Shown here: piece by piece, positions 1 through 60,480 of the stretch
Numbering within the stretch: the stretch's first letter is position 1
How the letters are laid out: the number at the start of each line of letters is the position of its first letter
Source: an uncultured Eubacterium sp.
GTDB lineage: Bacteria > Bacillota > Clostridia > Lachnospirales > Lachnospiraceae
DNA length: 60,480 nucleotides
Assembly (NCBI GenBank): GCA_947088865.1
Contig: CAMUHY010000020.1
Coordinates: 1 to 60,480 of the forward strand
Direction: 5' to 3'
Program-made: the position numbers and the translations under genes
The notes under the pieces: model-generated
What the model was told of the DNA's origin: nothing
Database searches by the model: none
The model's input: the letters and a program-made list of their open reading frames with translations, nothing else

Positions 1-3000
1 GTTTTAATAGTGACATAGTGGAATGTAAATGCGATACAGGTACATAAAAATTTATTAATGCAGGCAAGTTTTAATAGTGACATAGTGGAATGTAAATAAA
101 GATAATAGCCTATGAAAAATTTTAAAGAAATGCGTTTTAATAGTGACATAGTGGAATGTAAATAAGGCTGTATAATAGCCTTTCATGGTATCGCCTCCTA
201 GTTTTAATAGTGACATAGTGGAATGTAAATATAATTAAACCTTGTCCGTTTTGTGGAGGGAATGCAGTTTTAATAGTGACATAGTGGAATGTAAATTTAG
301 ATAACGGTATGATGTGGTCTACGGTCATATAGTTTTAATAGTGACATAGTGGAATGTAAATTATGCAATAAGGATTCCGAGCATTTTCATGTCTGGGTTT
401 TAATAGTGACATAGTGGAATGTAAATACTACAAGGCGGCTAGCACGCAAGTTTAGGGGATAGCGTTTTAATAGTGACATAGTGGAATGTAAATTGTAAAA
501 AACTTGTATATTTTTATCTCTTTCGTTAGTTTTAATAGTGACATAGTGGAATGTAAATTTATAAACAATTAGTTGTGTTTCTGCACAAAAATTTAGTTTT
601 AATAGTGACATAGTGGAATGTAAATGTCGGTAGACCATGACTGGCAGGATGTGTATAAATTGTTTTAATAGTGACATAGTGGAATGTAAATCAATTATGG
701 TAAGTTTCCCAAATTTCTGACCTGTCAGTTTTAATAGTGACATAGTGGAATGTAAATTGAAAAGATAATACTTTCAAGCATGTTTAGTTCAAGGTTTTAA
801 TAGTGACATAGTGGAATGTAAATTTTTTGAAATCTTCAACAAATTTTCGCGTCTGTTTTCGTTTTAATAGTGACATAGTGGAATGTAAATCGAGAATGGG
901 TAAGGGTTGAAGCTTTTGGCGAAAAAGTTTTAATAGTGACATAGTGGAATGTAAATGCCTTAACGGTTGTCAGAAGTATATCAGTAACCGCGTTTTAATA
1001 GTGACATAGTGGAATGTAAATTGCTGTGTTCTTTATCTTTCACTGTTTCTCTCTTAAGTTTTAATAGTGACATAGTGGAATGTAAATGTCCGCTCTCATA
1101 GAATAATTGACTTAAAAGTCATGTTTTAATAGTGACATAGTGGAATGTAAATTAATGTTAAGTTTAATTCGATTTGTTTCATTTTAAGTTTTAATAGTGA
1201 CATAGTGGAATGTAAATTATTTCTTGTAAGAAATCGAATCGGGGTTGTAGCACCGTTTTAATAGTGACATAGTGGAATGTAAATTTAAGTTGTTGCATGA
1301 ACTGCAAGTGCATTGTAAATGTTTTAATAGTGACATAGTGGAATGTAAATGTAAGTTCTAACATAATCTATGTGAAACAATATGTGTTTTAATAGTGACA
1401 TAGTGGAATGTAAATCAGGATTTGCAAATCAAGCAGTTGTGTGGAAAATGTTTTAATAGTGACATAGTGGAATGTAAATAAGTTTTAGTTGACAACATGA
1501 AAAAAAATGCTATTGTTTTAATAGTGACATAGTGGAATGTAAATACATCGTATCTATTATGTAAATCTGATGAATATAATAGTTTTAATAGTGACATAGT
1601 GGAATGTAAATTCCCCAGCACGCAATGTTCAATCAAATATATACGATGTTTTAATAGTGACATAGTGGAATGTAAATGAACATATGTTCGATTTTTTGTT
1701 CGATTCCCACTCGGTTTTAATAGTGACATAGTGGAATGTAAATAGGGCGATATTCAAGCATAGCAGAATAGCAGAATAAGTTTTAATAGTGACATAGTGG
1801 AATGTAAATGCTTGGAAGAAGTCACCAATGGCAAAGTCCTGTATAGTTTTAATAGTGACATAGTGGAATGTAAATGTTATCGTCGGCGTATTCGGCGGTA
1901 TCTTAGGCGTTGGTTTTAATAGTGACATAGTGGAATGTAAATATAAATTATTGTCAAATCAATTTTGAGGCGAATTTGGTTTTAATAGTGACATAGTGGA
2001 ATGTAAATAAGAAACCGAAGAACGCAACGCTTTCAGCGGTGGAAGTTTTAATAGTGACATAGTGGAATGTAAATTTCACGACAAGCCCCGCAGGCGCGAT
2101 GATTGATTTTGTTTTAATAGTGACATAGTGGAATGTAAATTTGAATCTGCTAAGTATGAAAATGATGAAGACTTTGTTTTAATAGTGACATAGTGGAATG
2201 TAAATTAAGCGAACTACATTTCGTTTTCTATCGATTGTAGTTTTAATAGTGACATAGTGGAATGTAAATTACCGTTTTATCAGGATATACAATGATTCTA
2301 CTACGTTTTAATAGTGACATAGTGGAATGTAAATTATAGTCACGCCTTTGTCAAAACAATTTTGAATTTCGTTTTAATAGTGACATAGTGGAATGTAAAT
2401 CAATTCAACAAATGTTACACAAGACAATTTAACAAGTTTTAATAGTGACATAGTGGAATGTAAATGCTCACACAAATATTTGCGATATGAATCACGAATA
2501 GTTTTAATAGTGACATAGTGGAATGTAAATTTCGCAACATAACCTCCGCATATAAATGTAGATTGTGTTTTAATAGTGACATAGTGGAATGTAAATGTTG
2601 TAACCACGTTGGCTAAGTATGTAAAATTATTAGGTTTTAATAGTGACATAGTGGAATGTAAATTGATATAATCATCGCTGGAATATTATCAAGCGCTGCG
2701 GTTTTAATAGTGACATAGTGGAATGTAAATTGCGTTATATATTCGCTATACATTCCCTCGTATTCAGTTTTAATAGTGACATAGTGGAATGTAAATTATA
2801 TACTGTTAAAATCACTTTTTTTGTGATTATATTGTTTTAATAGTGACATAGTGGAATGTAAATTAACTCCGCATGAGGCTGACGTTGTTTACAGATTTAG
2901 TTTTAATAGTGACATAGTGGAATGTAAATAAATATTCACAAGTAAAAGAAAATAATCATGCAAGTTTTAATAGTGACATAGTGGAATGTAAATAGCACAC

Positions 3001-6000
3001 AACTATGTATGTTTGGCATCTAGGTATAAGTTTTAATAGTGACATAGTGGAATGTAAATTTGTTAAAACAATTTTGAATTTCAGAAATGGCAGCAGGTTT
3101 TAATAGTGACATAGTGGAATGTAAATTATCGTTTTATACGAATTTATAATGATAATACAACGTTTTAATAGTGACATAGTGGAATGTAAATATGACAAAA
3201 TTTACTAAAGTATCGCTAACATCACAGTTTTAATAGTGACATAGTGGAATGTAAATATAAGTTCTAACATAATCAATGTGAAATAATATATGTTTTAATA
3301 GTGACATAGTGGAATGTAAATTTCGAGAACGCAGTCGTTTTCACTATTAATAATACAGTTTTAATAGTGACATAGTGGAATGTAAATTCATATTCAAATA
3401 GTCCAATCGGGTGCGCTTTATTAGTTTTAATAGTGACATAGTGGAATGTAAATAATTTCAATCCGGCAGGTATTCGTAGAGCGACAAATGTTTTAATAGT
3501 GACATAGTGGAATGTAAATTCATAATCAGTCAATTCTACTGGCTCTAAATCTTCGTTTTAATAGTGACATAGTGGAATGTAAATTGAGTTATATATTCAC
3601 TATACATACCTTCATATTCGTTTTAATAGTGACATAGTGGAATGTAAATTACATACATTGTTGTATGTTTCGTGCACTTTTTTTGTTTTAATAGTGACAT
3701 AGTGGAATGTAAATCATTTGCAGGTATCGCACAAATCTTACAAATTAGAGTTTTAATAGTGACATAGTGGAATGTAAATGGCGTTAGGGAAGATAAGGGC
3801 AGTAAAAGGGTTTTGGTTTTAATAGTGACATAGTGGAATGTAAATCAATCAACATTCACGAGAAGAAAACACCAGAATTGGTTTTAATAGTGACATAGTG
3901 GAATGTAAATGACTGACTGCACCTGTAGATTGTAGTAATCCCCCTGTTTTAATAGTGACATAGTGGAATGTAAATTACATAGTTTCTTTCTTTATTTCTA
4001 CAACATCAAAATAGTTTTAATAGTGACATAGTGGAATGTAAATGCAAAAGAATTGGATTTTGTTCTGGAGTATGATGTGGTTTTAATAGTGACATAGTGG
4101 AATGTAAATATACAAATGTGTCAATGATGGGTTCAACTTTTCAAGTTTTAATAGTGACATAGTGGAATGTAAATTATGTATTATGTGCTTGATTTTCTGC
4201 TACATCATAACGTTTTAATAGTGACATAGTGGAATGTAAATAAAGTTTATCAAATGTTAATGGACGCTTTATATGGGTTTTAATAGTGACATAGTGGAAT
4301 GTAAATAACGTATATGCGTATTTACACCATCTTAATTTTCAGTTTTAATAGTGACATAGTGGAATGTAAATCATTTTAATTATATTTTTCAGAGTAGTAA
4401 AAATTATGGTTTTAATAGTGACATAGTGGAATGTAAATCAAATCCGTCCGGCTACGGCAGCGGCATATTAAAGTTTTAATAGTGACATAGTGGAATGTAA
4501 ATAAACGAGTACACGCGGGGGATTATCCAGTTGTAACCGTTTTAATAGTGACATAGTGGAATGTAAATAAAGTTGATGAAACAGTCATAGGATTTGCGGT
4601 ATATGTTTTAATAGTGACATAGTGGAATGTAAATACGTCAGTAACTTCTGAATTATTCATTACTTCTGTTGTTTTAATAGTGACATAGTGGAATGTAAAT
4701 AACATTAAAATTTGGAGGGTCAACAATTGTATCTTCGTTTTAATAGTGACATAGTGGAATGTAAATACAGGCTCTTATTACGCGTCAGAAATCTTAGACG
4801 TGTTTTAATAGTGACATAGTGGAATGTAAATTATCAAGGGATTGTTGAAAGTAATAAAATTTTATTGTTTTAATAGTGACATAGTGGAATGTAAATAAAA
4901 AGTTTTGAAGGCTAAAACAAATGAGGAAATTTGTTTTAATAGTGACATAGTGGAATGTAAATTGTAAATTTTCAAAAATTTTACGAAACAACTACGAGTT
5001 TTAATAGTGACATAGTGGAATGTAAATTTTTTTAGCAGTACATGTAATCTATCGTAATTTTCTGTTTTAATAGTGACATAGTGGAATGTAAATTATCTAT
5101 TTTGAGCAATTAAAGAGATTGCGCTATTGCGTTTTAATAGTGACATAGTGGAATGTAAATCTGTTTCTCAATTGCAGTCTGATATAACAGCATTGGTTTT
5201 AATAGTGACATAGTGGAATGTAAATACGTCATTAAATGCGTTTGATGAATATTTTTGTTCAGTTTTAATAGTGACATAGTGGAATGTAAATTTTTTTCTT
5301 TCGGCTTCTTTCCAGTTGTACATTTTAGTTTTAATAGTGACATAGTGGAATGTAAATTATAGTCACTCCTTTATTAAAACAATTTTGTATTTGTTTTAAT
5401 AGTGACATAGTGGAATGTAAATATGAACATAATTTTTTATAAATAAATAGAACACGCAGTTTTAATAGTGACATAGTGGAATGTAAATGTCAAAAAAATG
5501 TTAGGGGATATTGATTATTCAAAGTTTTAATAGTGACATAGTGGAATGTAAATGCTGGCATTCGTTTAGCGACAAATTTTTCTGAACAGTTTTAATAGTG
5601 ACATAGTGGAATGTAAATAGACGAATATGACATATTAGAAGCGTATGCGGCTAAAGTTTTAATAGTGACATAGTGGAATGTAAATTTTAAAAAGTCCTTT
5701 ATCAAATATACCTCTTCTAGTTTTAATAGTGACATAGTGGAATGTAAATAGACAAGGCACTGATGACGTTCAGCGTATTGGTGATGTTTTAATAGTGACA
5801 TAGTGGAATGTAAATTATATTAACGGAATGGTTATAGCATTACAACGCTTAGTTTTAATAGTGACATAGTGGAATGTAAATATAAACATAAATTTTTTAT
5901 AAATAAATAGAACACGCGTTTTAATAGTGACATAGTGGAATGTAAATAGACAAGGTACGGATGATGTGCAGCGAATTGGCGAGTTTTAATAGTGACATAG

Positions 6001-6275
6001 TGGAATGTAAATGATGATGTAAGGATATGATACTTAACGAAATGTTCTTGTTTTAATAGTGACATAGTGGAATGTAAATGATACATTTATAGCTGGAGAG
6101 CAAGGGGCAGAGTTAGTTTTAATAGTGACATAATGGAATGTAAATGAGGAAACAAACAGTGTGAAATATCGAGATTTGCGTTTTAATAGTGGCATAGTGG
6201 AATGTAAATCAATCCCCTGTTGCGCTCGAAGTTCCATACTCTCTTGTTTTAATAGTGACATAGTGGAATATAAAT
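1..6275 (+). CRISPR. CRISPR array, 96 repeats / 95 spacers, type I-B-like repeat, left end outside the window
   Basis: A 30-bp repeat beginning GTTTTAATAGTGACATAG and ending GAATGTAAAT recurs every 64-68 bp. By hand I count 96 copies, with spacers of about 34-38 bp. The first copy starts at base 1, so the array continues leftward. The copies at 6116, 6180 and 6246 each carry one substitution, and the last is followed by non-repetitive AT-rich DNA, which marks the trailer end. Transcription is therefore likely left to right with the leader off-window. The repeat resembles the type I-B repeat of Clostridioides difficile (same GTTTTA start and ATGTAAAT 3' handle); that assignment is from family knowledge. 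No cas gene lies in the window. Long reverse-strand open frames across the array read a repeated FTFHYVTIKT peptide and are artefacts of the repeat. Confidence 0.99.
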
Positions 6276-6442
6276 TAAAATTGTCAAATCTTATTATTGT
6301 TATTTATTTTTAATATAAATAAAATATTATTTAAAAATAATAGAATCTTTAGAGGTTTATAGTTGAAAAATTTATTATTCTAAACATTAAAAAATTCTGA
6401 AATTACACTTCCTAAATCGTTACCATAAATTTTCTGAAAATT

Positions 6443-6469
6443 TTAGCACTCACCTCTTGACAGTGCTAA
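6443..6469 (+). promoter_or_regulatory. CIRCE operator (HrcA site) upstream of clpB
   Basis: TTAGCACTC, nine bases, then CAGTGCTAA matches the CIRCE consensus (TTAGCACTC-N9-GAGTGCTAA) with one mismatch in the right arm. CIRCE binds the heat-shock repressor HrcA. Its overlap with the -35 box and its place before clpB make repression by HrcA the straightforward reading. Confidence 0.92.
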
Positions 6470-6485
6470 CAATAAATGATATAAC
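6457..6485 (+). promoter_or_regulatory. Sigma-A promoter of clpB
   Basis: TTGACA at 6457-6462, 17 bases, then TATAAC at 6480-6485. The -35 hexamer lies inside the right half of the CIRCE operator, so HrcA binding would block polymerase. The predicted transcript has a leader of about 115 nt before the clpB start. Confidence 0.85.
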
Positions 6486-6605
6486 ATCAAATGAAAGCGA
6501 ATAATACATTCAAATTAACATATCTTATATATGTTATATGTTCCTATAAAATGTAAATGCTTTCAAAACGCGTTTTTATCAAAAGAACAAGAGGGAGGCA
6601 AGGTT

Positions 6606-9191
6606 ATGAATATTAATAAGTTTACACAAAAGTCGATTGAAGCAGTGAACCAGTGTGAAAAGATTGCTTATGAATACGGCAATCAAGAGATTGACCAAGA
6701 GCATTTTCTTTATAGTCTGATGACAATTGAAGATAGTCTTATAGCCAACCTTATCGAAAAGTTGGGAATAAGCAAAGATACGTTTATTAAAAATATTGAG
6801 ACGCTCTTATCTCAAAAAAATAAAGTATCTGGAAATATAAAATTATATATCAGCAATGATTTGAACAAAGTGCTTATCAATGCTGAAGATGAGGCAAAGA
6901 GAATGCAGGATGCCTATGTTTCGGTGGAACATTTGATGTTGGCAATGATTGAGGCGCCGAATAAGGCAATAAAGCAATTGTTTAAGACATATGGGATTAC
7001 AAGAGATAAATTTTTATCTGTTCTTGCAACAGTGAGAGGAAATCAAACGGTTACAAGTGACAATCCAGAAGCTACGTATGATACGTTAAGAAAATATGGA
7101 CAGGATTTGGTTGACAAGGCAAAAGATGGTAAGTTAGACCCTGTTATTGGCAGAGATAATGAGATTCGGAATGTGGTGCGTATTCTTTCACGTAAAACAA
7201 AGAATAATCCTGTTCTTATAGGCGAGCCGGGCGTTGGCAAGACAGCCGTTGTGGAAGGGCTTGCACAGCGAATTGTGCGCGGCGATGTGCCAGAAGGGTT
7301 AAAGGATAAGAAAATATTTGCACTGGATATGGGTGCGCTTGTTGCCGGCGCAAAGTATAGAGGTGAATTTGAGGAGCGATTAAAGGCTGTTCTTGATGAA
7401 GTGAAAAAAAGTGATGGACAGATTATTTTGTTTATTGATGAAATTCACACGATTGTGGGAGCTGGAAAGACTGAGGGGGCAATGGATGCAGGCAATATGC
7501 TGAAACCTATGCTTGCAAGAGGAGAGCTTCATTGTATAGGGGCTACAACACTTGATGAGCATAGACAGTATATTGAAAAAGACCCTGCGCTAGAGCGAAG
7601 ATTTCAGCCAGTTTTGGTCGATGAGCCAACGGTTGAAGATACCATATCAATTCTTAGAGGATTAAAGGATAGATATGAGGTCTTTCATGGTGTTAAGATT
7701 ATGGACAGCGCGCTGGTGTCTGCTGCCTCATTGTCAGACCGATATATCAGTGAAAGATATCTTCCAGATAAGGCAATTGACCTTGTCGATGAGGCTTGTG
7801 CAATGATTAAGACAGAACTGGATTCTATGCCAGCAGAACTTGATGAGATGCAGCGAAAGATTATGCAGATGGAGATTGAGGAGGCTGCCTTAAAAAAGGA
7901 AACCGATAATCTAAGCCATGAGCGTCTGGAAATATTGGAAAAAGAACTTTCCGAATTGAAGGAATCTTTTAAACAGCAAAAAGCAAAGTGGGATAATGAA
8001 AAGTCAAGCGTTGATTCGATTAGCAAGTTAAAAGAAGAATTGGAACAATTAAACAATGAGATTGCAAAAGCGAAAAGAGATTATAATTTAGAGAAGGCAG
8101 CAGAATTGCAATATGGAAAACTGCCAGCATTGCAAAAAAGACTGAATGAAGCGGAAAATACGATTAAAAATAAAAGCTTAGATTTAGTCCATGAGAGTGT
8201 GACAGAGGAAGAAATTGCTAAAATTATTTCAAGATGGACAGGAATACCTGTTGCAAAACTCAGTGAGACAGAGCGGCAAAAAACACTTCATCTTGAGGAC
8301 GAACTTCACAAGCGAGTTGTCGGGCAAGAAGAAGGTGTGACAAAGGTTACAGAGGCTATTATAAGGTCAAAGGCAGGAATTAAAGACCCAACCAAGCCAA
8401 TCGGTTCCTTTATGTTTTTAGGACCAACAGGCGTTGGAAAGACAGAGCTTGCCAAAGCGTTGGCACAAAGTCTTTTTGATGATGAGGGCAATATCGTAAG
8501 GCTTGATATGTCGGAATATATGGAAAAATACAGCGTATCAAGATTGATAGGAGCGCCTCCGGGATATGTTGGATATGATGAGGGCGGTCAGCTTACAGAA
8601 GCTGTCCGAAGAAAACCATATTCGGTTGTATTGTTTGATGAGGTAGAAAAAGCGCATCCAGATGTATTTAATGTGTTGCTGCAAGTCCTTGATGATGGAA
8701 GAATTACGGATTCACAAGGAAGAACGGTTGATTTTAAAAATACCATTATTATTATGACAAGTAATATTGGTTCATCTTACTTATTAGAGGGGATAGGGCA
8801 AGATGGAACGATTACTAGCGAAGCAGAAAATATGGTTATGAATGATTTAAAAGCACATTTTAGACCAGAATTTTTAAACAGACTTGATGAGGTCATTTTA
8901 TTTAAACCGCTTACAAAGGATAATATTGGCAATATTATCACCCTTTTAGTAAATGATGTAAATAAGCGTTTAGCAAATAAAGAATTAGCCATAGAATTGA
9001 CCGACAAGGCAAAAGAATATGTCGTTGAACATGGATTTGACCCAGCTTACGGCGCAAGACCATTAAAGAGATTTGTGCAAAAAACAGTTGAAACTCTTGC
9101 TGCCAAGCTGATTCTTTCAGGCAATATCAGCACAGGCACCATATTAATTGATGTAGCTGATAATCAATTAGTTGCAAAAGAAAAAGAATAA
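6606..9191 (+). CDS. clpB: ATP-dependent chaperone ClpB
   Basis: ClpB is a hexameric AAA+ disaggregase that works with DnaK to pull proteins out of aggregates in the cytoplasm. The 861-residue product has the full architecture: an N-terminal Clp repeat domain (about 1-150), a first AAA+ module with Walker A GEPGVGKT near residue 206, a central coiled coil (about 400-530), and a second AAA+ module with Walker A GPTGVGKT near residue 606. These positions match classical ClpB. The open frame extends 25 codons upstream, but the ATG at 6606 has a GGGAGG ribosome site and gives the canonical length, so I chose it. The gene stands alone behind a CIRCE-overlapped sigma-A promoter and should be heat inducible through HrcA. 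Confidence 0.98.
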
Positions 9192-9212
9192 ATAAAAGAA
9201 TAAATGATTGAT

Positions 9213-9392
9213 TTATATAAATTGATTGGTGTTGCTGTTATATTGATAGTCAATAGCAGAAAGCTTATCAACAATATATTTTTCTTCTATCATAAAAGCC
9301 TTGCAGAATTCTGTGAGGCTTTTATAGTTGTCACGAAGCTGCATATTAGTAAAAGAAAGTAGTATCATAGGGTCTTTAGGTAATGGTGGCAT
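9213..9392 (-). CDS. DUF4250 domain protein
   Basis: A 59-residue protein beginning MPPLPKDPMILLSFTNMQLR and ending in an NQFI motif. This is the DUF4250 pattern (LPKDP...LLSFVN..LRD...) of small proteins common in Clostridia; function unknown. The open frame runs further upstream, but the ATG at 9392 has an AAAGGAG site and starts at the family's conserved N-terminus. It converges on clpB, and a 10-bp inverted repeat inside its 3' half could end clpB transcription. Confidence 0.85.
   Translation of the reverse strand: MPPLPKDPMILLSFTNMQLRDNYKSLTEFCKAFMIEEKYIVDKLSAIDYQYNSNTNQFI
9292..9325 (+). terminator. Inverted repeat inside the DUF4250 gene, possible clpB terminator
   Basis: ATAAAAGCCT and AGGCTTTTAT flank a 14-base loop and pair perfectly. 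On the + strand the hairpin lies about 100 bases after the clpB stop and ends in a short T run. It sits inside an opposing coding sequence, so a termination role is inference. Confidence 0.4.
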
Positions 9393-9451
9393 AATAATTT
9401 TAACTCCTTTTAATAAGATGAAAAGTTTGAAATAAAATAAATAGAAAGCTG

Positions 9452-9973
9452 TCAACCTGCCTGAACCATATCTCGATGTGTCTCTGCATAAGTACGGCAT
9501 AAATCGGGAAAACATCCGTCTGTATAATCCATTAAAACACTATCTGCCTTGTCCCATATATCAGAATTTTTTCCTGACATAATAGAATCCCAGAATCCTT
9601 TATCGCCTTTTGGATAGATACCGTTCGGCAAAGTATCAACTACTGCATTAAGAACAGCAGCACATTGAGATGCGCCTACTTCTTCCAACGCTTGCACTGC
9701 TTCACGACCATAAATTGCAAAATCTTCAAAAAAATTAGGCAACGCATCTGCCTGTGTTGCATTCTCCAGCTCCAGTACCAAAAAAAGTACTTTTTGTGTG
9801 TGGTTCAGGTTAGATATATCAAAATTCCCATCCGCTCTATTTGTTACGAAAGACCACAACATTTGTTCTAATGTATGTGAAAAATCATCATTCTCATCCA
9901 TAGCAAACAGAGCGCTCCAATCTCGATTTTTAATAATATTTGGCATCTGTGCTTCCTTTTTTGACATTGGCAT
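9452..9973 (-). CDS. DMP19/DUF4375-like protein
   Basis: A 173-residue soluble protein without a signal peptide. The middle (about residues 75-115) reads LPNFFEDFAIYGREAVQALE followed by a GAS...AVL segment. This resembles the DMP19/DUF4375 fold, whose members have a helical core with an F..F......A..AL...GA pattern; some DMP19 proteins act as DNA mimics, but that role is not shown here. The ATG at 9973 has a GAGGAG ribosome site. It lies 59 bases upstream of the DUF4250 gene on the same strand, so they may be co-transcribed. Confidence 0.6.
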   Translation of the reverse strand: MPMSKKEAQMPNIIKNRDWSALFAMDENDDFSHTLEQMLWSFVTNRADGNFDISNLNHTQKVLFLVLELENATQADALPNFFEDFAIYGREAVQALEEVGASQCAAVLNAVVDTLPNGIYPKGDKGFWDSIMSGKNSDIWDKADSVLMDYTDGCFPDLCRTYAETHRDMVQAG

Positions 9974-10139
9974 TTAAAGTTCTCCTCTCATTCAATCCCT
10001 GATTTGTATATTTGATTATAAAATATTTGCCATCCACTCGCAATGTATATTTATTTTCTCATTTTCAGTGGATACACAATTCCGAAATGGGAGTTTTAAT
10101 ATTAATACATATGTTGTTATAAACAATAATTATAAATTT

Positions 10140-10598
10140 TTATAAATGATGAATATACATTCTGGACATCGTTTGTTCTCCGTCGCATTGAACCATACAA
10201 AAAAATTGCCAGTTGTAGCGCTCATAAAATGAGGAGTGGTCGGTGACAAGATATAGTGTGTCAATACCCTTCTTTTTCATATCTTCACAGACAAAATTTA
10301 ACATGTTTCCTGCAATGCCTTGACCACGATAGGATTCCTCAACATATACAGCGCAAATATTGGGTGTTAAATCTTTTCTGTCGTGAAAATCATTTTCAAT
10401 AACGCCTAATCCTGCAATAATATGATTGTCTTCTAAAACAATATACCATTGTGGAATGGCATTATATTGTTTTAGACATTCCTGCATACTTTCTTTGTAT
10501 GCTTTCAATGGAATTTTCCATTTTAAATGAAACCAATTTGCTGCCATATTAATTAATTGTGGATTGTCTGTTATTTTTTTGATTTCAAAAGCAGCCAT
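10140..10598 (-). CDS. GNAT-family N-acetyltransferase
   Basis: A 152-residue protein with the GNAT pattern: VLEDNHIIAGLGVIEN for beta strands 2-4, then ICAVYVEESYRGQGIAGNML, which holds the acetyl-CoA pyrophosphate-binding R-G-x-G-x-A motif, then LYLVTDHSSFYERYNWQF near the end. The substrate cannot be told. The open frame reaches 10643, but the ATG at 10598 has an AAAGGA site and gives the normal domain start. It is probably monocistronic. Confidence 0.88.
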   Translation of the reverse strand: MAAFEIKKITDNPQLINMAANWFHLKWKIPLKAYKESMQECLKQYNAIPQWYIVLEDNHIIAGLGVIENDFHDRKDLTPNICAVYVEESYRGQGIAGNMLNFVCEDMKKKGIDTLYLVTDHSSFYERYNWQFFCMVQCDGEQTMSRMYIHHL

Positions 10599-11246
10599 AT
10601 TTTTTCCTTTCTGTCTATTTTCAAAAATATTGAAGTATATCAAAGAAATGTTGAACTTGCCTGTTTAAAAAATGCTATAAAGCGGCAATAAGGGTATAAG
10701 CAAAAAGTAAACGGTGAATATCTGCTTAACTAATGAACAATAATGCCACAAATGAAATGAATTGTAAAGTGAAAATAAATGTAATATAATAAGCATAATC
10801 AATGTAAATTTTGATTTATATTATATTTTATAATACCCTTTTGAGAATGGCATATTTATAAAAAGTAAGCCTATAAATATACATTACAAATAGATATGCA
10901 GCTATGTTAAAATCAAATATATAAATTAGTAATTAGAGCAATATTGAAAAATGTAAGATTATATGTTTTATTAAATTGTTTTATGATAAAACGTCAATGC
11001 AGAGATGAGTGGGAAAATAATGCTGATGCGCTTATTGTTTCACAAACAAACAAGTTTGTTACCTATTTGTGCCAAAGCGTCATAAATAGCGCATGATGCG
11101 ACAATAGAAATTGCTCTCGTGAATTTTTATTGTGCAATTCCTACGCTACGTTTTAGAATGAGGGATTTATATAAGAAATATAAATTTATAAGTTTAATAA
11201 AATTTCGCTAATATTACATTGTTTATACAGAAATGAGGGAAAATAT
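10599..11246. other. Long gene-free region with hairpins before the BMP-type gene
   Basis: About 650 bases without a convincing gene. Near 10981-11110 lie GCAGAGATGAGTGG followed by an ATG, a 21-codon open frame (11021 to about 11086) and self-complementary stretches such as AACAAACAAGTTTGTT and TGCGC...GCGCA. Near 11160 is another AGAATGAGGG. These resemble pieces of the pseudoknot-type leader seen before glmS, so this could be a decayed or divergent copy. At about 10705-10735 there is also a degenerate tail of the dispersed repeat. Nothing else is recognisable. Confidence 0.4.
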
Positions 11247-13169
11247 ATGTCAGTTCAAGATTATATGAGTGCATTAAAACTTGGAAAAAAAGAGTACAGC
11301 GCATGTGTCAACAGAGGTTCTTATCGGTATTTGCCAGTTCTTGAAAATCTTGTTCCAGAAGATGGGATTGATTGTGAAGTCCATTTAGGAATAGACCAGA
11401 TACCATTGAGGCTGGTAGTAGGAACTTGCAATGCCGCCCGTACCAACGCATTTGCTTCTAATTTTATGCCATTGTTGGACTATGGTACAGAATTTTCTGC
11501 AAAATGGGCAAGCTTGAGTGATAGTCAACTAAATGATGGAATTATAAATCCAATAAAAGTTTATGAATATATGAATAAATTTTATGTTTTGGAGGGAAAT
11601 AAACGAGTAAGCGTACTAAAGTATTTTAAGGCAGTTACAGTAAATGCTGAAGTTATCCGAATGGTTCCAAAAAAAAGTGACAGAGAAGAAATTAAGATAT
11701 ATTATGAATTTATGGATTTTTATAAATGTACGCGTTTAAATGATATTTATTTTAGCAAGGTGGGGAATTTTCCGTCTCTTATGAAATTAGTGGGGATTGA
11801 GCCAGATACAGAGATGGACGAAGATTCCAGAAGAGATTTAGCGTCTTGTTATCTTCTTTTTAGCAATGCGTATTATGCAAGAGGCGGCGGTCGTTTTGAT
11901 TTTCCAGTAGGCGATGCGTTTTTAAGGTTTATTCATATTTTTGGATATGAGACGGCAAAATGTATGTCCTCAATAGAAATGGCGGATAATGTACGCAAAT
12001 CTTGGGCAGAATTTGAATTGTTATCCGATGACGAAGAAATTGATTTAATGATGAATCCTAATGACGACCACAAAAAAAATATACTTAGTTATTTGCTGCC
12101 TTGGCCGACAGGAAACAATAAAAAACTTCGAGTGGGTTTTATATATGAAAATACGCCGCAAGATTCGGAGTGGTGCTATGCACATGAGTTGGGCAGACAG
12201 TATATTGAGGAAACATTTGGAGAACAGATTGAGACATTAAATATTGATAATGTAGTGCCTGAAAAGGATGATGAAGATGCCATTAACACGATGATAGACA
12301 GTGGAATGGATTTAATTTTTGTCACATCGCCTTCTATGATAATGGCTAGTGTAAAGATGGCAATTGCACATCCAGAAATAAAAATATTGAATTGTTCTCT
12401 AAATATGTCCCACAAATATATTCGGACATATTATGCAAGAATGTATGAGGCAAAGTTTCTTACAGGAGTGATGGCGGGGGCCTTGTCTAATCAGGATAAA
12501 ATTGGTTATGTGGCGCAGTATCCAGTATATGGTTCTATTGCCAATATCAACGCATTTGCGCTGGGTGCGAAGTTTGTTAATCCAAGAGCAAAAATTTACC
12601 TGCAGTGGTCTTCACAAAAAAATGTTAATGTAGAAGAGGCGTTTAAAAGGAAGAATATTCGATACATTTCAGACCAAGATATGATTACGCCGCAATGTTC
12701 GGCAAGAAAATTTGGACTTTATAATAATGAGGGTGTTGGAAACAGACAGCATATTGCAATGCCTGTATGGCATTGGGGTGTTTTTTATGAAAAGTTAATT
12801 CAAAGTATTATAAGTGGTTCATGGAAACAAGATGAAAGTTCGGATTCGACAAAAGCATTAAATTATTGGTGGGGAATGTCGGCAGGTGTTATTGACTTGA
12901 TATGTTCAGATAAAATTCCAGTGGAGACGCAAAGAATCGTGGCACTTTTTAAAAATATGATAGTGGAAGGTAAATTTAAGCCTTTTGCAGATGAATTATA
13001 TGACCAGAACAGAAAACTTCGCAACAAGAAAGAATGTGCATTAAGTCCAGACGATATTATAACAATGGATTGGTTGTTGGATAATGTAGTTGGAGTGATA
13101 CCAGACCTTGACGATTTGGAGGAAAGTGCTAGAGCTATTGTGATGAATCAAGGTGTTATGCAGGAGTAA
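11247..13169 (+). CDS. Cytoplasmic BMP/PnrA-type periplasmic-binding-like protein with an N-terminal ParB-like segment
   Basis: A 640-residue protein. From about residue 291 (KKLRVGFIYENTPQDSEWCY) to the end it looks like the BMP/PnrA/Med family of nucleoside-binding proteins, including YVAQYPVYGSIANINAFALG and VNPRAKIYLQWS. There is no signal peptide or lipobox, so unlike BMP lipoproteins it should stay in the cytoplasm. Residues about 85-140 (INPIKVYEYMNKFYVLEGNK, then RVSVLKYF) resemble the ParB/Srx-like fold, whose core is a GNKR-type motif. The ATG at 11247 follows an ATGAGGG site. A metallophosphoesterase gene starts 6 bases after its stop, pointing to one operon. A sensor role for a nucleoside-like ligand is inference; annotation as a transporter component would be misleading because no ABC partner is nearby. 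Confidence 0.75.
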   Translation: MSVQDYMSALKLGKKEYSACVNRGSYRYLPVLENLVPEDGIDCEVHLGIDQIPLRLVVGTCNAARTNAFASNFMPLLDYGTEFSAKWASLSDSQLNDGIINPIKVYEYMNKFYVLEGNKRVSVLKYFKAVTVNAEVIRMVPKKSDREEIKIYYEFMDFYKCTRLNDIYFSKVGNFPSLMKLVGIEPDTEMDEDSRRDLASCYLLFSNAYYARGGGRFDFPVGDAFLRFIHIFGYETAKCMSSIEMADNVRKSWAEFELLSDDEEIDLMMNPNDDHKKNILSYLLPWPTGNNKKLRVGFIYENTPQDSEWCYAHELGRQYIEETFGEQIETLNIDNVVPEKDDEDAINTMIDSGMDLIFVTSPSMIMASVKMAIAHPEIKILNCSLNMSHKYIRTYYARMYEAKFLTGVMAGALSNQDKIGYVAQYPVYGSIANINAFALGAKFVNPRAKIYLQWSSQKNVNVEEAFKRKNIRYISDQDMITPQCSARKFGLYNNEGVGNRQHIAMPVWHWGVFYEKLIQSIISGSWKQDESSDSTKALNYWWGMSAGVIDLICSDKIPVETQRIVALFKNMIVEGKFKPFADELYDQNRKLRNKKECALSPDDIITMDWLLDNVVGVIPDLDDLEESARAIVMNQGVMQE

Positions 13170-13175
13170 GGTATA

Positions 13176-13775
13176 ATGAAAATACTTGTTTTAGCAGATA
13201 TTGAATCAAAATATTTGTGGGATTATTTTGAAAAAGAAAAATTGCAGGGAATTGATTTGATTGTGTCTTGTGGTGATTTAAAACCACAGTACCTTTCGTT
13301 TCTGGCTTCTTTTACAAAAGCCCCCATTTTATATGTTTGTGGAAACCATGATGATTGTTATGAAAGCACACCACCAGAAGGTTGTATCTGTATTGAAGAT
13401 AAAATTTATAAATTTAATGGACTGCGGATTATGGGATTAGGTGGTTCTGTCCGTTATAATAAAGGAAAGAATCAATTTACACAGGAACAAATGAAAAATC
13501 GTTTAAAAAGAATGTGGCTTAAAATCAAGTGGAATAAAGGAATTGATATTCTTGTTACACATGCTCCAGCAAGAGGTTTAAATGATGGTGATGATTATGT
13601 GCATAAAGGATTTGAGGCATTTATAGAGATTCTTGACACATATAAGCCTAAATATTTTTTTCATGGACATGTTCATAAAAATTATAATTATCAGTTTGTA
13701 AGAGAAAGCCAATATAAAGATACCATTGTAGTTAATGCGTATGAGCGTCATATCGTTGAGGTTTCTCAAAAATAA
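13176..13775 (+). CDS. Calcineurin-like metallophosphoesterase
   Basis: A 199-residue protein with the metal-binding motifs of the calcineurin-like superfamily in order: D8 in LADIESK, CGDL (about 32-35), GNHDD (about 56-60), THAP (about 129-132) and GHVH (about 163-166). The second histidine of the usual D-x-H is replaced by Glu (D-I-E), which is seen in some relatives. It starts 6 bases after the BMP-type gene and is followed by a strong terminator, so the two form a complete two-gene unit. The substrate is unknown; a nucleotide or phosphodiester is plausible given the partner. Confidence 0.88.
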   Translation: MKILVLADIESKYLWDYFEKEKLQGIDLIVSCGDLKPQYLSFLASFTKAPILYVCGNHDDCYESTPPEGCICIEDKIYKFNGLRIMGLGGSVRYNKGKNQFTQEQMKNRLKRMWLKIKWNKGIDILVTHAPARGLNDGDDYVHKGFEAFIEILDTYKPKYFFHGHVHKNYNYQFVRESQYKDTIVVNAYERHIVEVSQK

Positions 13776-13777
13776 TT

Positions 13778-13825
13778 AAAAACGCCAATTGATATGAAGT
13801 AAAATTCATTCGGTTGGCGTTTTTA
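13778..13825. terminator. Bidirectional intrinsic terminator
   Basis: AAAACGCCAA and TTGGCGTTTT form a GC-rich stem with A tract on one side and T tract on the other. It separates the converging metallophosphoesterase and AIM24 genes. Confidence 0.92.
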
Positions 13826-13888
13826 TAAGCAACAGCAAAGAAAAGAATCAGCCGTAAAAGAAGATTTTAGCAAAATTGTGGATATTGG

Positions 13889-13981
13889 ATTGACGGTTAA
13901 AATATTTTAATCAATTCTATCATAGAAGGCGATGTGACAAAAATCAAATCCTATTGATGGTTAAAATGTTTTAATCAATTC
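13889..13981. repeat. Two 29-bp direct repeats around the end of the AIM24 gene
   Basis: ATTGACGGTTAAAATATTTT(AATCAATTC) at 13889-13917 and a copy with two substitutions at 13953-13981 are spaced 64 bases apart. The second overlaps the last codons and stop of the AIM24 gene, so the first looks like a small tandem duplication of that gene's 3' end. Confidence 0.75.
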
Positions 13982-14675
13982 CTATACGAATCCCGCCTTT
14001 ACGCTCTGAAGGCTGAATCATTACGGTAACGCCAGCATTTCCATTCCATTCAAACTGATAGGATTCACCGGAGGCTTGCCCGATAAAAGTTTTCCAAGAT
14101 ACATCCGTTTTTACTTGTGGGTCACAGTGACCGTTTCCCATCCAACAGATAACAGCATCAGGGTCTACGGAAATTGTATCATTTGAATATACATTACTAA
14201 GCACGATTGGGTTGCCATCGCATATTACAGAAACATAAGCATTGCTTCCTCTTCCTGTTAAAGTAGAAGTTGCCAAGCCCTTTTGAGACAGAATACCAAC
14301 ACCAATAAATCGTACATTATAATCACAGTCCTGAGTAAAAGCTAAAATGTTTTCTGATTCAACAGAGAGGGTTTCTCCTTGTTCTAAATGGTATGTAACA
14401 ACATGCTGTCCATAATTTGCATAATATGTAACAGAATCTCCGTTTAGATTTACTTTCATAAGCGGGATATTTTCACCTGTTACACGTCTGGTTAAAGAAC
14501 CCAGTAAAGCTTTGCCAAAACTATTTTGCGGTCCTAAAAGTACCTTTTCAAATTTATAATTTTTTCCGCCAGAGCTTTCGCCGGCAATAAAGGCGCCTGC
14601 TTTTGTAAAAAGAACATCATTGCCTGTGCATGTAACTTTTAGTGTTAATTCATTAATGGTTTCAAATTGTAACAT
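13971..14675 (-). CDS. AIM24 family protein
   Basis: A 234-residue protein without membrane segments or signal peptide, rich in beta strands. Features of the AIM24/TRAP-like fold are visible: GAFIAGESSGGKNYKFEKVL near residue 30, LLGSLTRRVTGENIPLMKV near 60, the LEQGETLSVESENILAF strand pair near 98-114, and SYQFEWNGNAGVTVMIQPSE near the C-terminus. AIM24 proteins are widespread and bacterial roles are poorly known. It lies 13 bases downstream of the TerD-domain gene on the same strand and is probably co-transcribed. TerD and AIM24 genes are often neighbours in stress-related loci, so a shared envelope or stress function is likely but unproven. Confidence 0.85.
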   Translation of the reverse strand: MLQFETINELTLKVTCTGNDVLFTKAGAFIAGESSGGKNYKFEKVLLGPQNSFGKALLGSLTRRVTGENIPLMKVNLNGDSVTYYANYGQHVVTYHLEQGETLSVESENILAFTQDCDYNVRFIGVGILSQKGLATSTLTGRGSNAYVSVICDGNPIVLSNVYSNDTISVDPDAVICWMGNGHCDPQVKTDVSWKTFIGQASGESYQFEWNGNAGVTVMIQPSERKGGIRIGID

Positions 14676-14688
14676 TTATTTTCTCCTT

Positions 14689-15498
14689 TTATACGACCTG
14701 TACCCCATATAGTTCACAAAGACCTGCCAAATCGCGCGCTACACCGTTGCCGATGGCATTAAATTTCCATTTTCCTTTATAAAGATATAATTCGCCAATC
14801 ATCATAGAAGTAACGTTAGAATAGTATTCTGTCATTTTAAAGCTGACAAGTTCAGCATTGTTTGAGCTGGTTAGTATTCTAATGTAGGCGTCTTTAATCA
14901 TGCTGAAATTGAGTCTTTTTTCTAAAGCTTCATTGATGGTAAGAACAAATACAATTTTGGTTACAGATGGATTAAGTTTTGTCATATCAATAGATATGAC
15001 TTCTCGGTCTTGCATAGAACGGTCACTGAAAATTGTACTGTTGTCGGGGCTTTGAGTTTGCCCATAAAATACAAACCAGTCATCGCCTAGTACTTTGCCA
15101 GAAGCGTTAAGCATAAAAGCTGAAACATCAACATCACAATTATTATTTAATACATTCCAACCAATACATGCCTTTAATTTGACAGAGCCATTAATTGGTA
15201 GAGGAACCTTTTGTCCTTTTTGAATTTCATAAATTAATGGTGGAATTGGTTTGTTTAAACCTTTTGGATTGGATGGAACATGTTGTGTTGTATGTTGTGC
15301 TGCTGTGTTCGTTGGTGGAATTGCTATGTTTGGCAAAGGCGGTTTAACATTGTTTTGATTATGGACTTTAGTGCGAGAGCTTTTATTTATATTTGTAATA
15401 TTATTGGATGAATTGGCTCTCTGCACATTGATTTGATTTATTGATGCAACAGTATGCTTGTCAAAAGGAACTGTTGATTTCATAGGAATATCAATCAT
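14689..15498 (-). CDS. TerD-domain protein with a low-complexity N-terminal arm
   Basis: The C-terminal 190 residues form a TerD domain, the calcium-binding fold of tellurite/stress proteins: LKACIGWNV...CDVDVSAFML, then a GDDWFVFYGQTQSPDNSTI acidic loop, and KIVFVLTINEA. Residues about 1-80 are rich in Asn, Pro, Thr and Gln and look like a flexible arm. The frame can start at a GTG (15507), but the ATG at 15498 sits where the glmS and chemoreceptor starts sit after the shared leader motif GCAGAAATGAG, so I chose it (269 residues). It is divergent from asd and first in an operon with AIM24. Confidence 0.85.
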   Translation of the reverse strand: MIDIPMKSTVPFDKHTVASINQINVQRANSSNNITNINKSSRTKVHNQNNVKPPLPNIAIPPTNTAAQHTTQHVPSNPKGLNKPIPPLIYEIQKGQKVPLPINGSVKLKACIGWNVLNNNCDVDVSAFMLNASGKVLGDDWFVFYGQTQSPDNSTIFSDRSMQDREVISIDMTKLNPSVTKIVFVLTINEALEKRLNFSMIKDAYIRILTSSNNAELVSFKMTEYYSNVTSMMIGELYLYKGKWKFNAIGNGVARDLAGLCELYGVQVV

Positions 15499-15590
15499 TT
15501 TTTTCACTCATTTCTGCGCTTATTTTTGCGCAAAGAACAAAAGTTCTTGCCAATTTGTGTTAGGCGATGTGCAGGCAAAAATTTTGAGAG
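15499..15590 (-). promoter_or_regulatory. Divergent copy of the hairpin/pseudoknot leader, upstream of terD
   Basis: Read on the minus strand, this segment ends GCGCAAAAATAAGCGCAGAA then ATGAG before the start, close to the ends of the glmS and chemoreceptor leaders. TTTTTGCC and GGCAAGAA can pair (one G-U), and TGCGC/GCGCA forms a hairpin just before the ribosome site. The long-range second pairing seen in the other copies is not clear here. Confidence 0.5.
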
Positions 15591-15741
15591 CTGTCACATT
15601 AAGGAAATCCGACACAATATAGCATTTATTATTTTTGTATCATTCTACTTGAAATCGTGTTTTATGTCAATTCATTTGAAAAAACGGAAATAGACAATAA
15701 ACAGGACAATTGAAATTTTTTGCAAAATCATTAAAAAAAAG

Positions 15742-15770
15742 TTGCAATATAAAGCATAGTGTGCTATTAT
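15742..15770 (+). promoter_or_regulatory. Sigma-A-like promoter of asd
   Basis: TTGCAA at 15742-15747, 17 bases, TATTAT at 15765-15770. The predicted mRNA would carry an 8-bp hairpin (CAAATGTC/GACATTTG, 15789-15815) in its leader, about 35 bases before the start codon. Confidence 0.65.
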
Positions 15771-15787
15771 CACTAAAAATAAAAAAG

Positions 15788-15815
15788 ACAAATGTCCGCC
15801 ATACAAAGACATTTG
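15788..15815 (+). promoter_or_regulatory. Hairpin in the asd leader
   Basis: CAAATGTC and GACATTTG pair perfectly across an 11-base loop. The leader is too short for a lysine riboswitch. There is no T run, so a simple terminator is unlikely. Confidence 0.45.
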
Positions 15816-15850
15816 GAGAAAGACAAATTTTTAGTTAGAGGAGAAAAGAT

Positions 15851-16939
15851 ATGAGTGAGAAGTTAAGAGTTGGTATACTTGGTGGTACAGGTATGGTAGG
15901 ACAGCGTTTTATTACGCTGCTTGAAAATCATCCTTGGTTTGAGGTTGTTTTAGTTGCGGCAAGTTCTAGTTCAGCAGGCAAGCTTTATGAGGAAGCAGTA
16001 GAAGGTCGTTGGAAGATGGCGATGCCAATGCCAGAATTTGTTAAGAAAATGACTGTTTATGATATAGATAAGGATTTTGATAAGATAGTAGCGGAAGTGG
16101 ATTTTGTATTTTGTGCGGTTAATATGCCTAAAGATGAAATCAAAGCATTGGAAGAGCGTTATGCAAAAGCAGAGCTTCCAGTTGTTTCTAACAATAGCGC
16201 ACATCGCTGGACGCCAGATGTTCCAATGATTTTGCCAGAAGTCAATGCCGAGCATTTGGACGTAATTCAGTATCAGAAGGAAAGACTTGGCACAACGAGA
16301 GGTTTTATATGTGTAAAACCAAACTGTTCTATTCAAAGTTATGCTCCAGCGCTTACAGCGTTGAGAGAATTTGAGCCAAAGTTAGTTGTTGCAACGACAT
16401 ATCAAGCTATTTCAGGTGCTGGAAAGACCTTTGAACAGTGGCCGGAGATGGTTGGAAACATTATCCCATATATTGGTGGAGAAGAAGAAAAAAGTGAAAA
16501 AGAGCCTCTCAGAATTTGGGGTAAGGTTGAGAATGGACAAATCGTTCCAGCCACAGAGCCAATTATTACATGTCAATGTATCCGTGTTCCTGTTCTTGAT
16601 GGGCATACAGCAGCTGTTTTTGTTAATTTTGGCAAAAAGCCAACAGAAGAACAGATTATCGAGAAGTTAAAGAATTTTAGAGGAGAACCACAAGAGTTAA
16701 ATTTGCCTAGCGCACCAAAACAATTTATACAGTATTGTGAGGACGATAATCGTCCGCAGGTTACATTGGATGTAAATTATGAGAATGGTATGGGTGTTTC
16801 AATTGGTCGTGTAAGGAAAGATTCTGTTTTTGATTATAAGTTTATTGGTCTTTCACATAATACGCTCAGAGGTGCAGCAGGAGGCGCGCTTTTATGTGCG
16901 GAGCTTCTTAAGGCAAAGGGATTTATTACAAAAAAGTAA
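15851..16939 (+). CDS. asd: Aspartate-semialdehyde dehydrogenase
   Basis: Reduces aspartyl phosphate to aspartate semialdehyde with NADPH, the branch point to lysine, threonine and methionine. The 362-residue product starts with the nucleotide-binding GILGGTGMVGQRF motif (residues 8-20). The catalytic cysteine is in KPNCSIQ (about residue 158), and the substrate-binding histidine is in RVPVLDGHTAAVFV. The length and the KPNCSIQ context fit the archaeal/fungal-type subfamily, which is common in Clostridia. The start has a GAGGAG site. It stands alone, divergent from terD, with its own promoter. Confidence 0.97.
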   Translation: MSEKLRVGILGGTGMVGQRFITLLENHPWFEVVLVAASSSSAGKLYEEAVEGRWKMAMPMPEFVKKMTVYDIDKDFDKIVAEVDFVFCAVNMPKDEIKALEERYAKAELPVVSNNSAHRWTPDVPMILPEVNAEHLDVIQYQKERLGTTRGFICVKPNCSIQSYAPALTALREFEPKLVVATTYQAISGAGKTFEQWPEMVGNIIPYIGGEEEKSEKEPLRIWGKVENGQIVPATEPIITCQCIRVPVLDGHTAAVFVNFGKKPTEEQIIEKLKNFRGEPQELNLPSAPKQFIQYCEDDNRPQVTLDVNYENGMGVSIGRVRKDSVFDYKFIGLSHNTLRGAAGGALLCAELLKAKGFITKK

Positions 16940-17004
16940 AATCTTTTTGGGTTGTGAGGTTCAAAAAGAATATGTTTAATAAAAAATAGTTTTACAGTAA
17001 AAAT

Positions 17005-17048
17005 AAATGCAAGTCGGATTTCTTATTCTTGGAATCAGGCTTGCATTT
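17005..17048 (+). terminator. Hairpin after asd, terminator-like
   Basis: AAATGCAAG and CTTGCATTT pair around an inner GATT/AATC stem. A T-rich but not uninterrupted tail follows. A smaller hairpin, TCTTTTTG/CAAAAAGA, lies just after the asd stop at 16942-16969. One of them probably ends asd transcription. Confidence 0.5.
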
Positions 17049-17142
17049 GCTGTATATTTATTATAAAATAAGCTAATTGTTAAAAAATTCAATTGAAAAT
17101 GTTTTTGTGTAAAAATAGTGTGCAATCAGAATGGAGAATCGT

Positions 17143-17730
17143 ATGAAAACCAACCACTTTTATGCTATGCTGTCTCGTATGAAATATATTAATCGATGGG
17201 GACTTATGCGCAATACAAGGGAAGAAAATATCAGTGAGCATAGTCTTGAAGTCGCTTTTATTGCTCATGCTTTTGGCATTATTAATAATGAAATATATGG
17301 AGGGGACATATGTCCAGAGCGGTTGGCAATTCTTGGTATGTACCATGATGTGACAGAGATTATAACAGGGGATATGCCAACACCTGTTAAATATTATAGC
17401 CCAGTTATCAGAAAAGCTTATGCAGAAGTGGAATGTGTTGCAAAAGATGAACTTCTTACAGGGCTGCCTCAAGTGATGCAAAGGTATTATGACAATATTC
17501 TTTTAGAAACCAAAGAGGAAGAATATTTGTGGAAATATGTCAAAGCTGCTGATAAAATGTCTGCTTTGATAAAATGTATTGAAGAGGAACAGATGGGAAA
17601 TAGGGATTTTTTAGATGCAAAAGACACCATTGAAAAAACATTAAAAGAGATGAATTTGCCTGAAGTAAATTATTTTATCAGTGAATTTTTGCCAGCATAT
17701 CAATTGACATTGGATGAATCTGGTAAATGA
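17143..17730 (+). CDS. yfbR: HD-domain 5'-deoxynucleotidase, YfbR-like
   Basis: YfbR removes phosphate from deoxynucleoside 5'-monophosphates. The 195-residue product follows the family closely: FYAMLSRMKYINRWGLMRNT at the N-terminus, ENISEHSLEVAFIAHAFG with the first metal-binding histidine, MYHDVTEIITGDMPTPVKYY with the HD pair, and a C-terminal KAADKMSALIKC helix with the last aspartate. The open frame starts at 17131, but GGAG in those first codons is well placed as ribosome site for the ATG at 17143, where family homology also begins. No partner is evident. Confidence 0.93.
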   Translation: MKTNHFYAMLSRMKYINRWGLMRNTREENISEHSLEVAFIAHAFGIINNEIYGGDICPERLAILGMYHDVTEIITGDMPTPVKYYSPVIRKAYAEVECVAKDELLTGLPQVMQRYYDNILLETKEEEYLWKYVKAADKMSALIKCIEEEQMGNRDFLDAKDTIEKTLKEMNLPEVNYFISEFLPAYQLTLDESGK

Positions 17731-17736
17731 TTTGAT

Positions 17737-17790
17737 TGATGTAGCTGAAGGGTTTGAGTAAGTAGCGCAGTGGATTGCGAATACTTATTT
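17737..17790 (+). repeat. Partial copy of the dispersed repeat (right half)
   Basis: GTTTGAGTAAGTAGCGCAGT followed by GGATTGCGAATACTTA matches the tail of the larger copies at 25961-26117 and 51305-51375. It fills the gap between yfbR and topB. Confidence 0.7.
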
Positions 17791-17908
17791 TGATTTTATA
17801 TGCTTTTTGTATAACATTTATTTTGAGACATGTTTTAGTAAAATAAATACATATCTGCATATTATAAAGATATTTTTAGTTTTGCCAGAAAGGAACTGCA
17901 TTAGGAGT

Positions 17909-19921
17909 ATGAAAAAGTCCGTATTTATAGCTGAAAAACCAAGTGTTGCACAAGAGTTTGCTAAAGCGCTGCATGTTCATTTTACAAAAAAGGACGGCTA
18001 TCTTGAAGCAGAGAACACCATTGTAACATGGTGTGTGGGACATCTTGTCACAATGAGCTATCCAGAAAAATATGATGAAAAATATAAAAGATGGAGTTTT
18101 GATATGCTTCCGTTTTTGCCACAGGATTTTTTATATGAAGTCATACCATCTGTAAAAAAACAGTTTGATACAGTAAAAAAAATCTTGACGGACAAAGAGG
18201 TTGAAACGATATATGTATGTACGGACTCTGGTCGTGAAGGAGAGTATATATACAGACTTGTAAAACAGATGGCAGGCGTTGAGGGAAAAGTTGAAAAACG
18301 TGTTTGGATTGATTCACAGACAGAGGAAGAAATTACAAAAGGTATTGAAAATGCAAAATTGTTGTCGGAGTATGATAATTTAAGTGAAGCGGCATATTTA
18401 AGGGCAAAAGAGGACTATTTGATGGGTATTAATTTTTCTAGAGCATTGACTTTAAAATATGGAAGAAATATATCCAATTATTTAAAGACGGATAGAACGG
18501 TTATTTCTGTGGGAAGAGTGATGACATGTGTACTGGGAATGGTTGTTAAAAGAGAGCGGGAAATAAGAGCGTTTGTAAAAACACCATTTTTTAAAGTAAT
18601 AACCAATGTTCGCCTTACATTAGAAGATGATGAAGAAGAAAAAGAATCCTCTCAATTTGAGGCTGAATGGAAAGTTTCGCCTAAAAGCAGATATTATAAG
18701 ACGCCATTTTTGTATAAAGATAATGGTTTTAAAGAAAAGCAAAAAGCACAGGAATTGGTTGATTTGATGTCACAGACTTTGCCAGAAAAAGGGATTATTG
18801 AGTCGATAGAACGAAAAAAAGAAACAAAAAATCCGCCTTTATTATACAACCTTGCAGAGCTGCAAAATGATTGTTCCAAGTTGTTTAAAATTAGCCCTGA
18901 TGAGACATTGACAATTGTTCAAGAATTATACGAAAAAAAGTTAGTGACATATCCAAGAACGGATGCGAGAGTTGTGTCAAGTGCAGTGTGTAAAGAAATT
19001 TATAAAAATATCAGCGGTTTGAAAAATTATGCACCAACAAATGCCTTTGTTACAGAGATTTTAGAACAAAAAAAGTATACATCGCTTGAAAAGACTAGAT
19101 ATTGTGATGACAAGAAGATAACCGACCATTATGCTATTATTCCAACAGGTCAGGGGATTAATGCTTTAAATAGTGTCTCTTCAACTTCAGCAAAGGTGTA
19201 TGAGATTATTGTAAGGCGATTTCTTAGCATATTTTATCCGGCGGCTATATATAATAAAGTTGCTGTTACGATTGTTTGTAAAGATGAAATGTTTGCTGCT
19301 TCTTTTAAAGTGCTTGTCGATGAAGGATATCTTAAAGTTGCACAAAATTCATTTGCAAAACAGCAAGAAGATAATAAAATAAATACAGTAGTGAATGTTT
19401 CTTTGATGGAGCAGTTAAAAAAGTGCAAAAAAAATGATGTGGTTCATCTGATGGACTTTTACATTAAAGAAGGGGAGACCTCACCGCCAAAAAGATATAA
19501 TTCAGGTTCAATTATATTGGCTATGGAAAATGCAGGACAGCTTATAGAAGATGAGGAACTGCGCGCGCAGATAAAAGGAAGTGGCATAGGAACAAGTGCT
19601 ACAAGGGCAGATATCTTAAAAAAGCTCAATCGAATTGAATATATGTGTACAAATAAAAAAACACAGATAATAACACCAACCAAGCTGGGAGAAATTGTGT
19701 ATGACGTTGTTGCAAAATCAATTCATCATTTGTTGAATCCAGAATTAACGGCAAGTTGGGAAAAGGGATTGACCTATGTGGCACAAGGTACGATTACATC
19801 CAAAGAATACCTTGATAAGCTGGAAGGTTTTGTTGAACGAAGAACCATTCAAGTGATGAATTTAAATAATCAAACAGAGCTGATTAGTTTGTTTGATGAA
19901 TCTTCTAAAAATTATAAATAA
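17909..19921 (+). CDS. topB: DNA topoisomerase III
   Basis: A type IA topoisomerase of 670 residues that passes single strands to decatenate DNA. Visible parts are the Toprim start FIAEKPSVAQEFAKAL (6-21), the acidic metal motif CTDSGREGEYIYRL near 104-117 (usually DxDxxxE; here DSGREGE), and the active-site tyrosine in VTYPRTDARVV (about Y348). GSGIGTSATRADILKKL near 560 is a conserved type IA segment. The frame is open for 34 more codons upstream, but homology starts at MKKSVF. The AGGAG before this ATG is unusually close (1 base), so the effective ribosome site may be the AAAGGA further up. No zinc fingers are present, as usual for TopB. glmS follows after 109 bases. Confidence 0.95.
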   Translation: MKKSVFIAEKPSVAQEFAKALHVHFTKKDGYLEAENTIVTWCVGHLVTMSYPEKYDEKYKRWSFDMLPFLPQDFLYEVIPSVKKQFDTVKKILTDKEVETIYVCTDSGREGEYIYRLVKQMAGVEGKVEKRVWIDSQTEEEITKGIENAKLLSEYDNLSEAAYLRAKEDYLMGINFSRALTLKYGRNISNYLKTDRTVISVGRVMTCVLGMVVKREREIRAFVKTPFFKVITNVRLTLEDDEEEKESSQFEAEWKVSPKSRYYKTPFLYKDNGFKEKQKAQELVDLMSQTLPEKGIIESIERKKETKNPPLLYNLAELQNDCSKLFKISPDETLTIVQELYEKKLVTYPRTDARVVSSAVCKEIYKNISGLKNYAPTNAFVTEILEQKKYTSLEKTRYCDDKKITDHYAIIPTGQGINALNSVSSTSAKVYEIIVRRFLSIFYPAAIYNKVAVTIVCKDEMFAASFKVLVDEGYLKVAQNSFAKQQEDNKINTVVNVSLMEQLKKCKKNDVVHLMDFYIKEGETSPPKRYNSGSIILAMENAGQLIEDEELRAQIKGSGIGTSATRADILKKLNRIEYMCTNKKTQIITPTKLGEIVYDVVAKSIHHLLNPELTASWEKGLTYVAQGTITSKEYLDKLEGFVERRTIQVMNLNNQTELISLFDESSKNYK

Positions 19922-19931
19922 CAGGAGGATT

Positions 19932-20030
19932 AGTGTGAAAAATAAATTTTTCACACTGCAATTTGTGTCTGCGCGTTGCTTGACACAAAGTTGCTTATGC
20001 ACAAAAAGCAGCGCAGAAATGAGGATTTTT
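19932..20030 (+). ncRNA. Structured 5' leader of glmS: hairpin plus H-type pseudoknot ending at the ribosome site
   Basis: A perfect 11-bp hairpin (AGTGTGAAAAA/TTTTTCACACT, 19932-19957) is followed by four arms in the order A-B-A'-B'. A is TTTGTGTC (19962-19969), B is TGCGC-GT-TGCTT (19970-19981), A' is GACACAAA (19982-19989) and B' is AAGCAGCGCA (20006-20015). A pairs with A', and B, in its loop, pairs with B' with a 2-base bulge; that is an H-type pseudoknot. The ribosome site ATGAGGA and the glmS ATG follow directly. The 58-kb chemoreceptor has the same layout with a compensatory change in B/B' (TGTGC/GCACA). Also present is a GTG (19935) with an AGGAGG site, in frame with glmS. Not a glmS ribozyme. 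Existence of the repeat is certain; the RNA function is inferred. Confidence 0.65.
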
Positions 20031-21851
20031 ATGTGTGGAATAGTCGGATATATTGGTGACAGAGATTGTACAAATGTATTAATTGATGCATTAGAAAAAC
20101 TGGAATATAGAGGATATGATTCAGCAGGTATTGCTGTTATGGAAAATGGTGTTATCAATGTTGCCAAATGTAAAGGAAGACTTGCAAACCTAGTCGAGAA
20201 GATGGAAAATGAGGGGCGTCCTTCTGGCAATATAGGAATAGGACATACAAGATGGGCTACACATGGAGAACCTTCAGACATTAATTCACATCCACATGGG
20301 AATAGACGAGTGACCGTCGTACACAATGGAATTATTGAAAATTATAGACAGATAAAGGAATTTCTTATAAATGAAGGGTATCATTTTGTCAGTGAGACCG
20401 ATACAGAAACCGTTGCTAAATTGTTGGATTACCATTATTCTGGAAATCCAGTTGACACGATTATTAAAGTGTTGTCTGAAATAAAAGGTTCTTATGCGCT
20501 GGGAGTTATTTTTAGAGATTTTCCAAATACCATTTATGCAGTGCGAAAAGATAGTCCTTTGATTGTTGGAAAAGGAGAACATGAAAATTTTATTGCTTCC
20601 GATGTTCCAGCTATTATGAAATATACAAGAGATTACTATTTGCTTGAACAAAATGAAATTGCGGTTATTAAAAAAGAAAATGTAACTTTTTACAATACCC
20701 ATAAAGAAAAAATTTCTAAAGAAATCCACGTTGCTGATTGGGATGTGGATGCGGCTGAAAAAGGTGGTTATGAGCATTTTATGCTCAAAGAAATTCACGA
20801 GCAGCCTACTGCTATAAAAACTACCATTATGCCTAGAATCCAAAATTCTATGCCTGATTTTTCAGCAGAAGGTTTTGATAGCAAACGATTAAGTTCATAC
20901 AAAAAAATATTTATTGTTGCCTGTGGAACAGCAATGCACGCTGGATTGGTTGGAAAGTATGTGATTGAAAAATTGGCTAGAGTTCCTGTAATTGTTGATA
21001 TTGCGTCGGAGTTTCGATATAGGGAGCCGCTTATTGGCGAGGGCGACTTGATGATTGTTATATCGCAGTCAGGTGAAACAGCAGACACAAAAGCAGCATT
21101 GGAGCTGGCTAAGAAAAATAATGCAGACACGATGGCAATTGTCAATGTAAAAGGTTCATCCATTGCAAGAGATGCTGATATGGTGATATATACACATGCA
21201 GGTCCAGAGATATCCGTTGCTTCAACAAAGGCTTATATGGTGCAAATTTCGGTTATGTATTTAATTGCATTTGAGCTTGCATTAGGAAATGATACAATAA
21301 CAAAAGAACAATGTGCAGCATATACAAAAGAATTGGAGGAAATTCCAGATATTATAGAACAATCCATTGCTTTAGAAAATAAATGTCAATTTGTCGCTTC
21401 TAAGCTGCTGAATGCAGAAAGTTTATTATATATAGGAAGAGGGCTGGATTATGCTTTAAGTATGGAGGGGTCTTTAAAGTTAAAGGAGATATCCTATATT
21501 CACTCAGAATCCTATGCGGCAGGCGAGTTAAAACATGGTACGATTTCATTGATTACAGAGGGAATGCCTGTGATTGCTGTTGTCACACAAGATGATTTGG
21601 AAGAAAAGACAATCAGTAACATTAAGGAAGTGAAATCCAGAGGGGCAATGGTTATTTTAGTGTGTGGAAAAGACGTTCAAGTCGAAGATGAAGTTGCCGA
21701 TTATGTTATTCGGCTGCCAAAAGCCGATAAGCTGCTTATGCCAATGGTGGCAGCGGTTCCTTTACAGCTTATCGCTTACTATGCGGCAGTGCTTAAAGGA
21801 AATGATGTTGATAAGCCAAGAAATTTGGCGAAGTCGGTTACGGTGGAATGA
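20031..21851 (+). CDS. glmS: Glutamine-fructose-6-phosphate aminotransferase (isomerizing)
   Basis: Makes glucosamine-6-phosphate from fructose-6-phosphate and glutamine, the first step toward UDP-GlcNAc and cell wall. The 606-residue product has the Ntn glutaminase domain with the nucleophilic cysteine right after Met (MCGIVGYIG), RGYDSAGIAV and GHTRWATHGEPSDINSHPH, then two SIS domains with ACGTAMHAG, VISQSGETADT and SVASTKAYMVQ. It ends in the usual DKPRNLAKSVTVE. The start must be the ATG at 20031 because the cysteine has to become N-terminal. A longer in-frame frame from the GTG at 19935 would bury it. Most Firmicutes control glmS with a self-cleaving ribozyme; none is present here, and a different leader sits upstream. 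Confidence 0.98.
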   Translation: MCGIVGYIGDRDCTNVLIDALEKLEYRGYDSAGIAVMENGVINVAKCKGRLANLVEKMENEGRPSGNIGIGHTRWATHGEPSDINSHPHGNRRVTVVHNGIIENYRQIKEFLINEGYHFVSETDTETVAKLLDYHYSGNPVDTIIKVLSEIKGSYALGVIFRDFPNTIYAVRKDSPLIVGKGEHENFIASDVPAIMKYTRDYYLLEQNEIAVIKKENVTFYNTHKEKISKEIHVADWDVDAAEKGGYEHFMLKEIHEQPTAIKTTIMPRIQNSMPDFSAEGFDSKRLSSYKKIFIVACGTAMHAGLVGKYVIEKLARVPVIVDIASEFRYREPLIGEGDLMIVISQSGETADTKAALELAKKNNADTMAIVNVKGSSIARDADMVIYTHAGPEISVASTKAYMVQISVMYLIAFELALGNDTITKEQCAAYTKELEEIPDIIEQSIALENKCQFVASKLLNAESLLYIGRGLDYALSMEGSLKLKEISYIHSESYAAGELKHGTISLITEGMPVIAVVTQDDLEEKTISNIKEVKSRGAMVILVCGKDVQVEDEVADYVIRLPKADKLLMPMVAAVPLQLIAYYAAVLKGNDVDKPRNLAKSVTVE

Positions 21852-22010
21852 TTGTAAAAGATATGTGTTATAAATAGGAATATATAAAAATCAATTTAAT
21901 TTCATTAAGCAAGTAGTGAAACAGATTGAAAATACTTTTATAATTATCAAATAAAAATAGATTTGTAAAGACAAATATCAAGGTTTTGATTGATAGAAGG
22001 AGATTGTTAT

Positions 22011-22028
22011 ATGAAAAAAATGCAATAA
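22011..22028 (+). other. Possible five-codon leader peptide (MKKMQ)
   Basis: An AAGGAG site at 21997-22002, 8 bases before an ATG, opens a reading frame of only MKKMQ and a stop, 37 bases before the next gene. The good ribosome site on so short a frame suggests a leader peptide or the relic of a lost gene. Nothing else supports it. Confidence 0.3.
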
Positions 22029-22065
22029 TGATTTAAAAAAATTAGTCTTAGTATGGAGGTTGAAT

Positions 22066-22737
22066 ATGAACGAGGATATAACCATTCATTCGCTGTATAA
22101 TCTGAATGAAACAATTGCAGCAGAAATTTTTGAAGGATGTACATTTCCATGGGAAGTGCTTCCGAAAATAGGTGATTTTATTGTTGCATTAGGAAATACA
22201 CTTTCTGAAGATGAGTATGAAAAAAAGGGCGACTGCATTTGGATTGCCAAAAGTGCAGAAGTTTTTGAGTCTGCATATATCAATGGACCTTGTATTATAG
22301 GAAAAGAAGCACAAGTGCGGCATTGTGCATTTATACGAGGAAATGCTATTGTGGGCGAAGGGGCTGTTGTAGGAAATTCGACGGAGCTTAAAAATGTTAT
22401 TTTATTTAATAAAGTTCAAGTTCCTCATTATAATTATGTCGGCGACTCGATACTTGGCTATAAGGCACATATGGGAGCAGGTTCGATTACATCCAATGTT
22501 AAATCCGATAAAAAGCCAATTGTGATTAAAGGAGCAGATGCACCCATAGAGACAGGACTAAAAAAAATAGGCGCATTTTTGGGCGATGAGGTAGAAATTG
22601 GATGCGGCAGTGTGCTAAATCCTGGAACGATTATAGGAAAACAATCAAATATATATCCATTGTCAAGCGTAAGGGGATTTGTTCAAGCGGGAAGTATTTA
22701 TAAAAAGCAGGGAGAGATTGTCAAAAAACTTGACTAA
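22066..22737 (+). CDS. Left-handed beta-helix acyl/nucleotidyltransferase-like protein
   Basis: A 223-residue protein made largely of hexapeptide repeats of the LbH fold (GPCIIGKEAQVRHCAFIRGN, AIVGEGAVVGNSTELKNV, IGCGSVLNPGTIIGKQSNI). It resembles the C-terminal acetyltransferase half of GlmU and lacks a nucleotidyltransferase domain. Proteins like this are often named UDP-GlcNAc pyrophosphorylase-related. The N-terminal 65 residues are helical. Its place just after glmS suggests a role in amino-sugar or nucleotide-sugar metabolism, but the substrate is not known. The ATG at 22066 has GGAGG 7 bases upstream; a TTG at 22060 is too close to that site. Confidence 0.8.
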   Translation: MNEDITIHSLYNLNETIAAEIFEGCTFPWEVLPKIGDFIVALGNTLSEDEYEKKGDCIWIAKSAEVFESAYINGPCIIGKEAQVRHCAFIRGNAIVGEGAVVGNSTELKNVILFNKVQVPHYNYVGDSILGYKAHMGAGSITSNVKSDKKPIVIKGADAPIETGLKKIGAFLGDEVEIGCGSVLNPGTIIGKQSNIYPLSSVRGFVQAGSIYKKQGEIVKKLD

Positions 22738-22852
22738 TGGCAATCTTTGTGAGAAAATTAGCAAAGTACAATCAAGTATTATGGTTTCCAAAAAATAAAG
22801 ACATCATGCTTGATTTATACATAATTCTCTACAATACGAAAGGAGTAAAAAA

Positions 22853-23557
22853 ATGATTTATACACGAGAAGTAGAAAACATGTGTCCAGTGGCACAGGGC
22901 GTTTGTCATGGCGCAGCTCCAGTTCCTACGGAAGGAAAATGGGTGCAGAATAAGGAAGTGAAGGATATTTCTGGTTTTACGCATGGTATTGGCTGGTGCG
23001 CACCACAGCAGGGTGCATGTAAGCTTACACTGAATGTAAAAGAAGGAATTATTCAAGAAGCTCTGGTTGAGACAATTGGATGTTCGGGTATGACTCATTC
23101 AGCAGCGATGGCAGCAGAGATTTTGCCAGGACTTACTGTTATGGAGGCGCTTAATACTGACTTGGTATGTGATGCAATTAATACGGCTATGAGAGAGCTT
23201 TTCTTACAAATCGTTTATGGTAGAACGCAGAGTGCATTTTCTGAGGGTGGTCTTGCAGTTGGTGCAGGTCTTGAAGATTTAGGTAAAGGGCTTCGTTCTC
23301 AGGTTGGTACAATGTATGGTACACTTGAAAAGGGACCTCGTTATCTTGAAATGGCAGAAGGCTATGTAACAGGTATTGCATTAGATAAAGATAATCAAAT
23401 TATTGGTTATAAGTTCGTGAACCTTGGAAAGATGACGGATTTCATCAAGAAGGGTGATGACCCAACAACAGCATATGAGAAGGCAGCCGGTCAATATGGT
23501 CGTGTTGATGATGCTGTTAAGATTATTGACCCTAGAACAGATGAAGAAGTTAAGTAA
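22853..23557 (+). CDS. NifU/IscU-like iron-sulfur scaffold-type protein
   Basis: A 234-residue protein whose core resembles the IscU/NifU N-terminal scaffold fold: GWCAPQQGACKLTLNVKEGI then ETIGCSGMTHSAAMAAEILPG, with cysteines placed as cluster ligands might be. An N-terminal arm adds CPVAQGVCHG. The C-terminal 100 residues are not part of classical IscU. It has a GAAAGGAG site and lies 14 bases before the GGGtGRT gene; the two occur together in many Clostridia and act presumably as a unit. Typical IscS or other SUF genes are absent nearby, so a dedicated cluster-binding partner for the next protein is more likely than general scaffold duty. Confidence 0.8.
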   Translation: MIYTREVENMCPVAQGVCHGAAPVPTEGKWVQNKEVKDISGFTHGIGWCAPQQGACKLTLNVKEGIIQEALVETIGCSGMTHSAAMAAEILPGLTVMEALNTDLVCDAINTAMRELFLQIVYGRTQSAFSEGGLAVGAGLEDLGKGLRSQVGTMYGTLEKGPRYLEMAEGYVTGIALDKDNQIIGYKFVNLGKMTDFIKKGDDPTTAYEKAAGQYGRVDDAVKIIDPRTDEEVK

Positions 23558-23571
23558 GGAGGAGAACGAAG

Positions 23572-24582
23572 ATGGCATTATTTGAATCATATGAAAGAAG
23601 AATTAATCAGATTAACGCTGTTCTTGACAGCTATGGTATCTCTTCACTTGAAGAAGCAGAAAAGATTACCAAAGATGCAGGATTAGATGTTTACAATATG
23701 GTAAAGGGCATTCAGCCAATATGTTTTGAAAACGCATGTTGGGCATATACAGTAGGTGCTGCCATTGCTATTAAAAAGGGTGCAAGAAAAGCTTCTGAAG
23801 CTGCTGCCGCTATTGGAGAAGGTTTACAGGCTTTCTGTATTCCAGGTTCTGTTGCTGACCAAAGAAAGGTTGGACTTGGACATGGAAATTTAGGCAAGAT
23901 GCTTCTTGAGGAAGATACAGAATGTTTCGCATTTCTTGCTGGACATGAATCTTTTGCAGCAGCAGAGGGTGCTATTGGTATTGCAGAGAAGGCAAACAAA
24001 GTTCGTCAAAAACCACTTCGTGTTATCTTAAATGGTCTTGGCAAAGATGCAGCGAAGGTTATTTCAAGAATTAATGGTTTTACATTTGTAGAGACACAGA
24101 TGGATTATGCAACAGGCAAAGTCAATGAAGTTGAAAGAATTGCATATTCAGATGGCTTGCGCTCAAAAGTTAACTGTTATGGCGCTAATGATGTTACAGA
24201 AGGCGTAGCAATTATGTGGAAGGAAAATGTTGATATTTCAATCACAGGAAATTCTACAAATCCTACAAGATTCCAGCATCCAGTTGCAGGTACATACAAG
24301 AAGGAAAGACTTGAAGCTGGCAAGAAGTATTTTTCAGTTGCTTCAGGCGGTGGTACAGGACGTACACTTCACCCAGATAATATGGCTGCTGGTCCTGCTT
24401 CTTATGGTATGACTGATACAATGGGACGTATGCACTCTGATGCACAGTTTGCAGGTTCTTCATCTGTTCCAGCGCATGTAGAGATGATGGGGCTTATCGG
24501 TATGGGCAACAACCCAATGGTAGGCGCCACAGTTGCAGTTGCAGTAAGTGTTGAGGAGGCAGCTAAGGCTGGGAAGTTCTAG
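23572..24582 (+). CDS. GGGtGRT family protein
   Basis: A 336-residue protein containing SVASGGGTGRTLHPDNMAAG around residue 265-285, the motif that names the GGGtGRT family; no biochemical function is established. It is soluble and rich in Gly/Ala, with GLGHGNLGKMLLEEDTECFA near 100-120 and several conserved His and Cys residues (PICFENACW, QAFCIPG). AGGAGG precedes the ATG. It forms an operon with the NifU-like gene and is followed by a strong terminator, so the pair is a closed two-gene unit. A metal- or Fe-S-dependent activity is plausible but unproven. Confidence 0.93.
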   Translation: MALFESYERRINQINAVLDSYGISSLEEAEKITKDAGLDVYNMVKGIQPICFENACWAYTVGAAIAIKKGARKASEAAAAIGEGLQAFCIPGSVADQRKVGLGHGNLGKMLLEEDTECFAFLAGHESFAAAEGAIGIAEKANKVRQKPLRVILNGLGKDAAKVISRINGFTFVETQMDYATGKVNEVERIAYSDGLRSKVNCYGANDVTEGVAIMWKENVDISITGNSTNPTRFQHPVAGTYKKERLEAGKKYFSVASGGGTGRTLHPDNMAAGPASYGMTDTMGRMHSDAQFAGSSSVPAHVEMMGLIGMGNNPMVGATVAVAVSVEEAAKAGKF

Positions 24583-24668
24583 GAAATGCAGGATTTATAC
24601 GAGTTCGTAAATTTATAAAGTTGTATGGAAACGTATAAAAATGTATGGGTAACTAAGAGGTAACCAAC

Positions 24669-24706
24669 AAAAAGGGTAGCAGGTTGAAAATTTGCTACCC
24701 TTTTTA
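24669..24706. terminator. Strong intrinsic terminator
   Basis: AAAAAGGGTAGCA and TGCTACCCTTTTT form a perfect stem with A and T tracts, active in both directions. It separates the GGGtGRT operon from the converging Rpn-type gene. Confidence 0.96.
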
Positions 24707-24749
24707 TATTGTATATTTTAGTTATTGTTAAGTGATTTATTTGTTGAAA

Positions 24750-25628
24750 TTAAGCGTTTAAAGAATGAATTTCATCTAAAGATAATCCTGTAATCTCAGA
24801 GATTATATCTGGAGTGAAATTTTTTAAAAGCATACTTTTAGCAATTTGAATCGCTTTTTCATGTTCTCCCTGTTTTAATCCTTGCTTTAACCCTTTTGCT
24901 AATCCCTGTTCCATTCCTTTTTGCAATCCGTTTTCAGTTGCTTCAAGAACCATCTGATTATAGTCGAGAATCGCTTTTTGACGTGCATCATATTCCATTT
25001 GTTTTTGTTTATCTTGACTAATAATTTGTAGTCGCTCATAAGCACTATCAATATAGGTGTTTTTAGAAGCTAACATTTCAAATTCCTCCTCTCGTTCAGC
25101 ATTGATAAATTTAGCCCATAATAAAATGTCTGTGCTGTTTTCTTTTAATTCTTTTGGAAGCTTTGGCAGTTCTATTACATGAAACTCCATTTTATCTGTA
25201 TATAGGAAGTGATGATTATCTTCTCTGATGTGAAAACACGAATAAAATTCATCGTCTGATAATTTGTCTTGTTCTGAGACGATTTGTTTATTTTTTAAAT
25301 CATCAGAGAACAAGTTGAAATTTAGAATATTGATACTAACGCATTTTTTGAATTTAGTATAATCCTGTCCTGCCTTAATTTGGTCAACATACATTTTGGA
25401 CATATAGAAAAGTGAACGGTCACCCCATACTTTTAATTCGGCAAGTTGGATTTTAATATCAATTTCTGTATCGTCGTTCATTAAGATGCGAACATCTAAT
25501 ATTCCTTGTTTATCCTCTTTATGTATTTTGCGCAAATTGGTATTTAAAATAGTTGTTTTTTTGATGTCTTTTGGATTTAATTTTAGTATAGCTGATAAAA
25601 AGCCCATACGTGCCTTTTCATCTTGCAT
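24750..25628 (-). pseudogene. Rpn-family (PD-(D/E)XK) nuclease/transposase-like gene, N-terminally truncated
   Basis: The 292-residue frame matches Rpn-type proteins of the PDDEXK_2 group: MGFLSAILKLNP, GILDVRILMNDDTEIDIKIQ, WGDRSLFYMSKMYVDQIKAG and KMEFHVIELPKLP, with a Gly/Gln-repeat tail (GLQKGMEQGLAKGLKQGLKQ). The usual N-terminal block before MQDEKARMG, about 20 residues with an NDFVFK-type motif, is missing. Just upstream an AGAGGA site and ATG begin MLKFLMKPN in another frame, as if a deletion joined them out of frame. The catalytic Glu normally found in IDIEIQ is Lys (IDIKIQ). Both changes suggest decay, although the long open frame could still be expressed. Pseudogene is my preferred reading. 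Confidence 0.6.
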
Positions 25629-25960
25629 GATTAGGTTTCATTAAAAATTTTAACATAAAGTTCCTCTTTGTTTATTTGATAGTTGTTGTGTTTATCTGAA
25701 ATTTTTTTAGTTTTAGTGTTTTTTATATGTGTATAATATTTACTTAAGATAATTATAAAAGAAAAAAATAAAATGTCAATATAAAATAGGATGAAGTCAA
25801 TAGAAATATATTGAATAAAATAAAGCTATAAAGACAAGCGTATTTTTATAATCTGTATCATTGCATAAATATTACTATAAATAAGCTTATTTAATGTTGA
25901 CGCTGTAAAGTTATCGAGTTATAATTATAATGTTTACAGTGTTAAGATTTAAAAAAAAGA

Positions 25961-26117
25961 GTTAAGTGGATATTCGCAATTCGCTACGCTACTTGCTCAA
26001 ATCCTCTAGCTACTATCGTAGCTTTTCAGTGGGAGCTTATACTCCCACTGAAACAAGCAAGTCCCCCCCACTTATGCCTTTGCAACATTGAAGTGGGGGA
26101 CTTCCTTGATGAGGTTA
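25961..26117 (-). repeat. Dispersed structured repeat, full-length copy (157 bp)
   Basis: On the minus strand it runs from TTAACCTCATCAAGGAAGT to CGAATATCCACTTAAC. It contains two strong hairpins, AAGTCCCCCACTT/AAGTGGGGGGGACTT and TTTCAGTGGGAG/CTCCCACTGAAA, and a third, AGCTAC/GTAGCT. Other copies are at 38559-38686, 44485-44610 and 51305-51375. Sub-terminal hairpins without inverted ends recall the palindrome-bounded ends of IS200/IS605-type elements. A non-autonomous derivative of such an element is the best guess. Confidence 0.75.
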
Positions 26118-26134
26118 AAATAGGAGGTTGACTG

Positions 26135-26725
26135 ATGGAAAAGAAACCTTATCATCATAAGAATTTAAAAAATGAATTAATAGAAAAAGGGATAGAGTTG
26201 GTAAATAAGTTTGGATTAGAACAATTATCGTTGCGCAAAGTGGCACAGGCTTGTAATGTAAGTCATGCGGCGCCGTATAGTCATTTTTCAAATAAAGAAG
26301 AACTGCTTAGAGCAATGCAGTTTCATATTACGGAACAATTTACTGCAATATTACAGCAGACTATTTCAAAATATCAAGGAAGTCCAATGTTTTTGTCAGA
26401 GTTTGGAAAAGCATATATTTCATTTTTTATCAATAAGCCACAATATTTTGAATTTTTATTACAGCAGGGAAATATGCAGATTTGCTTAGATATAGATAGC
26501 AAAGAACAGGATAATTATAAACCGTTTGTTATTTACAAAGAACAAGTCCTTCAATTGCTTCAATATTCAAATATGACCCCAGAGAAAAAAGAAGATTTTG
26601 TGATTGCTCTGTTTGCATATGTACATGGATTAACAGCTTTAGCAACAATGAAAAATGTTCATTATAGTAAAAAATGGGAAGATAAGTTATCCGATTTGAT
26701 TCAAACATTTTCCTGTGATTTCTAA
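26135..26725 (+). CDS. TetR/AcrR-family transcriptional regulator
   Basis: A 196-residue protein with the TetR N-terminal DNA-binding domain: helix-turn-helix LSLRKVAQACNVSHAAPYSH (about 36-55) followed by FSNKEELLRAM. The C-terminal domain is helical, as for ligand binding, with a VHGLTAL segment near residue 170. AGGAGG precedes the ATG. It heads a run of three genes with two flavodoxin-like proteins, which it probably controls; an oxidative or quinone-type inducer would fit but is inferred. The dispersed repeat ends 17 bases upstream, so the promoter may lie within or beside it. Confidence 0.92.
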   Translation: MEKKPYHHKNLKNELIEKGIELVNKFGLEQLSLRKVAQACNVSHAAPYSHFSNKEELLRAMQFHITEQFTAILQQTISKYQGSPMFLSEFGKAYISFFINKPQYFEFLLQQGNMQICLDIDSKEQDNYKPFVIYKEQVLQLLQYSNMTPEKKEDFVIALFAYVHGLTALATMKNVHYSKKWEDKLSDLIQTFSCDF

Positions 26726-26756
26726 GTTTTTTAAGTTAGCAGAAATGAGGATTATT

Positions 26757-27245
26757 ATGAAGTTAATTATTACAGATATTAAAGATTTTAATATTTCTAT
26801 AAATGGAAAATATAAAATTATAAAACCGCAAAAAAAGATTAATCATTGTATTGGTTGTTTTGGCTGTTGGATTAAAACACCAGGACAATGTGTAATTAGT
26901 GATGGTTTTGAAAAAACGGGTATTGAAATGAGTCGATGCAGTGAGCTTATTTTCATTAGCCAATGTTTTTATGGCAGTGTGAGTCCATTTGTAAAAATGG
27001 TTCAGGATAGAGCGATTTCTTATATTCATCCTGATTTTGTAATGCGAAAAGGTGAAATGCATCATAAACGCCGATATAAAAATGTGATTAAACTCTCTGC
27101 GCATTTTTATGGGGAAAAAATTACAGATATTGAAAAAAATACCGCAAAAAATATAATACAAGCCAATGCTGACAATTATGATGCCATTGTAAAAAAGGTT
27201 TGTTTTTATCCGTCTATAAAAGAATTGGAGGAGATTACATTATGA
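26757..27245 (+). CDS. Flavodoxin-like / iron-sulfur flavoprotein-type protein
   Basis: A 162-residue protein of the NADPH-dependent FMN reductase/flavodoxin-like type. The segment NHCIGCFGCWIKTPGQCVIS has the C-x2-C-x2-C-x7-C spacing of iron-sulfur flavoproteins, and SELIFISQCFYGSVSPFVKM fits the FMN-binding loop. The N-terminus is shorter than usual, so the first phosphate-binding loop is not obvious. I prefer the ATG at 26757 after GCAGAAATGAGGATT over the one inside that motif (26745). It overlaps the next gene by 4 bases. Electron transfer is expected; the substrate is unknown. Confidence 0.75.
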   Translation: MKLIITDIKDFNISINGKYKIIKPQKKINHCIGCFGCWIKTPGQCVISDGFEKTGIEMSRCSELIFISQCFYGSVSPFVKMVQDRAISYIHPDFVMRKGEMHHKRRYKNVIKLSAHFYGEKITDIEKNTAKNIIQANADNYDAIVKKVCFYPSIKELEEITL

Positions 27246-27883
27246 AAATTGCATTGATTGACGCAAGTCCTAAAATCAATAATAGCGCCAGCAGTATTCT
27301 GTTGGAGGAGTTAAAATATTTTTTAGTGCAAGGAAAAATAGACCTTATAGAAATAGGATTGCATACATCAATGCTGTCAGAAGAAATAGTAAAACAATTA
27401 AAAAATGCGGATATATGGATATTTGCATTGCCTCTTTATGTTGATGGTATTCCAGGTCATTTATTGTCTTGTTTTATTCAGATAGAAAATAGGATAAATG
27501 ATATATGTAAAAAATATACAAAAAATGTTTATAGTATTGTTAATTGCGGTTTTTATGAGGGCGAACAGACAGAGCCAGCATTGCACATTTTGGAAAATTG
27601 GTGTTGTAAAGCGCAGTTAAATTGGTGTGGAGGTGTTGGTGTTGGAGGAGGAGGCAGTCTTGCTATACTGCAAAAGATGCCCGATGGACAGGGACCCAAA
27701 GCACCTATTGATAAAACGTTAAAACATTTTGCAGAAAAAATAATGAAGCAGGAAATACAAAAAAATCAATATGTATCCGTTGGAATGTCACGATTTATGT
27801 ATAAATTATGCGCACAGATAGGTTGGCGGCAATTAATAAGAAAAAATGGCGGTAAAATAAAGGATTTGGGAAGAAGATTTTAA
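27242..27883 (+). CDS. Flavodoxin-like NAD(P)H oxidoreductase
   Basis: A 213-residue protein with a flavodoxin-like core: MKIALIDASPKINNSASSIL (phosphate-binding loop), ADIWIFALPLYVDGIPGHLL (FMN loop), and VYSIVNCGFYEGEQTEPAL (second loop). The Gly-rich GGVGVGGGG at about 135-143 is unusual. It overlaps the previous gene by 4 bases, so the two are translationally coupled under the TetR regulator. The response-regulator gene downstream starts after 80 bases, enough for its own promoter. Confidence 0.82.
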   Translation: MKIALIDASPKINNSASSILLEELKYFLVQGKIDLIEIGLHTSMLSEEIVKQLKNADIWIFALPLYVDGIPGHLLSCFIQIENRINDICKKYTKNVYSIVNCGFYEGEQTEPALHILENWCCKAQLNWCGGVGVGGGGSLAILQKMPDGQGPKAPIDKTLKHFAEKIMKQEIQKNQYVSVGMSRFMYKLCAQIGWRQLIRKNGGKIKDLGRRF

Positions 27884-27963
27884 GAATGATTAGAAAGAAA
27901 ACAATATATTGACAAAATTTTGATTTTTTAGCAGTATACTTTTTGTGGGAGGAGAGTATTTGC

Positions 27964-28638
27964 ATGAGGTATAAAATTTTAATTGTAGATGATGAAGAAA
28001 TGATGACAGAACTGCTTTCTGATTATTTGAGTGATGAAGGATATGAAACTTATATAGCAAACAGTGCTGCTCAAGCATTAAATTTATTGCCTAAAAATCC
28101 AGACATTATCATACTTGACATCAATATGCTAGGCATGGATGGATTAGAGTTGTGTAAAAATATACGCGCTCATATTTTTTGTCCTATTCTTTTTGTGACA
28201 GCAAGGATTACAGAGCAAGATAAAATAAATGGATTGGAGTATGGCGGAGATGATTATATTACAAAGCCATTTAGCTTAAAAGAACTTTCTGCAAGAATTG
28301 CCGCTCATTTGAGGAGAGATGAGCGAAGCCACAGACAAGCTGCTGTTTTGACTTCTGGAGAATTGCTTGTCAATCTCTCACAACACTGCATTTTTTATAG
28401 GGATAAAGAAATTGAGATGTCAAAAAAGGAGTTTGATATTGTTGAATTTCTTTTGATAAATGCAGGACAAGTTTTTGACAGAGAACGTATTTATGAACGA
28501 ATTTGGGGATATGATGCAGAGGGCAGCGCTGATGTTATCAAAGAACATATCCGAAAAATTCGTGTGAAGCTTTATGAGGCAACAGGACAAAATTATATAG
28601 AAACAGTTTGGGGTGTGGGATATAAATGGAATCGTTAA
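27964..28638 (+). CDS. OmpR-family response regulator
   Basis: A 224-residue DNA-binding regulator: receiver domain with VDDEE, phospho-acceptor Asp in IIILDINMLGMDG (about D52), T in FVTARIT, K in YITKPFS, then an OmpR/PhoB winged helix (MSKKEFDIVEFLLINAGQVF, RKIRVKLYEATGQNYIETVW). The ATG at 27964 has GGAGGAG upstream; the open frame itself starts earlier. Its last 13 bases overlap the histidine kinase gene, so they are coupled. Likely targets are the lipoprotein and ABC transporter genes that follow. Confidence 0.95.
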   Translation: MRYKILIVDDEEMMTELLSDYLSDEGYETYIANSAAQALNLLPKNPDIIILDINMLGMDGLELCKNIRAHIFCPILFVTARITEQDKINGLEYGGDDYITKPFSLKELSARIAAHLRRDERSHRQAAVLTSGELLVNLSQHCIFYRDKEIEMSKKEFDIVEFLLINAGQVFDRERIYERIWGYDAEGSADVIKEHIRKIRVKLYEATGQNYIETVWGVGYKWNR

Positions 28639-29912
28639 AAAGTAAATGGAGTAATTTACCATTGAGTCGTTTTTTTGTTTTAACGGTATTTTTTTCTACG
28701 GGTATAGTTGTTTTGTTATCAGCGCTTATCATTAGTTTTTGCATATCGTTTCGTTATTGGCTTTTGCCGGATTCCAATGCAGTATATCTGACCATAGAAA
28801 AAACATTAGCGGATGGCACTGTCACAACACAAACGTCTCTTTTACAATATGGAAAGGATTTGGAACAATTGCCTGTGCTTATTAATGAAGAAGATGGTGT
28901 TTTGGTTTATGAAGATATTTCAAAAGCAAGATATTCGGTTCAAAAAATTGAAAAAAGTTTTGATAAACTTTCTCCAAAGCGGAAATTTGCCTATCAAATT
29001 TGTGGGGTGTTAATGATAATAGCACCAGCAATATTGGCTTTTGCGGGAATTATTTTATGTGGATTGTACTTTTATCGAAAAAAGCTGAAACAACCGCTAG
29101 AATTGCTATCTTGTGCTACAATTCAAATTGCCAGACAAAATCTTGATTTTGAACTTAGGTATAACTGCAATGATGAAATGGGAGCGCTCTGTGATTCTTT
29201 TGAAAAAATGCGGAATGCTCTTTATGAAAATAATAAAGCGATGTGGGAAATGCTGGAAGAACGGCAGCTTATGCAAGCTTCAGTAGCACATGACTTGCGC
29301 AATCCGATTGCCATTATTAAAGGATATACGGAATATTTAGATGCAGGTCTTAAAAATGGTACGATACGTTATGAAAAAATTGGTCATATTGTAAACAATC
29401 TCAATATGGCAGCAAAGAGGCTAGAGCAGTATACAGAATCCTTTAGACTTTTAAATCAATCAGAGGAAACGCCATTACATCAAAAAACAGTTTTAGCTAA
29501 AGAAGTGATAATAAATGTAACACAAGATTTTATGCTTTTAACACAACAAAATGATATTGTCTTGCAAGTAACACAAGACTTATCGGATGAAAAAATACAG
29601 ATTGATATTGCTATACTTTATCGTATTCTTGAAAATATTATAAATAATGCGCTTCGTTTTGCAAAAAAACAAATTGATATTCATTTTATGCTTTCTAAAT
29701 CGGTTCTTTCAATTACGGTTATAGATGATGGAGAGGGATTTCCTTTGGAGGTATTAAAACAAAAGAAAAAACGTATATGGACATCTGGAAAAAATGAACA
29801 TATGGGCATTGGGTTAGCTGTTAGCAGACTTTTATGTAAAAAACATGGCGGCAGTTTGGAATTATCCAATACAACAAATGGCGCCTGTGTAAAAATAAAT
29901 CTTACAGTTTGA
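28626..29912 (+). CDS. Sensor histidine kinase
   Basis: A 428-residue membrane kinase. Transmembrane segments lie at about 17-42 and 121-150, with an outer domain of about 80 residues between them, followed by a HAMP linker, the phospho-acceptor H-box SVAHDLRNPIAIIKGYTEYL (His about 221), and the ATP-binding N-box NIINNALRFA, G1 DDGEGF and G2 GIGLAVSRLL. It overlaps the response regulator gene by 13 bases. The small outer domain fits sensing of peptides or envelope stress, together with the ABC exporter downstream. Confidence 0.95.
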   Translation: MESLKSKWSNLPLSRFFVLTVFFSTGIVVLLSALIISFCISFRYWLLPDSNAVYLTIEKTLADGTVTTQTSLLQYGKDLEQLPVLINEEDGVLVYEDISKARYSVQKIEKSFDKLSPKRKFAYQICGVLMIIAPAILAFAGIILCGLYFYRKKLKQPLELLSCATIQIARQNLDFELRYNCNDEMGALCDSFEKMRNALYENNKAMWEMLEERQLMQASVAHDLRNPIAIIKGYTEYLDAGLKNGTIRYEKIGHIVNNLNMAAKRLEQYTESFRLLNQSEETPLHQKTVLAKEVIINVTQDFMLLTQQNDIVLQVTQDLSDEKIQIDIAILYRILENIINNALRFAKKQIDIHFMLSKSVLSITVIDDGEGFPLEVLKQKKKRIWTSGKNEHMGIGLAVSRLLCKKHGGSLELSNTTNGACVKINLTV

Positions 29913-30034
29913 CGATTTTTTGACTTTTCTTATATAAAATTCCTTTGGTAGAAAAAATTGATTAATTTGTATTTGTGTGATTAGGTTTTATTTAACACAA
30001 AAGAATTGAGGATGGATGTCTTTTGATTTTCAAT

Positions 30035-30070
30035 TTTTTCACAAAAAGCAATGCAGAATGGGGGATTTTT
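30035..30070 (+). promoter_or_regulatory. Short copy of the leader tail before the lipoprotein gene
   Basis: TTCACAAAAAGCAATGCAGA followed by ATGGGGGATTTTTATG closely resembles the last 35 bases of the glmS leader (GCACAAAAAGCAGCGCAGAA, then ATGAGGATTTTTATG). The upstream arms needed for the pseudoknot are not seen. Confidence 0.5.
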
Positions 30071-31468
30071 ATGAGAAAAGTTTTTATTTTATGTTTAATA
30101 TTCTTTTTTATATTTGCATTTTATGCTTGTGGTAGCAATATAAAAACAGATAGTAAAAATACAAATGACGAGCAAAAATTAAAATCCAATTTACAGGAAA
30201 ATAATATAAAAGATGACAGTCAAAAAATTGGAAATCTTCAATTTATTTGCAATTCGGAAGGCGATAGTGCATGTAATACAGAAAATGGTTATTATTATTT
30301 AACACATGATTTAACAAAGCTTCAAGATGGCAATTATGGAAGTCATTTGATGTATATGGATTTTGCTACTTGTCGTGAAATTTATCTTTGCAGTACAGCA
30401 GGCTGTAAACATAATTCACTAGATTGTCCCGCCGTATTTTCATATGATGATTTTCCGACATTTACTACAAAGCTTTTTGTATGTGACAATTATTTATATA
30501 TTTTAAGCCGTGAGTCAAGCGATGAGGGGATGGCACAGAGCATGATGGGAGGCGATGATGGAGGTATAACGCCAGAAAGTAGACCTGCTGTGCTTTATCA
30601 AGCCAACCTTGACGGTACAGAGCGAAAAAAGGTTTATACTTTTGATGAAGAATTGGTGCTTGAAGAATTTATATTAAAAGATGAAAATGGCATTTATGTA
30701 CTTACAAAAAAACTTTCTATGGATAAAGTAGATAATATAACGTATACAACGGCTTCTGAAAAAAAGGTCGTATTTTTAGATTTAAAATCGTTTCATGCGC
30801 AGGAAGTTTGTCCTATAAACGTTGATAATCTTATTTCATGGAAGGTGATAGGCTGTTATCAAGATTGTCTGATTTTGAGCGGGACTGATTATGGACGAGA
30901 GCTTTCATTAGAGGAAAAATGGGATGATGACAGTTATCGTTTACTGTATGAAAATTCTTTTGATGTCTATGCACTTTTGGATTTAAAAAGCGGTGATTTA
31001 AAAGAATTTTACAGAGAATCGAATAAAAATCAACATTCGGTTTATATGGTTGAAGATATCATGTATCTATCCTTTTTAGAAAATCCAATAATTGAAGGAA
31101 TTAATATCAAGAGCGGAGAAAGAAAAACCATTTGCACAATTGAACAAAATTTGATTATGAATGTTATTGATGATATGTTGTGCTGCCGTGACTGGAATCT
31201 TTCTAGTGACCATACCTATTATTTTGTTAATATGAAAACAGGTGAAATTATGCACAGTATGCTTGTCAATCAATATAATGGCTGGGATTTGGAATTTCGT
31301 GCCGAAACTTCTTCAGATATGCTGGTTGTATATGATTATGATGCAACAAAAAACATTGATGGTTCATATGAGATTCACCAATACAAATATGCTTTAATCA
31401 CTAAAGAAGATTTGTTTATGGGAAGGCAAAATTATCGCAAAATCAATATGATTGGTCATGGAGAATAA
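30071..31468 (+). CDS. Putative lipoprotein of unknown function
   Basis: A 465-residue secreted lipoprotein. The N-terminus MRKVFILCLIFFFIFAFYAC is a signal peptide ending in a lipobox (FYAC) with the modified cysteine at about residue 20, followed by a polar linker (about 25-60). The body has repeated short beta-type blocks (YYYLTHDL, LYILSRES, GIYVLTKK, YMVEDIMYLSF) compatible with a beta-propeller, and a CSTAGCKHNSLDCPA cysteine cluster near 115-130 that is typical of related Lachnospiraceae lipoproteins. I do not know its function. It lies between the kinase and the ABC transporter and may be a sensor accessory or the substrate-facing part of the system. Confidence 0.8.
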   Translation: MRKVFILCLIFFFIFAFYACGSNIKTDSKNTNDEQKLKSNLQENNIKDDSQKIGNLQFICNSEGDSACNTENGYYYLTHDLTKLQDGNYGSHLMYMDFATCREIYLCSTAGCKHNSLDCPAVFSYDDFPTFTTKLFVCDNYLYILSRESSDEGMAQSMMGGDDGGITPESRPAVLYQANLDGTERKKVYTFDEELVLEEFILKDENGIYVLTKKLSMDKVDNITYTTASEKKVVFLDLKSFHAQEVCPINVDNLISWKVIGCYQDCLILSGTDYGRELSLEEKWDDDSYRLLYENSFDVYALLDLKSGDLKEFYRESNKNQHSVYMVEDIMYLSFLENPIIEGINIKSGERKTICTIEQNLIMNVIDDMLCCRDWNLSSDHTYYFVNMKTGEIMHSMLVNQYNGWDLEFRAETSSDMLVVYDYDATKNIDGSYEIHQYKYALITKEDLFMGRQNYRKINMIGHGE

Positions 31469-31510
31469 ATGAAAAGTGATTTCGACAAATTGGTAAAGGA
31501 GATTTTAGTT

Positions 31511-32254
31511 ATGCTTGAATTGCGTGAGGTTACAAAAAAATATAAAGATAAGATTGCCCTGCAAAATATTTCATTAAAATTGGATTCGGGCATTTATGGA
31601 TTGCTTGGTCCGAATGGAGCAGGAAAATCAACACTTATGAACATTATAACACAAAATATTAAACCAAGTGCAGGAACAGTTTTTTGGAACAATGTAAATA
31701 CGCAAGTTTTAGGAGAGCGTTTTCGGAGTATCATAGGATATGCGCCTCAACAGCAAGGTTTATATAATGCCTTTTCAGGAAGACGATTTTTAGCTTATAT
31801 GGCGGCACTAAAAGGAATCTCTAAAAAAGAAGTAAAAGAAGAAATAGAACGAGTACTTGCTTATGTCAATATGCAGGAGGCAGCAAGCAGAGCTATTGGG
31901 ACATATTCAGGAGGAATGAGACAGCGCATTTTAATTGCACAGGCAATGTTAGGAAATCCTGAATTGATTGTGTTAGATGAGCCAACGGCAGGGCTTGACC
32001 CTAAAGAACGGGTGCGAGTAAGAACATTGATTCAAGCGCTTTCTGAAAATAAAATTGTAATTGTTTCCACACATGTCGTTTCAGATATTGAGTCCATTGC
32101 AAAAGAGATTCTTTTGATACGTGCCGGACAGCTTTTTGACAGAGATACCGTAGAAAATTTATGTTTAAAATATCATGGCTGTAATGATTTAGAACAAGTA
32201 TATATGCGTGTTTTTGAAGAGGAGGAAAAGGATGTTGCGTTTGATTTTCTTTGA
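31511..32254 (+). CDS. ABC transporter ATP-binding protein
   Basis: A 247-residue ABC ATPase: Walker A GPNGAGKST (about 34-42), Q-loop YAPQQQGLYNAFSGR, signature YSGGMRQRILIAQAM, Walker B PELIVLDEPTAGLDP and H-loop VSTHVVSDIE. It resembles ABC-2 exporter ATPases of bacteriocin/antibiotic resistance type. The frame starts at 31469, but AAGGAG positions the ATG at 31511, where homology begins. It overlaps the permease gene by 23 bases and completes the kinase-lipoprotein-exporter unit. Confidence 0.95.
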   Translation: MLELREVTKKYKDKIALQNISLKLDSGIYGLLGPNGAGKSTLMNIITQNIKPSAGTVFWNNVNTQVLGERFRSIIGYAPQQQGLYNAFSGRRFLAYMAALKGISKKEVKEEIERVLAYVNMQEAASRAIGTYSGGMRQRILIAQAMLGNPELIVLDEPTAGLDPKERVRVRTLIQALSENKIVIVSTHVVSDIESIAKEILLIRAGQLFDRDTVENLCLKYHGCNDLEQVYMRVFEEEEKDVAFDFL

Positions 32255-34520
32255 GTTGGCAAAAGTATGGAAAAAACATCAGTTTGCTTTATCAATTGGA
32301 GTTTTGCTTTTTATTCATATTTTTCTTTTATGGTATACATCTTTACCTAACGAGGAAACGCCATCATGTTCTTCTTATAAAAAGATACAAAATCAGCTTA
32401 TTGATATGAGCGAGGAACAAAAATCAGACTATATTACTCAATTAAAGGAAACAATAGATGGCGTCTGTTTTGTACAAAATATTCTTGCTATGCAGAATTT
32501 TCAAAATGAGATGGGCGATGCTTTGGTAAAACAAGAACTGCAAAATAATGCGCATATTTTTGAAGCATATTATGATTTGTACCAATCGGGTGACTATTTA
32601 AAATTTACGGATTCACTAGAACAAGAAAAAATATTGATTGATGAGATTTATACAGAATGGAAAAAGGTTTCAGGGTACAAGGAGTATTTAAATTTAATTC
32701 AGGAAAATAAAGAAGTGCTTAGCAGTATTTCTATTTTTGGCGGGCAAAATTTTGGCGAACAAAAACAAGATACATATAGTGCAAGAAACCTCCAAAAAAG
32801 TGCAGCAGATTATGCACATTTGACGGATAAAAATATTCAATTTACTCCGTCAAAAAGCATTACTCGTGCTATGGACAATATTTGGATAGATATTCTTTTG
32901 TTTCTTTTAGTGATGGCATTTGTGGGAAGTTTGATTACAGAGGAAAAAGAGAAAAAGTTATTTTTAATTACACGAAGCACAAAATATGGAATTTTACATA
33001 GTATTGGCGCAAAATTGATGGCTCTATTGATTCATTGTCTTTTTATTACAACTGTATTTTATATTGTAAGTCTTGTTTTTTCTTATTATAGTACAGGGGC
33101 GTTTCATTTAAGTGCAAATTTACAGTCAGTGTCTATTTATATGGAAAGCTGTCTAAATATCAGTATTGCACAATATATTGTTCTTTCTATTATAACAAAA
33201 GCTGTTTTGTTGTTTGGTATTGGTACAATACTGATTTCGTTTTGTATTGTATCGAATATTATGGCGCTTCCTTTTCTAATTGGCTCTGTGATTGCAGGAA
33301 TTAGCACAATACTGTATATATGGATTCCAGCAGGTTCATCATGGTCTATTTTAAAATATCTAAATCCAGTAGGATTGATAAAGACACAAAATTTATATGG
33401 AGGGTATTTAAATTTTAATGTATTTCATTATCCTGTATCGAGACAGACACTTTCTTTTATTGTTCTTATAATAGTATGTGCTGTTGGTATAGCAAGTGAT
33501 TTGGTGCTGTTTTGGCATATGCAGGATGGTGAGATAAAAAAGATTTCGCTGCCTTTTTTATTGCCTTTTAAGCCGCATGTTTATGTTATATGGCATGAGG
33601 CTTACAAAATTTTAATTACGAATCATGCTTTCATTCTTTTCTTTATATTTGTTTTATTGTTTGGCATGAAAAGTTTTGAGCAAACATATAAGCCGTCCGA
33701 GAGAGAATATTATTATCAAGATATTATGCAAAAACTAGAGGGGGAATTGACAGAAGAAAAAGAACAGTTGGTTTTATCTGAAAAAAAGCGATATCAGGAT
33801 GCATTTCAAAAGATTGATGAAATTGATAAGATGGTGGAGGCACAGCAATTAAGCAAAAATGCGGCAGATACTTTAAAATATCAAGCGAATATGACCATTT
33901 CTTTTTATCCAGCTTTTCAGCGGGTAGAAGCACAATATCAACATATCAGAGAGCATGGCGGGGGATTTGTTTATGATACAGGATATCTATATTTATTTGG
34001 TGTGTGGGAAAATATTTTTTCGATTCATTTTTTGGTTTTAGCAATTGGAATTATCTTGATAACAAGCGGTGTCCTATCAATGGAATATCAAGCTAATTCA
34101 CTGTATTTAATTGGCGCAACAAAAGTAGGAAAAAGAAAAATTTTTGTTTGCAAATTTATCATTTGTACAATTATGGCAATGATACTTACATTAGTGCCTA
34201 TCGTTTGCAGAGCAATTTCTATTGCTTGTATATATCCAATGTCTAGCATAGGTTCATCGATACAAAATATTTCATATTACTCTAATTTTTTCTGTTCACT
34301 TTCTATTGGAGGATTTGTCTTGTTTTTTATATTTTCACAAATAGCGACTTCTATTTTAATGGTTATCATTACATTAGCGTTGTCCATGTGGAGGAAAAGT
34401 CAGGCACAAACAATATTTTTTGCCTTATTGATTTTGACCGTTCCTATAATTTTAAAATTGCTTGGGTTTGAAATGGCAAAGTGGTTTTCTTTATATCCGC
34501 TTTATTCTTGGACAGTGTAA
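32232..34520 (+). CDS. Large ABC-2-type transporter permease
   Basis: A 762-residue membrane protein. The first half starts with a transmembrane segment near the N-terminus (about 17-37), then a soluble region of some 180 residues, then six membrane segments (LLFLLVMAFVGSLI to IVLIIVCAVGIASDLVLFW). The second half begins again with a similar plan: a segment near residue 470, a soluble coiled-coil-rich stretch (about 490-580), then further membrane segments to the end. So it reads as two ABC-2 permease modules fused in one chain, which would make a complete pore alone with the ATPase. GGAGG precedes the ATG at 32232, inside the ATPase gene. The substrate is unknown. Confidence 0.85.
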   Translation: MLRLIFFELAKVWKKHQFALSIGVLLFIHIFLLWYTSLPNEETPSCSSYKKIQNQLIDMSEEQKSDYITQLKETIDGVCFVQNILAMQNFQNEMGDALVKQELQNNAHIFEAYYDLYQSGDYLKFTDSLEQEKILIDEIYTEWKKVSGYKEYLNLIQENKEVLSSISIFGGQNFGEQKQDTYSARNLQKSAADYAHLTDKNIQFTPSKSITRAMDNIWIDILLFLLVMAFVGSLITEEKEKKLFLITRSTKYGILHSIGAKLMALLIHCLFITTVFYIVSLVFSYYSTGAFHLSANLQSVSIYMESCLNISIAQYIVLSIITKAVLLFGIGTILISFCIVSNIMALPFLIGSVIAGISTILYIWIPAGSSWSILKYLNPVGLIKTQNLYGGYLNFNVFHYPVSRQTLSFIVLIIVCAVGIASDLVLFWHMQDGEIKKISLPFLLPFKPHVYVIWHEAYKILITNHAFILFFIFVLLFGMKSFEQTYKPSEREYYYQDIMQKLEGELTEEKEQLVLSEKKRYQDAFQKIDEIDKMVEAQQLSKNAADTLKYQANMTISFYPAFQRVEAQYQHIREHGGGFVYDTGYLYLFGVWENIFSIHFLVLAIGIILITSGVLSMEYQANSLYLIGATKVGKRKIFVCKFIICTIMAMILTLVPIVCRAISIACIYPMSSIGSSIQNISYYSNFFCSLSIGGFVLFFIFSQIATSILMVIITLALSMWRKSQAQTIFFALLILTVPIILKLLGFEMAKWFSLYPLYSWTV

Positions 34521-34554
34521 AATCAGGGGAGATATATTTTGACACAGAAACAGA

Positions 34555-34617
34555 GGCTGTTGCAAAAAGAATTTCAAGTACTATATATAGTACTTGAAAT
34601 TGTGTTTTGTAACAGCC
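34555..34617. repeat. 63-bp near-perfect palindrome
   Basis: GGCTGTTgCAAAA and TTTTGtAACAGCC flank AATTTCAAGTACTATA/TATAGTACTTGAAATT. It is too long for an ordinary terminator and its GGCTGTTGCAAAA edges resemble transposon inverted ends. It lies between the permease and the converging anti-sigma gene and may end both transcripts. Confidence 0.8.
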
Positions 34618-34671
34618 CCCTATGTTATTTTGTTTATTCTTATTTTAGTGATTAGATAGTGCAGATAAATA

Positions 34672-35607
34672 TTACTTGATGTTGTTTTTAAACCATTTTG
34701 TGATTTCAGGGGACATTTGATAATATGACATTGTTGTAGTGACATTAATCCAACTATATGAAGGATAATAATGCATCATAAAGCGTAATCCGTCCGTTGT
34801 TTCAATAATAATATCTTTTCTGTCATCGGCTACACGAGTGTATGCTTCAGAATCTATATTGTTGCCTGTTTGTTCAAGCTCTTTTAATTCATCAGCGAAC
34901 ATGAAATCATGATAATCGTCAAAACTAAATGCAGTCAATACGAAAATCTCATTATAAAACTCAGAAATAATAGCGCTATCTGTAATTGCTTTATCGTTTG
35001 TTATCCAAGTATTATCATTTTTAGTTGGAGTAATGCTAACGATATCCGATGCATCGTCAATACCATATACTTCAAACGCTTTTTGAATTGGTAATGATTC
35101 GTTTGTTTTGATTAAATAATTACAGAACCACGCATAGTAGTATTTGTCACCATCTCGGAAAATCTGAACCGCTTTATAAGGTGCGGGTGCATACTCAAGA
35201 AGTTCTATATTGGTTTCTTTATTAGCAACAATATAGTTACTGCGCTCGGCTTCAGGAACTTCCTTTTGTAAATATACAAGGTGCTTTCCAATAACAGCTT
35301 CCGTTATTTCATTTTTTACTCCAAACTTTTCATTATTTTTAGGCTCTTCAATAATTTCTAAATAAGCATTATCATATTCGATTAACATAACTGTATCTGC
35401 AATATCCTTATAATCTGATGATATAAACAAGTCCTTAGCAAACGGAAAACCTATTGCAAGAACAAGAGCAATACAGGCAGCAACTGCTGCCCATTTGTAC
35501 CATGTTTTTGGAAAGTGGTTTTTAATTGCTCCTTTATATTGGGTAGCTTCATCTATATAGTTGAAATTGATATTATTAATTGTTTCAGAAATTTTTTTCT
35601 TTTTCAT
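34672..35607 (-). CDS. Putative membrane anti-sigma factor
   Basis: A 311-residue protein with one transmembrane segment (about 41-61, WAAVAACIALVLAIGFPFA) after a 40-residue cytoplasmic N-terminus, and an outer domain of about 250 residues. That topology and the 4-base overlap with the sigma-factor gene upstream are typical of anti-sigma factors, although no ZAS or RsgI motif is visible. The outer part (MFADELKELEQTGNN, YYPSYSWINVTT) is not recognised. The sensing signal is unknown. Confidence 0.7.
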   Translation of the reverse strand: MKKKKISETINNINFNYIDEATQYKGAIKNHFPKTWYKWAAVAACIALVLAIGFPFAKDLFISSDYKDIADTVMLIEYDNAYLEIIEEPKNNEKFGVKNEITEAVIGKHLVYLQKEVPEAERSNYIVANKETNIELLEYAPAPYKAVQIFRDGDKYYYAWFCNYLIKTNESLPIQKAFEVYGIDDASDIVSITPTKNDNTWITNDKAITDSAIISEFYNEIFVLTAFSFDDYHDFMFADELKELEQTGNNIDSEAYTRVADDRKDIIIETTDGLRFMMHYYPSYSWINVTTTMSYYQMSPEITKWFKNNIK

Positions 35608-36161
35608 AGAGATACTCCTTCCTTGATAAGATATTTTTTCAGCTTTTCTCTTGTACGAGAAAGCCGAACAGATATGTTGTGGTTGCTTGTTTGAAAGAGC
35701 TTTGCAAGGTCATCAATAGAGTCTGAATGCCAATAACGGCGAACAAACATAATCCTATTTTTTTGATTGAGCGTTGCGAGAAATTCGTCTATGATTCGTG
35801 CAGTTTCGATAACATTGAAATCATCTTCCACCGAAACAGAGGAAGGAAAGCAATTTTCAAGCTCATCCAATGCCACGTCATAGATACTATTTCTCTTTGC
35901 AGCAGTATTTGCATGATATTTCTTAATGGCAAGATTACGCACAATGCGGCAAACATAGCTTAATAAGGGATTGGGATTTTGAGGCGGTATTGTGTTCCAA
36001 GCTCCAAGATAAGCATCGCTTACACATTCTTCGGTATCTTGTTTATTGTTTAGTATGTTAAAAGCAACCTTTGAGCAAACAGAGCCATATTTATTTGACA
36101 GTTCAATGATTGCTTGCTCTTGGCGTTCAAAGAATAATTCAATTATTTTACTATCGTCCAA
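35604..36161 (-). CDS. ECF-type RNA polymerase sigma factor
   Basis: A 185-residue sigma-70 family factor: region 2 with DTEECVSDAYLGAWNTIPPQ and YVCRIVRNLAIKKY, region 4 with MFVRRYWHSDSIDDLAKLFQ and VSVRLSRTREKLKKYL-type helix-turn-helix (HNISVRLSRTREKL). It starts with TTG at 36161 behind an AGGAGG site. It is followed with a 4-base overlap by a one-segment membrane protein, presumably its anti-sigma factor; the pair usually controls its own expression. Confidence 0.92.
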   Translation of the reverse strand: MDDSKIIELFFERQEQAIIELSNKYGSVCSKVAFNILNNKQDTEECVSDAYLGAWNTIPPQNPNPLLSYVCRIVRNLAIKKYHANTAAKRNSIYDVALDELENCFPSSVSVEDDFNVIETARIIDEFLATLNQKNRIMFVRRYWHSDSIDDLAKLFQTSNHNISVRLSRTREKLKKYLIKEGVSL

Positions 36162-36399
36162 ACTGCTCGCCCTCCTTTCTGCCTCAATTATATACTACGG
36201 TTTTGGAAGGAAATATCTCATTGTTTTCTATATTATATCAAAATTATATGTAATTTTCTGTCTATGTAAAATAGCGGCAAGGATAGGTAAACGCAAGTGA
36301 AATTGTGGTATTTAAATTATTATTTGTATCAATAGAAAAATGGATTATTTTGTGATAAAATCCATATAGAGAATAAATTTATACGATGTGGAGGCAACT

Positions 36400-36858
36400 A
36401 TGCAGTTTCAAATTATTCCTAAGCAAGAGCATATTCCAGATTTTCCTTCAAAAGATGTGAAATTAAAACATATTTTGTATTATATGTGTTATGATGATAT
36501 GGAATATGAGGAAGATGAAATTACAGAAGACATTATTGCTAAAGTACTTCGTGAAATTCCAGAAGGTATTGAAGTTTATTTGTCACTAAATCCTTTTGGA
36601 GAGGAAGATTGGTTAGAAGTATTATGTGATGGGGAATGGTTAGCGCTTGGTTATATGGTTGATAATGAGTGCTATTATTCGTATAACAAGGATTTTGAAG
36701 GAACAAAGGAACTATCGCCGTTAGAAAGCGGCGGACAATCGCCCGTTGAAAAATATCTTGCAATAAAAGATATAGATGCAGGAATAAAAGCTGTGGAATA
36801 TTTTATTAGAACAGGACAGCTTTATCCGGGAATTGACTGGGCAAGACAAATAGACTAA
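36400..36858 (+). CDS. Acidic protein of unknown function, immunity-protein-like
   Basis: A 152-residue, strongly acidic soluble protein (DDMEYEEDEITEDIIAKVLR; NPFGEEDWLEVLCDGEWLAL). I cannot assign a family. Its size, acidity, lack of signal peptide and position at the start of a row of unrelated small genes, including a SUKH protein, resemble immunity proteins against nuclease toxins; this is inference. GGAGG sits 5 bases before the ATG at 36400; a GTG at 36388 is possible but has no site. Confidence 0.6.
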   Translation: MQFQIIPKQEHIPDFPSKDVKLKHILYYMCYDDMEYEEDEITEDIIAKVLREIPEGIEVYLSLNPFGEEDWLEVLCDGEWLALGYMVDNECYYSYNKDFEGTKELSPLESGGQSPVEKYLAIKDIDAGIKAVEYFIRTGQLYPGIDWARQID

Positions 36859-36982
36859 ATGTTTTTAAATGTTTATTTATGGTATTGAAATGTTGTTTTA
36901 TAAGGTTTCGTAAGGATAAATAGCTGTCGATATAGTAGATAACATTTAACTTCAATATAACAGTAAAGACAGGAGGAACGCT

Positions 36983-37462
36983 ATGAATACAAAAACAATG
37001 GAAGGACTTGTCGGCGCAAGGCGAAATATAGATTTAGTAAATACACCGATGAGAGTGTATAATCAGGCAGAACGACAAGGCAATATGGGAGCAATGGAGA
37101 GAGCAATGGGCTATGTCCATGAATTTGCAGACAAAGCAGAGGATTATAAGACAAAAGCCTATGAGGGAATGAAAGAAGAAGCTAAAGAGGCAAGAGAGCA
37201 GGCACGGTTAGAGAGAGAAAAAGCTATTCAAAAACATAAAGAAGAACGTGAAAAATTTGAGGAAAGAATAGAAGAAAATAAAGAAACCGATATTGTGGAG
37301 GTCAGTGAAGAAGGAAAAGTATTATTGAAAGATAATACAATGTTCGATAACACCGATGTTGCCGAAACAAAAGTAGATTCTGTAAAACAGCCTGTAATCT
37401 ATACAAAAACAGGAGATATAAGTCAGGTAGAACAGGATGCAAATATTTCTATTTCTTTATAA
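36983..37462 (+). CDS. Coiled-coil protein of unknown function
   Basis: A 159-residue protein with an AGGAGG site. Residues about 50-105 form a highly charged helix (KEEAKEAREQARLEREKAIQ and KHKEEREKFEERIEENKE) likely to be a coiled coil; the tail is acidic and polar. No signal peptide. The N-terminus MNTKTMEGLVGARRNIDLVN is not recognised. A GTCGATAT box about 40 bases upstream resembles a sigma-28 -10 element, but no matching -35 is seen. It might belong with the flagella-type accessory genes nearby. Confidence 0.65.
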   Translation: MNTKTMEGLVGARRNIDLVNTPMRVYNQAERQGNMGAMERAMGYVHEFADKAEDYKTKAYEGMKEEAKEAREQARLEREKAIQKHKEEREKFEERIEENKETDIVEVSEEGKVLLKDNTMFDNTDVAETKVDSVKQPVIYTKTGDISQVEQDANISISL

Positions 37463-37621
37463 ATAAGATTGTTTGTAAGTGGTTTTAGAAATATTGAACA
37501 ATGTGTGACTTTTATTGTTTATAATTATATTATTATTTTATGATGTTTTTTAAACAAGCAAGACTAATTTTTTTCTAGTAAGGTTTGAATATTATAAAAA
37601 ATTGTAAGGGGATAGATATAA

Positions 37622-38488
37622 ATGGATGATTATAATATGCTTCAATCACTTGCAATTGGCAGTGGTTGGTTTATTGTAAAAAATAATAAATTTGCTAATC
37701 CTCTTATTGAATTAAAATATACTTATCATATGCGCAAAAAGAAATTTTCTTTTCAAGAATATATTTTATTTATTATAGTTGAAGAACGACAAGAATATAT
37801 AGATAATGATAGATATAAGATTACAGTGCGCATACAGCCTTGTGATGGAAAAATATATGTTTTGGAATATGCTTTGAGTTCTGATATAGAAGATATTATT
37901 GAAAAAGTGAAATGTTTTGCATATCAATATCAAAATCCACAGTATTGGGGTGTTGAGCAAATACAATGGATATATCCAATTTGGGAAGCTAAAAGAAATG
38001 CCAAACATGTAAAAAGTATGATACAATATCATGGCATCCAATATCCACCAAAACCATTGGATTATATTTCACTTAAAATCCCAGCACGGTGGACGATTGT
38101 TTTAAATTCTTTCGTTAAAAATGATATGGATTTATTTTCACAAATATGGAGTCAAGAAGATATATTTTTGAAAGTAAAAAATTCTTTTGGATATTTTGCT
38201 GATTGCCATAATAATACTTGTATATTATCTGAATTGTTTGAATGGGAGCGTGATATTGCGGCTTTTTGCTTGGAATGTTCAGACTATGAGATTTTTGTGG
38301 AATTACAAGAATATATTTGCAAAAATTTAACAGGGATTTTATTACATATTCATGTTTATTTGAATATGAAAGATGGTTCTGCTTTTTTTAAATCATTAGA
38401 AAAAAATTTTTGTTTTTCATTGGAAGAAGCACAGGAACAATTAAGTCAATTTTTATGGAAATATAGAAATGGATTATTAAAAAATTAA
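37622..38488 (+). CDS. Hypothetical protein
   Basis: A 288-residue soluble protein, aromatic and charged, with no motif I recognise. A beta-rich N-terminal part (YTYHMRKKKFSFQEYILFII, RIQPCDGKIYVLEYAL) is followed by a helical half (WTIVLNSFVKNDMDLFSQIW, LFEWERDIAAFCLECSDYEI). An AAGGGG site precedes the ATG and a strong terminator follows, so it is a complete transcription unit. Codon use is AT-rich like its neighbours. Confidence 0.65.
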   Translation: MDDYNMLQSLAIGSGWFIVKNNKFANPLIELKYTYHMRKKKFSFQEYILFIIVEERQEYIDNDRYKITVRIQPCDGKIYVLEYALSSDIEDIIEKVKCFAYQYQNPQYWGVEQIQWIYPIWEAKRNAKHVKSMIQYHGIQYPPKPLDYISLKIPARWTIVLNSFVKNDMDLFSQIWSQEDIFLKVKNSFGYFADCHNNTCILSELFEWERDIAAFCLECSDYEIFVELQEYICKNLTGILLHIHVYLNMKDGSAFFKSLEKNFCFSLEEAQEQLSQFLWKYRNGLLKN

Positions 38489-38500
38489 AATAAACTATGA

Positions 38501-38544
38501 AAAAGAAAAGCAGAGATGAAGTAAAGGTTCTCTGCTTTTCTTTT
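38501..38544 (+). terminator. Intrinsic terminator
   Basis: AAAAGAAAAGCAGAG and CTCTGCTTTTCTTTT form a long stem followed by a T-rich tail, directly after the hypothetical gene ending at 38488. Confidence 0.93.
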
Positions 38545-38558
38545 ATATAATTTGTAGT

Positions 38559-38686
38559 TTAACCTCATTAAGAAAGTTCCTCGCTTCAATGCCATAGAGG
38601 CATAAGTGGCATTGAAAACTTGAATTGTGATAGTAGCCAGATGATTTGAATAAGTAGAACAGTAGATTGTGAATATCCATTTTGAC
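38559..38686 (+). repeat. Dispersed structured repeat, 128-bp copy lacking the middle hairpin
   Basis: Starts TTAACCTCATTAAGAAAGT and ends GTGAATATCCATTTTGAC, aligning with the 157-bp copy at 25961-26117 but missing about 25 bases of the second hairpin. Its own hairpin TTCAATGCC/GGCATTGAA lies at the place of the first hairpin of the other copy. Confidence 0.75.
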
Positions 38687-38743
38687 TGATTAATTCTTAT
38701 AGTGAAAAATGTTTAGTTTATTTTAAATATACATTATAAATAG

Positions 38744-39400
38744 TTATATTTTTATATCCATTGCATTTTTTGTATTTTCAACAGATTCTCTAGTAATATT
38801 GTCCAACGCACCTTTTGGAATTGGTTTTCCAATGGTCCATTTAGGGTCAGCCTTCTTTACAGCATCTATAAATGCCTGTCTGTAAGACTGTTCATACTGC
38901 TGCATAGTATGTCCTGCTGCTAGTCGGTCTTTTTTTGGTACTTTTCGATACATATTTGTATACACATCAGAACGTTTGGTCGTATCACCATTTAAAACAC
39001 CATTTTCGCGCAAAAATTCTTTTTTTGTCTGTTCAAACATTTCATCTTTGCTGCTTTCAGGAATAGAAATAATACGTTTTCGGCTGCTCTCATTTTCTTC
39101 TGTTACCAAAAGTCCTGCCAGCCCTGTATTTGGGTCAATATAATCGCCATCTTTATCATAACATTTCATGGAATTTTTAATTGCTTGAATATTGGTATAC
39201 ATGGCGCCATTTCCATTGCGCATCATTTCTTTTAATGCAGCTTTGTATTGTTTGCTATTTGTATCAATACCAGCAGCTTTTAACTGTGCCTGCACAGAAG
39301 AGCTGTTTAATTGTGATAGCTGAAAACTGCCTGTTATATTTGTATTTGATGTTCCAAACATCTGTTGAAATAAAAAACCGTAGTCTGTAATTTTTGACAT
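38744..39400 (-). CDS. Hypothetical protein, flagella-locus-type family
   Basis: A 218-residue protein beginning MSKITDYGFLFQQMFGTSNT. Short Clostridial proteins starting with xxISDYxxLFxxxFG are often near flagellar or secreted-substrate genes; I know no function. The rest is hydrophilic and helical (KDEMFEQTKKEFLRENGVLN, EQSYRQAFIDAVKKADPKWT). No signal peptide. An AAGGAG site precedes the ATG. It lies 24 bases after the next gene on the same strand and presumably shares its sigma-28-like promoter, so flagellar-regulon membership is a reasonable inference. Confidence 0.65.
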   Translation of the reverse strand: MSKITDYGFLFQQMFGTSNTNITGSFQLSQLNSSSVQAQLKAAGIDTNSKQYKAALKEMMRNGNGAMYTNIQAIKNSMKCYDKDGDYIDPNTGLAGLLVTEENESSRKRIISIPESSKDEMFEQTKKEFLRENGVLNGDTTKRSDVYTNMYRKVPKKDRLAAGHTMQQYEQSYRQAFIDAVKKADPKWTIGKPIPKGALDNITRESVENTKNAMDIKI

Positions 39401-39424
39401 AATGGTCGTCTCCTTACTTTATTT

Positions 39425-40231
39425 TTATGCTTGATTGTGTATAGGAAACATATCACTTAACATAGATAGAACCTTTTGGATTCCATTATCGTTAGAACCA
39501 GAAATTTGATAGGTATTTTTCCATGCTTGTGCCAGTGTTATCATTTTTTGACCTACATTTTCCTGCGAGGTTATCCCTTTTTCTTCAAGTTTTTTATAGG
39601 CATCTGCAAAAGATGTTTTTGTGCTTTTGTATTTTGATAGTTTTTGTGCCATATTTTTAAAAGCAGAAGCAGCTTTTCTTTCATTTTCAGCTAATGTGGT
39701 TTCTCTGTCAGAGGTTTTTTGAAATGCTTTATCAAGGCTGTTTAATTCTTCTTCCATTGTCATTTTGCGAAAACCTGTATTAGAGTTTTCATCTTCTACA
39801 TAGCGTTCTCTTGTTCCATTTTTATAGCCCTGCACAATTTCATCATAAAGGTTTGCATAAGCTTTTACATAGTCCTCTACTTTATTTGAAAGGCTGTATG
39901 TATTGGTATGTTCACGTTGTTCTTTTAATGTGTTAGCTTTTTTTGCTAATTCATTTTCATAATAATTTGCAAATATAGAATTTTTGGCTTGTTTTATAAA
40001 ATCTTGTTTCTTTTCAATAACTTTTCCATCTTCCGTTTGTAGACCACTTTCATGGAATTTCTTTCGATAGCTTTCAATACCTTCCTGTGAAATAGAAAGC
40101 TTTACAGTGTTATCATTTTCAGACTGTGTAGTATTTGTTTCTTTTTCATAGGAATTGTTTACTTTCATATTTTGTGACAAATTAGTTCCTGTATGAACTT
40201 GAGTTGTACTAGTATTTACATTTACTGACAT
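39425..40231 (-). CDS. Hypothetical protein, flagella-locus-type, sigma-28-like promoter
   Basis: A 268-residue hydrophilic protein. The first 60 residues are Ser/Thr/Asn-rich and disordered-looking (MSVNVNTSTTQVHTGTNLSQ), like the unfolded N-termini of flagellar export substrates; the rest is helical with several Lys/Glu-rich stretches. Includes VKLSISQEGIESYRKKF, a motif that recurs in related Lachnospiraceae proteins. AGGAGG precedes the ATG. The promoter box TAAA-N16-GACGATAA lies about 65-92 bases upstream. Co-transcribed with the following 218-residue protein gene. Function unknown. Confidence 0.7.
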   Translation of the reverse strand: MSVNVNTSTTQVHTGTNLSQNMKVNNSYEKETNTTQSENDNTVKLSISQEGIESYRKKFHESGLQTEDGKVIEKKQDFIKQAKNSIFANYYENELAKKANTLKEQREHTNTYSLSNKVEDYVKAYANLYDEIVQGYKNGTRERYVEDENSNTGFRKMTMEEELNSLDKAFQKTSDRETTLAENERKAASAFKNMAQKLSKYKSTKTSFADAYKKLEEKGITSQENVGQKMITLAQAWKNTYQISGSNDNGIQKVLSMLSDMFPIHNQA

Positions 40232-40295
40232 AATAAATCCTCCTGATTTTTAAAATTTGAAATCCGTTTCTTGCCATTTTATGGTTATATATTTT

Positions 40296-40323
40296 TTATC
40301 GTCATATTTACTTTGATTATTTA
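40296..40323 (-). promoter_or_regulatory. Sigma-28 (flagellar)-like promoter
   Basis: On the minus strand TAAA (40323-40320), 16 bases, GACGATAA (40303-40296). The flagellar sigma-28 consensus is TAAA-N15-GCCGATAA. One -10 mismatch and one extra spacer base. Confidence 0.65.
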
Positions 40324-40478
40324 TAAAAATTCATATTTAATCATAATTTTTATATTTTTTAGTCTGTTTATATTTTAAAATTATTGAAATATGTTTAACA
40401 ATTGTTCTATATTTTATGTTATACTATGTTATAGAATTTAATTTTGTATTAAATGGCAAATGAAGGGAGTATTAATGA

Positions 40479-41264
40479 GTGTCTAATATTAATTGGAATG
40501 CATCAAATTATAAAGAAAATTTTTCTTTTGTGCCAGCATACGGAGAGGCAGTACTTGATTTGCTTACAAAGTCAAAAGGAAGCTATGTAGTAGATTTAGG
40601 TTGTGGGAATGGAACCCTTACAAAGAAATTGTTTGAAAGGGGATATCAAGTTGTAGGTATTGATGATTCAGCAAAAATGATAGCACGGGCAAAAATAGAT
40701 TGTCCCAATATAAAATTTGTAACTGGAAATGCTCTTGATTTTGTTCTGGAACATAAAGCCGATGCTATTTTTTCTAATGCTGTTTTTCATTGGATTGATG
40801 AGCAAAAACAGCAAAAAATGTTATGTAATATTTTTAATCAATTAAATGAAGGCGGCGAGCTAGTATGCGAATTTGGTGGAGCGGACTGTGCAGAGCATGT
40901 TCACCGTACATTGGAACAATGTTTTTTAGAACATGGACTTGAATATAAAAGAGTTTTTTATTTTCCAACCATTGGGCAGTATGCGCCGATGTTGGAAAAA
41001 GCAGGATTTCGGATAGAATATGCCTCACTGTTTGATAGACCAACGGTTCAAAAAGGCGAAGACGGGCTTGCAGATTGGATTAAAATGTTTGTAAAAAAGC
41101 CATTTGAAGGTATTGATAAAAATATACAAAATGAAATAATTTGTGAGGTCGTAAATAGACTTAAGAGCGTATTGTATATAAATGGAGAATGGATTGTAGA
41201 TTATGTGAGGATTCGTTTTAGGGCAGTGAAGAATAAAGACAAGGCTTTGGATATCAATAAATGA
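40479..41264 (+). CDS. Class I SAM-dependent methyltransferase
   Basis: A 261-residue methyltransferase resembling trans-aconitate methyltransferase: motif I VVDLGCGNGTLTKKL (about 37-51), motif II VVGIDDSAKMIARAK, and DAIFSNAVFHWIDEQ for motif IV/post-II. The C-terminal half has FYFPTIGQYAPMLEKAGFRI. Small-molecule carboxylate methylation is plausible, substrate not proven. The start is a GTG at 40479 with AAGGGAG 9 bases upstream; an ATG four bases earlier is out of frame and ends at once. It is probably monocistronic. Confidence 0.88.
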   Translation: MSNINWNASNYKENFSFVPAYGEAVLDLLTKSKGSYVVDLGCGNGTLTKKLFERGYQVVGIDDSAKMIARAKIDCPNIKFVTGNALDFVLEHKADAIFSNAVFHWIDEQKQQKMLCNIFNQLNEGGELVCEFGGADCAEHVHRTLEQCFLEHGLEYKRVFYFPTIGQYAPMLEKAGFRIEYASLFDRPTVQKGEDGLADWIKMFVKKPFEGIDKNIQNEIICEVVNRLKSVLYINGEWIVDYVRIRFRAVKNKDKALDINK

Positions 41265-41472
41265 AACGAAAGCAATTACAGTTCACATGGTTTAATAGTA
41301 TAAAAATACATAAATTAAAAATATAACGCAGTCTATCGAGGAAATACGAAGACTTAAGAAAGCGTTTCAAACAAGGGAAGGAGAAAGCTGCTAAACAAAA
41401 TATCTCAACAATGATAAAAGGGAAGTTTTTTATACTTGGGTGTTTTGTTCATATTTCAAGCAGTAAATCACA

Positions 41473-42831
41473 TTGAGTTTAAAATATAATTTATCTATCC
41501 ATGAATTAATGGATTTTTTTTGTAAAGGTGAACATAAAGGTTTTACAGAGCAATCTATTTGTGAAGCAGAAAAAAATATAGGAGCTTCTTTGCCAGACGT
41601 TTATCGCGAATTTTTATTATTATATGGGGCGGATGATATTAATACATTTTTTAATTGTATTCAGCCGCCAGAGGAAATTTTTACTTCTTATCAGGCAATT
41701 TTAGAAGTGCATGAAGAGTGTGAAGAGGATTACGAGGAATCAATACAGAACGGAAACGAGGAAGAATATGAAGATAACGAATATTTTAAACTTTGGCAGC
41801 TTCCAATGGAAAAGTGGGATACCATTACAAAAAATTATGTGTTGATATGGTGTGAAAATCAAGGTGTTTGGTATGCAGGTTATCTTTTATCCGACCTGCA
41901 AAATGGTGTTGAAAATCCGCCTGTCTATATTAGTACCGACGACGATTTTATTACTTTTAAAAAATTCACGTCAGATACTCAAGAATTTCTTACAGAAATG
42001 TTATGGCAGGCATATGGGTATTTTGGAAGAGACAGCTATCAATTTTATAAGGAAAAAAATGAAATTAGGGCGTTTTGTTTACAAAATGGAATTGATTTGA
42101 CACGTTTACAAAATGAGTATTCTGGATATTATTCAGGAAATTGTTTAGACATTGAAAATGAAGTTTTGTATTTTTACAGTGCAAATCTAAAGAGTCAAAG
42201 TGAACAATTACTTATTACCTATAAAAATAAAAAAAAGGATGTTGATAACAAAGAGGAACAGATATTCTTAAAAAAGGAAGAGCAAGGTCTTTCATCGAAA
42301 TATAGCAAAGCTCCATATCATATAGAAATATCGCCATCTCAGAAACGTTGTGGATTTGACCAGCCTCCAAAGGAAAAAGGATTTGCTATTCATTTTTTAG
42401 TTGCATTGGCATTAGAGCAGCATTATCACAATAATTTATTGGTTGAATATGATTGGCTTCGAGCAATTTCACGTGTTAAGAGATTGGAATTGGGACTCAA
42501 TAGGAATTATATTGAAATGATAGAAAACAATATTGCCTATATAAAAACGCCAGTGAATTTGCCTGAAAATTTTTACTGGAATGTGCATGATTGGTCTGTC
42601 ATTGGAAAAATGTCGAATCTTTCAATGCTTGGTATAGAGCATATTTATATTGAAGATTTTTCTTTTTTGGAAAAATGTAAAAATATACGTGGTTTGAATT
42701 TATCACAAACCAATTTTTCAGATTGTCGGATTTTTTTGAAAATGCCTAATTTAAAAGAAGTTTGGCTGTATAACTGCCCATTAGAGCATGTGGAAGTGTT
42801 GGAAAAATTGAATTTAAAGTGTCATCAATAG
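41473..42831 (+). CDS. SMI1/KNR4 (SUKH) family protein with a leucine-rich-like C-terminus
   Basis: Residues about 15-200 form a SUKH domain: ICEAEKNIGASLPDVYREFL then LLYGADDIN, and a late YVLIWCENQGVWYAGYL with ENPPVYISTDDD. SUKH proteins are common immunity proteins in contact-dependent and polymorphic toxin systems. The C-terminal 80 residues (LGIEHIYIEDFSFLEKCKNI, LNLSQTNFSDCRIFLKMPNL) look like leucine-rich-repeat units. Total 452 residues, longer than a single SUKH domain. The start is uncertain: TTG at 41473 has no ribosome site, an in-frame stop lies just upstream, and the next ATG is at 41509. The 5' end may be a fusion or truncation relic. No toxin gene is in the window. Confidence 0.75.
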   Translation: MSLKYNLSIHELMDFFCKGEHKGFTEQSICEAEKNIGASLPDVYREFLLLYGADDINTFFNCIQPPEEIFTSYQAILEVHEECEEDYEESIQNGNEEEYEDNEYFKLWQLPMEKWDTITKNYVLIWCENQGVWYAGYLLSDLQNGVENPPVYISTDDDFITFKKFTSDTQEFLTEMLWQAYGYFGRDSYQFYKEKNEIRAFCLQNGIDLTRLQNEYSGYYSGNCLDIENEVLYFYSANLKSQSEQLLITYKNKKKDVDNKEEQIFLKKEEQGLSSKYSKAPYHIEISPSQKRCGFDQPPKEKGFAIHFLVALALEQHYHNNLLVEYDWLRAISRVKRLELGLNRNYIEMIENNIAYIKTPVNLPENFYWNVHDWSVIGKMSNLSMLGIEHIYIEDFSFLEKCKNIRGLNLSQTNFSDCRIFLKMPNLKEVWLYNCPLEHVEVLEKLNLKCHQ

Positions 42832-42989
42832 ACAGAGAAAGAATATGTTATTTATTATATAATTGGTGAAAATATATATTGGGTGAAAGCATATGAAGGC
42901 AACTTTTAGTGTTGATGGACGAAACATTAAAAATGTATATATTTATGAAAAAAGGCAAAAGAATTGTTCAAGAATAGGAATATGATAAA

Positions 42990-43427
42990 ATGATTGATAA
43001 TGAATATAGTAAATTAGTAAAATTAGCAGCTAAAGTTTTATATGTTTATTCTGCTCAATGCAAATATTGCAATTATACATTTGATTATGTGGCTGAAGTC
43101 ACAGATACAGATATGTTAAGTTGTTATTGTGGCAGTGTTTATTCATTACGTGATAGGCAATTAGTTATTGCTCCATTAACGACAGAAGAAATTTACAATG
43201 GGCAATTAGAACGATTCGATGCAAGGATAAATATGTCTTATCCCCATCATAATTATAAATATTATGGAAATATGATTTGTTCATGTTGTGGCAAACCTTT
43301 TACACAGAAATTACAAAAAGGCATTTCGTTAAAAGATTATTGTGCAATCAATCCAAACACTCTTATTATATATATTGATGGAACAATTCGGATGTTAAAG
43401 TCCGAATTAGAAGCAAATTATATATAA
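42990..43427 (+). CDS. Small zinc-ribbon protein of unknown function
   Basis: A 145-residue protein with two cysteine clusters: CKYCNYTF...CYCGS (about 24-50) and MICSCCGKPF (about 92-101), suggesting one or two zinc ribbons. There is no signal peptide. The ribosome site is weak. A 30-codon frame (42893-42985) ends just before it and is doubtful. It groups with the next two small genes in the apparent immunity-type row. I do not recognise a family. Confidence 0.55.
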   Translation: MIDNEYSKLVKLAAKVLYVYSAQCKYCNYTFDYVAEVTDTDMLSCYCGSVYSLRDRQLVIAPLTTEEIYNGQLERFDARINMSYPHHNYKYYGNMICSCCGKPFTQKLQKGISLKDYCAINPNTLIIYIDGTIRMLKSELEANYI

Positions 43428-43462
43428 AGAAATGAAATGAAGGTTTAGGAGAAAATATCACA

Positions 43463-43987
43463 ATGGGAAATATAATATGTTTTAATGAAAATACACCTAT
43501 TGATGATTGGATATGTATGTCAAATGCGGCAACTGATGTTTTTATAAATGTACTTTCATTAAGTGGTTCAATATTGGCAAAAACAGTAGAAGAAAAGCAG
43601 TTCATTATATGGCTGTCTGAAAAAGACCAAAAATTTGTTGGTCTTGGGACAGTCGGATTTCATATTGTTGATATGCCTTGGAAAAGGGAAACCTTTTCAA
43701 ATGATAAAATGTTTTTATTGAATGTAATCAAGTCTGCTGAAAATAAACTTGGCTGGGAAAAACTTGATTACACGCCTAAACTTATTTTTCCTAATTTAAA
43801 GAAGTTCAAAGAATATATTGAAAAAATGACAGAAGATGATATTAATGATAATGCAATTAGTGAATGGCTCGATGCAGCAGAAAGTAATGACCCTATTCAT
43901 TGTGGATTTCCACGTTGTAAAAAATGTAATACATTGCTTACTTTTCTAGGCTGTCCGATATGTAATAGTAAAACTTATGATAAATAA
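43463..43987 (+). CDS. Hypothetical protein with a C-terminal zinc-ribbon-like motif
   Basis: A 174-residue protein. Near the C-terminus CGFPRCKKCNTLLTFLGCPI ends in CNSKTY, giving cysteine pairs that suggest a zinc ribbon, like the preceding gene product. The body (FHIVDMPWKRETFSNDKMFL) is not recognised. AGGAG lies 12 bases before the ATG. It starts 35 bases after the preceding gene and is probably co-transcribed. Confidence 0.55.
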   Translation: MGNIICFNENTPIDDWICMSNAATDVFINVLSLSGSILAKTVEEKQFIIWLSEKDQKFVGLGTVGFHIVDMPWKRETFSNDKMFLLNVIKSAENKLGWEKLDYTPKLIFPNLKKFKEYIEKMTEDDINDNAISEWLDAAESNDPIHCGFPRCKKCNTLLTFLGCPICNSKTYDK

Positions 43988-44019
43988 TAAAAAAGTTAAA
44001 GGTTATAGAGTGATTTTTT

Positions 44020-44445
44020 ATGGAAGAATTATTTGTCTATTTAATTTTGTTGTATGAAAAAATAATAACATATGATGTATATCAGAAAAAATTAGACTCC
44101 CTTTTTATAGAAAATCCTAATAATGAAGTTCTTTTAAATTTAGAATGGGAAACCGATATTGAAAAAATACAATTTTACTTTAGAACAAATATTGATTATG
44201 AAAATTTAAATGATGAGTTGTTTGGAAAAATTTTAATGAGTAAGTTAAAAGAATATTATAATCATTGTTCAGACATTCATATATTTGCAAATAAAATGTA
44301 TTCTCTATGGAAAAGTATTCCAAGTTGTATCCAAAATAAAGAACCGTTTTGGACACTCTCTTATGCAGATGACCCATTAGCATATGGAGATGAACAACAA
44401 GTACGTTTTCTTTATGAAAAAATGTTAAATTACTATGGAGATTAA
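44020..44445 (+). CDS. Small acidic helical protein of unknown function
   Basis: A 141-residue acidic protein, helical throughout (MEELFVYLILLYEKIITYDV; FGKILMSKLKEYYNHCSDIH), ending WTLSYADDPLAYGDEQQVRF. Size, acidity and position in a row of small unrelated genes recall immunity proteins; no family is recognised. The ribosome site is weak. Last of the row that begins with the SUKH gene. Confidence 0.55.
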   Translation: MEELFVYLILLYEKIITYDVYQKKLDSLFIENPNNEVLLNLEWETDIEKIQFYFRTNIDYENLNDELFGKILMSKLKEYYNHCSDIHIFANKMYSLWKSIPSCIQNKEPFWTLSYADDPLAYGDEQQVRFLYEKMLNYYGD

Positions 44446-44484
44446 TTTGTAATTATAATAATTTTTTTATAAGGGATATGCTTT

Positions 44485-44610
44485 TTAACCTCATCAAGTA
44501 AGTCTTTTTTTATTTTAATATTGTAGAGACATAAGCGAGAACTTGCTTGTTTCAGTGGGGCATATATTCGCCACTAAAAAGCTGTGATAGTAGCTATGAG
44601 GTTATGAGCA
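44485..44610 (+). repeat. Dispersed structured repeat, 126-bp copy
   Basis: Starts TTAACCTCATCAAGTAAGT, keeps ACTTGCTTGTTTCAGTGGGG with its CCACTAAAAAGCTGTGATAG partner, and ends in TAGCTATGAGGTTATGAGC. Lacks the GCGAATATCC tail of the longest copy. Confidence 0.72.
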
Positions 44611-44686
44611 TTCAAAAATTAAATGTTTATAAATTATTTACCATAAAATGTATAATTCATAAGAATTTACTTTAATCAATAAAAAT

Positions 44687-45160
44687 TTATTTAGAAAAAA
44701 CCGTGTGTTGCCTTCTGTATGTATCATTATCTTTTTGTTGTAATTCCTGTTCAATGTTAGCTAACTGTTTTTCTAAGTCTTTTGTTTTTTGCGGGTCAGA
44801 TGCCATGCGAAGTTTCTGTTCTAATTGCTTTTTTTCTTCTTTTAATTTTCTAATTTCTTGCTCAACTTTATCCGTGTTTCCAGTACATTTTTCTTCTTGT
44901 TTCGCCTCTTTATTATCGGCTGCTTTTTTTCTAGGATTATCAAATGAAATTTTAGGAGTACCATCTTCGCTATATTTTAATTGATAAAGACCTATTGCTT
45001 GTTTTTCCTCTTTGTCTGAAGGGATATATTCATCTTGTATAGGCTTATTTTGCTGTTTTTGCGTTGTATTATCGTCTGTGTTGGCAGCAGGTGTTGGTTT
45101 TTGAGTTTCCTTGATTTCCTGTGTTATCGGATAAGCTGTATTGTTTTGAATTGGCTGCAT
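44687..45160 (-). CDS. FlxA-like protein
   Basis: A 157-residue hydrophilic protein. The N-terminal half is disordered (Gln/Asn/Thr/Pro rich); the C-terminal half is a charged coiled coil, TDKVEQEIRKLKEEKKQLEQ and KTKDLEKQLANIEQELQQKD, ending HTVFSK. This matches FlxA-like proteins, small coiled-coil proteins expressed with flagella. The open frame runs to 45295, but GGAGG before the ATG at 45160 decides the start. It is preceded by a leader that can form a pseudoknot, and it follows a GHKL kinase/LytTR pair on the same strand. Confidence 0.65.
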   Translation of the reverse strand: MQPIQNNTAYPITQEIKETQKPTPAANTDDNTTQKQQNKPIQDEYIPSDKEEKQAIGLYQLKYSEDGTPKISFDNPRKKAADNKEAKQEEKCTGNTDKVEQEIRKLKEEKKQLEQKLRMASDPQKTKDLEKQLANIEQELQQKDNDTYRRQHTVFSK

Positions 45161-45245
45161 ATATAATTCCTCCGTTCTTGTGCAATTTACAAATTGAAAT
45201 TTGTTAATTAATCTTATTTTAATCGCACTGCCACAAATTTCAATA
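45161..45245 (-). ncRNA. Pseudoknot-capable leader of the FlxA-like gene
   Basis: Minus strand: TTGAAATTTGT and ACAAATTTCAA form an 11-bp perfect stem. GTGCGATT in its loop can pair with AATTGCAC downstream with one mismatch, just before CAAGAACGGAGG and the start. Topology A-B-A'-B' is the same as in the glmS and chemoreceptor leaders, though the sequence is unlike them. Could be chance; covariation in relatives would decide. Confidence 0.4.
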
Positions 45246-45266
45246 AACTTGATGTGAAGTGATGAG

Positions 45267-46550
45267 TCAGTGTGGTGAAATGACAAGTAAGACACTTAAA
45301 CAAAATGTTGTATCTGTCGTTGTGATTTCGATAGTGCCATCATATTTTTGTGCAGTCCACCGAATGTTGGATAGACCTATTCCTTCTTTAAAATGCACAT
45401 TTCCATCAAAACTATTTTCGATTTCAATCAATAAAAAGTCTTCTTGTTGATGGTTTGATATATGGATATATTTCTTTTGGTTTGCGCTTATTTTTTCGCA
45501 GGCATTAATTGCGTTGTCTAAAGCATTGGATAGAATAATACAAAAATCCATATCGGTTACAATACACGGAGATGGTATATTGAGCGAGCTGTTAATAAGA
45601 ATCTCTTTATTGTTTGCCAAAGCAATTTTATTTTCTAATAAAACGTCTAAAATAGGATTGTTTGTCGGAAAAGGAAAAGCAGTGTTTACTGTGGCAATAT
45701 AAAGTTCATCAATATATGTTTTTGCTTTTAAGAAATCTTGTTTTTCTAATAATCCCTTTATAATCAGGATATGATTTTTCATATCATGCCGAAGCGCTTT
45801 GGTATTGGCATAGTGAGTCCAAGCTTCTTTTACATACTGTCTTTGAAAGTGTGTCTGTTGTGTAAGCATAGATAGTTTGGTATGCAGAAAAAAACTGTCT
45901 ATTAATTTTTGATAAGCGTAGAGGATACTAAAAATACTAATAATTCCCAATATCTGGATAATAAGCATTGGGATGTGTGTTTTATTTAAAATAGTGAAGG
46001 TTGATTGAAGAGAGGGGATATTTTCATAAAAGGTAAAATGAATATATCCGCTTACTACAAAAATCATTAATAAAGGAATTATAATTATTAATATGTATTG
46101 ATTTTGTGCGTTTTGTTTATTATTTATATAGTTGCTGATAATTTGATAGCATAAAACAGCTAAAGTAAGAGAAAATAAGGTTCCAGCCACCATAAAAATA
46201 GGGCTAAATAATGAAGGATTAAGATGATAAATAAAAAAAGATACAATGATAGAGATAGAATTAAATACACCATAGCAAAGCTGCATAATTTCTATTATAA
46301 GTAAAATATATAAAATACTTAACTTTATATCAGCTTTTAATATCCATGTACTGTATAAAAGCAGTAGGATTGCCAATAAGGTTAGTTTTATTAAAGTGGA
46401 AAGTGGTAATTGACAGACAATATGGCTTAAAAGAATAAAAGCAACCGTTTGATATTTTTTTCCAGATAGTTGCATCCATTTGTTAAAAAATACAAATTGA
46501 AGGGATATTTCAATAAATCCTGTTATATAAGAAAAAAGAAAAGTAAACAT
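45267..46550 (-). CDS. AgrC-like sensor histidine kinase, GHKL type
   Basis: A 427-residue kinase with five or six membrane segments in the N-terminal 210 residues, then a dimerisation helix with ALRHDMKNHILIIKGLLEKQ (His of the HPK10 group) and a GHKL ATPase (SNALDNAINACEKI, GIGLSNIRWTAQKY). This is the architecture of peptide-pheromone receptors such as AgrC. The ATG at 46550 follows GGAGG, and the upstream regulator gene stops 2 bases before it. No pheromone precursor gene (AgrD-like) is obvious nearby, so the signal is unknown. Confidence 0.93.
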   Translation of the reverse strand: MFTFLFSYITGFIEISLQFVFFNKWMQLSGKKYQTVAFILLSHIVCQLPLSTLIKLTLLAILLLLYSTWILKADIKLSILYILLIIEIMQLCYGVFNSISIIVSFFIYHLNPSLFSPIFMVAGTLFSLTLAVLCYQIISNYINNKQNAQNQYILIIIIPLLMIFVVSGYIHFTFYENIPSLQSTFTILNKTHIPMLIIQILGIISIFSILYAYQKLIDSFFLHTKLSMLTQQTHFQRQYVKEAWTHYANTKALRHDMKNHILIIKGLLEKQDFLKAKTYIDELYIATVNTAFPFPTNNPILDVLLENKIALANNKEILINSSLNIPSPCIVTDMDFCIILSNALDNAINACEKISANQKKYIHISNHQQEDFLLIEIENSFDGNVHFKEGIGLSNIRWTAQKYDGTIEITTTDTTFCLSVLLVISPH

Positions 46551-46552
46551 TT

Positions 46553-47269
46553 TTAGCCTCCAAACCGTTTTTGTTTTATATAGTGCAGCATAGCTGCACA
46601 AAAGTCGTCTTTGCGTAAGCGGGAAACAGGAATTGTATCGCCGTTGGTTAAATAGGCAGTGGAAGATTTATAATTTTTTACATATTTTAAATTAATAAGG
46701 TAGCTTCGGTGACATTTAAAAAAACGATGGTCTAATTTTTTTTCTAACTGTTCAATTTTATCATAATAATCAATAACGGATTTGTTTTTTAAATGAAGAT
46801 AAACTTTTCTGTTGATAATTTCACAATAGATAATATGGTCAAATAAGATAATATCCCAGTCGTTTCTTTTTTGTATCAATAAACATTTTTGATTTTGGTC
46901 TCGAATGGAAGATAATAATCGTTGCATCGTTTGATTAAAATGCTCTTCTTGCAAAGGTTTTACAAGATAGTCAAACGCTTGTACTTCAAAGGCATTAAAT
47001 ACCAGTTCTCGCATAATGGTGACAAAGATAAGGAAACCGTCAAAACCATTGTTTCGCAGCTTTTTTGCGGTTTCAAAACCATCTGGTTTATTCATTTGAA
47101 CATCCAGAAAAATAATGTGAAAGGTTTGGTCGCTAGCTAATAAGTCAACGCTGCTTAAAAAACAAGAAATGTTTACTTCTATTTTTTCTTGATGGAAAAA
47201 TGTGGATATGCTTTTTGTTAATACATCTATCATATAGGTTTCGTCATCACATATAGCAATTTGTATCAA
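46553..47269 (-). CDS. LytTR-type response regulator
   Basis: A 238-residue regulator: receiver with CDDE, Asp in IIFLDVQMNKPDGFE (about D56) and KPLQEEH, then a LytTR DNA-binding domain (YCEIINRKVYLHLKNKSVID, FFKCHRSYLINLKYV, GDTIPVSRLRKDDF). It starts with TTG behind GGAGG and is the first gene of an operon with the GHKL kinase 2 bases downstream. Together they form an Agr/Com-type quorum or peptide-sensing module. Confidence 0.94.
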   Translation of the reverse strand: MIQIAICDDETYMIDVLTKSISTFFHQEKIEVNISCFLSSVDLLASDQTFHIIFLDVQMNKPDGFETAKKLRNNGFDGFLIFVTIMRELVFNAFEVQAFDYLVKPLQEEHFNQTMQRLLSSIRDQNQKCLLIQKRNDWDIILFDHIIYCEIINRKVYLHLKNKSVIDYYDKIEQLEKKLDHRFFKCHRSYLINLKYVKNYKSSTAYLTNGDTIPVSRLRKDDFCAAMLHYIKQKRFGG

Positions 47270-47502
47270 GTATAATCCTCCTTTTTTTCAGTAGATTATA
47301 TATAGAAAATAAAAAATAAGCAATGGGCAATTTTGGCTGTTTGGAAAAAGGAAGATATTTAGTTTAGAGTAATTGACTTTTTTACAATGGTTCGGTATAC
47401 TTGTGGAGTATTTTAGTAAATATGGGAAGTTATGCGATTGTGTTGTCCAGATGAAGGCATGCAACAAAAATGCTGACATAACAGAAGAAAGGGAACGTGA
47501 TT

Positions 47503-50043
47503 ATGGAGAGGAAAACAAGAGGTTTTTTGTGGATAAGTGCAATTTGCTTGGTGCTTTTAAGCACAATGGTTTTTTTAGTGCTAGCTGAAGTGATGGGTGA
47601 AAAAAGTGAAGCTACATTAAGCAGTGTCAGCGAAACATATATGTCAGGAATGAATGAACAGTTAGTGAAAAAGTTTGAGACATTGATTTCACAGCAGTTT
47701 AGACAGATAGATGGAACTATAAGAAGAGTTAGTGAAGAAGATATTAAAAATAAGGAAGAATTGTGGGATGAATTGGCTCTATGTGCTAAAGTACGTGATT
47801 TTTCTTATTTAGCATTATATAAAAAAGATGGAACAGGGCAAGTTCTTTATGGAGAGAATATAGAAATTGTCGAACAAGATGAATTTTTAAAAATGTTGAG
47901 ACAGGAAATAAAGGTAAGCAGTGGTATTACGCCAAAAGGCGACAAACTTTTTTTGTTGGCAGTAGAGGCAAAGTATCCAATGGTTGATGGGACTACAAGT
48001 GATGTTCTGGTCGCTGGCGTACCGATGGATTTCTTGAGAGAAATATTAAATTCAGATGAAAAGGAAGCTATCTTAGTGTCACATATTATTGATAATGATG
48101 GTGATTTTATGGTGCGAAGCGGGGATGCGTATCGAGAAAATTATTTTGAGCGTATTCATGCCATTTTTGAGAGTCATAATGGAAAGACACCTGACCAGTA
48201 TGAGCAAGAGTTAAAAGATGCGATTGCTGCCAATAGAACATATATGGCATGTGTAATGATTGAGGGACAGCATAGAAATATTTATTGTTCTAGTATTGAT
48301 AATACAAATTGGTTTTTGTTGTCCGTTATGCCGCATGGGGCATTGGATAGCGCTATTGTTTCTTTAGAGGCTACACGTCAATATGCAATGCTTCTATCGG
48401 CTGGCATTATATTATTAGGGTTTATTATTGTATTTATTATTTATTATAGAATGACTCAAAAACAGTTGCGTGATTTATTTGAGGCTCAGCAGGAAGCCGC
48501 CAAAGCCAATCAGGCAAAGAGCGAGTTTTTATCAAGTATGAGCCACGATATTCGTACACCAATGAATGGTATTGTTGGTATGATCGCTATCGCTCAGGCT
48601 AATATTAATGACCCTGATAGAGTGACGCACTGTCTGGCTAAAATTGCTTTGTCAAGTAAACATTTGCTTGGATTGATTAATGATGTATTGGATATGTCTA
48701 AAATTGAGAGTGGAAAGTTATCATTAAATAATAATATGATTTCACTTCGAGATACGATGGACAGCATTGTCAATATTTCACAGCCGCAAATAAAAGCAAA
48801 ACATCAAAAATTTGATATTTTTATTCAAAATATTCAGACAGAAAATGTCTATTGTGACAGTGTACGATTAAATCAAGTTTTGCTTAATTTAATGTCCAAT
48901 GCAATCAAGTTTACGCCTGAGAATGGAATGGTTAATGTCTATTTAGAACAGGAAAATTCTCCGCTTGGAGAAGATTATGTGCGCTGTCATTTTAAGGTGA
49001 AAGACAGTGGAATTGGAATGACGCCAGAATTTCAAAAAACAATTTTTGAGCGTTTTACCAGAGAGCAAAATCAGCAAGTACATAAAACAGAGGGCAGCGG
49101 ACTTGGAATGGCAATTACAAAAGCGATTGTCGATGCCATGAAAGGTACAATTGAGTTAAAGAGCGCGCCGGGTATGGGCAGTGAGTTTCATATTATATTA
49201 GATTTTGAGCGAGCAACTGTAAAAGAGATTGACATGGTGTTGCCGCCTTGGAAAATGCTTGTTGTGGATGACGATGAGGAGCTTTGCAAGAGCGCTATTT
49301 TGTCATTAAAAGAAATCGGCATTACGGCTGATTGGGCTTCAGGCGGAAAAATGGCTGTCCAGATGGCAAGGCAACATCATGCAAAAGCAGATGATTATCA
49401 GATTATTCTTTTGGATTGGAAGATGCCTGATATGGATGGTTTGGAAACAACAAAAGAATTGCGTAAACATTTGGGAGAAGACGTACCAATTCTTATTATT
49501 TCTGCTTATGATTGGAGCGATATCGAGACGGAAGCTAAAGAAGCAGGAATTCAAGGATTTATTTCAAAGCCATTATTTAAGTCAAATCTTTTCTTGGGAC
49601 TTAGTTCATATATGTTAGATGGTGAAGAAAGTGAAAAACAAGAAAAAGAAAAGAAGAAACGTTTTGTAGGCAGACATATTCTTTTGGCAGAAGATAACGA
49701 CCTAAACTGGGAAATTGCAGAAGATATTTTGACGGAAGCAGGTCTTGAGTTAGAGCGAGCAGAAAATGGACAGATTTGTATAGAAAAATTTGAACAGTCG
49801 GAAGTTGGATTTTATGATGCTGTTTTGATGGATATTCGTATGCCAATTATGAATGGTTATGATGCTACAAAAGGCATTCGAGCATTACAGCGTGCCGATG
49901 CCAATTTACCAATTATTGCTATGACAGCCGATGCCTTTTCAGAGGATATTCAGCGCAGTTTAGACAGTGGTATGAATGAGCATATAGCAAAGCCAATAGA
50001 TATAAATCGATTGATGCAAATTTTGGAAAAATATTTAGATTAA
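47503..50043 (+). CDS. Hybrid sensor histidine kinase with two receiver domains
   Basis: An 846-residue protein. A membrane segment (about 8-28) and a second (about 290-315) enclose a Cache-like outer domain of about 250 residues. Inside are a HisKA with SSMSHDIRTPMNGIVGM (His about 348), an ATPase with LMSNAIKFTPENG, DSGIGM and GSGLGMAITKAIV, then two receivers (VVDDDEEL...LLDWKMPDMDG and LAEDNDLNWEI...LMDIRMPIMNG). The first receiver is C-terminal to the kinase core and the second ends the protein. The ATG at 47503 has AAGGG upstream; a GTG at 47497 is less well spaced. No HPt or output partner is adjacent; the LytTR regulator at 50435 follows after a palindrome. Confidence 0.92.
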   Translation: MERKTRGFLWISAICLVLLSTMVFLVLAEVMGEKSEATLSSVSETYMSGMNEQLVKKFETLISQQFRQIDGTIRRVSEEDIKNKEELWDELALCAKVRDFSYLALYKKDGTGQVLYGENIEIVEQDEFLKMLRQEIKVSSGITPKGDKLFLLAVEAKYPMVDGTTSDVLVAGVPMDFLREILNSDEKEAILVSHIIDNDGDFMVRSGDAYRENYFERIHAIFESHNGKTPDQYEQELKDAIAANRTYMACVMIEGQHRNIYCSSIDNTNWFLLSVMPHGALDSAIVSLEATRQYAMLLSAGIILLGFIIVFIIYYRMTQKQLRDLFEAQQEAAKANQAKSEFLSSMSHDIRTPMNGIVGMIAIAQANINDPDRVTHCLAKIALSSKHLLGLINDVLDMSKIESGKLSLNNNMISLRDTMDSIVNISQPQIKAKHQKFDIFIQNIQTENVYCDSVRLNQVLLNLMSNAIKFTPENGMVNVYLEQENSPLGEDYVRCHFKVKDSGIGMTPEFQKTIFERFTREQNQQVHKTEGSGLGMAITKAIVDAMKGTIELKSAPGMGSEFHIILDFERATVKEIDMVLPPWKMLVVDDDEELCKSAILSLKEIGITADWASGGKMAVQMARQHHAKADDYQIILLDWKMPDMDGLETTKELRKHLGEDVPILIISAYDWSDIETEAKEAGIQGFISKPLFKSNLFLGLSSYMLDGEESEKQEKEKKKRFVGRHILLAEDNDLNWEIAEDILTEAGLELERAENGQICIEKFEQSEVGFYDAVLMDIRMPIMNGYDATKGIRALQRADANLPIIAMTADAFSEDIQRSLDSGMNEHIAKPIDINRLMQILEKYLD

Positions 50044-50088
50044 TAATAATTTGGCAAATCTTTTATTTTTAATTGTAATTTGATTATG

Positions 50089-50187
50089 ATAGGGTTGTCG
50101 CATAAAGAAAAAATATATAAGGTATAGTATATAATATTAAAAAATAACGATATCTTATATTGCTTTTTCTTCATGCGGCAGCCCTAT
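50089..50187. repeat. 99-bp imperfect palindrome
   Basis: ATAGGGTTGTCGCATAAAGA at the left and its near complement TCTTCATGCGGCAGCCCTAT at the right, with TATAAG/CTTATA further in. It lies after the hybrid kinase gene and may act as terminator, but length and edge sequence resemble a miniature transposable element like those at 34555 and 52200. Confidence 0.75.
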
Positions 50188-50312
50188 TTTTTTATTTAAA
50201 TTTTATCAAGTAATCAGTAAACGGAATAAGTAGCTGCTTGATTTTGGGAAGAGTTTATTTACATGAATAAATGATTTTGCGCCTAAAATAATGTATTTCA
50301 CGCTTTACAATC

Positions 50313-50338
50313 TAAAATATATCTATATATGACGATAT
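50313..50338 (+). promoter_or_regulatory. Sigma-28-like promoter upstream of the LytTR regulator
   Basis: TAAA (50313-50316), 14 bases, GACGATAT (50331-50338), close to the flagellar consensus TAAA-N15-GCCGATAA with the same GACGAT core as the box at 40296. Confidence 0.55.
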
Positions 50339-50434
50339 ATTATGTAGAAAGAGGTTTTAAACCAGTTGTAGCTTACAGATACAGCATAAAAATTAAACTA
50401 AAATAAAAAACTACAATAAAAAGGTGGTAGAGCA

Positions 50435-51160
50435 ATGAAAATAGCAGTCTGTGATGATGACAAGACAGTCAGAGACGATATTGTTCACCTGATAAAAAAA
50501 CAGATTCCTGATGTGGACATTTTTACTTTTGTATCAGGTGAAGAACTGATAGATTATGGTGAAGATTTTGATATCTCTTTTATTGATATTGAAATGGAAA
50601 AAATGACAGGTATTGATACTGCAAAGCAAATTAGAGCAGAACAAGAAAAAGAAGGAAAAACCAAAAGTATTATTATTTTTATTACAAAGTATAGCGATTA
50701 TATGGAGTCTGCTTTTGATGTAAATGCCTACCATTATCTACTTAAACCTATTGACAATAAGAAGTTTGCAGAGGTGCTAAAACGAGCATGGAAAGATGTT
50801 GCAATAGTCAATGAAAGAAATAGCAAATATATTATGGTTAAAAGTTTTGGCGTACAACATAAGATTTTTGTTAAAGATATTTATTATATAGAAAGTAATA
50901 ATAAAAAAGTTGTAATTCATACAAAAGATGGGATTATAGCAAGTTATGGCAGAATGGATGAATTGGAAAATTTATTAGGGGATGAATTTTATCGTTGTCA
51001 TCGCTGTTATTTAGTCAATATGGAAAATATATCCGCTTATAGTGCAGATATGGTTAAGGTTTCTAATGGCGATAAATTAATCCTTGCAAAGAAAAAGCAT
51101 AAAGATTTTGTGAAAAAGTATACAATATATGCAAAAAATGAAGGATTTATTTATATTTGA
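50435..51160 (+). CDS. Orphan LytTR-type response regulator
   Basis: A 241-residue regulator: receiver VCDDDKTVRDD, Asp in ISFIDIEMEKMTGIDTAK (about D51), T in FITKYSDY, K in LLKPIDN, and a LytTR domain (YYIESNNKKVVIHTKDG, FYRCHRCYLVNMENISAYS). No kinase gene is adjacent on this strand; the GHKL kinase at 45267 belongs to the other regulator. A sigma-28-like promoter upstream suggests that it belongs to the flagellar regulon. GGTGG serves as ribosome site. Confidence 0.93.
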   Translation: MKIAVCDDDKTVRDDIVHLIKKQIPDVDIFTFVSGEELIDYGEDFDISFIDIEMEKMTGIDTAKQIRAEQEKEGKTKSIIIFITKYSDYMESAFDVNAYHYLLKPIDNKKFAEVLKRAWKDVAIVNERNSKYIMVKSFGVQHKIFVKDIYYIESNNKKVVIHTKDGIIASYGRMDELENLLGDEFYRCHRCYLVNMENISAYSADMVKVSNGDKLILAKKKHKDFVKKYTIYAKNEGFIYI

Positions 51161-51304
51161 CTTTATTAGGAAGAATTAGACTTATTTATAGAAAAATGCT
51201 GTAAAGTGGAAATATGGTTATGAGTAAATAGTAAAGCAGATTATTAATATTGGTTTGGTTTTTTGTAAATAAGGGGGTGGTAATGGCAGGTGGCATTTGA
51301 AATT

Positions 51305-51375
51305 TTAACCTCATCAAGAAAGGAACTATGAGGTTATGAGCAAGTAGCGTAGCGGACTGCGAATATCCGCTTAAC
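51305..51375 (+). repeat. Dispersed structured repeat, 71-bp internally deleted copy
   Basis: TTAACCTCATCAAGAAAGGA followed by ACTATGAGGTTATGAGCAAG, then TAGCGTAGCGGACTGCGAAT and ATCCGCTTAAC. Both ends of the 157-bp copy are kept and the middle hairpins are gone. TAACCTCAT/ATGAGGTTA forms a 9-bp stem. A more degraded tail copy lies just upstream at about 51219-51260. Confidence 0.75.
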
Positions 51376-51509
51376 GAAAATAATATGCTTGGACCGTAAG
51401 GAGAGCATAAGGGTTCCAAACGACGGAAGAACCCTAAAAACACAGATTTTATCAACAAGAGATGATGTTGACAGAACAATTTGCAGATTGCGAAAGGAGA
51501 ATTAATAAA

Positions 51510-52049
51510 TTGAGTATTAATGGAATTACAACAACAAGTTACATAATGGGATATGCAAATAGAAGAGTAAAAAATGATTCTATAAATCATCGGGTAATTG
51601 TGAATCAGCCAAGTAAAATGATTACGCTTCATATCTCAAAGGAAAATGACCCTGATGGCAAGTCGATTGGTTCAATGGCAGATGAAAATTCGTCTGTTAC
51701 TGTTTATAAGCCAAATGATTTTGACCCAGCTAATCCTGTATATAGAGTGAAAGTGTGGGATGAAGAGGGAAATGTGACAGAACGTATGGTGGATATCTCA
51801 AAAGTTGACCCTAAATCGTGTGATACAATTGATATGTTTGCATATTCCAGCCATTTGGCGGATAGTGGCGAATGTAAAGAGGCTCAGAGTGCATTTTCAG
51901 GAATATCTCATTTTGAGGGGTACAATAAATTATTTGATAAAAAGGATTGGTTTGTTCCTCTAAAAAATATGATGCAGATGCAGTATGATGCTGGCAATTT
52001 AAAGGGATATTGGATTTATAAAAAATTTTGGGATTTCTTGACAAAATAA
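51510..52049 (+). CDS. Hypothetical protein, flagella-locus-type
   Basis: A 179-residue protein starting MSINGITTTSYIMGYANRRV, an N-terminus of the kind seen in short Lachnospiraceae proteins encoded near flagellin genes. A middle domain (VTVYKPNDFDPANPVYRVKV, EEGNVTERMVDISKVDP) is followed by a helical acidic C-terminus. Function unknown. The start is TTG at 51510 behind AAAGGAG (10-base spacing); an upstream ATG at 51462 has no site. A hairpin, AGGGTTC/GAACCCT, lies at about 51408-51434. The flagellin-type gene converges from the right. Confidence 0.65.
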   Translation: MSINGITTTSYIMGYANRRVKNDSINHRVIVNQPSKMITLHISKENDPDGKSIGSMADENSSVTVYKPNDFDPANPVYRVKVWDEEGNVTERMVDISKVDPKSCDTIDMFAYSSHLADSGECKEAQSAFSGISHFEGYNKLFDKKDWFVPLKNMMQMQYDAGNLKGYWIYKKFWDFLTK

Positions 52050-52199
52050 TGGTATTAAGTTAACTTATTAAGTAATTGTAAGATAAGAAGTTAAGCAATA
52101 TGACATTCATAACATGGAGGCTAAATATGATTTAACCGTAGTTGATAAGGATATAATTGGTAAGAATAAAAGTATAATTGTCAATTGCCAAGATTATAA

Positions 52200-52290
52200 G
52201 GGATTGTCAAAAGAAATACGTTTTATATGATGTGCGGCAAATTATTTTGCGAACATCAATATTTTTATAGAACGTTTCTTTGACAATCCC
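52200..52290. repeat. 91-bp near-perfect palindrome
   Basis: GGGATTGTCAAAAGAAATAC and GTTTCTTTGACAATCCC form the outer arms; inside, ATGATGT...ACATCA and CAAA/TTTG continue the pairing almost to the centre. It lies between two converging genes and could terminate both, but the length again suggests a miniature inverted-repeat element. Confidence 0.78.
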
Positions 52291-52314
52291 TATATTTGTA
52301 ATAACTTATAAAAT

Positions 52315-53082
52315 TTATTGAAAAAGTTTTGCTAATCGTTTTTCTTCATTTTCTACCTTTTTCTTTTGCATTAAAAGAGAGTACTGAAGAAGAACTTGAT
52401 TTTTCTTTTGTTCTGAGATAGCCTGAGGAAAATCTAAATCTTCAATTCTGCTCTTTGATTGTGTTGAATAAAAAGCAGCGCTTTTGTTGTAATTCATAGC
52501 ATAGTCAAGTCCATTTGACTGTGCGCCCATACTGCTTCTCGCACTGTTTACTTTAGATATTGCATTATCAATCGTATCAATCGAAAAATCTTTTGTAAGG
52601 TCATAACCTTTTATTCCAAGTGCATCGAGCGTAGCATCTGCCATATCAATAGAAGTGCTGTTGCCGTTGCCATCCGTTGCTAGATGGAATTTTGATTTGC
52701 TGCCATCAAGAAGTGGAATGGTATTGTAATTGGTGTTTTTTGCTACATCTTTAATACCATCAATTAACTGCTCAACTTCATACTGCATAGCCTGCCTGTC
52801 GCTGTCTGTTACGGTCGCTGTATTTGCTGCAGAAACGGACAATTCTCGTATTCTTTGAAGGTAGTCATTGATACTGCCTAGTGCTTGGTCTGCTATGTTT
52901 AACGCATCTTTTGCAGAAGCCATATTGTTAGTTCCTTTTTCGTAGCCCCTAATTTGTGCCTCTTGCTTTTCTGCAATAGCAAGACCAGCTGCATCGTCTG
53001 CACTTTTATTGATTCGCTTTCCGCTTGAAAGACTTTCATAGCCTCTTCCTACGGCATTTGAAATTCCTGAAATAGAACTCAT
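52315..53082 (-). CDS. Atypical short flagellin-like protein
   Basis: A 255-residue flagellin relative. The D1 helices are recognisable: LSSGKRINKSADDAAGLAIA, then EKQEAQIRGYEKGTNNMASA and INDYLQRIRELSVSAANTAT, and near the C-terminus SRIEDLDFPQA. Two departures stand out. The usual first 20 residues (MRINHNISA...-type D0 helix) are missing, yet the ATG has its own GGAGG site, so this is the real start. The C-terminal D0 helix is replaced by a Lys/Glu-rich tail (MQKKKVENEEKRLAKLFQ) instead of the hydrophobic end needed for filament stacking. It is unlikely to be the main filament subunit; a cap, junction or regulatory paralogue is possible. Confidence 0.85.
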   Translation of the reverse strand: MSSISGISNAVGRGYESLSSGKRINKSADDAAGLAIAEKQEAQIRGYEKGTNNMASAKDALNIADQALGSINDYLQRIRELSVSAANTATVTDSDRQAMQYEVEQLIDGIKDVAKNTNYNTIPLLDGSKSKFHLATDGNGNSTSIDMADATLDALGIKGYDLTKDFSIDTIDNAISKVNSARSSMGAQSNGLDYAMNYNKSAAFYSTQSKSRIEDLDFPQAISEQKKNQVLLQYSLLMQKKKVENEEKRLAKLFQ

Positions 53083-53137
53083 AAGAAATCCTCCCTTCTG
53101 TTATAATAATTTTAAATGCTGTTTTTTTTATTATAAT

Positions 53138-53165
53138 ATATTCGGAAATATATGGCAATAGTTGA
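53138..53165 (-). promoter_or_regulatory. Possible sigma-28-like promoter of the flagellin-like gene
   Basis: On the minus strand TCAA, 15 bases, TCCGAATAT. Resembles the flagellar consensus but with an inserted base in the -10 region and a weak -35. Confidence 0.35.
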
Positions 53166-53196
53166 TTCTTTTTATTCTATTTGAGATAGAAAAATT

Positions 53197-53598
53197 TTAT
53201 TTTTTTAATTTTTTTCTTATAAATAAGTAAATGGCTTTAGCGCTTATAAAGATTAAAAAAAAGATAATAAAACCAGAAATACCAAATACAATATCTTCAA
53301 AATCCAGCAGCCCAGTGTTTGTAACCTGTTGTCCAATCTCAATCGAAAATATCAACATTAACATAAATGTGACAACATATAAAAACGTAATGGACATGAT
53401 GTTTTTTTTGCTTAAGTATTTAAAGAGAGGGTATAGTATTAAAACCATCAACATTCCTAAAGTACCCATTACAATAAAATGAAGTTCTTTATCAGTAAAT
53501 GGGTTTATAAGATTATTGTTTAACTCCATTATATAGTCATGGATTTTAGCAACAATCATACTTATATTATATAGAAGCTCCTTGATAAATGTACTCAT
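53197..53598 (-). CDS. Small membrane protein of unknown function
   Basis: A 133-residue integral membrane protein with three clear hydrophobic segments (about 42-62, 70-90 and 105-127) and a lysine-rich C-terminus (FIRKKLKK). It begins inside the end of the PilZ gene (4-base overlap), so the two are translationally coupled. The pair might link cyclic di-GMP to a membrane target; no family is recognised. Confidence 0.7.
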   Translation of the reverse strand: MSTFIKELLYNISMIVAKIHDYIMELNNNLINPFTDKELHFIVMGTLGMLMVLILYPLFKYLSKKNIMSITFLYVVTFMLMLIFSIEIGQQVTNTGLLDFEDIVFGISGFIIFFLIFISAKAIYLFIRKKLKK

Positions 53599-53966
53599 TT
53601 GTTTTGTTTAGCAGCTTCTGCGGCAGCTTCAAATTCATCAAATATGTAATTAAACACTGAAGGCATACCAACAAATTCACAGCCATATGAGTATACATCA
53701 GGTTCATCGGTCACTTGACTTCGCAGAATTTTTACAACACAATAAAGAATATCATCTTCGGAATTGCCAAGCTGTAAAGCGGCATTAAAATAAAATCCTT
53801 CAGGAAATACGCCTTTAGAAATAAAACCGATTCCGGTTCTTGATACATTAATAACAGTGATAGGTGCATCAATATTGTCAACGTTGATATTATTTTGCTT
53901 AAATATAGATGAAACGGTAAGTGTCAAGTGTGCTGGTATACGTTTAAATTTGCGTTTTTCTAACAT
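53595..53966 (-). CDS. PilZ-domain protein (cyclic di-GMP receptor type)
   Basis: A 123-residue single-domain PilZ protein. It carries the binding motifs RKFKR (R-x3-R type, residues about 5-9) and NVSRTGIGF (N/D-x-S-x-x-G, about 44-52). Family members bind cyclic di-GMP and alter motility or surface structures. GGGAGG precedes the ATG. Co-transcribed with the small membrane protein gene; flagella-type genes lie just downstream on the same strand, consistent with a motility role. Confidence 0.88.
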   Translation of the reverse strand: MLEKRKFKRIPAHLTLTVSSIFKQNNINVDNIDAPITVINVSRTGIGFISKGVFPEGFYFNAALQLGNSEDDILYCVVKILRSQVTDEPDVYSYGCEFVGMPSVFNYIFDEFEAAAEAAKQNK

Positions 53967-54104
53967 GGATAAACCTCCCTTTTACTGTTTGATTACAGAA
54001 TATAATTTATCATACACTGATGTAAGTAAATATGCAAGTCTATGATAAGGAGTAATTGTTTTACTAAAGAATCATTTTTAGTAAAAAAGGTAAAAGAGAT
54101 TGTA

Positions 54105-54133
54105 TTGATTTTAGCGTTTTAGTGTTATATACT
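54105..54133 (+). promoter_or_regulatory. Sigma-A-like promoter of the pur genes
   Basis: TTGATT at 54105-54110, 17 bases, TATACT at 54128-54133. A hairpin (TTTTACTAAA/TTTAGTAAAA, 54059-54086) lies just upstream of the -35 and would not be in the mRNA. No purine riboswitch is visible in the leader. Confidence 0.65.
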
Positions 54134-54201
54134 ACAAAAGGTTATGTGAATAATTTATAAATTGATATAATCACATTTAAGAGAAAGAAAGGTACAATTT
54201 C

Positions 54202-55080
54202 ATGGAAGAGTTAAAGTTGCTTTATAAGGGAAAAGTAAGAGAAGTGTATGATAACAATGACAGCCTCATTATGGTTGCCACAGACCGAATATCAGCATTT
54301 GACAATATTTTAAAGAATAAAATAACAGATAAAGGCGCTGTATTGACACAGATGTCAAAGTTTTGGTTTGATTTGACAAAGGATATTATACCAAATCATA
54401 TGATATCGGTTGATGTTAATGATATGCCTGCATTTTTTCACAAAGAAGAATATATTGGCAATAGCATGAAATGTAAAAAATTACAGATGCTTCCTATTGA
54501 ATGTATCGTGAGAGGATATATAACAGGCAGTGGTTGGGAAAGTTATAAAAAATGTGGGGAAGTATGTGGAATCAAGCTTCCAGAAGGATTGATAGAATCC
54601 GATAAGCTTCCAGAACCAATCTATACGCCAAGCACAAAGGCAGAGATAGGCGACCATGATGAAAATATTTCATTTGAAAAAAGCATTGAAGTGCTTGAGA
54701 AAAAATATCCAGGAAAAGGTCAAGAATATGCTGTTCAGTTAAAAGATGCAACGATTGCACTCTACAAGAAATGTGCGGATTATGCTTTGAGCAAAGGCAT
54801 TATAATAGCCGATACAAAATTTGAGTTTGGATTGGATGAAAATGGTGAGATTTTGTTGGCAGATGAAGTACTTACACCAGACAGCTCAAGATTTTGGCCG
54901 TTAGAAGGATACAAGGCAGGACAGGGACAACCTTCCTTTGACAAGCAGTTTGTGAGGGATTGGCTTAAAGCAAACCCAGATAATGACCTTCTTTTGCCAG
55001 ATGAAGTTGTCGATAAGACCATTGCAAAATATAAAGAAGCATATGAATTGCTTACAGGTAAGCCATTTTCAAGAAGCTAA
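54202..55080 (+). CDS. purC: Phosphoribosylaminoimidazole-succinocarboxamide synthase (SAICAR synthetase)
   Basis: Joins CAIR and aspartate with ATP in purine synthesis. The 292-residue product has LLYKGKVREVYDNNDSLIMV at the N-terminus (ATP loop), ATDRISAFDNIL, CIVRGYITGSGWESYKKCGE, FEFGLDENGEILLADEVLTP and DSSRFWPLEGY. It is of the longer Clostridial/eukaryote-like type. The start has an AAAGG site. purF starts 24 bases downstream, so they form an operon. Confidence 0.98.
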   Translation: MEELKLLYKGKVREVYDNNDSLIMVATDRISAFDNILKNKITDKGAVLTQMSKFWFDLTKDIIPNHMISVDVNDMPAFFHKEEYIGNSMKCKKLQMLPIECIVRGYITGSGWESYKKCGEVCGIKLPEGLIESDKLPEPIYTPSTKAEIGDHDENISFEKSIEVLEKKYPGKGQEYAVQLKDATIALYKKCADYALSKGIIIADTKFEFGLDENGEILLADEVLTPDSSRFWPLEGYKAGQGQPSFDKQFVRDWLKANPDNDLLLPDEVVDKTIAKYKEAYELLTGKPFSRS

Positions 55081-55104
55081 AAGATAGAAATAAGAGGAGA
55101 TGAC

Positions 55105-56547
55105 ATGAAGCAATATCCTGTAAATGATAGTTTTTATGATGAAGACCGTGTGCATGAAGAATGTGGCGTGTTTGGCGTCTATGATTTTGATGGAAAAGAT
55201 GTGTCTTCAACCATATATTATGGATTATTTGCATTGCAACACAGAGGTCAGGAAAGCTGTGGAATTGCAGTCAGTGATACCGAAGGTCCAAAGGGAAAGG
55301 TGATTTCCCACAAGGATATGGGATTAGTAAATGATGTTTTTAATTCGGAAATTTTAGATAAATTAAAGGGAAATATAGGAATTGGACATGTGCGTTACTC
55401 AACTGCCGGCAGCAGTGTGAGAGAAAATGCACAGCCGTTAGTGTTAAATTATGTAAAGGGAACACTTGGCATGGCACATAATGGCAATTTGTTAAATGCC
55501 GTTGAATTAAGGGATGAGCTTTCCTATACGGGAGCTATATTTCAGACAACCATTGACTCAGAAGTTATCGCTTATCTTATTGCAAGAGAGCGTTTAAAAG
55601 TGGGAACAGTTGAAGAGGCCGTAAAAAATGCCATGCTTAAAATTAAGGGGGCATATTCATTAATTGTGATGAGTCCGCGCAAATTGATTGGTGCAAGAGA
55701 CCCTTTTGGGTTCAAGCCTCTTTGTATCGGAAAGAGAGATAACACGTATTTTCTCTCGTCAGAGACTTGTGCGCTTGATACCGTAGGCGCTGCATTTATA
55801 AGAGATGTGCTTCCCGGAGAGATTGTTACGATTACACAAGATGGTATTGAATCGGATACTTCTATGATGAGGAATGACACTGCAAAATGTATATTTGAAT
55901 ATATTTATTTTGCAAGACCAGACAGTAAATTTGATGGAATGGGTGTGTATGAGTCAAGAATTAATGCGGGGCGCATCCTAGCAAAAACGCACCCTGTTGA
56001 GGCAGATGTAGTAGTGGGTGTTCCTGAGTCCGGCAATCCGGCAGCGTTGGGGTATTCGATGGAATCGGGCATTCCTTATGGCAATGCGTTTATAAAAAAT
56101 AATTATGTTGGTCGAACCTTTATAAAGCCAAAACAAGAACAAAGAGAATCCAGTGTAATGGTAAAGCTAAATGTATTAAAGGAAGCAATAGAGGGCAAGC
56201 GGGTTATTATGATTGATGATTCGATTGTGCGGGGAACAACTTGTGCAAGAATTGTCAGTCTGCTTAAAAATGCAGGCGCAAAAGAAGTTCATGTAAGAAT
56301 TAGCTCACCTCCATTTTTACATCCTTGTTACTTTGGCACCGATATACCATCAGAGGAACAATTGATTGCTTCAGGCAATACCGTTGAGCAGGTTTGTAAA
56401 ATTATAGGTGCAGATTCGTTGGGGTATTTAGAGGTAGACCGATTAAGCGAGATGATATGCGGACGCACAGGATTTTGCGATGCTTGTTTTACAGGAAATT
56501 ATCCTGTTGAACCGCCTACAATCGATATACGTGGCGAGATGGGCTGA
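55105..56547 (+). CDS. purF: Amidophosphoribosyltransferase
   Basis: First committed step of purine synthesis: PRPP plus glutamine to phosphoribosylamine. The 480-residue product has the Ntn glutaminase with the nucleophilic cysteine in HEECGVFGVYDF after a short propeptide of about 18 residues, LQHRGQESCGIAV and GHVRYSTAGSS, then a phosphoribosyltransferase domain with the PRPP loop VIMIDDSIVRGTTCARI. Conserved cysteines near the C-terminus (CGRTGFCDACFTGNYP) fit the Fe-S-containing Bacillus-type enzyme. GAGGAG precedes the ATG. Purine feedback control is expected from the family. Confidence 0.98.
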   Translation: MKQYPVNDSFYDEDRVHEECGVFGVYDFDGKDVSSTIYYGLFALQHRGQESCGIAVSDTEGPKGKVISHKDMGLVNDVFNSEILDKLKGNIGIGHVRYSTAGSSVRENAQPLVLNYVKGTLGMAHNGNLLNAVELRDELSYTGAIFQTTIDSEVIAYLIARERLKVGTVEEAVKNAMLKIKGAYSLIVMSPRKLIGARDPFGFKPLCIGKRDNTYFLSSETCALDTVGAAFIRDVLPGEIVTITQDGIESDTSMMRNDTAKCIFEYIYFARPDSKFDGMGVYESRINAGRILAKTHPVEADVVVGVPESGNPAALGYSMESGIPYGNAFIKNNYVGRTFIKPKQEQRESSVMVKLNVLKEAIEGKRVIMIDDSIVRGTTCARIVSLLKNAGAKEVHVRISSPPFLHPCYFGTDIPSEEQLIASGNTVEQVCKIIGADSLGYLEVDRLSEMICGRTGFCDACFTGNYPVEPPTIDIRGEMG

Positions 56548-56671
56548 AAAATAAAAAGACAAAATTATGTGCAAGAAGAAAGTAAATTGCAATATCTGCT
56601 TGACTATAAAATGATTGTAAAATAAAAATTGTTTAATAGAAATTAGATATAAAAAAATAAGAAAGGGGATA

Positions 56672-56708
56672 GTTACAGAAAATATTGTATTTATCAATTT
56701 TTCGTAAC
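56672..56708 (+). promoter_or_regulatory. Hairpin between an AAAGGGG site and the purB start
   Basis: GTTAC-a-GAAAAT and ATTTTTCGTAAC pair, leaving AAAGGGGATA on one side and GGATTTACAGATG on the other. If formed, it places the upstream Shine-Dalgarno about 13 bases from the ATG. Confidence 0.45.
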
Positions 56709-56718
56709 GGATTTACAG

Positions 56719-58149
56719 ATGAATGACAGGTATCAGACACCGCTTGGTGAGCGATATGCCAGCAAAGAAATGCAGTATATTTTTTCTCCAGATATGAAGT
56801 TTAAGACATGGAGAAAGCTGTGGATTGCACTGGCAGAGACAGAAAAGGAATTAGGGCTTGATATTACAGAGGAGCAGATTGCAGAGTTAAAGGCAAATGC
56901 AGAGAATATTAATTATGAAGATGCAAAAAAGCGTGAGAAGGAAGTGCGCCATGATGTAATGTCGCATGTGTACGCATATGGGCTTCAATGTCCTAAAGCA
57001 AAAGGAATTATTCATCTGGGTGCAACTTCATGTTATGTTGGTGACAATACGGATATTATTATCATGACAGAGGGATTAAAGCTTATCCGCAAAAAACTGG
57101 TCAATGTCATTAATGAACTTGCAATGTTTGCTGATAAGTATAAAGCTCAACCAACACTTGCCTTTACACATTTTCAGCCTGCACAACCAACAACCGTTGG
57201 AAAACGTGCTGCATTGTGGCTTAATGAGTTGGTTATTGACCTTGAAGATTTAGACTATGTACTCTCTACCATGAAGTTATTAGGGTGTAAGGGAACGACA
57301 GGCACACAGGCTTCGTTTCTTGAATTATTTAATGGAGACCACGAAAAGATACGACAGATTGATAAAAAAATTGCTGAAAAAATGGGATTTGAAGCAAGTG
57401 TTCCAGTATCTGGTCAGACCTATTCAAGAAAGATAGATACAAGAGTATTAAATGTTCTTGCAGGAATTGCGGCAAGTGCGCATAAGTTTTCTAATGATAT
57501 TCGTCTGCTTCAGCATTTAAAAGAGGTGGAGGAACCATTTGAGAAATCACAAATTGGCTCATCGGCTATGGCTTATAAGAGAAATCCTATGAGAAGTGAA
57601 CGAATGGCGTCTCTTGCAGATTATGTGATTTGTGATGCACTCAATCCAGCCATTGTCTCATCAACACAATGGTTTGAAAGAACATTAGATGATTCAGCAA
57701 ACAAGAGACTTTCTGTTCCAGAGGGATTTTTAGCAGTCGATGGTATACTTGATTTATATTTAAATGTTGTCGATGGTCTTGTTGTCTATGAAAAGGTTAT
57801 TGAGAAACGATTGATGTCGGAGCTTCCATTTATGGCAACTGAAAATATTATGATGGATGCTGTTAAAGCCGGAGGAGACAGACAAGAACTGCATGAGAAG
57901 ATTCGCGAATTGTCGATGATTGCAGGAAAGAGAGTAAAACAGGAAGGTCTTGACAACAATTTGCTTGAACTGATTGCAAAAGAGCCTATGTTTGGTGTTA
58001 CTTTAGATGAACTCAAGGCAAAACTGGAGCCGTCAAAATATGTAGGGCGTTCAAAAGAGCAAGTTGAGGAGTATTTGTCAGAAGTCATCCAGCCAATTCT
58101 TGATGCAAATGCAGATATACTCGGAATAAAAGCAGAAATTAATGTGTAA
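56719..58149 (+). CDS. purB: Adenylosuccinate lyase
   Basis: Splits SAICAR and adenylosuccinate, two steps of AMP synthesis. The 476-residue product has HDVMSHVYAYGLQCPKAKG, IHLGATSCYVGDNTD, TLAFTHFQPAQPTTVGKRA and the flexible signature loop KSQIGSSAMAYKRNPMRSER with its catalytic serine. It fits the longer PurB type. The direct ribosome site is weak (GGA 7 bases before ATG); a stronger AAAGGGG lies about 50 bases up, beyond a hairpin at 56672-56708 that could bring it close. It is 171 bases after purF, perhaps in the same transcript. Confidence 0.97.
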   Translation: MNDRYQTPLGERYASKEMQYIFSPDMKFKTWRKLWIALAETEKELGLDITEEQIAELKANAENINYEDAKKREKEVRHDVMSHVYAYGLQCPKAKGIIHLGATSCYVGDNTDIIIMTEGLKLIRKKLVNVINELAMFADKYKAQPTLAFTHFQPAQPTTVGKRAALWLNELVIDLEDLDYVLSTMKLLGCKGTTGTQASFLELFNGDHEKIRQIDKKIAEKMGFEASVPVSGQTYSRKIDTRVLNVLAGIAASAHKFSNDIRLLQHLKEVEEPFEKSQIGSSAMAYKRNPMRSERMASLADYVICDALNPAIVSSTQWFERTLDDSANKRLSVPEGFLAVDGILDLYLNVVDGLVVYEKVIEKRLMSELPFMATENIMMDAVKAGGDRQELHEKIRELSMIAGKRVKQEGLDNNLLELIAKEPMFGVTLDELKAKLEPSKYVGRSKEQVEEYLSEVIQPILDANADILGIKAEINV

Positions 58150-58170
58150 TAAAAATATAAAAATGTAAGT

Positions 58171-58243
58171 AAGAGAATGTTCCGTATTGTAATCTTGATT
58201 ATGATAGTAAGAATAAGAGATTATAATTAGGGACATTCTTTTA
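58171..58243 (+). terminator. Terminator-like hairpin after purB
   Basis: GAATGTTCC and GGGACATTC pair (one G-U) across a long AT-rich loop, followed by TTTTAT. Confidence 0.6.
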
Positions 58244-58357
58244 TATTGGAATGGTGAAAGAAATAATTAAAATTTAATAAACTGTATTTACGAAAATTTT
58301 ATAAAGTGGTACAATTTTATTTGAGAGGGTGTAAAATTTTATAAAATAAATTCATAA

Positions 58358-58476
58358 GGGGGATTTATGTGAAAAATAAATGATTTCACAAGTTTAATAA
58401 AAAGTAATAAACACTTTGTGCCTGTGCGCTGCTTGACACAAAGTTACCAAAAAGCAGCACAGAAATGAGGATTTTT
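58358..58476 (+). ncRNA. Structured 5' leader of the chemoreceptor gene (second copy of the glmS-type leader)
   Basis: It follows the glmS leader element by element: a GGGGGATTTAT then GTGAAAAATAAA segment with a TGTGAAA/TTTCACA hairpin, A ACTTTGTG (58413-58420), B TGTGC-GC-TGCTT (58423-58434), A' CACAAAGT (58437-58444), B' AAGCAGCACA (58452-58461), then GAAATGAGGATTTTT before the ATG. The B/B' pairing is kept while bases differ from the glmS copy (TGCGC/GCGCA there, TGTGC/GCACA here). The GTG frame ends after four codons, so a long leader peptide is not the conserved feature. Confidence 0.65.
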
Positions 58477-60300
58477 ATGAGTAACAAAGTACATAACAAG
58501 AAAAAGAGGAAAGGATTAAAGAGTTTTTCTAGTAAATTAGTTTTATTTGCAGTATCGTTATTAGTGGTAGAAGCACTTTGTCTTTCTGTTGTAGGGGTTA
58601 TTTCCTTGCAAAAGTCGTTTACAGAATCCATTGACAATTATATCGAAACAAGTAATACTGGATATAAGTCTGAGATAAAAGCTCAAGTTCAATCGGCTAT
58701 TTCCGTTATTAAAAAACAATATGAACAATATAAGAGCGGCGCTAAGACTGAAGCACAGGCAAAAAAAGATGCACTTGAAGCTGTAAGAAATATGAGATAT
58801 CGAGATGATGATTCAGGTTATATTTGGATTGATGGTGTTGATTATACACTTGTTATGCATCCAGTACTCACAGACCAAGAAGGCACAAACAGACGTGACT
58901 TAAAAGATAAAAATGGTGTTATGGTTACACAGGACGTTGTAAAAGCAGCACAAGAAGGCGGCGGATATAATGAGTTTCATTTTACAAAGGCGGATGGAGT
59001 GACGGTTGCGCCTAAAATTGCGTATTCTGAATTATTTAAGGAATGGGGTTGGGCAGTTGCCACAGGAAATTATGTTGATGATATGAATGCACAGCTTCAG
59101 GCAAAAAGAGATGGCATTGAAGATTCCTTTCAAGGAATGGTGTTTATGTATGTAGCCGTAGCTGTGGCTGTTGTAGTAGTAGGTATGCTTGCCGCACTGT
59201 ATTTTGGTCTTGTTATATCAAAAAGTATTAAAAAGATTGATTCGGATATCCGAAATGTTGCAAAAGGCGATTTGGGATTTGCGGGTGATGAGAATATTAT
59301 TGCAAGAGCAGACGAGATTGGACATATTGCAAGGTCGCTTGAAATGGTTAAAGAAGAACTTTCTGGCATTATTGGAACCGTTCAAACGGGAAGTGTTGAA
59401 TTAAAAGAAGACAGCACAAGATTTGGTGAAAATTTTTCTGAAATTACAGAGAGTATCAAAAATATTAATATTGCCGTAGAAGAGCTTGCAGAAGGTGCAA
59501 CAAATCAAGCAAATGAGACAGAGACCGTAAACAATAAGGTTATTGAACTTGGCGATATTATTGATGTTGAAAAAGATGGCGTTGATAATTTGACAACATC
59601 CGTTGATGTTATGAAGGGACATTCTGATAAAGCAATGGAAAGTATTGAAGAATTGTATCGAATTACAGAGACAACGATTGACGCTATTTCTATTGTATCT
59701 GAGCAGACGGAGAAAAATAGTGATTCCGCTTCAAGTATCAGCAAAGCGGTTGAGATTATTAAAGGAATTGCCACACAGACGAATCTTTTATCATTGAATG
59801 CAAGTATTGAGTCGGCAAGAGCTGGTGAAGCAGGTCGCGGATTTGCTGTTGTTGCGGAGGAAATTCGTGGTTTGGCAGAAGAATCTGCAAAGAATGCAGA
59901 AGAGATTGAAACGGTTGTAAAAGAATTGCTCTACAATGTTAAAAATTCTATTTTTAAGATGAAAGAAGTCAATCAAGAAGTAGAACAGCAAAAACAAAGA
60001 CTGGATATTACAAAACAATCGTTTGATTTGCTTTACGGAGAGATTCAAAATGTAGACGATATGGCTAAAAAGATTGACGACCAGACAAGAGTTCTTGATG
60101 GCATTAGAACGGTTGTATCGGATTCGACAACGGGACTTGCCAGTGTTATTCAAGAAAATGCGGCTTCTATGCAGGAGACAAGCGCAAGTTTACAGATTCT
60201 TTCTGAATCCATTGAATCATGCCAGAAAGATACGGTAAAGCTTGTTGAATTGAGTAAGAAACAGACGCAGGAAACAGAGAAATTTAAACTTCTTGCATAA
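58477..60300 (+). CDS. Methyl-accepting chemotaxis protein with Cache sensor
   Basis: A 607-residue chemoreceptor. Transmembrane segments lie at about 20-42 and 212-236. The outer domain between them is of the single-Cache type ([48 protein letters not shown]). A HAMP domain follows, then the signalling coiled coil with the conserved tip [20 protein letters not shown] and [16 protein letters not shown]. The start used is the ATG at 58477 after ATGAGGA; an earlier ATG lies within that motif. The ligand is unknown, small organic acids being common for this sensor type. Preceded by the pseudoknot-type leader. Confidence 0.95.
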
Positions 60301-60325
60301 AAGTTGGAAAAAAATAAAAAAAGAC

Positions 60326-60355
60326 TTGACAAAGTATGGAATCCAGTTTTATAAT
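60326..60355 (+). promoter_or_regulatory. Sigma-A promoter of the tRNA-Val gene
   Basis: TTGACA at 60326-60331, 18 bases, TATAAT at 60350-60355: both boxes perfect, as expected for a stable RNA gene, about 75 bases before the tRNA. Confidence 0.85.
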
Positions 60356-60430
60356 AGCAAAGTGATTTGCAGTAGCAAGTATATTGATATTGCAAGAAAC
60401 AAAGGATTTATCCTAAGGTAAATGGAATAT

Positions 60431-60480
60431 GGGATCATAGCTCAGCTGGGAGAGCATCTGCCTTACAAGCAGAGGGTCAT
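60431..60480 (+). tRNA. tRNA-Val (anticodon TAC), 3' end beyond the window
   Basis: GGGATCATAGCTCAGCTGGG is the acceptor and D arm, and CTGCCTTACAAGCAG is the anticodon arm with TAC in the loop. The T arm and acceptor 3' strand are cut by the window end after AGGGTCAT. Confidence 0.95.

Follow-up and report, generated by a model that had tools for sequence, protein, structure and literature searches.

A candidate mobile element that inserts into ribosome-binding sites and forms folded leaders in an uncultured Eubacterium sp. and related Lachnospiraceae

The leaders of glmS and of a chemoreceptor gene in a stretch of 60,480 nucleotides from an uncultured Eubacterium sp. (assembly GCA_947088865.1, contig CAMUHY010000020.1; the whole stretch is called the window in the following) are members of a large family of folded elements that ends at the start codons of many genes. 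We favor, with some reserve, the explanation that this family is a MITE-like element which inserts into ribosome-binding sites, duplicates the Shine-Dalgarno sequence (SD) and from then on serves the downstream gene as a transferable folded leader with an effect on translation initiation. From 5' to 3' the element is composed of a purine-rich SD1, a hairpin P0 that is present in some copies and opens with GTG or TTG, a hairpin P1 (arms A and A'), a linker that measures between 7 and about 85 nt and occasionally holds its own hairpin, the strand B', the motif AGAAAT, SD2 and the start codon. A second helix, S2, is formed by strand B in the P1 loop and B'.

Leader copies in the window and in its genome

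The preliminary description of the window had reported two leaders with arms in the order A-B-A'-B' at 19932-20030 and 58358-58476, and this arm order was found at both places. The 3' block that both have in common, AAAAGCAGCRCAGAAATGAGGATTT, was located at two places in the window when up to three mismatches were permitted, and 100 dinucleotide shuffles contained no instance of it. A covariance model, R1, was built from 20 copies of the genome to which the window belongs (its own genome; alignment A1). With this model four convincing copies were found in the window (Table 1), among which the leaders of glmS and the chemoreceptor gene score best; a weak fifth match at 26737-26760 (20.3 bits, E 0.029) is not counted. 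The two leaders presented as a pair are therefore both real, but they are only the best two of four copies, of which the others had been missed. The gene names in Table 1 rest on Pfam matches, and all other gene names follow from by-eye reading of N-termini. The start codon of the chemoreceptor gene was placed by eye at ATG 58477 and not at the in-frame ATG 58465 of the open reading frame list, which lies inside the SD.

Table 1. Leader copies in the window, their parts and the genes that follow them (positions within the window).
Feature	Position	Strand	Remarks
SD1 GGAGGATT, glmS leader	19924..19931	+	left flank of the element; GAGGATT recurs at 20021-20027
Hairpin P0 (AGTGTGAAAAAT..TTTTTCACACT), glmS leader	19932..19957	+	contains GTG, spacing 6 from SD1
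Hairpin P1, glmS leader	19962..19989	+	TTTGTGTC 19962-19969, loop 19970-19981, GACACAAA 19982-19989
S2 5' strand GCGTTGCTT, glmS leader	19973..19981	+	within P1 loop
S2 3' strand AAGCAGCGC, glmS leader	20006..20014	+	immediately 5' of SD region
AGAAATGAGGATT, glmS leader	20015..20027	+	element 3' end and SD2
glmS, 606 aa	20031..21851	+	SIS and glutamine amidotransferase domains (Pfam)
SD1-like AAGGGGGA, chemoreceptor copy	58356..58363	+	
Hairpin P0 GTGAAAAATAAATGATTTCAC, chemoreceptor copy	58369..58389	+	
Hairpin P1, chemoreceptor copy	58413..58444	+	arms 58413-58422 and 58435-58444, one C.A mismatch
S2 3' strand AAGCAGCACA, chemoreceptor copy	58452..58461	+	partner TGCGCTGCTT 58425-58434; contiguous helix with one C.A mismatch
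AGAAATGAGGA with SD2, chemoreceptor copy	58461..58471	+	
Methyl-accepting chemotaxis protein, 607 aa	58477..60300	+	Cache and MCPsignal domains (Pfam)
Third copy	15495..15584	-	R1 50.8 bits; precedes TerD-domain gene 14689-15507 (-) (Pfam TerD)
Fourth copy	29971..30074	+	R1 37.2 bits; precedes open reading frame starting at 30071, no Pfam match

In the own genome R1 resulted in at least 149 matches at E<=10 and at least 126 at E<0.01, with 150 of 5629 first-look candidates scored. A search of the 3.29-Mb assembly for AAGCAGNNCANAAATGAGGA gave 34 exact occurrences, spread over both strands, and the reversed pattern gave none. An open reading frame of at least 45 aa begins within 14 nt of the match end in 119 of the 124 own matches that were read (the other two of the 126 at E<0.01 had too little flank). 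Among own copies with P0, the 19 best are conserved from SD1 to the start codon, and their outer flanks hold little information; in about 20 weaker own matches P1 is unclear and B' is kept. Many dispersed, near-identical copies within one genome, as they are expected of a MITE, are present: 22 of 253 pairs of 76-nt own copies are at least 95% identical.

A leader scoring 90 bits (G000:C18:4354-4429) has no frame of 45 aa at its start and is followed by a very short frame and then by another SD and ATG. Some leaders contain or adjoin a second hairpin repeat of the own genome with the approximate sequence AGCAGCGTAGCGGATTGCGAATATCCG (G000:C18:64901-65035, C2:118941-119003, C1:433349-433442; L008, L029), and in three loci (L145, L184, L190) an extra small hairpin is seemingly inserted in the P1 loop beside the kept strand B.

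Distribution across genomes

The exact 20-mer AAGCAGCGCAGAAATGAGGA was found in at least 111 stretches of the genome collection, which among the matches listed belong mostly to Lachnospiraceae, Roseburia, Parablautia, Lachnoclostridium, Clostridium and similar. A covariance-model search of Lachnospiraceae genomes, as it had been proposed in the preliminary description, recovered the family: R1 matches in 37 of 298 genomes of the family at E<=0.01 and a further model, R2, in 60 of 298 at E<=0.001. In the order, R2 matches in 17 of 245 genomes at E<=1e-4, 16 of which are of the same family. In the family and order scans 14 to 20 candidates were scored per genome, so that copy numbers from these scans are lower bounds. 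In the genus, R1 at E<=1 gives 147 matches in the own genome, 100 in G018, 52 in G006, 45 in G004, 43 in G020, 27 in G014 and 0 to 13 in the remaining 16 genomes. The spread of the element within Lachnospiraceae is patchy, and the prevailing S2 sequence differs among the three genomes examined.

The one genome from another family of the order, G043, holds two strong matches (C4:108900-108974 and C1:64632-64703, E about 1e-12 and 3e-11), which perhaps reflect transfer or a deeper origin. In G334 four leader matches lie on one strand within about 7 kb (G334:C16:49140-56241), so that several genes of a single cluster may each be preceded by a leader. With a cassette of G006 as DNA query, 24 matches each were found in G006 and G020, many of them 90-99% identical; a subtype of these two genomes has TGAGCG/CGCTCA as B/B' together with an additional linker hairpin (L416-L418, L421, L422, L426, L432, L441, L442, L447, L448). 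Finally, L089 of G018 carries a tandem pair of elements with one SD common to both copies.

Covariation and fold of the leader

Both helices covary. For P1, 45 cross-genus copies showed 56 double-changed cells against 15.0, the observed count being reached by none of 500 shuffles, in rows that were preselected for P1: the rows of alignment A2 were picked by P1 score from 111 loci, 16 of which had no P1 by that search. In an unselected control with 108 of the 111 loci, chosen by the 3' 20-mer only, the stem and the loop-to-B' pairing were jointly present in 60 of 108 loci compared to 122 of 2160 dinucleotide shuffles. The covariation of S2 is the fairer test because S2 is not a helix in either model, with R1 and R2 both including the consensus letters of B' and being biased toward consensus copies. 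A total of 220 unique loop-B' combinations paired with a mean score of 15.76, compared to 12.70 (sd 0.20) and a maximum of 13.27 in 1000 permutations in which B' was exchanged. Set by set, the observed value was reached by 0 of 2000 permutations for the family loci, for G006 and for the own genome and by 89 of 2000 for G018. The copies entered as sets of 124, 88, 61 and 36, from which 84, 61, 52 and 23 unique combinations were parsed; some loci belong to more than one set, and the pooling of species inflates the pooled contrast. No weight is given to an earlier S2 test (0/2000), in which intact and decayed copies were mixed. Two further results weigh against the S2 covariation, namely a stricter subset of the own genome, in which 955 of 5000 (cells) and 369 of 5000 (weighted) permutations reached the observed value, and the non-consensus B' strands, which pair no better with their own loops (13.8) than the consensus B' (14.6).

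The register of S2 was examined with 52 unique own combinations having a 12-nt loop. The contiguous register, GCGTTGCTT/AAGCAGCGC, was reached by 10 of 3000 permutations and showed its signal between loop position 5 and B' position 8 (Fisher p 0.008, own genome), whereas the bulged B/B' register was reached by 718 of 3000, with p 0.41 at the pair singled out in the preliminary description. The compensatory TGCGC/TGTGC substitution claimed there requires the bulged register and is weak evidence because this register does no better than permuted strands; the helix itself is real. Variants of S2 in other species include GCGCGGC/GCCGCGC, GCGCAGC/GCTGCGC, GCGATGC/GCATCGC, GCACTGC/GCAGTGC and GCGCAC/GTGCGC. 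On the sense strand G.U exceeds A.C (29:4, 46:15 and 71:46), which points to pairing at the level of the RNA, the excess being partly built in by the alignments, in the making of which G.U was counted as a pair.

The H-type pseudoknot proposed for the site next to the ribosome stands as far as two covarying helices in the order A-B-A'-B' are found there; on their simultaneous formation covariation is neutral, fitting a knot as well as alternative hairpins. Most likely, judged from the sequences, P1 and S2 form together as an H-type pseudoknot. A bistable translational switch with P1 or S2 as alternative hairpins and S2 reaching into the SD region is doubtful but a serious candidate; it concerns the fold only and is compatible with the explanation as an inserted element. 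Upon nested folding P1 and S2 compete, and the minimum-energy folds prefer S2 to P1, with the extra pairs UCUGCGC/GCGCAGA in the glmS leader. The nested fold exceeds that of shuffles in strength for the glmS leader (z -2.76, 1/200) but not for the chemoreceptor leader (z -1.14, 26/200). The two-helix covariation is as compatible with a switch as with a knot. However, changed inner pairs of P1 tend to remain paired within P1 (e.g., L010, L017, L018), and loops of 12-13 nt together with linkers of at least 7 nt permit both helices simultaneously.

Occupied and empty sites

At the glmS junction the motif is present in the last 40 nt of none of the 17 sibling loci having the same topoisomerase gene upstream. 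In the sibling locus L466 a single AGGAGGATTTTTT precedes the ATG of glmS, whereas the window shows AGGAGGATT, the element and TGAGGATTTTT. The glmS locus L453 of G006 holds a stretch with GCGCTGCTT, which may be a relic copy of the element. In this comparison L471 was unreadable, and in L470 and L472 the glmS-like gene is a more distant one that lacks the topoisomerase gene in front of it. Because the sibling GlmS proteins are only 75-83% identical to that of the window, these sites do not amount to exact pairs of before and after. Similarly, a nucleoside-phosphorylase-like gene starts about 115 nt after the upstream stop codon in G006 and G020, where the site is occupied, and follows a short gap with one SD in G005 and G012. 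Occupied and empty sites as they are sought for MITEs were found for these two genes, in both cases between species only; an insertion polymorphism at the level of strains was not seen.

The ribosome-binding sequences on both sides of the element resemble each other. The likeness of the 8-nt left and right flanks within a locus was reached upon exchange between loci in 0 of 5000 trials for 83 cassettes, in 13 of 5000 for the 28 own cassettes and in 89 of 5000 for the other 55; when species are pooled, species-wide habits of ribosome-binding sites may contribute, and the cassette list includes a few doubtful hairpins. Full identity of the two flanks across 8 nt is confined to 6 of the 83 cassettes (e.g., GAGGTTTA and GGGGATTA), and a certain likeness is to be expected of any two SDs. 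The siblings that have no element at the same junction, the matching flanks and the carrier genes that are hardly shared all support the mobile regulatory cassette, which had been mentioned as an alternative in the preliminary description.

According to the explanation that we favor, an element of about 75-120 nt would insert in one orientation into ribosome-binding sites, with GAGGATT as the typical target. Each insertion, presumably a single enzymatic event per site, would duplicate the Shine-Dalgarno sequence, leaving SD1 upstream and SD2 before the start codon. The transcript would then fold into P0 (in part of the copies), P1 and S2, in which the P1 loop pairs with the 9-10 nt adjoining SD2. 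In this folded state SD2 would be free, and the knot would lie 5' of the SD:anti-SD helix, where the 30S subunit docks. There it may tune initiation for any downstream gene and could be tolerated or even helpful before housekeeping genes. Binding of the 30S subunit is the most plausible role for the fold because S2 ends at the start of the SD region. AGAAAnGAGG is, as we assume, complementary to the 3' end of the 16S rRNA; a pattern for this 3' end had no match in this draft assembly. Masking of the SD by a pyrimidine-rich anti-SD was considered, and no such sequence was seen by eye in the consensus.

The element might instead be a selfish repeat only, the fold of which serves its own copying as single-stranded DNA or RNA intermediate without a selected effect on translation; its placement at start codons would then result from a preference for an SD-like DNA target and the purging of harmful insertions. 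The near-identical copies within a genome, the patchy presence, the scarcely shared carrier genes and the repeats resembling ribosome-binding sites that flank the element all agree with such a repeat. However, compensated pairing persists in divergent copies and species, suggesting that the fold matters after insertion. G.U pairs are moreover tolerated on the mRNA-sense strand, again with the excess partly built in by the alignments. We therefore regard a merely selfish repeat as unlikely.

Carrier genes

The genes that carry the leader, read by eye, are of many kinds and pathways. A signal specific to glmS and the chemoreceptor gene is not supported because more than 100 matches precede varied genes in this genome. 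Carrier proteins having a counterpart of at least 40% identity among the 119 own carriers amount to 2 of 53 in G018 and 0 of 33 in G006, and at a looser E<1e-5 some relative among the own carriers is found for 9 of 53 and 1 of 33, respectively. The comparison used proteins of at least 60 aa from 115 (G018) and 49 (G006) matches, with own proteins cut at about 300 aa. The sharing of carriers with the two siblings is about equal to an assumed gene background of 5-6%, and an ancestral regulon common to the siblings was rejected, the sharing not being above this assumed background. A gene read by eye as rplT, encoding ribosomal protein L20, carries the leader in two species (G000:C1:376478-376552 and L066 of G004), and therefore some sites may be old.

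A global trans-acting factor, i.e., a protein, a small RNA or a common metabolite, might bind the leader, with the copies constituting a regulon selected in each species. More than 100 carriers per genome would fit such a regulon, and the prevailing S2, different in each of three genomes, is what co-evolution with a factor would give. Against it stand the carriers shared with the siblings, 2 of 53 and 0 of 33 in incomplete samples and not above the assumed background, and the few or absent matches in some genomes of the genus, which render it quite improbable.

Very improbable is an upstream reading frame that starts from SD1 and the GTG or TTG at the base of P0 and the translation of which would unfold the leader by attenuation or coupling. 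SD1 together with GTG or TTG does resemble a start site: of 106 NTGA hairpins, 61 have an SD-like sequence 4-15 nt upstream, compared to 4-18 of 102-104 at offsets of at least 12 nt and to a control count of 15 of 106 at offset 6, and the codon, when the SD is present, is GTG in 42 and TTG in 19 cases and never ATG or CTG. The frame relative to the main start varies, however (31/22/21 in 74 hairpins, some of which occur by chance), a strict search pattern for P0 fits 24 of the 124 own copies, and SD1 can also be explained as duplicated target. Because of this varying frame, a conserved peptide translated from the start codon of P0 was rejected. The block was likewise considered as coding sequence; its frame agrees with that of glmS in the window, but 43 of the 74 hairpin starts are in another frame than their genes.

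Comparison with known families and systems

With Rfam 15 (4227 families, gathering thresholds) only a tRNA was found in the whole window, and at E<=10 all scores for the glmS leader (19880-20080) were far below the thresholds. On 20 related loci Rfam 15 gave TwoAYGGAY and two tRNAs, none of them on a leader. The TwoAYGGAY RNA (RF01731, 117 bits) is located at L099:5748-5913, in the same stretch as a related leader. A named riboswitch class was ruled out in the absence of an Rfam 15 match on the leaders; this comparison had been suggested in the preliminary description and its outcome anticipated there. A metabolite riboswitch with a pathway signal common to glmS and chemotaxis is hardly conceivable, for the order and place of the helices resemble those of pseudoknot translational riboswitches, to which we take SAM-II to belong, but there is no Rfam match, the carriers come from many pathways instead of one and are hardly shared between siblings, and pairing occupies most of the P1 loop.

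Small interspersed repeats and pseudoknot leaders are both known kinds. Among open-licence PMC papers, searched by title and start of the abstract, we found no publication on the motif and no repeat that targets ribosome-binding sites and has a covarying loop-to-SD helix. In the parts of the following sources considered here, the pneumococcal BOX, RUP and SPRITE repeats are described as over-represented between convergent genes (PMC3049150), whereas nearly every copy read of the present element ends at a start codon, and the element has doubled SD flanks and a covarying loop-to-SD helix. Rickettsia palindromic elements are inserted within genes, the product of which is retained, and lie in frame inside reading frames, whereas the present element lies in the ribosome-binding site (PMC10969869); the words ribosome and Shine-Dalgarno are absent from the main text of this MITE review.

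With regard to pseudoknot leaders, again for the portions of the sources considered, the tisB leader of E. coli has a pseudoknot and standby function that promotes 30S binding (PMC7708055), and the pseudoknots of timP and rpsO are discussed with an effect for timP that is not merely a freeing of the SD (PMC11295053). These are single bench-tested leaders, whereas the present family is dispersed before unrelated genes and known from sequence alone. The preQ1 riboswitch resembles the present element as a compact pseudoknot at the SD (PMC9410914). In preQ1-type riboswitches the SD overlaps the knot, whereas in the present element S2 ends just 5' of the SD and the carriers share no pathway.

Implications for Lachnospiraceae

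We put forward more tentatively that the family may represent a class of mobile elements that targets the bacterial ribosome-binding site itself, each time duplicating the SD and installing a pseudoknot leader, and that spreads translational control in this way. If such a class exists, lineages of Lachnospiraceae would have provided more than 100 genes in each genome with a new leader, among them housekeeping genes. A mobile element would have turned into a ready-made translation leader that invades a near-universal spot and survives by returning a working SD. Moreover, the occupied and empty sites of one and the same gene would be natural replicates for the effect of a pseudoknot beside the SD, and a common gut family would gain a layer of folded leaders, unnamed in Rfam, in front of more than 100 genes per genome.
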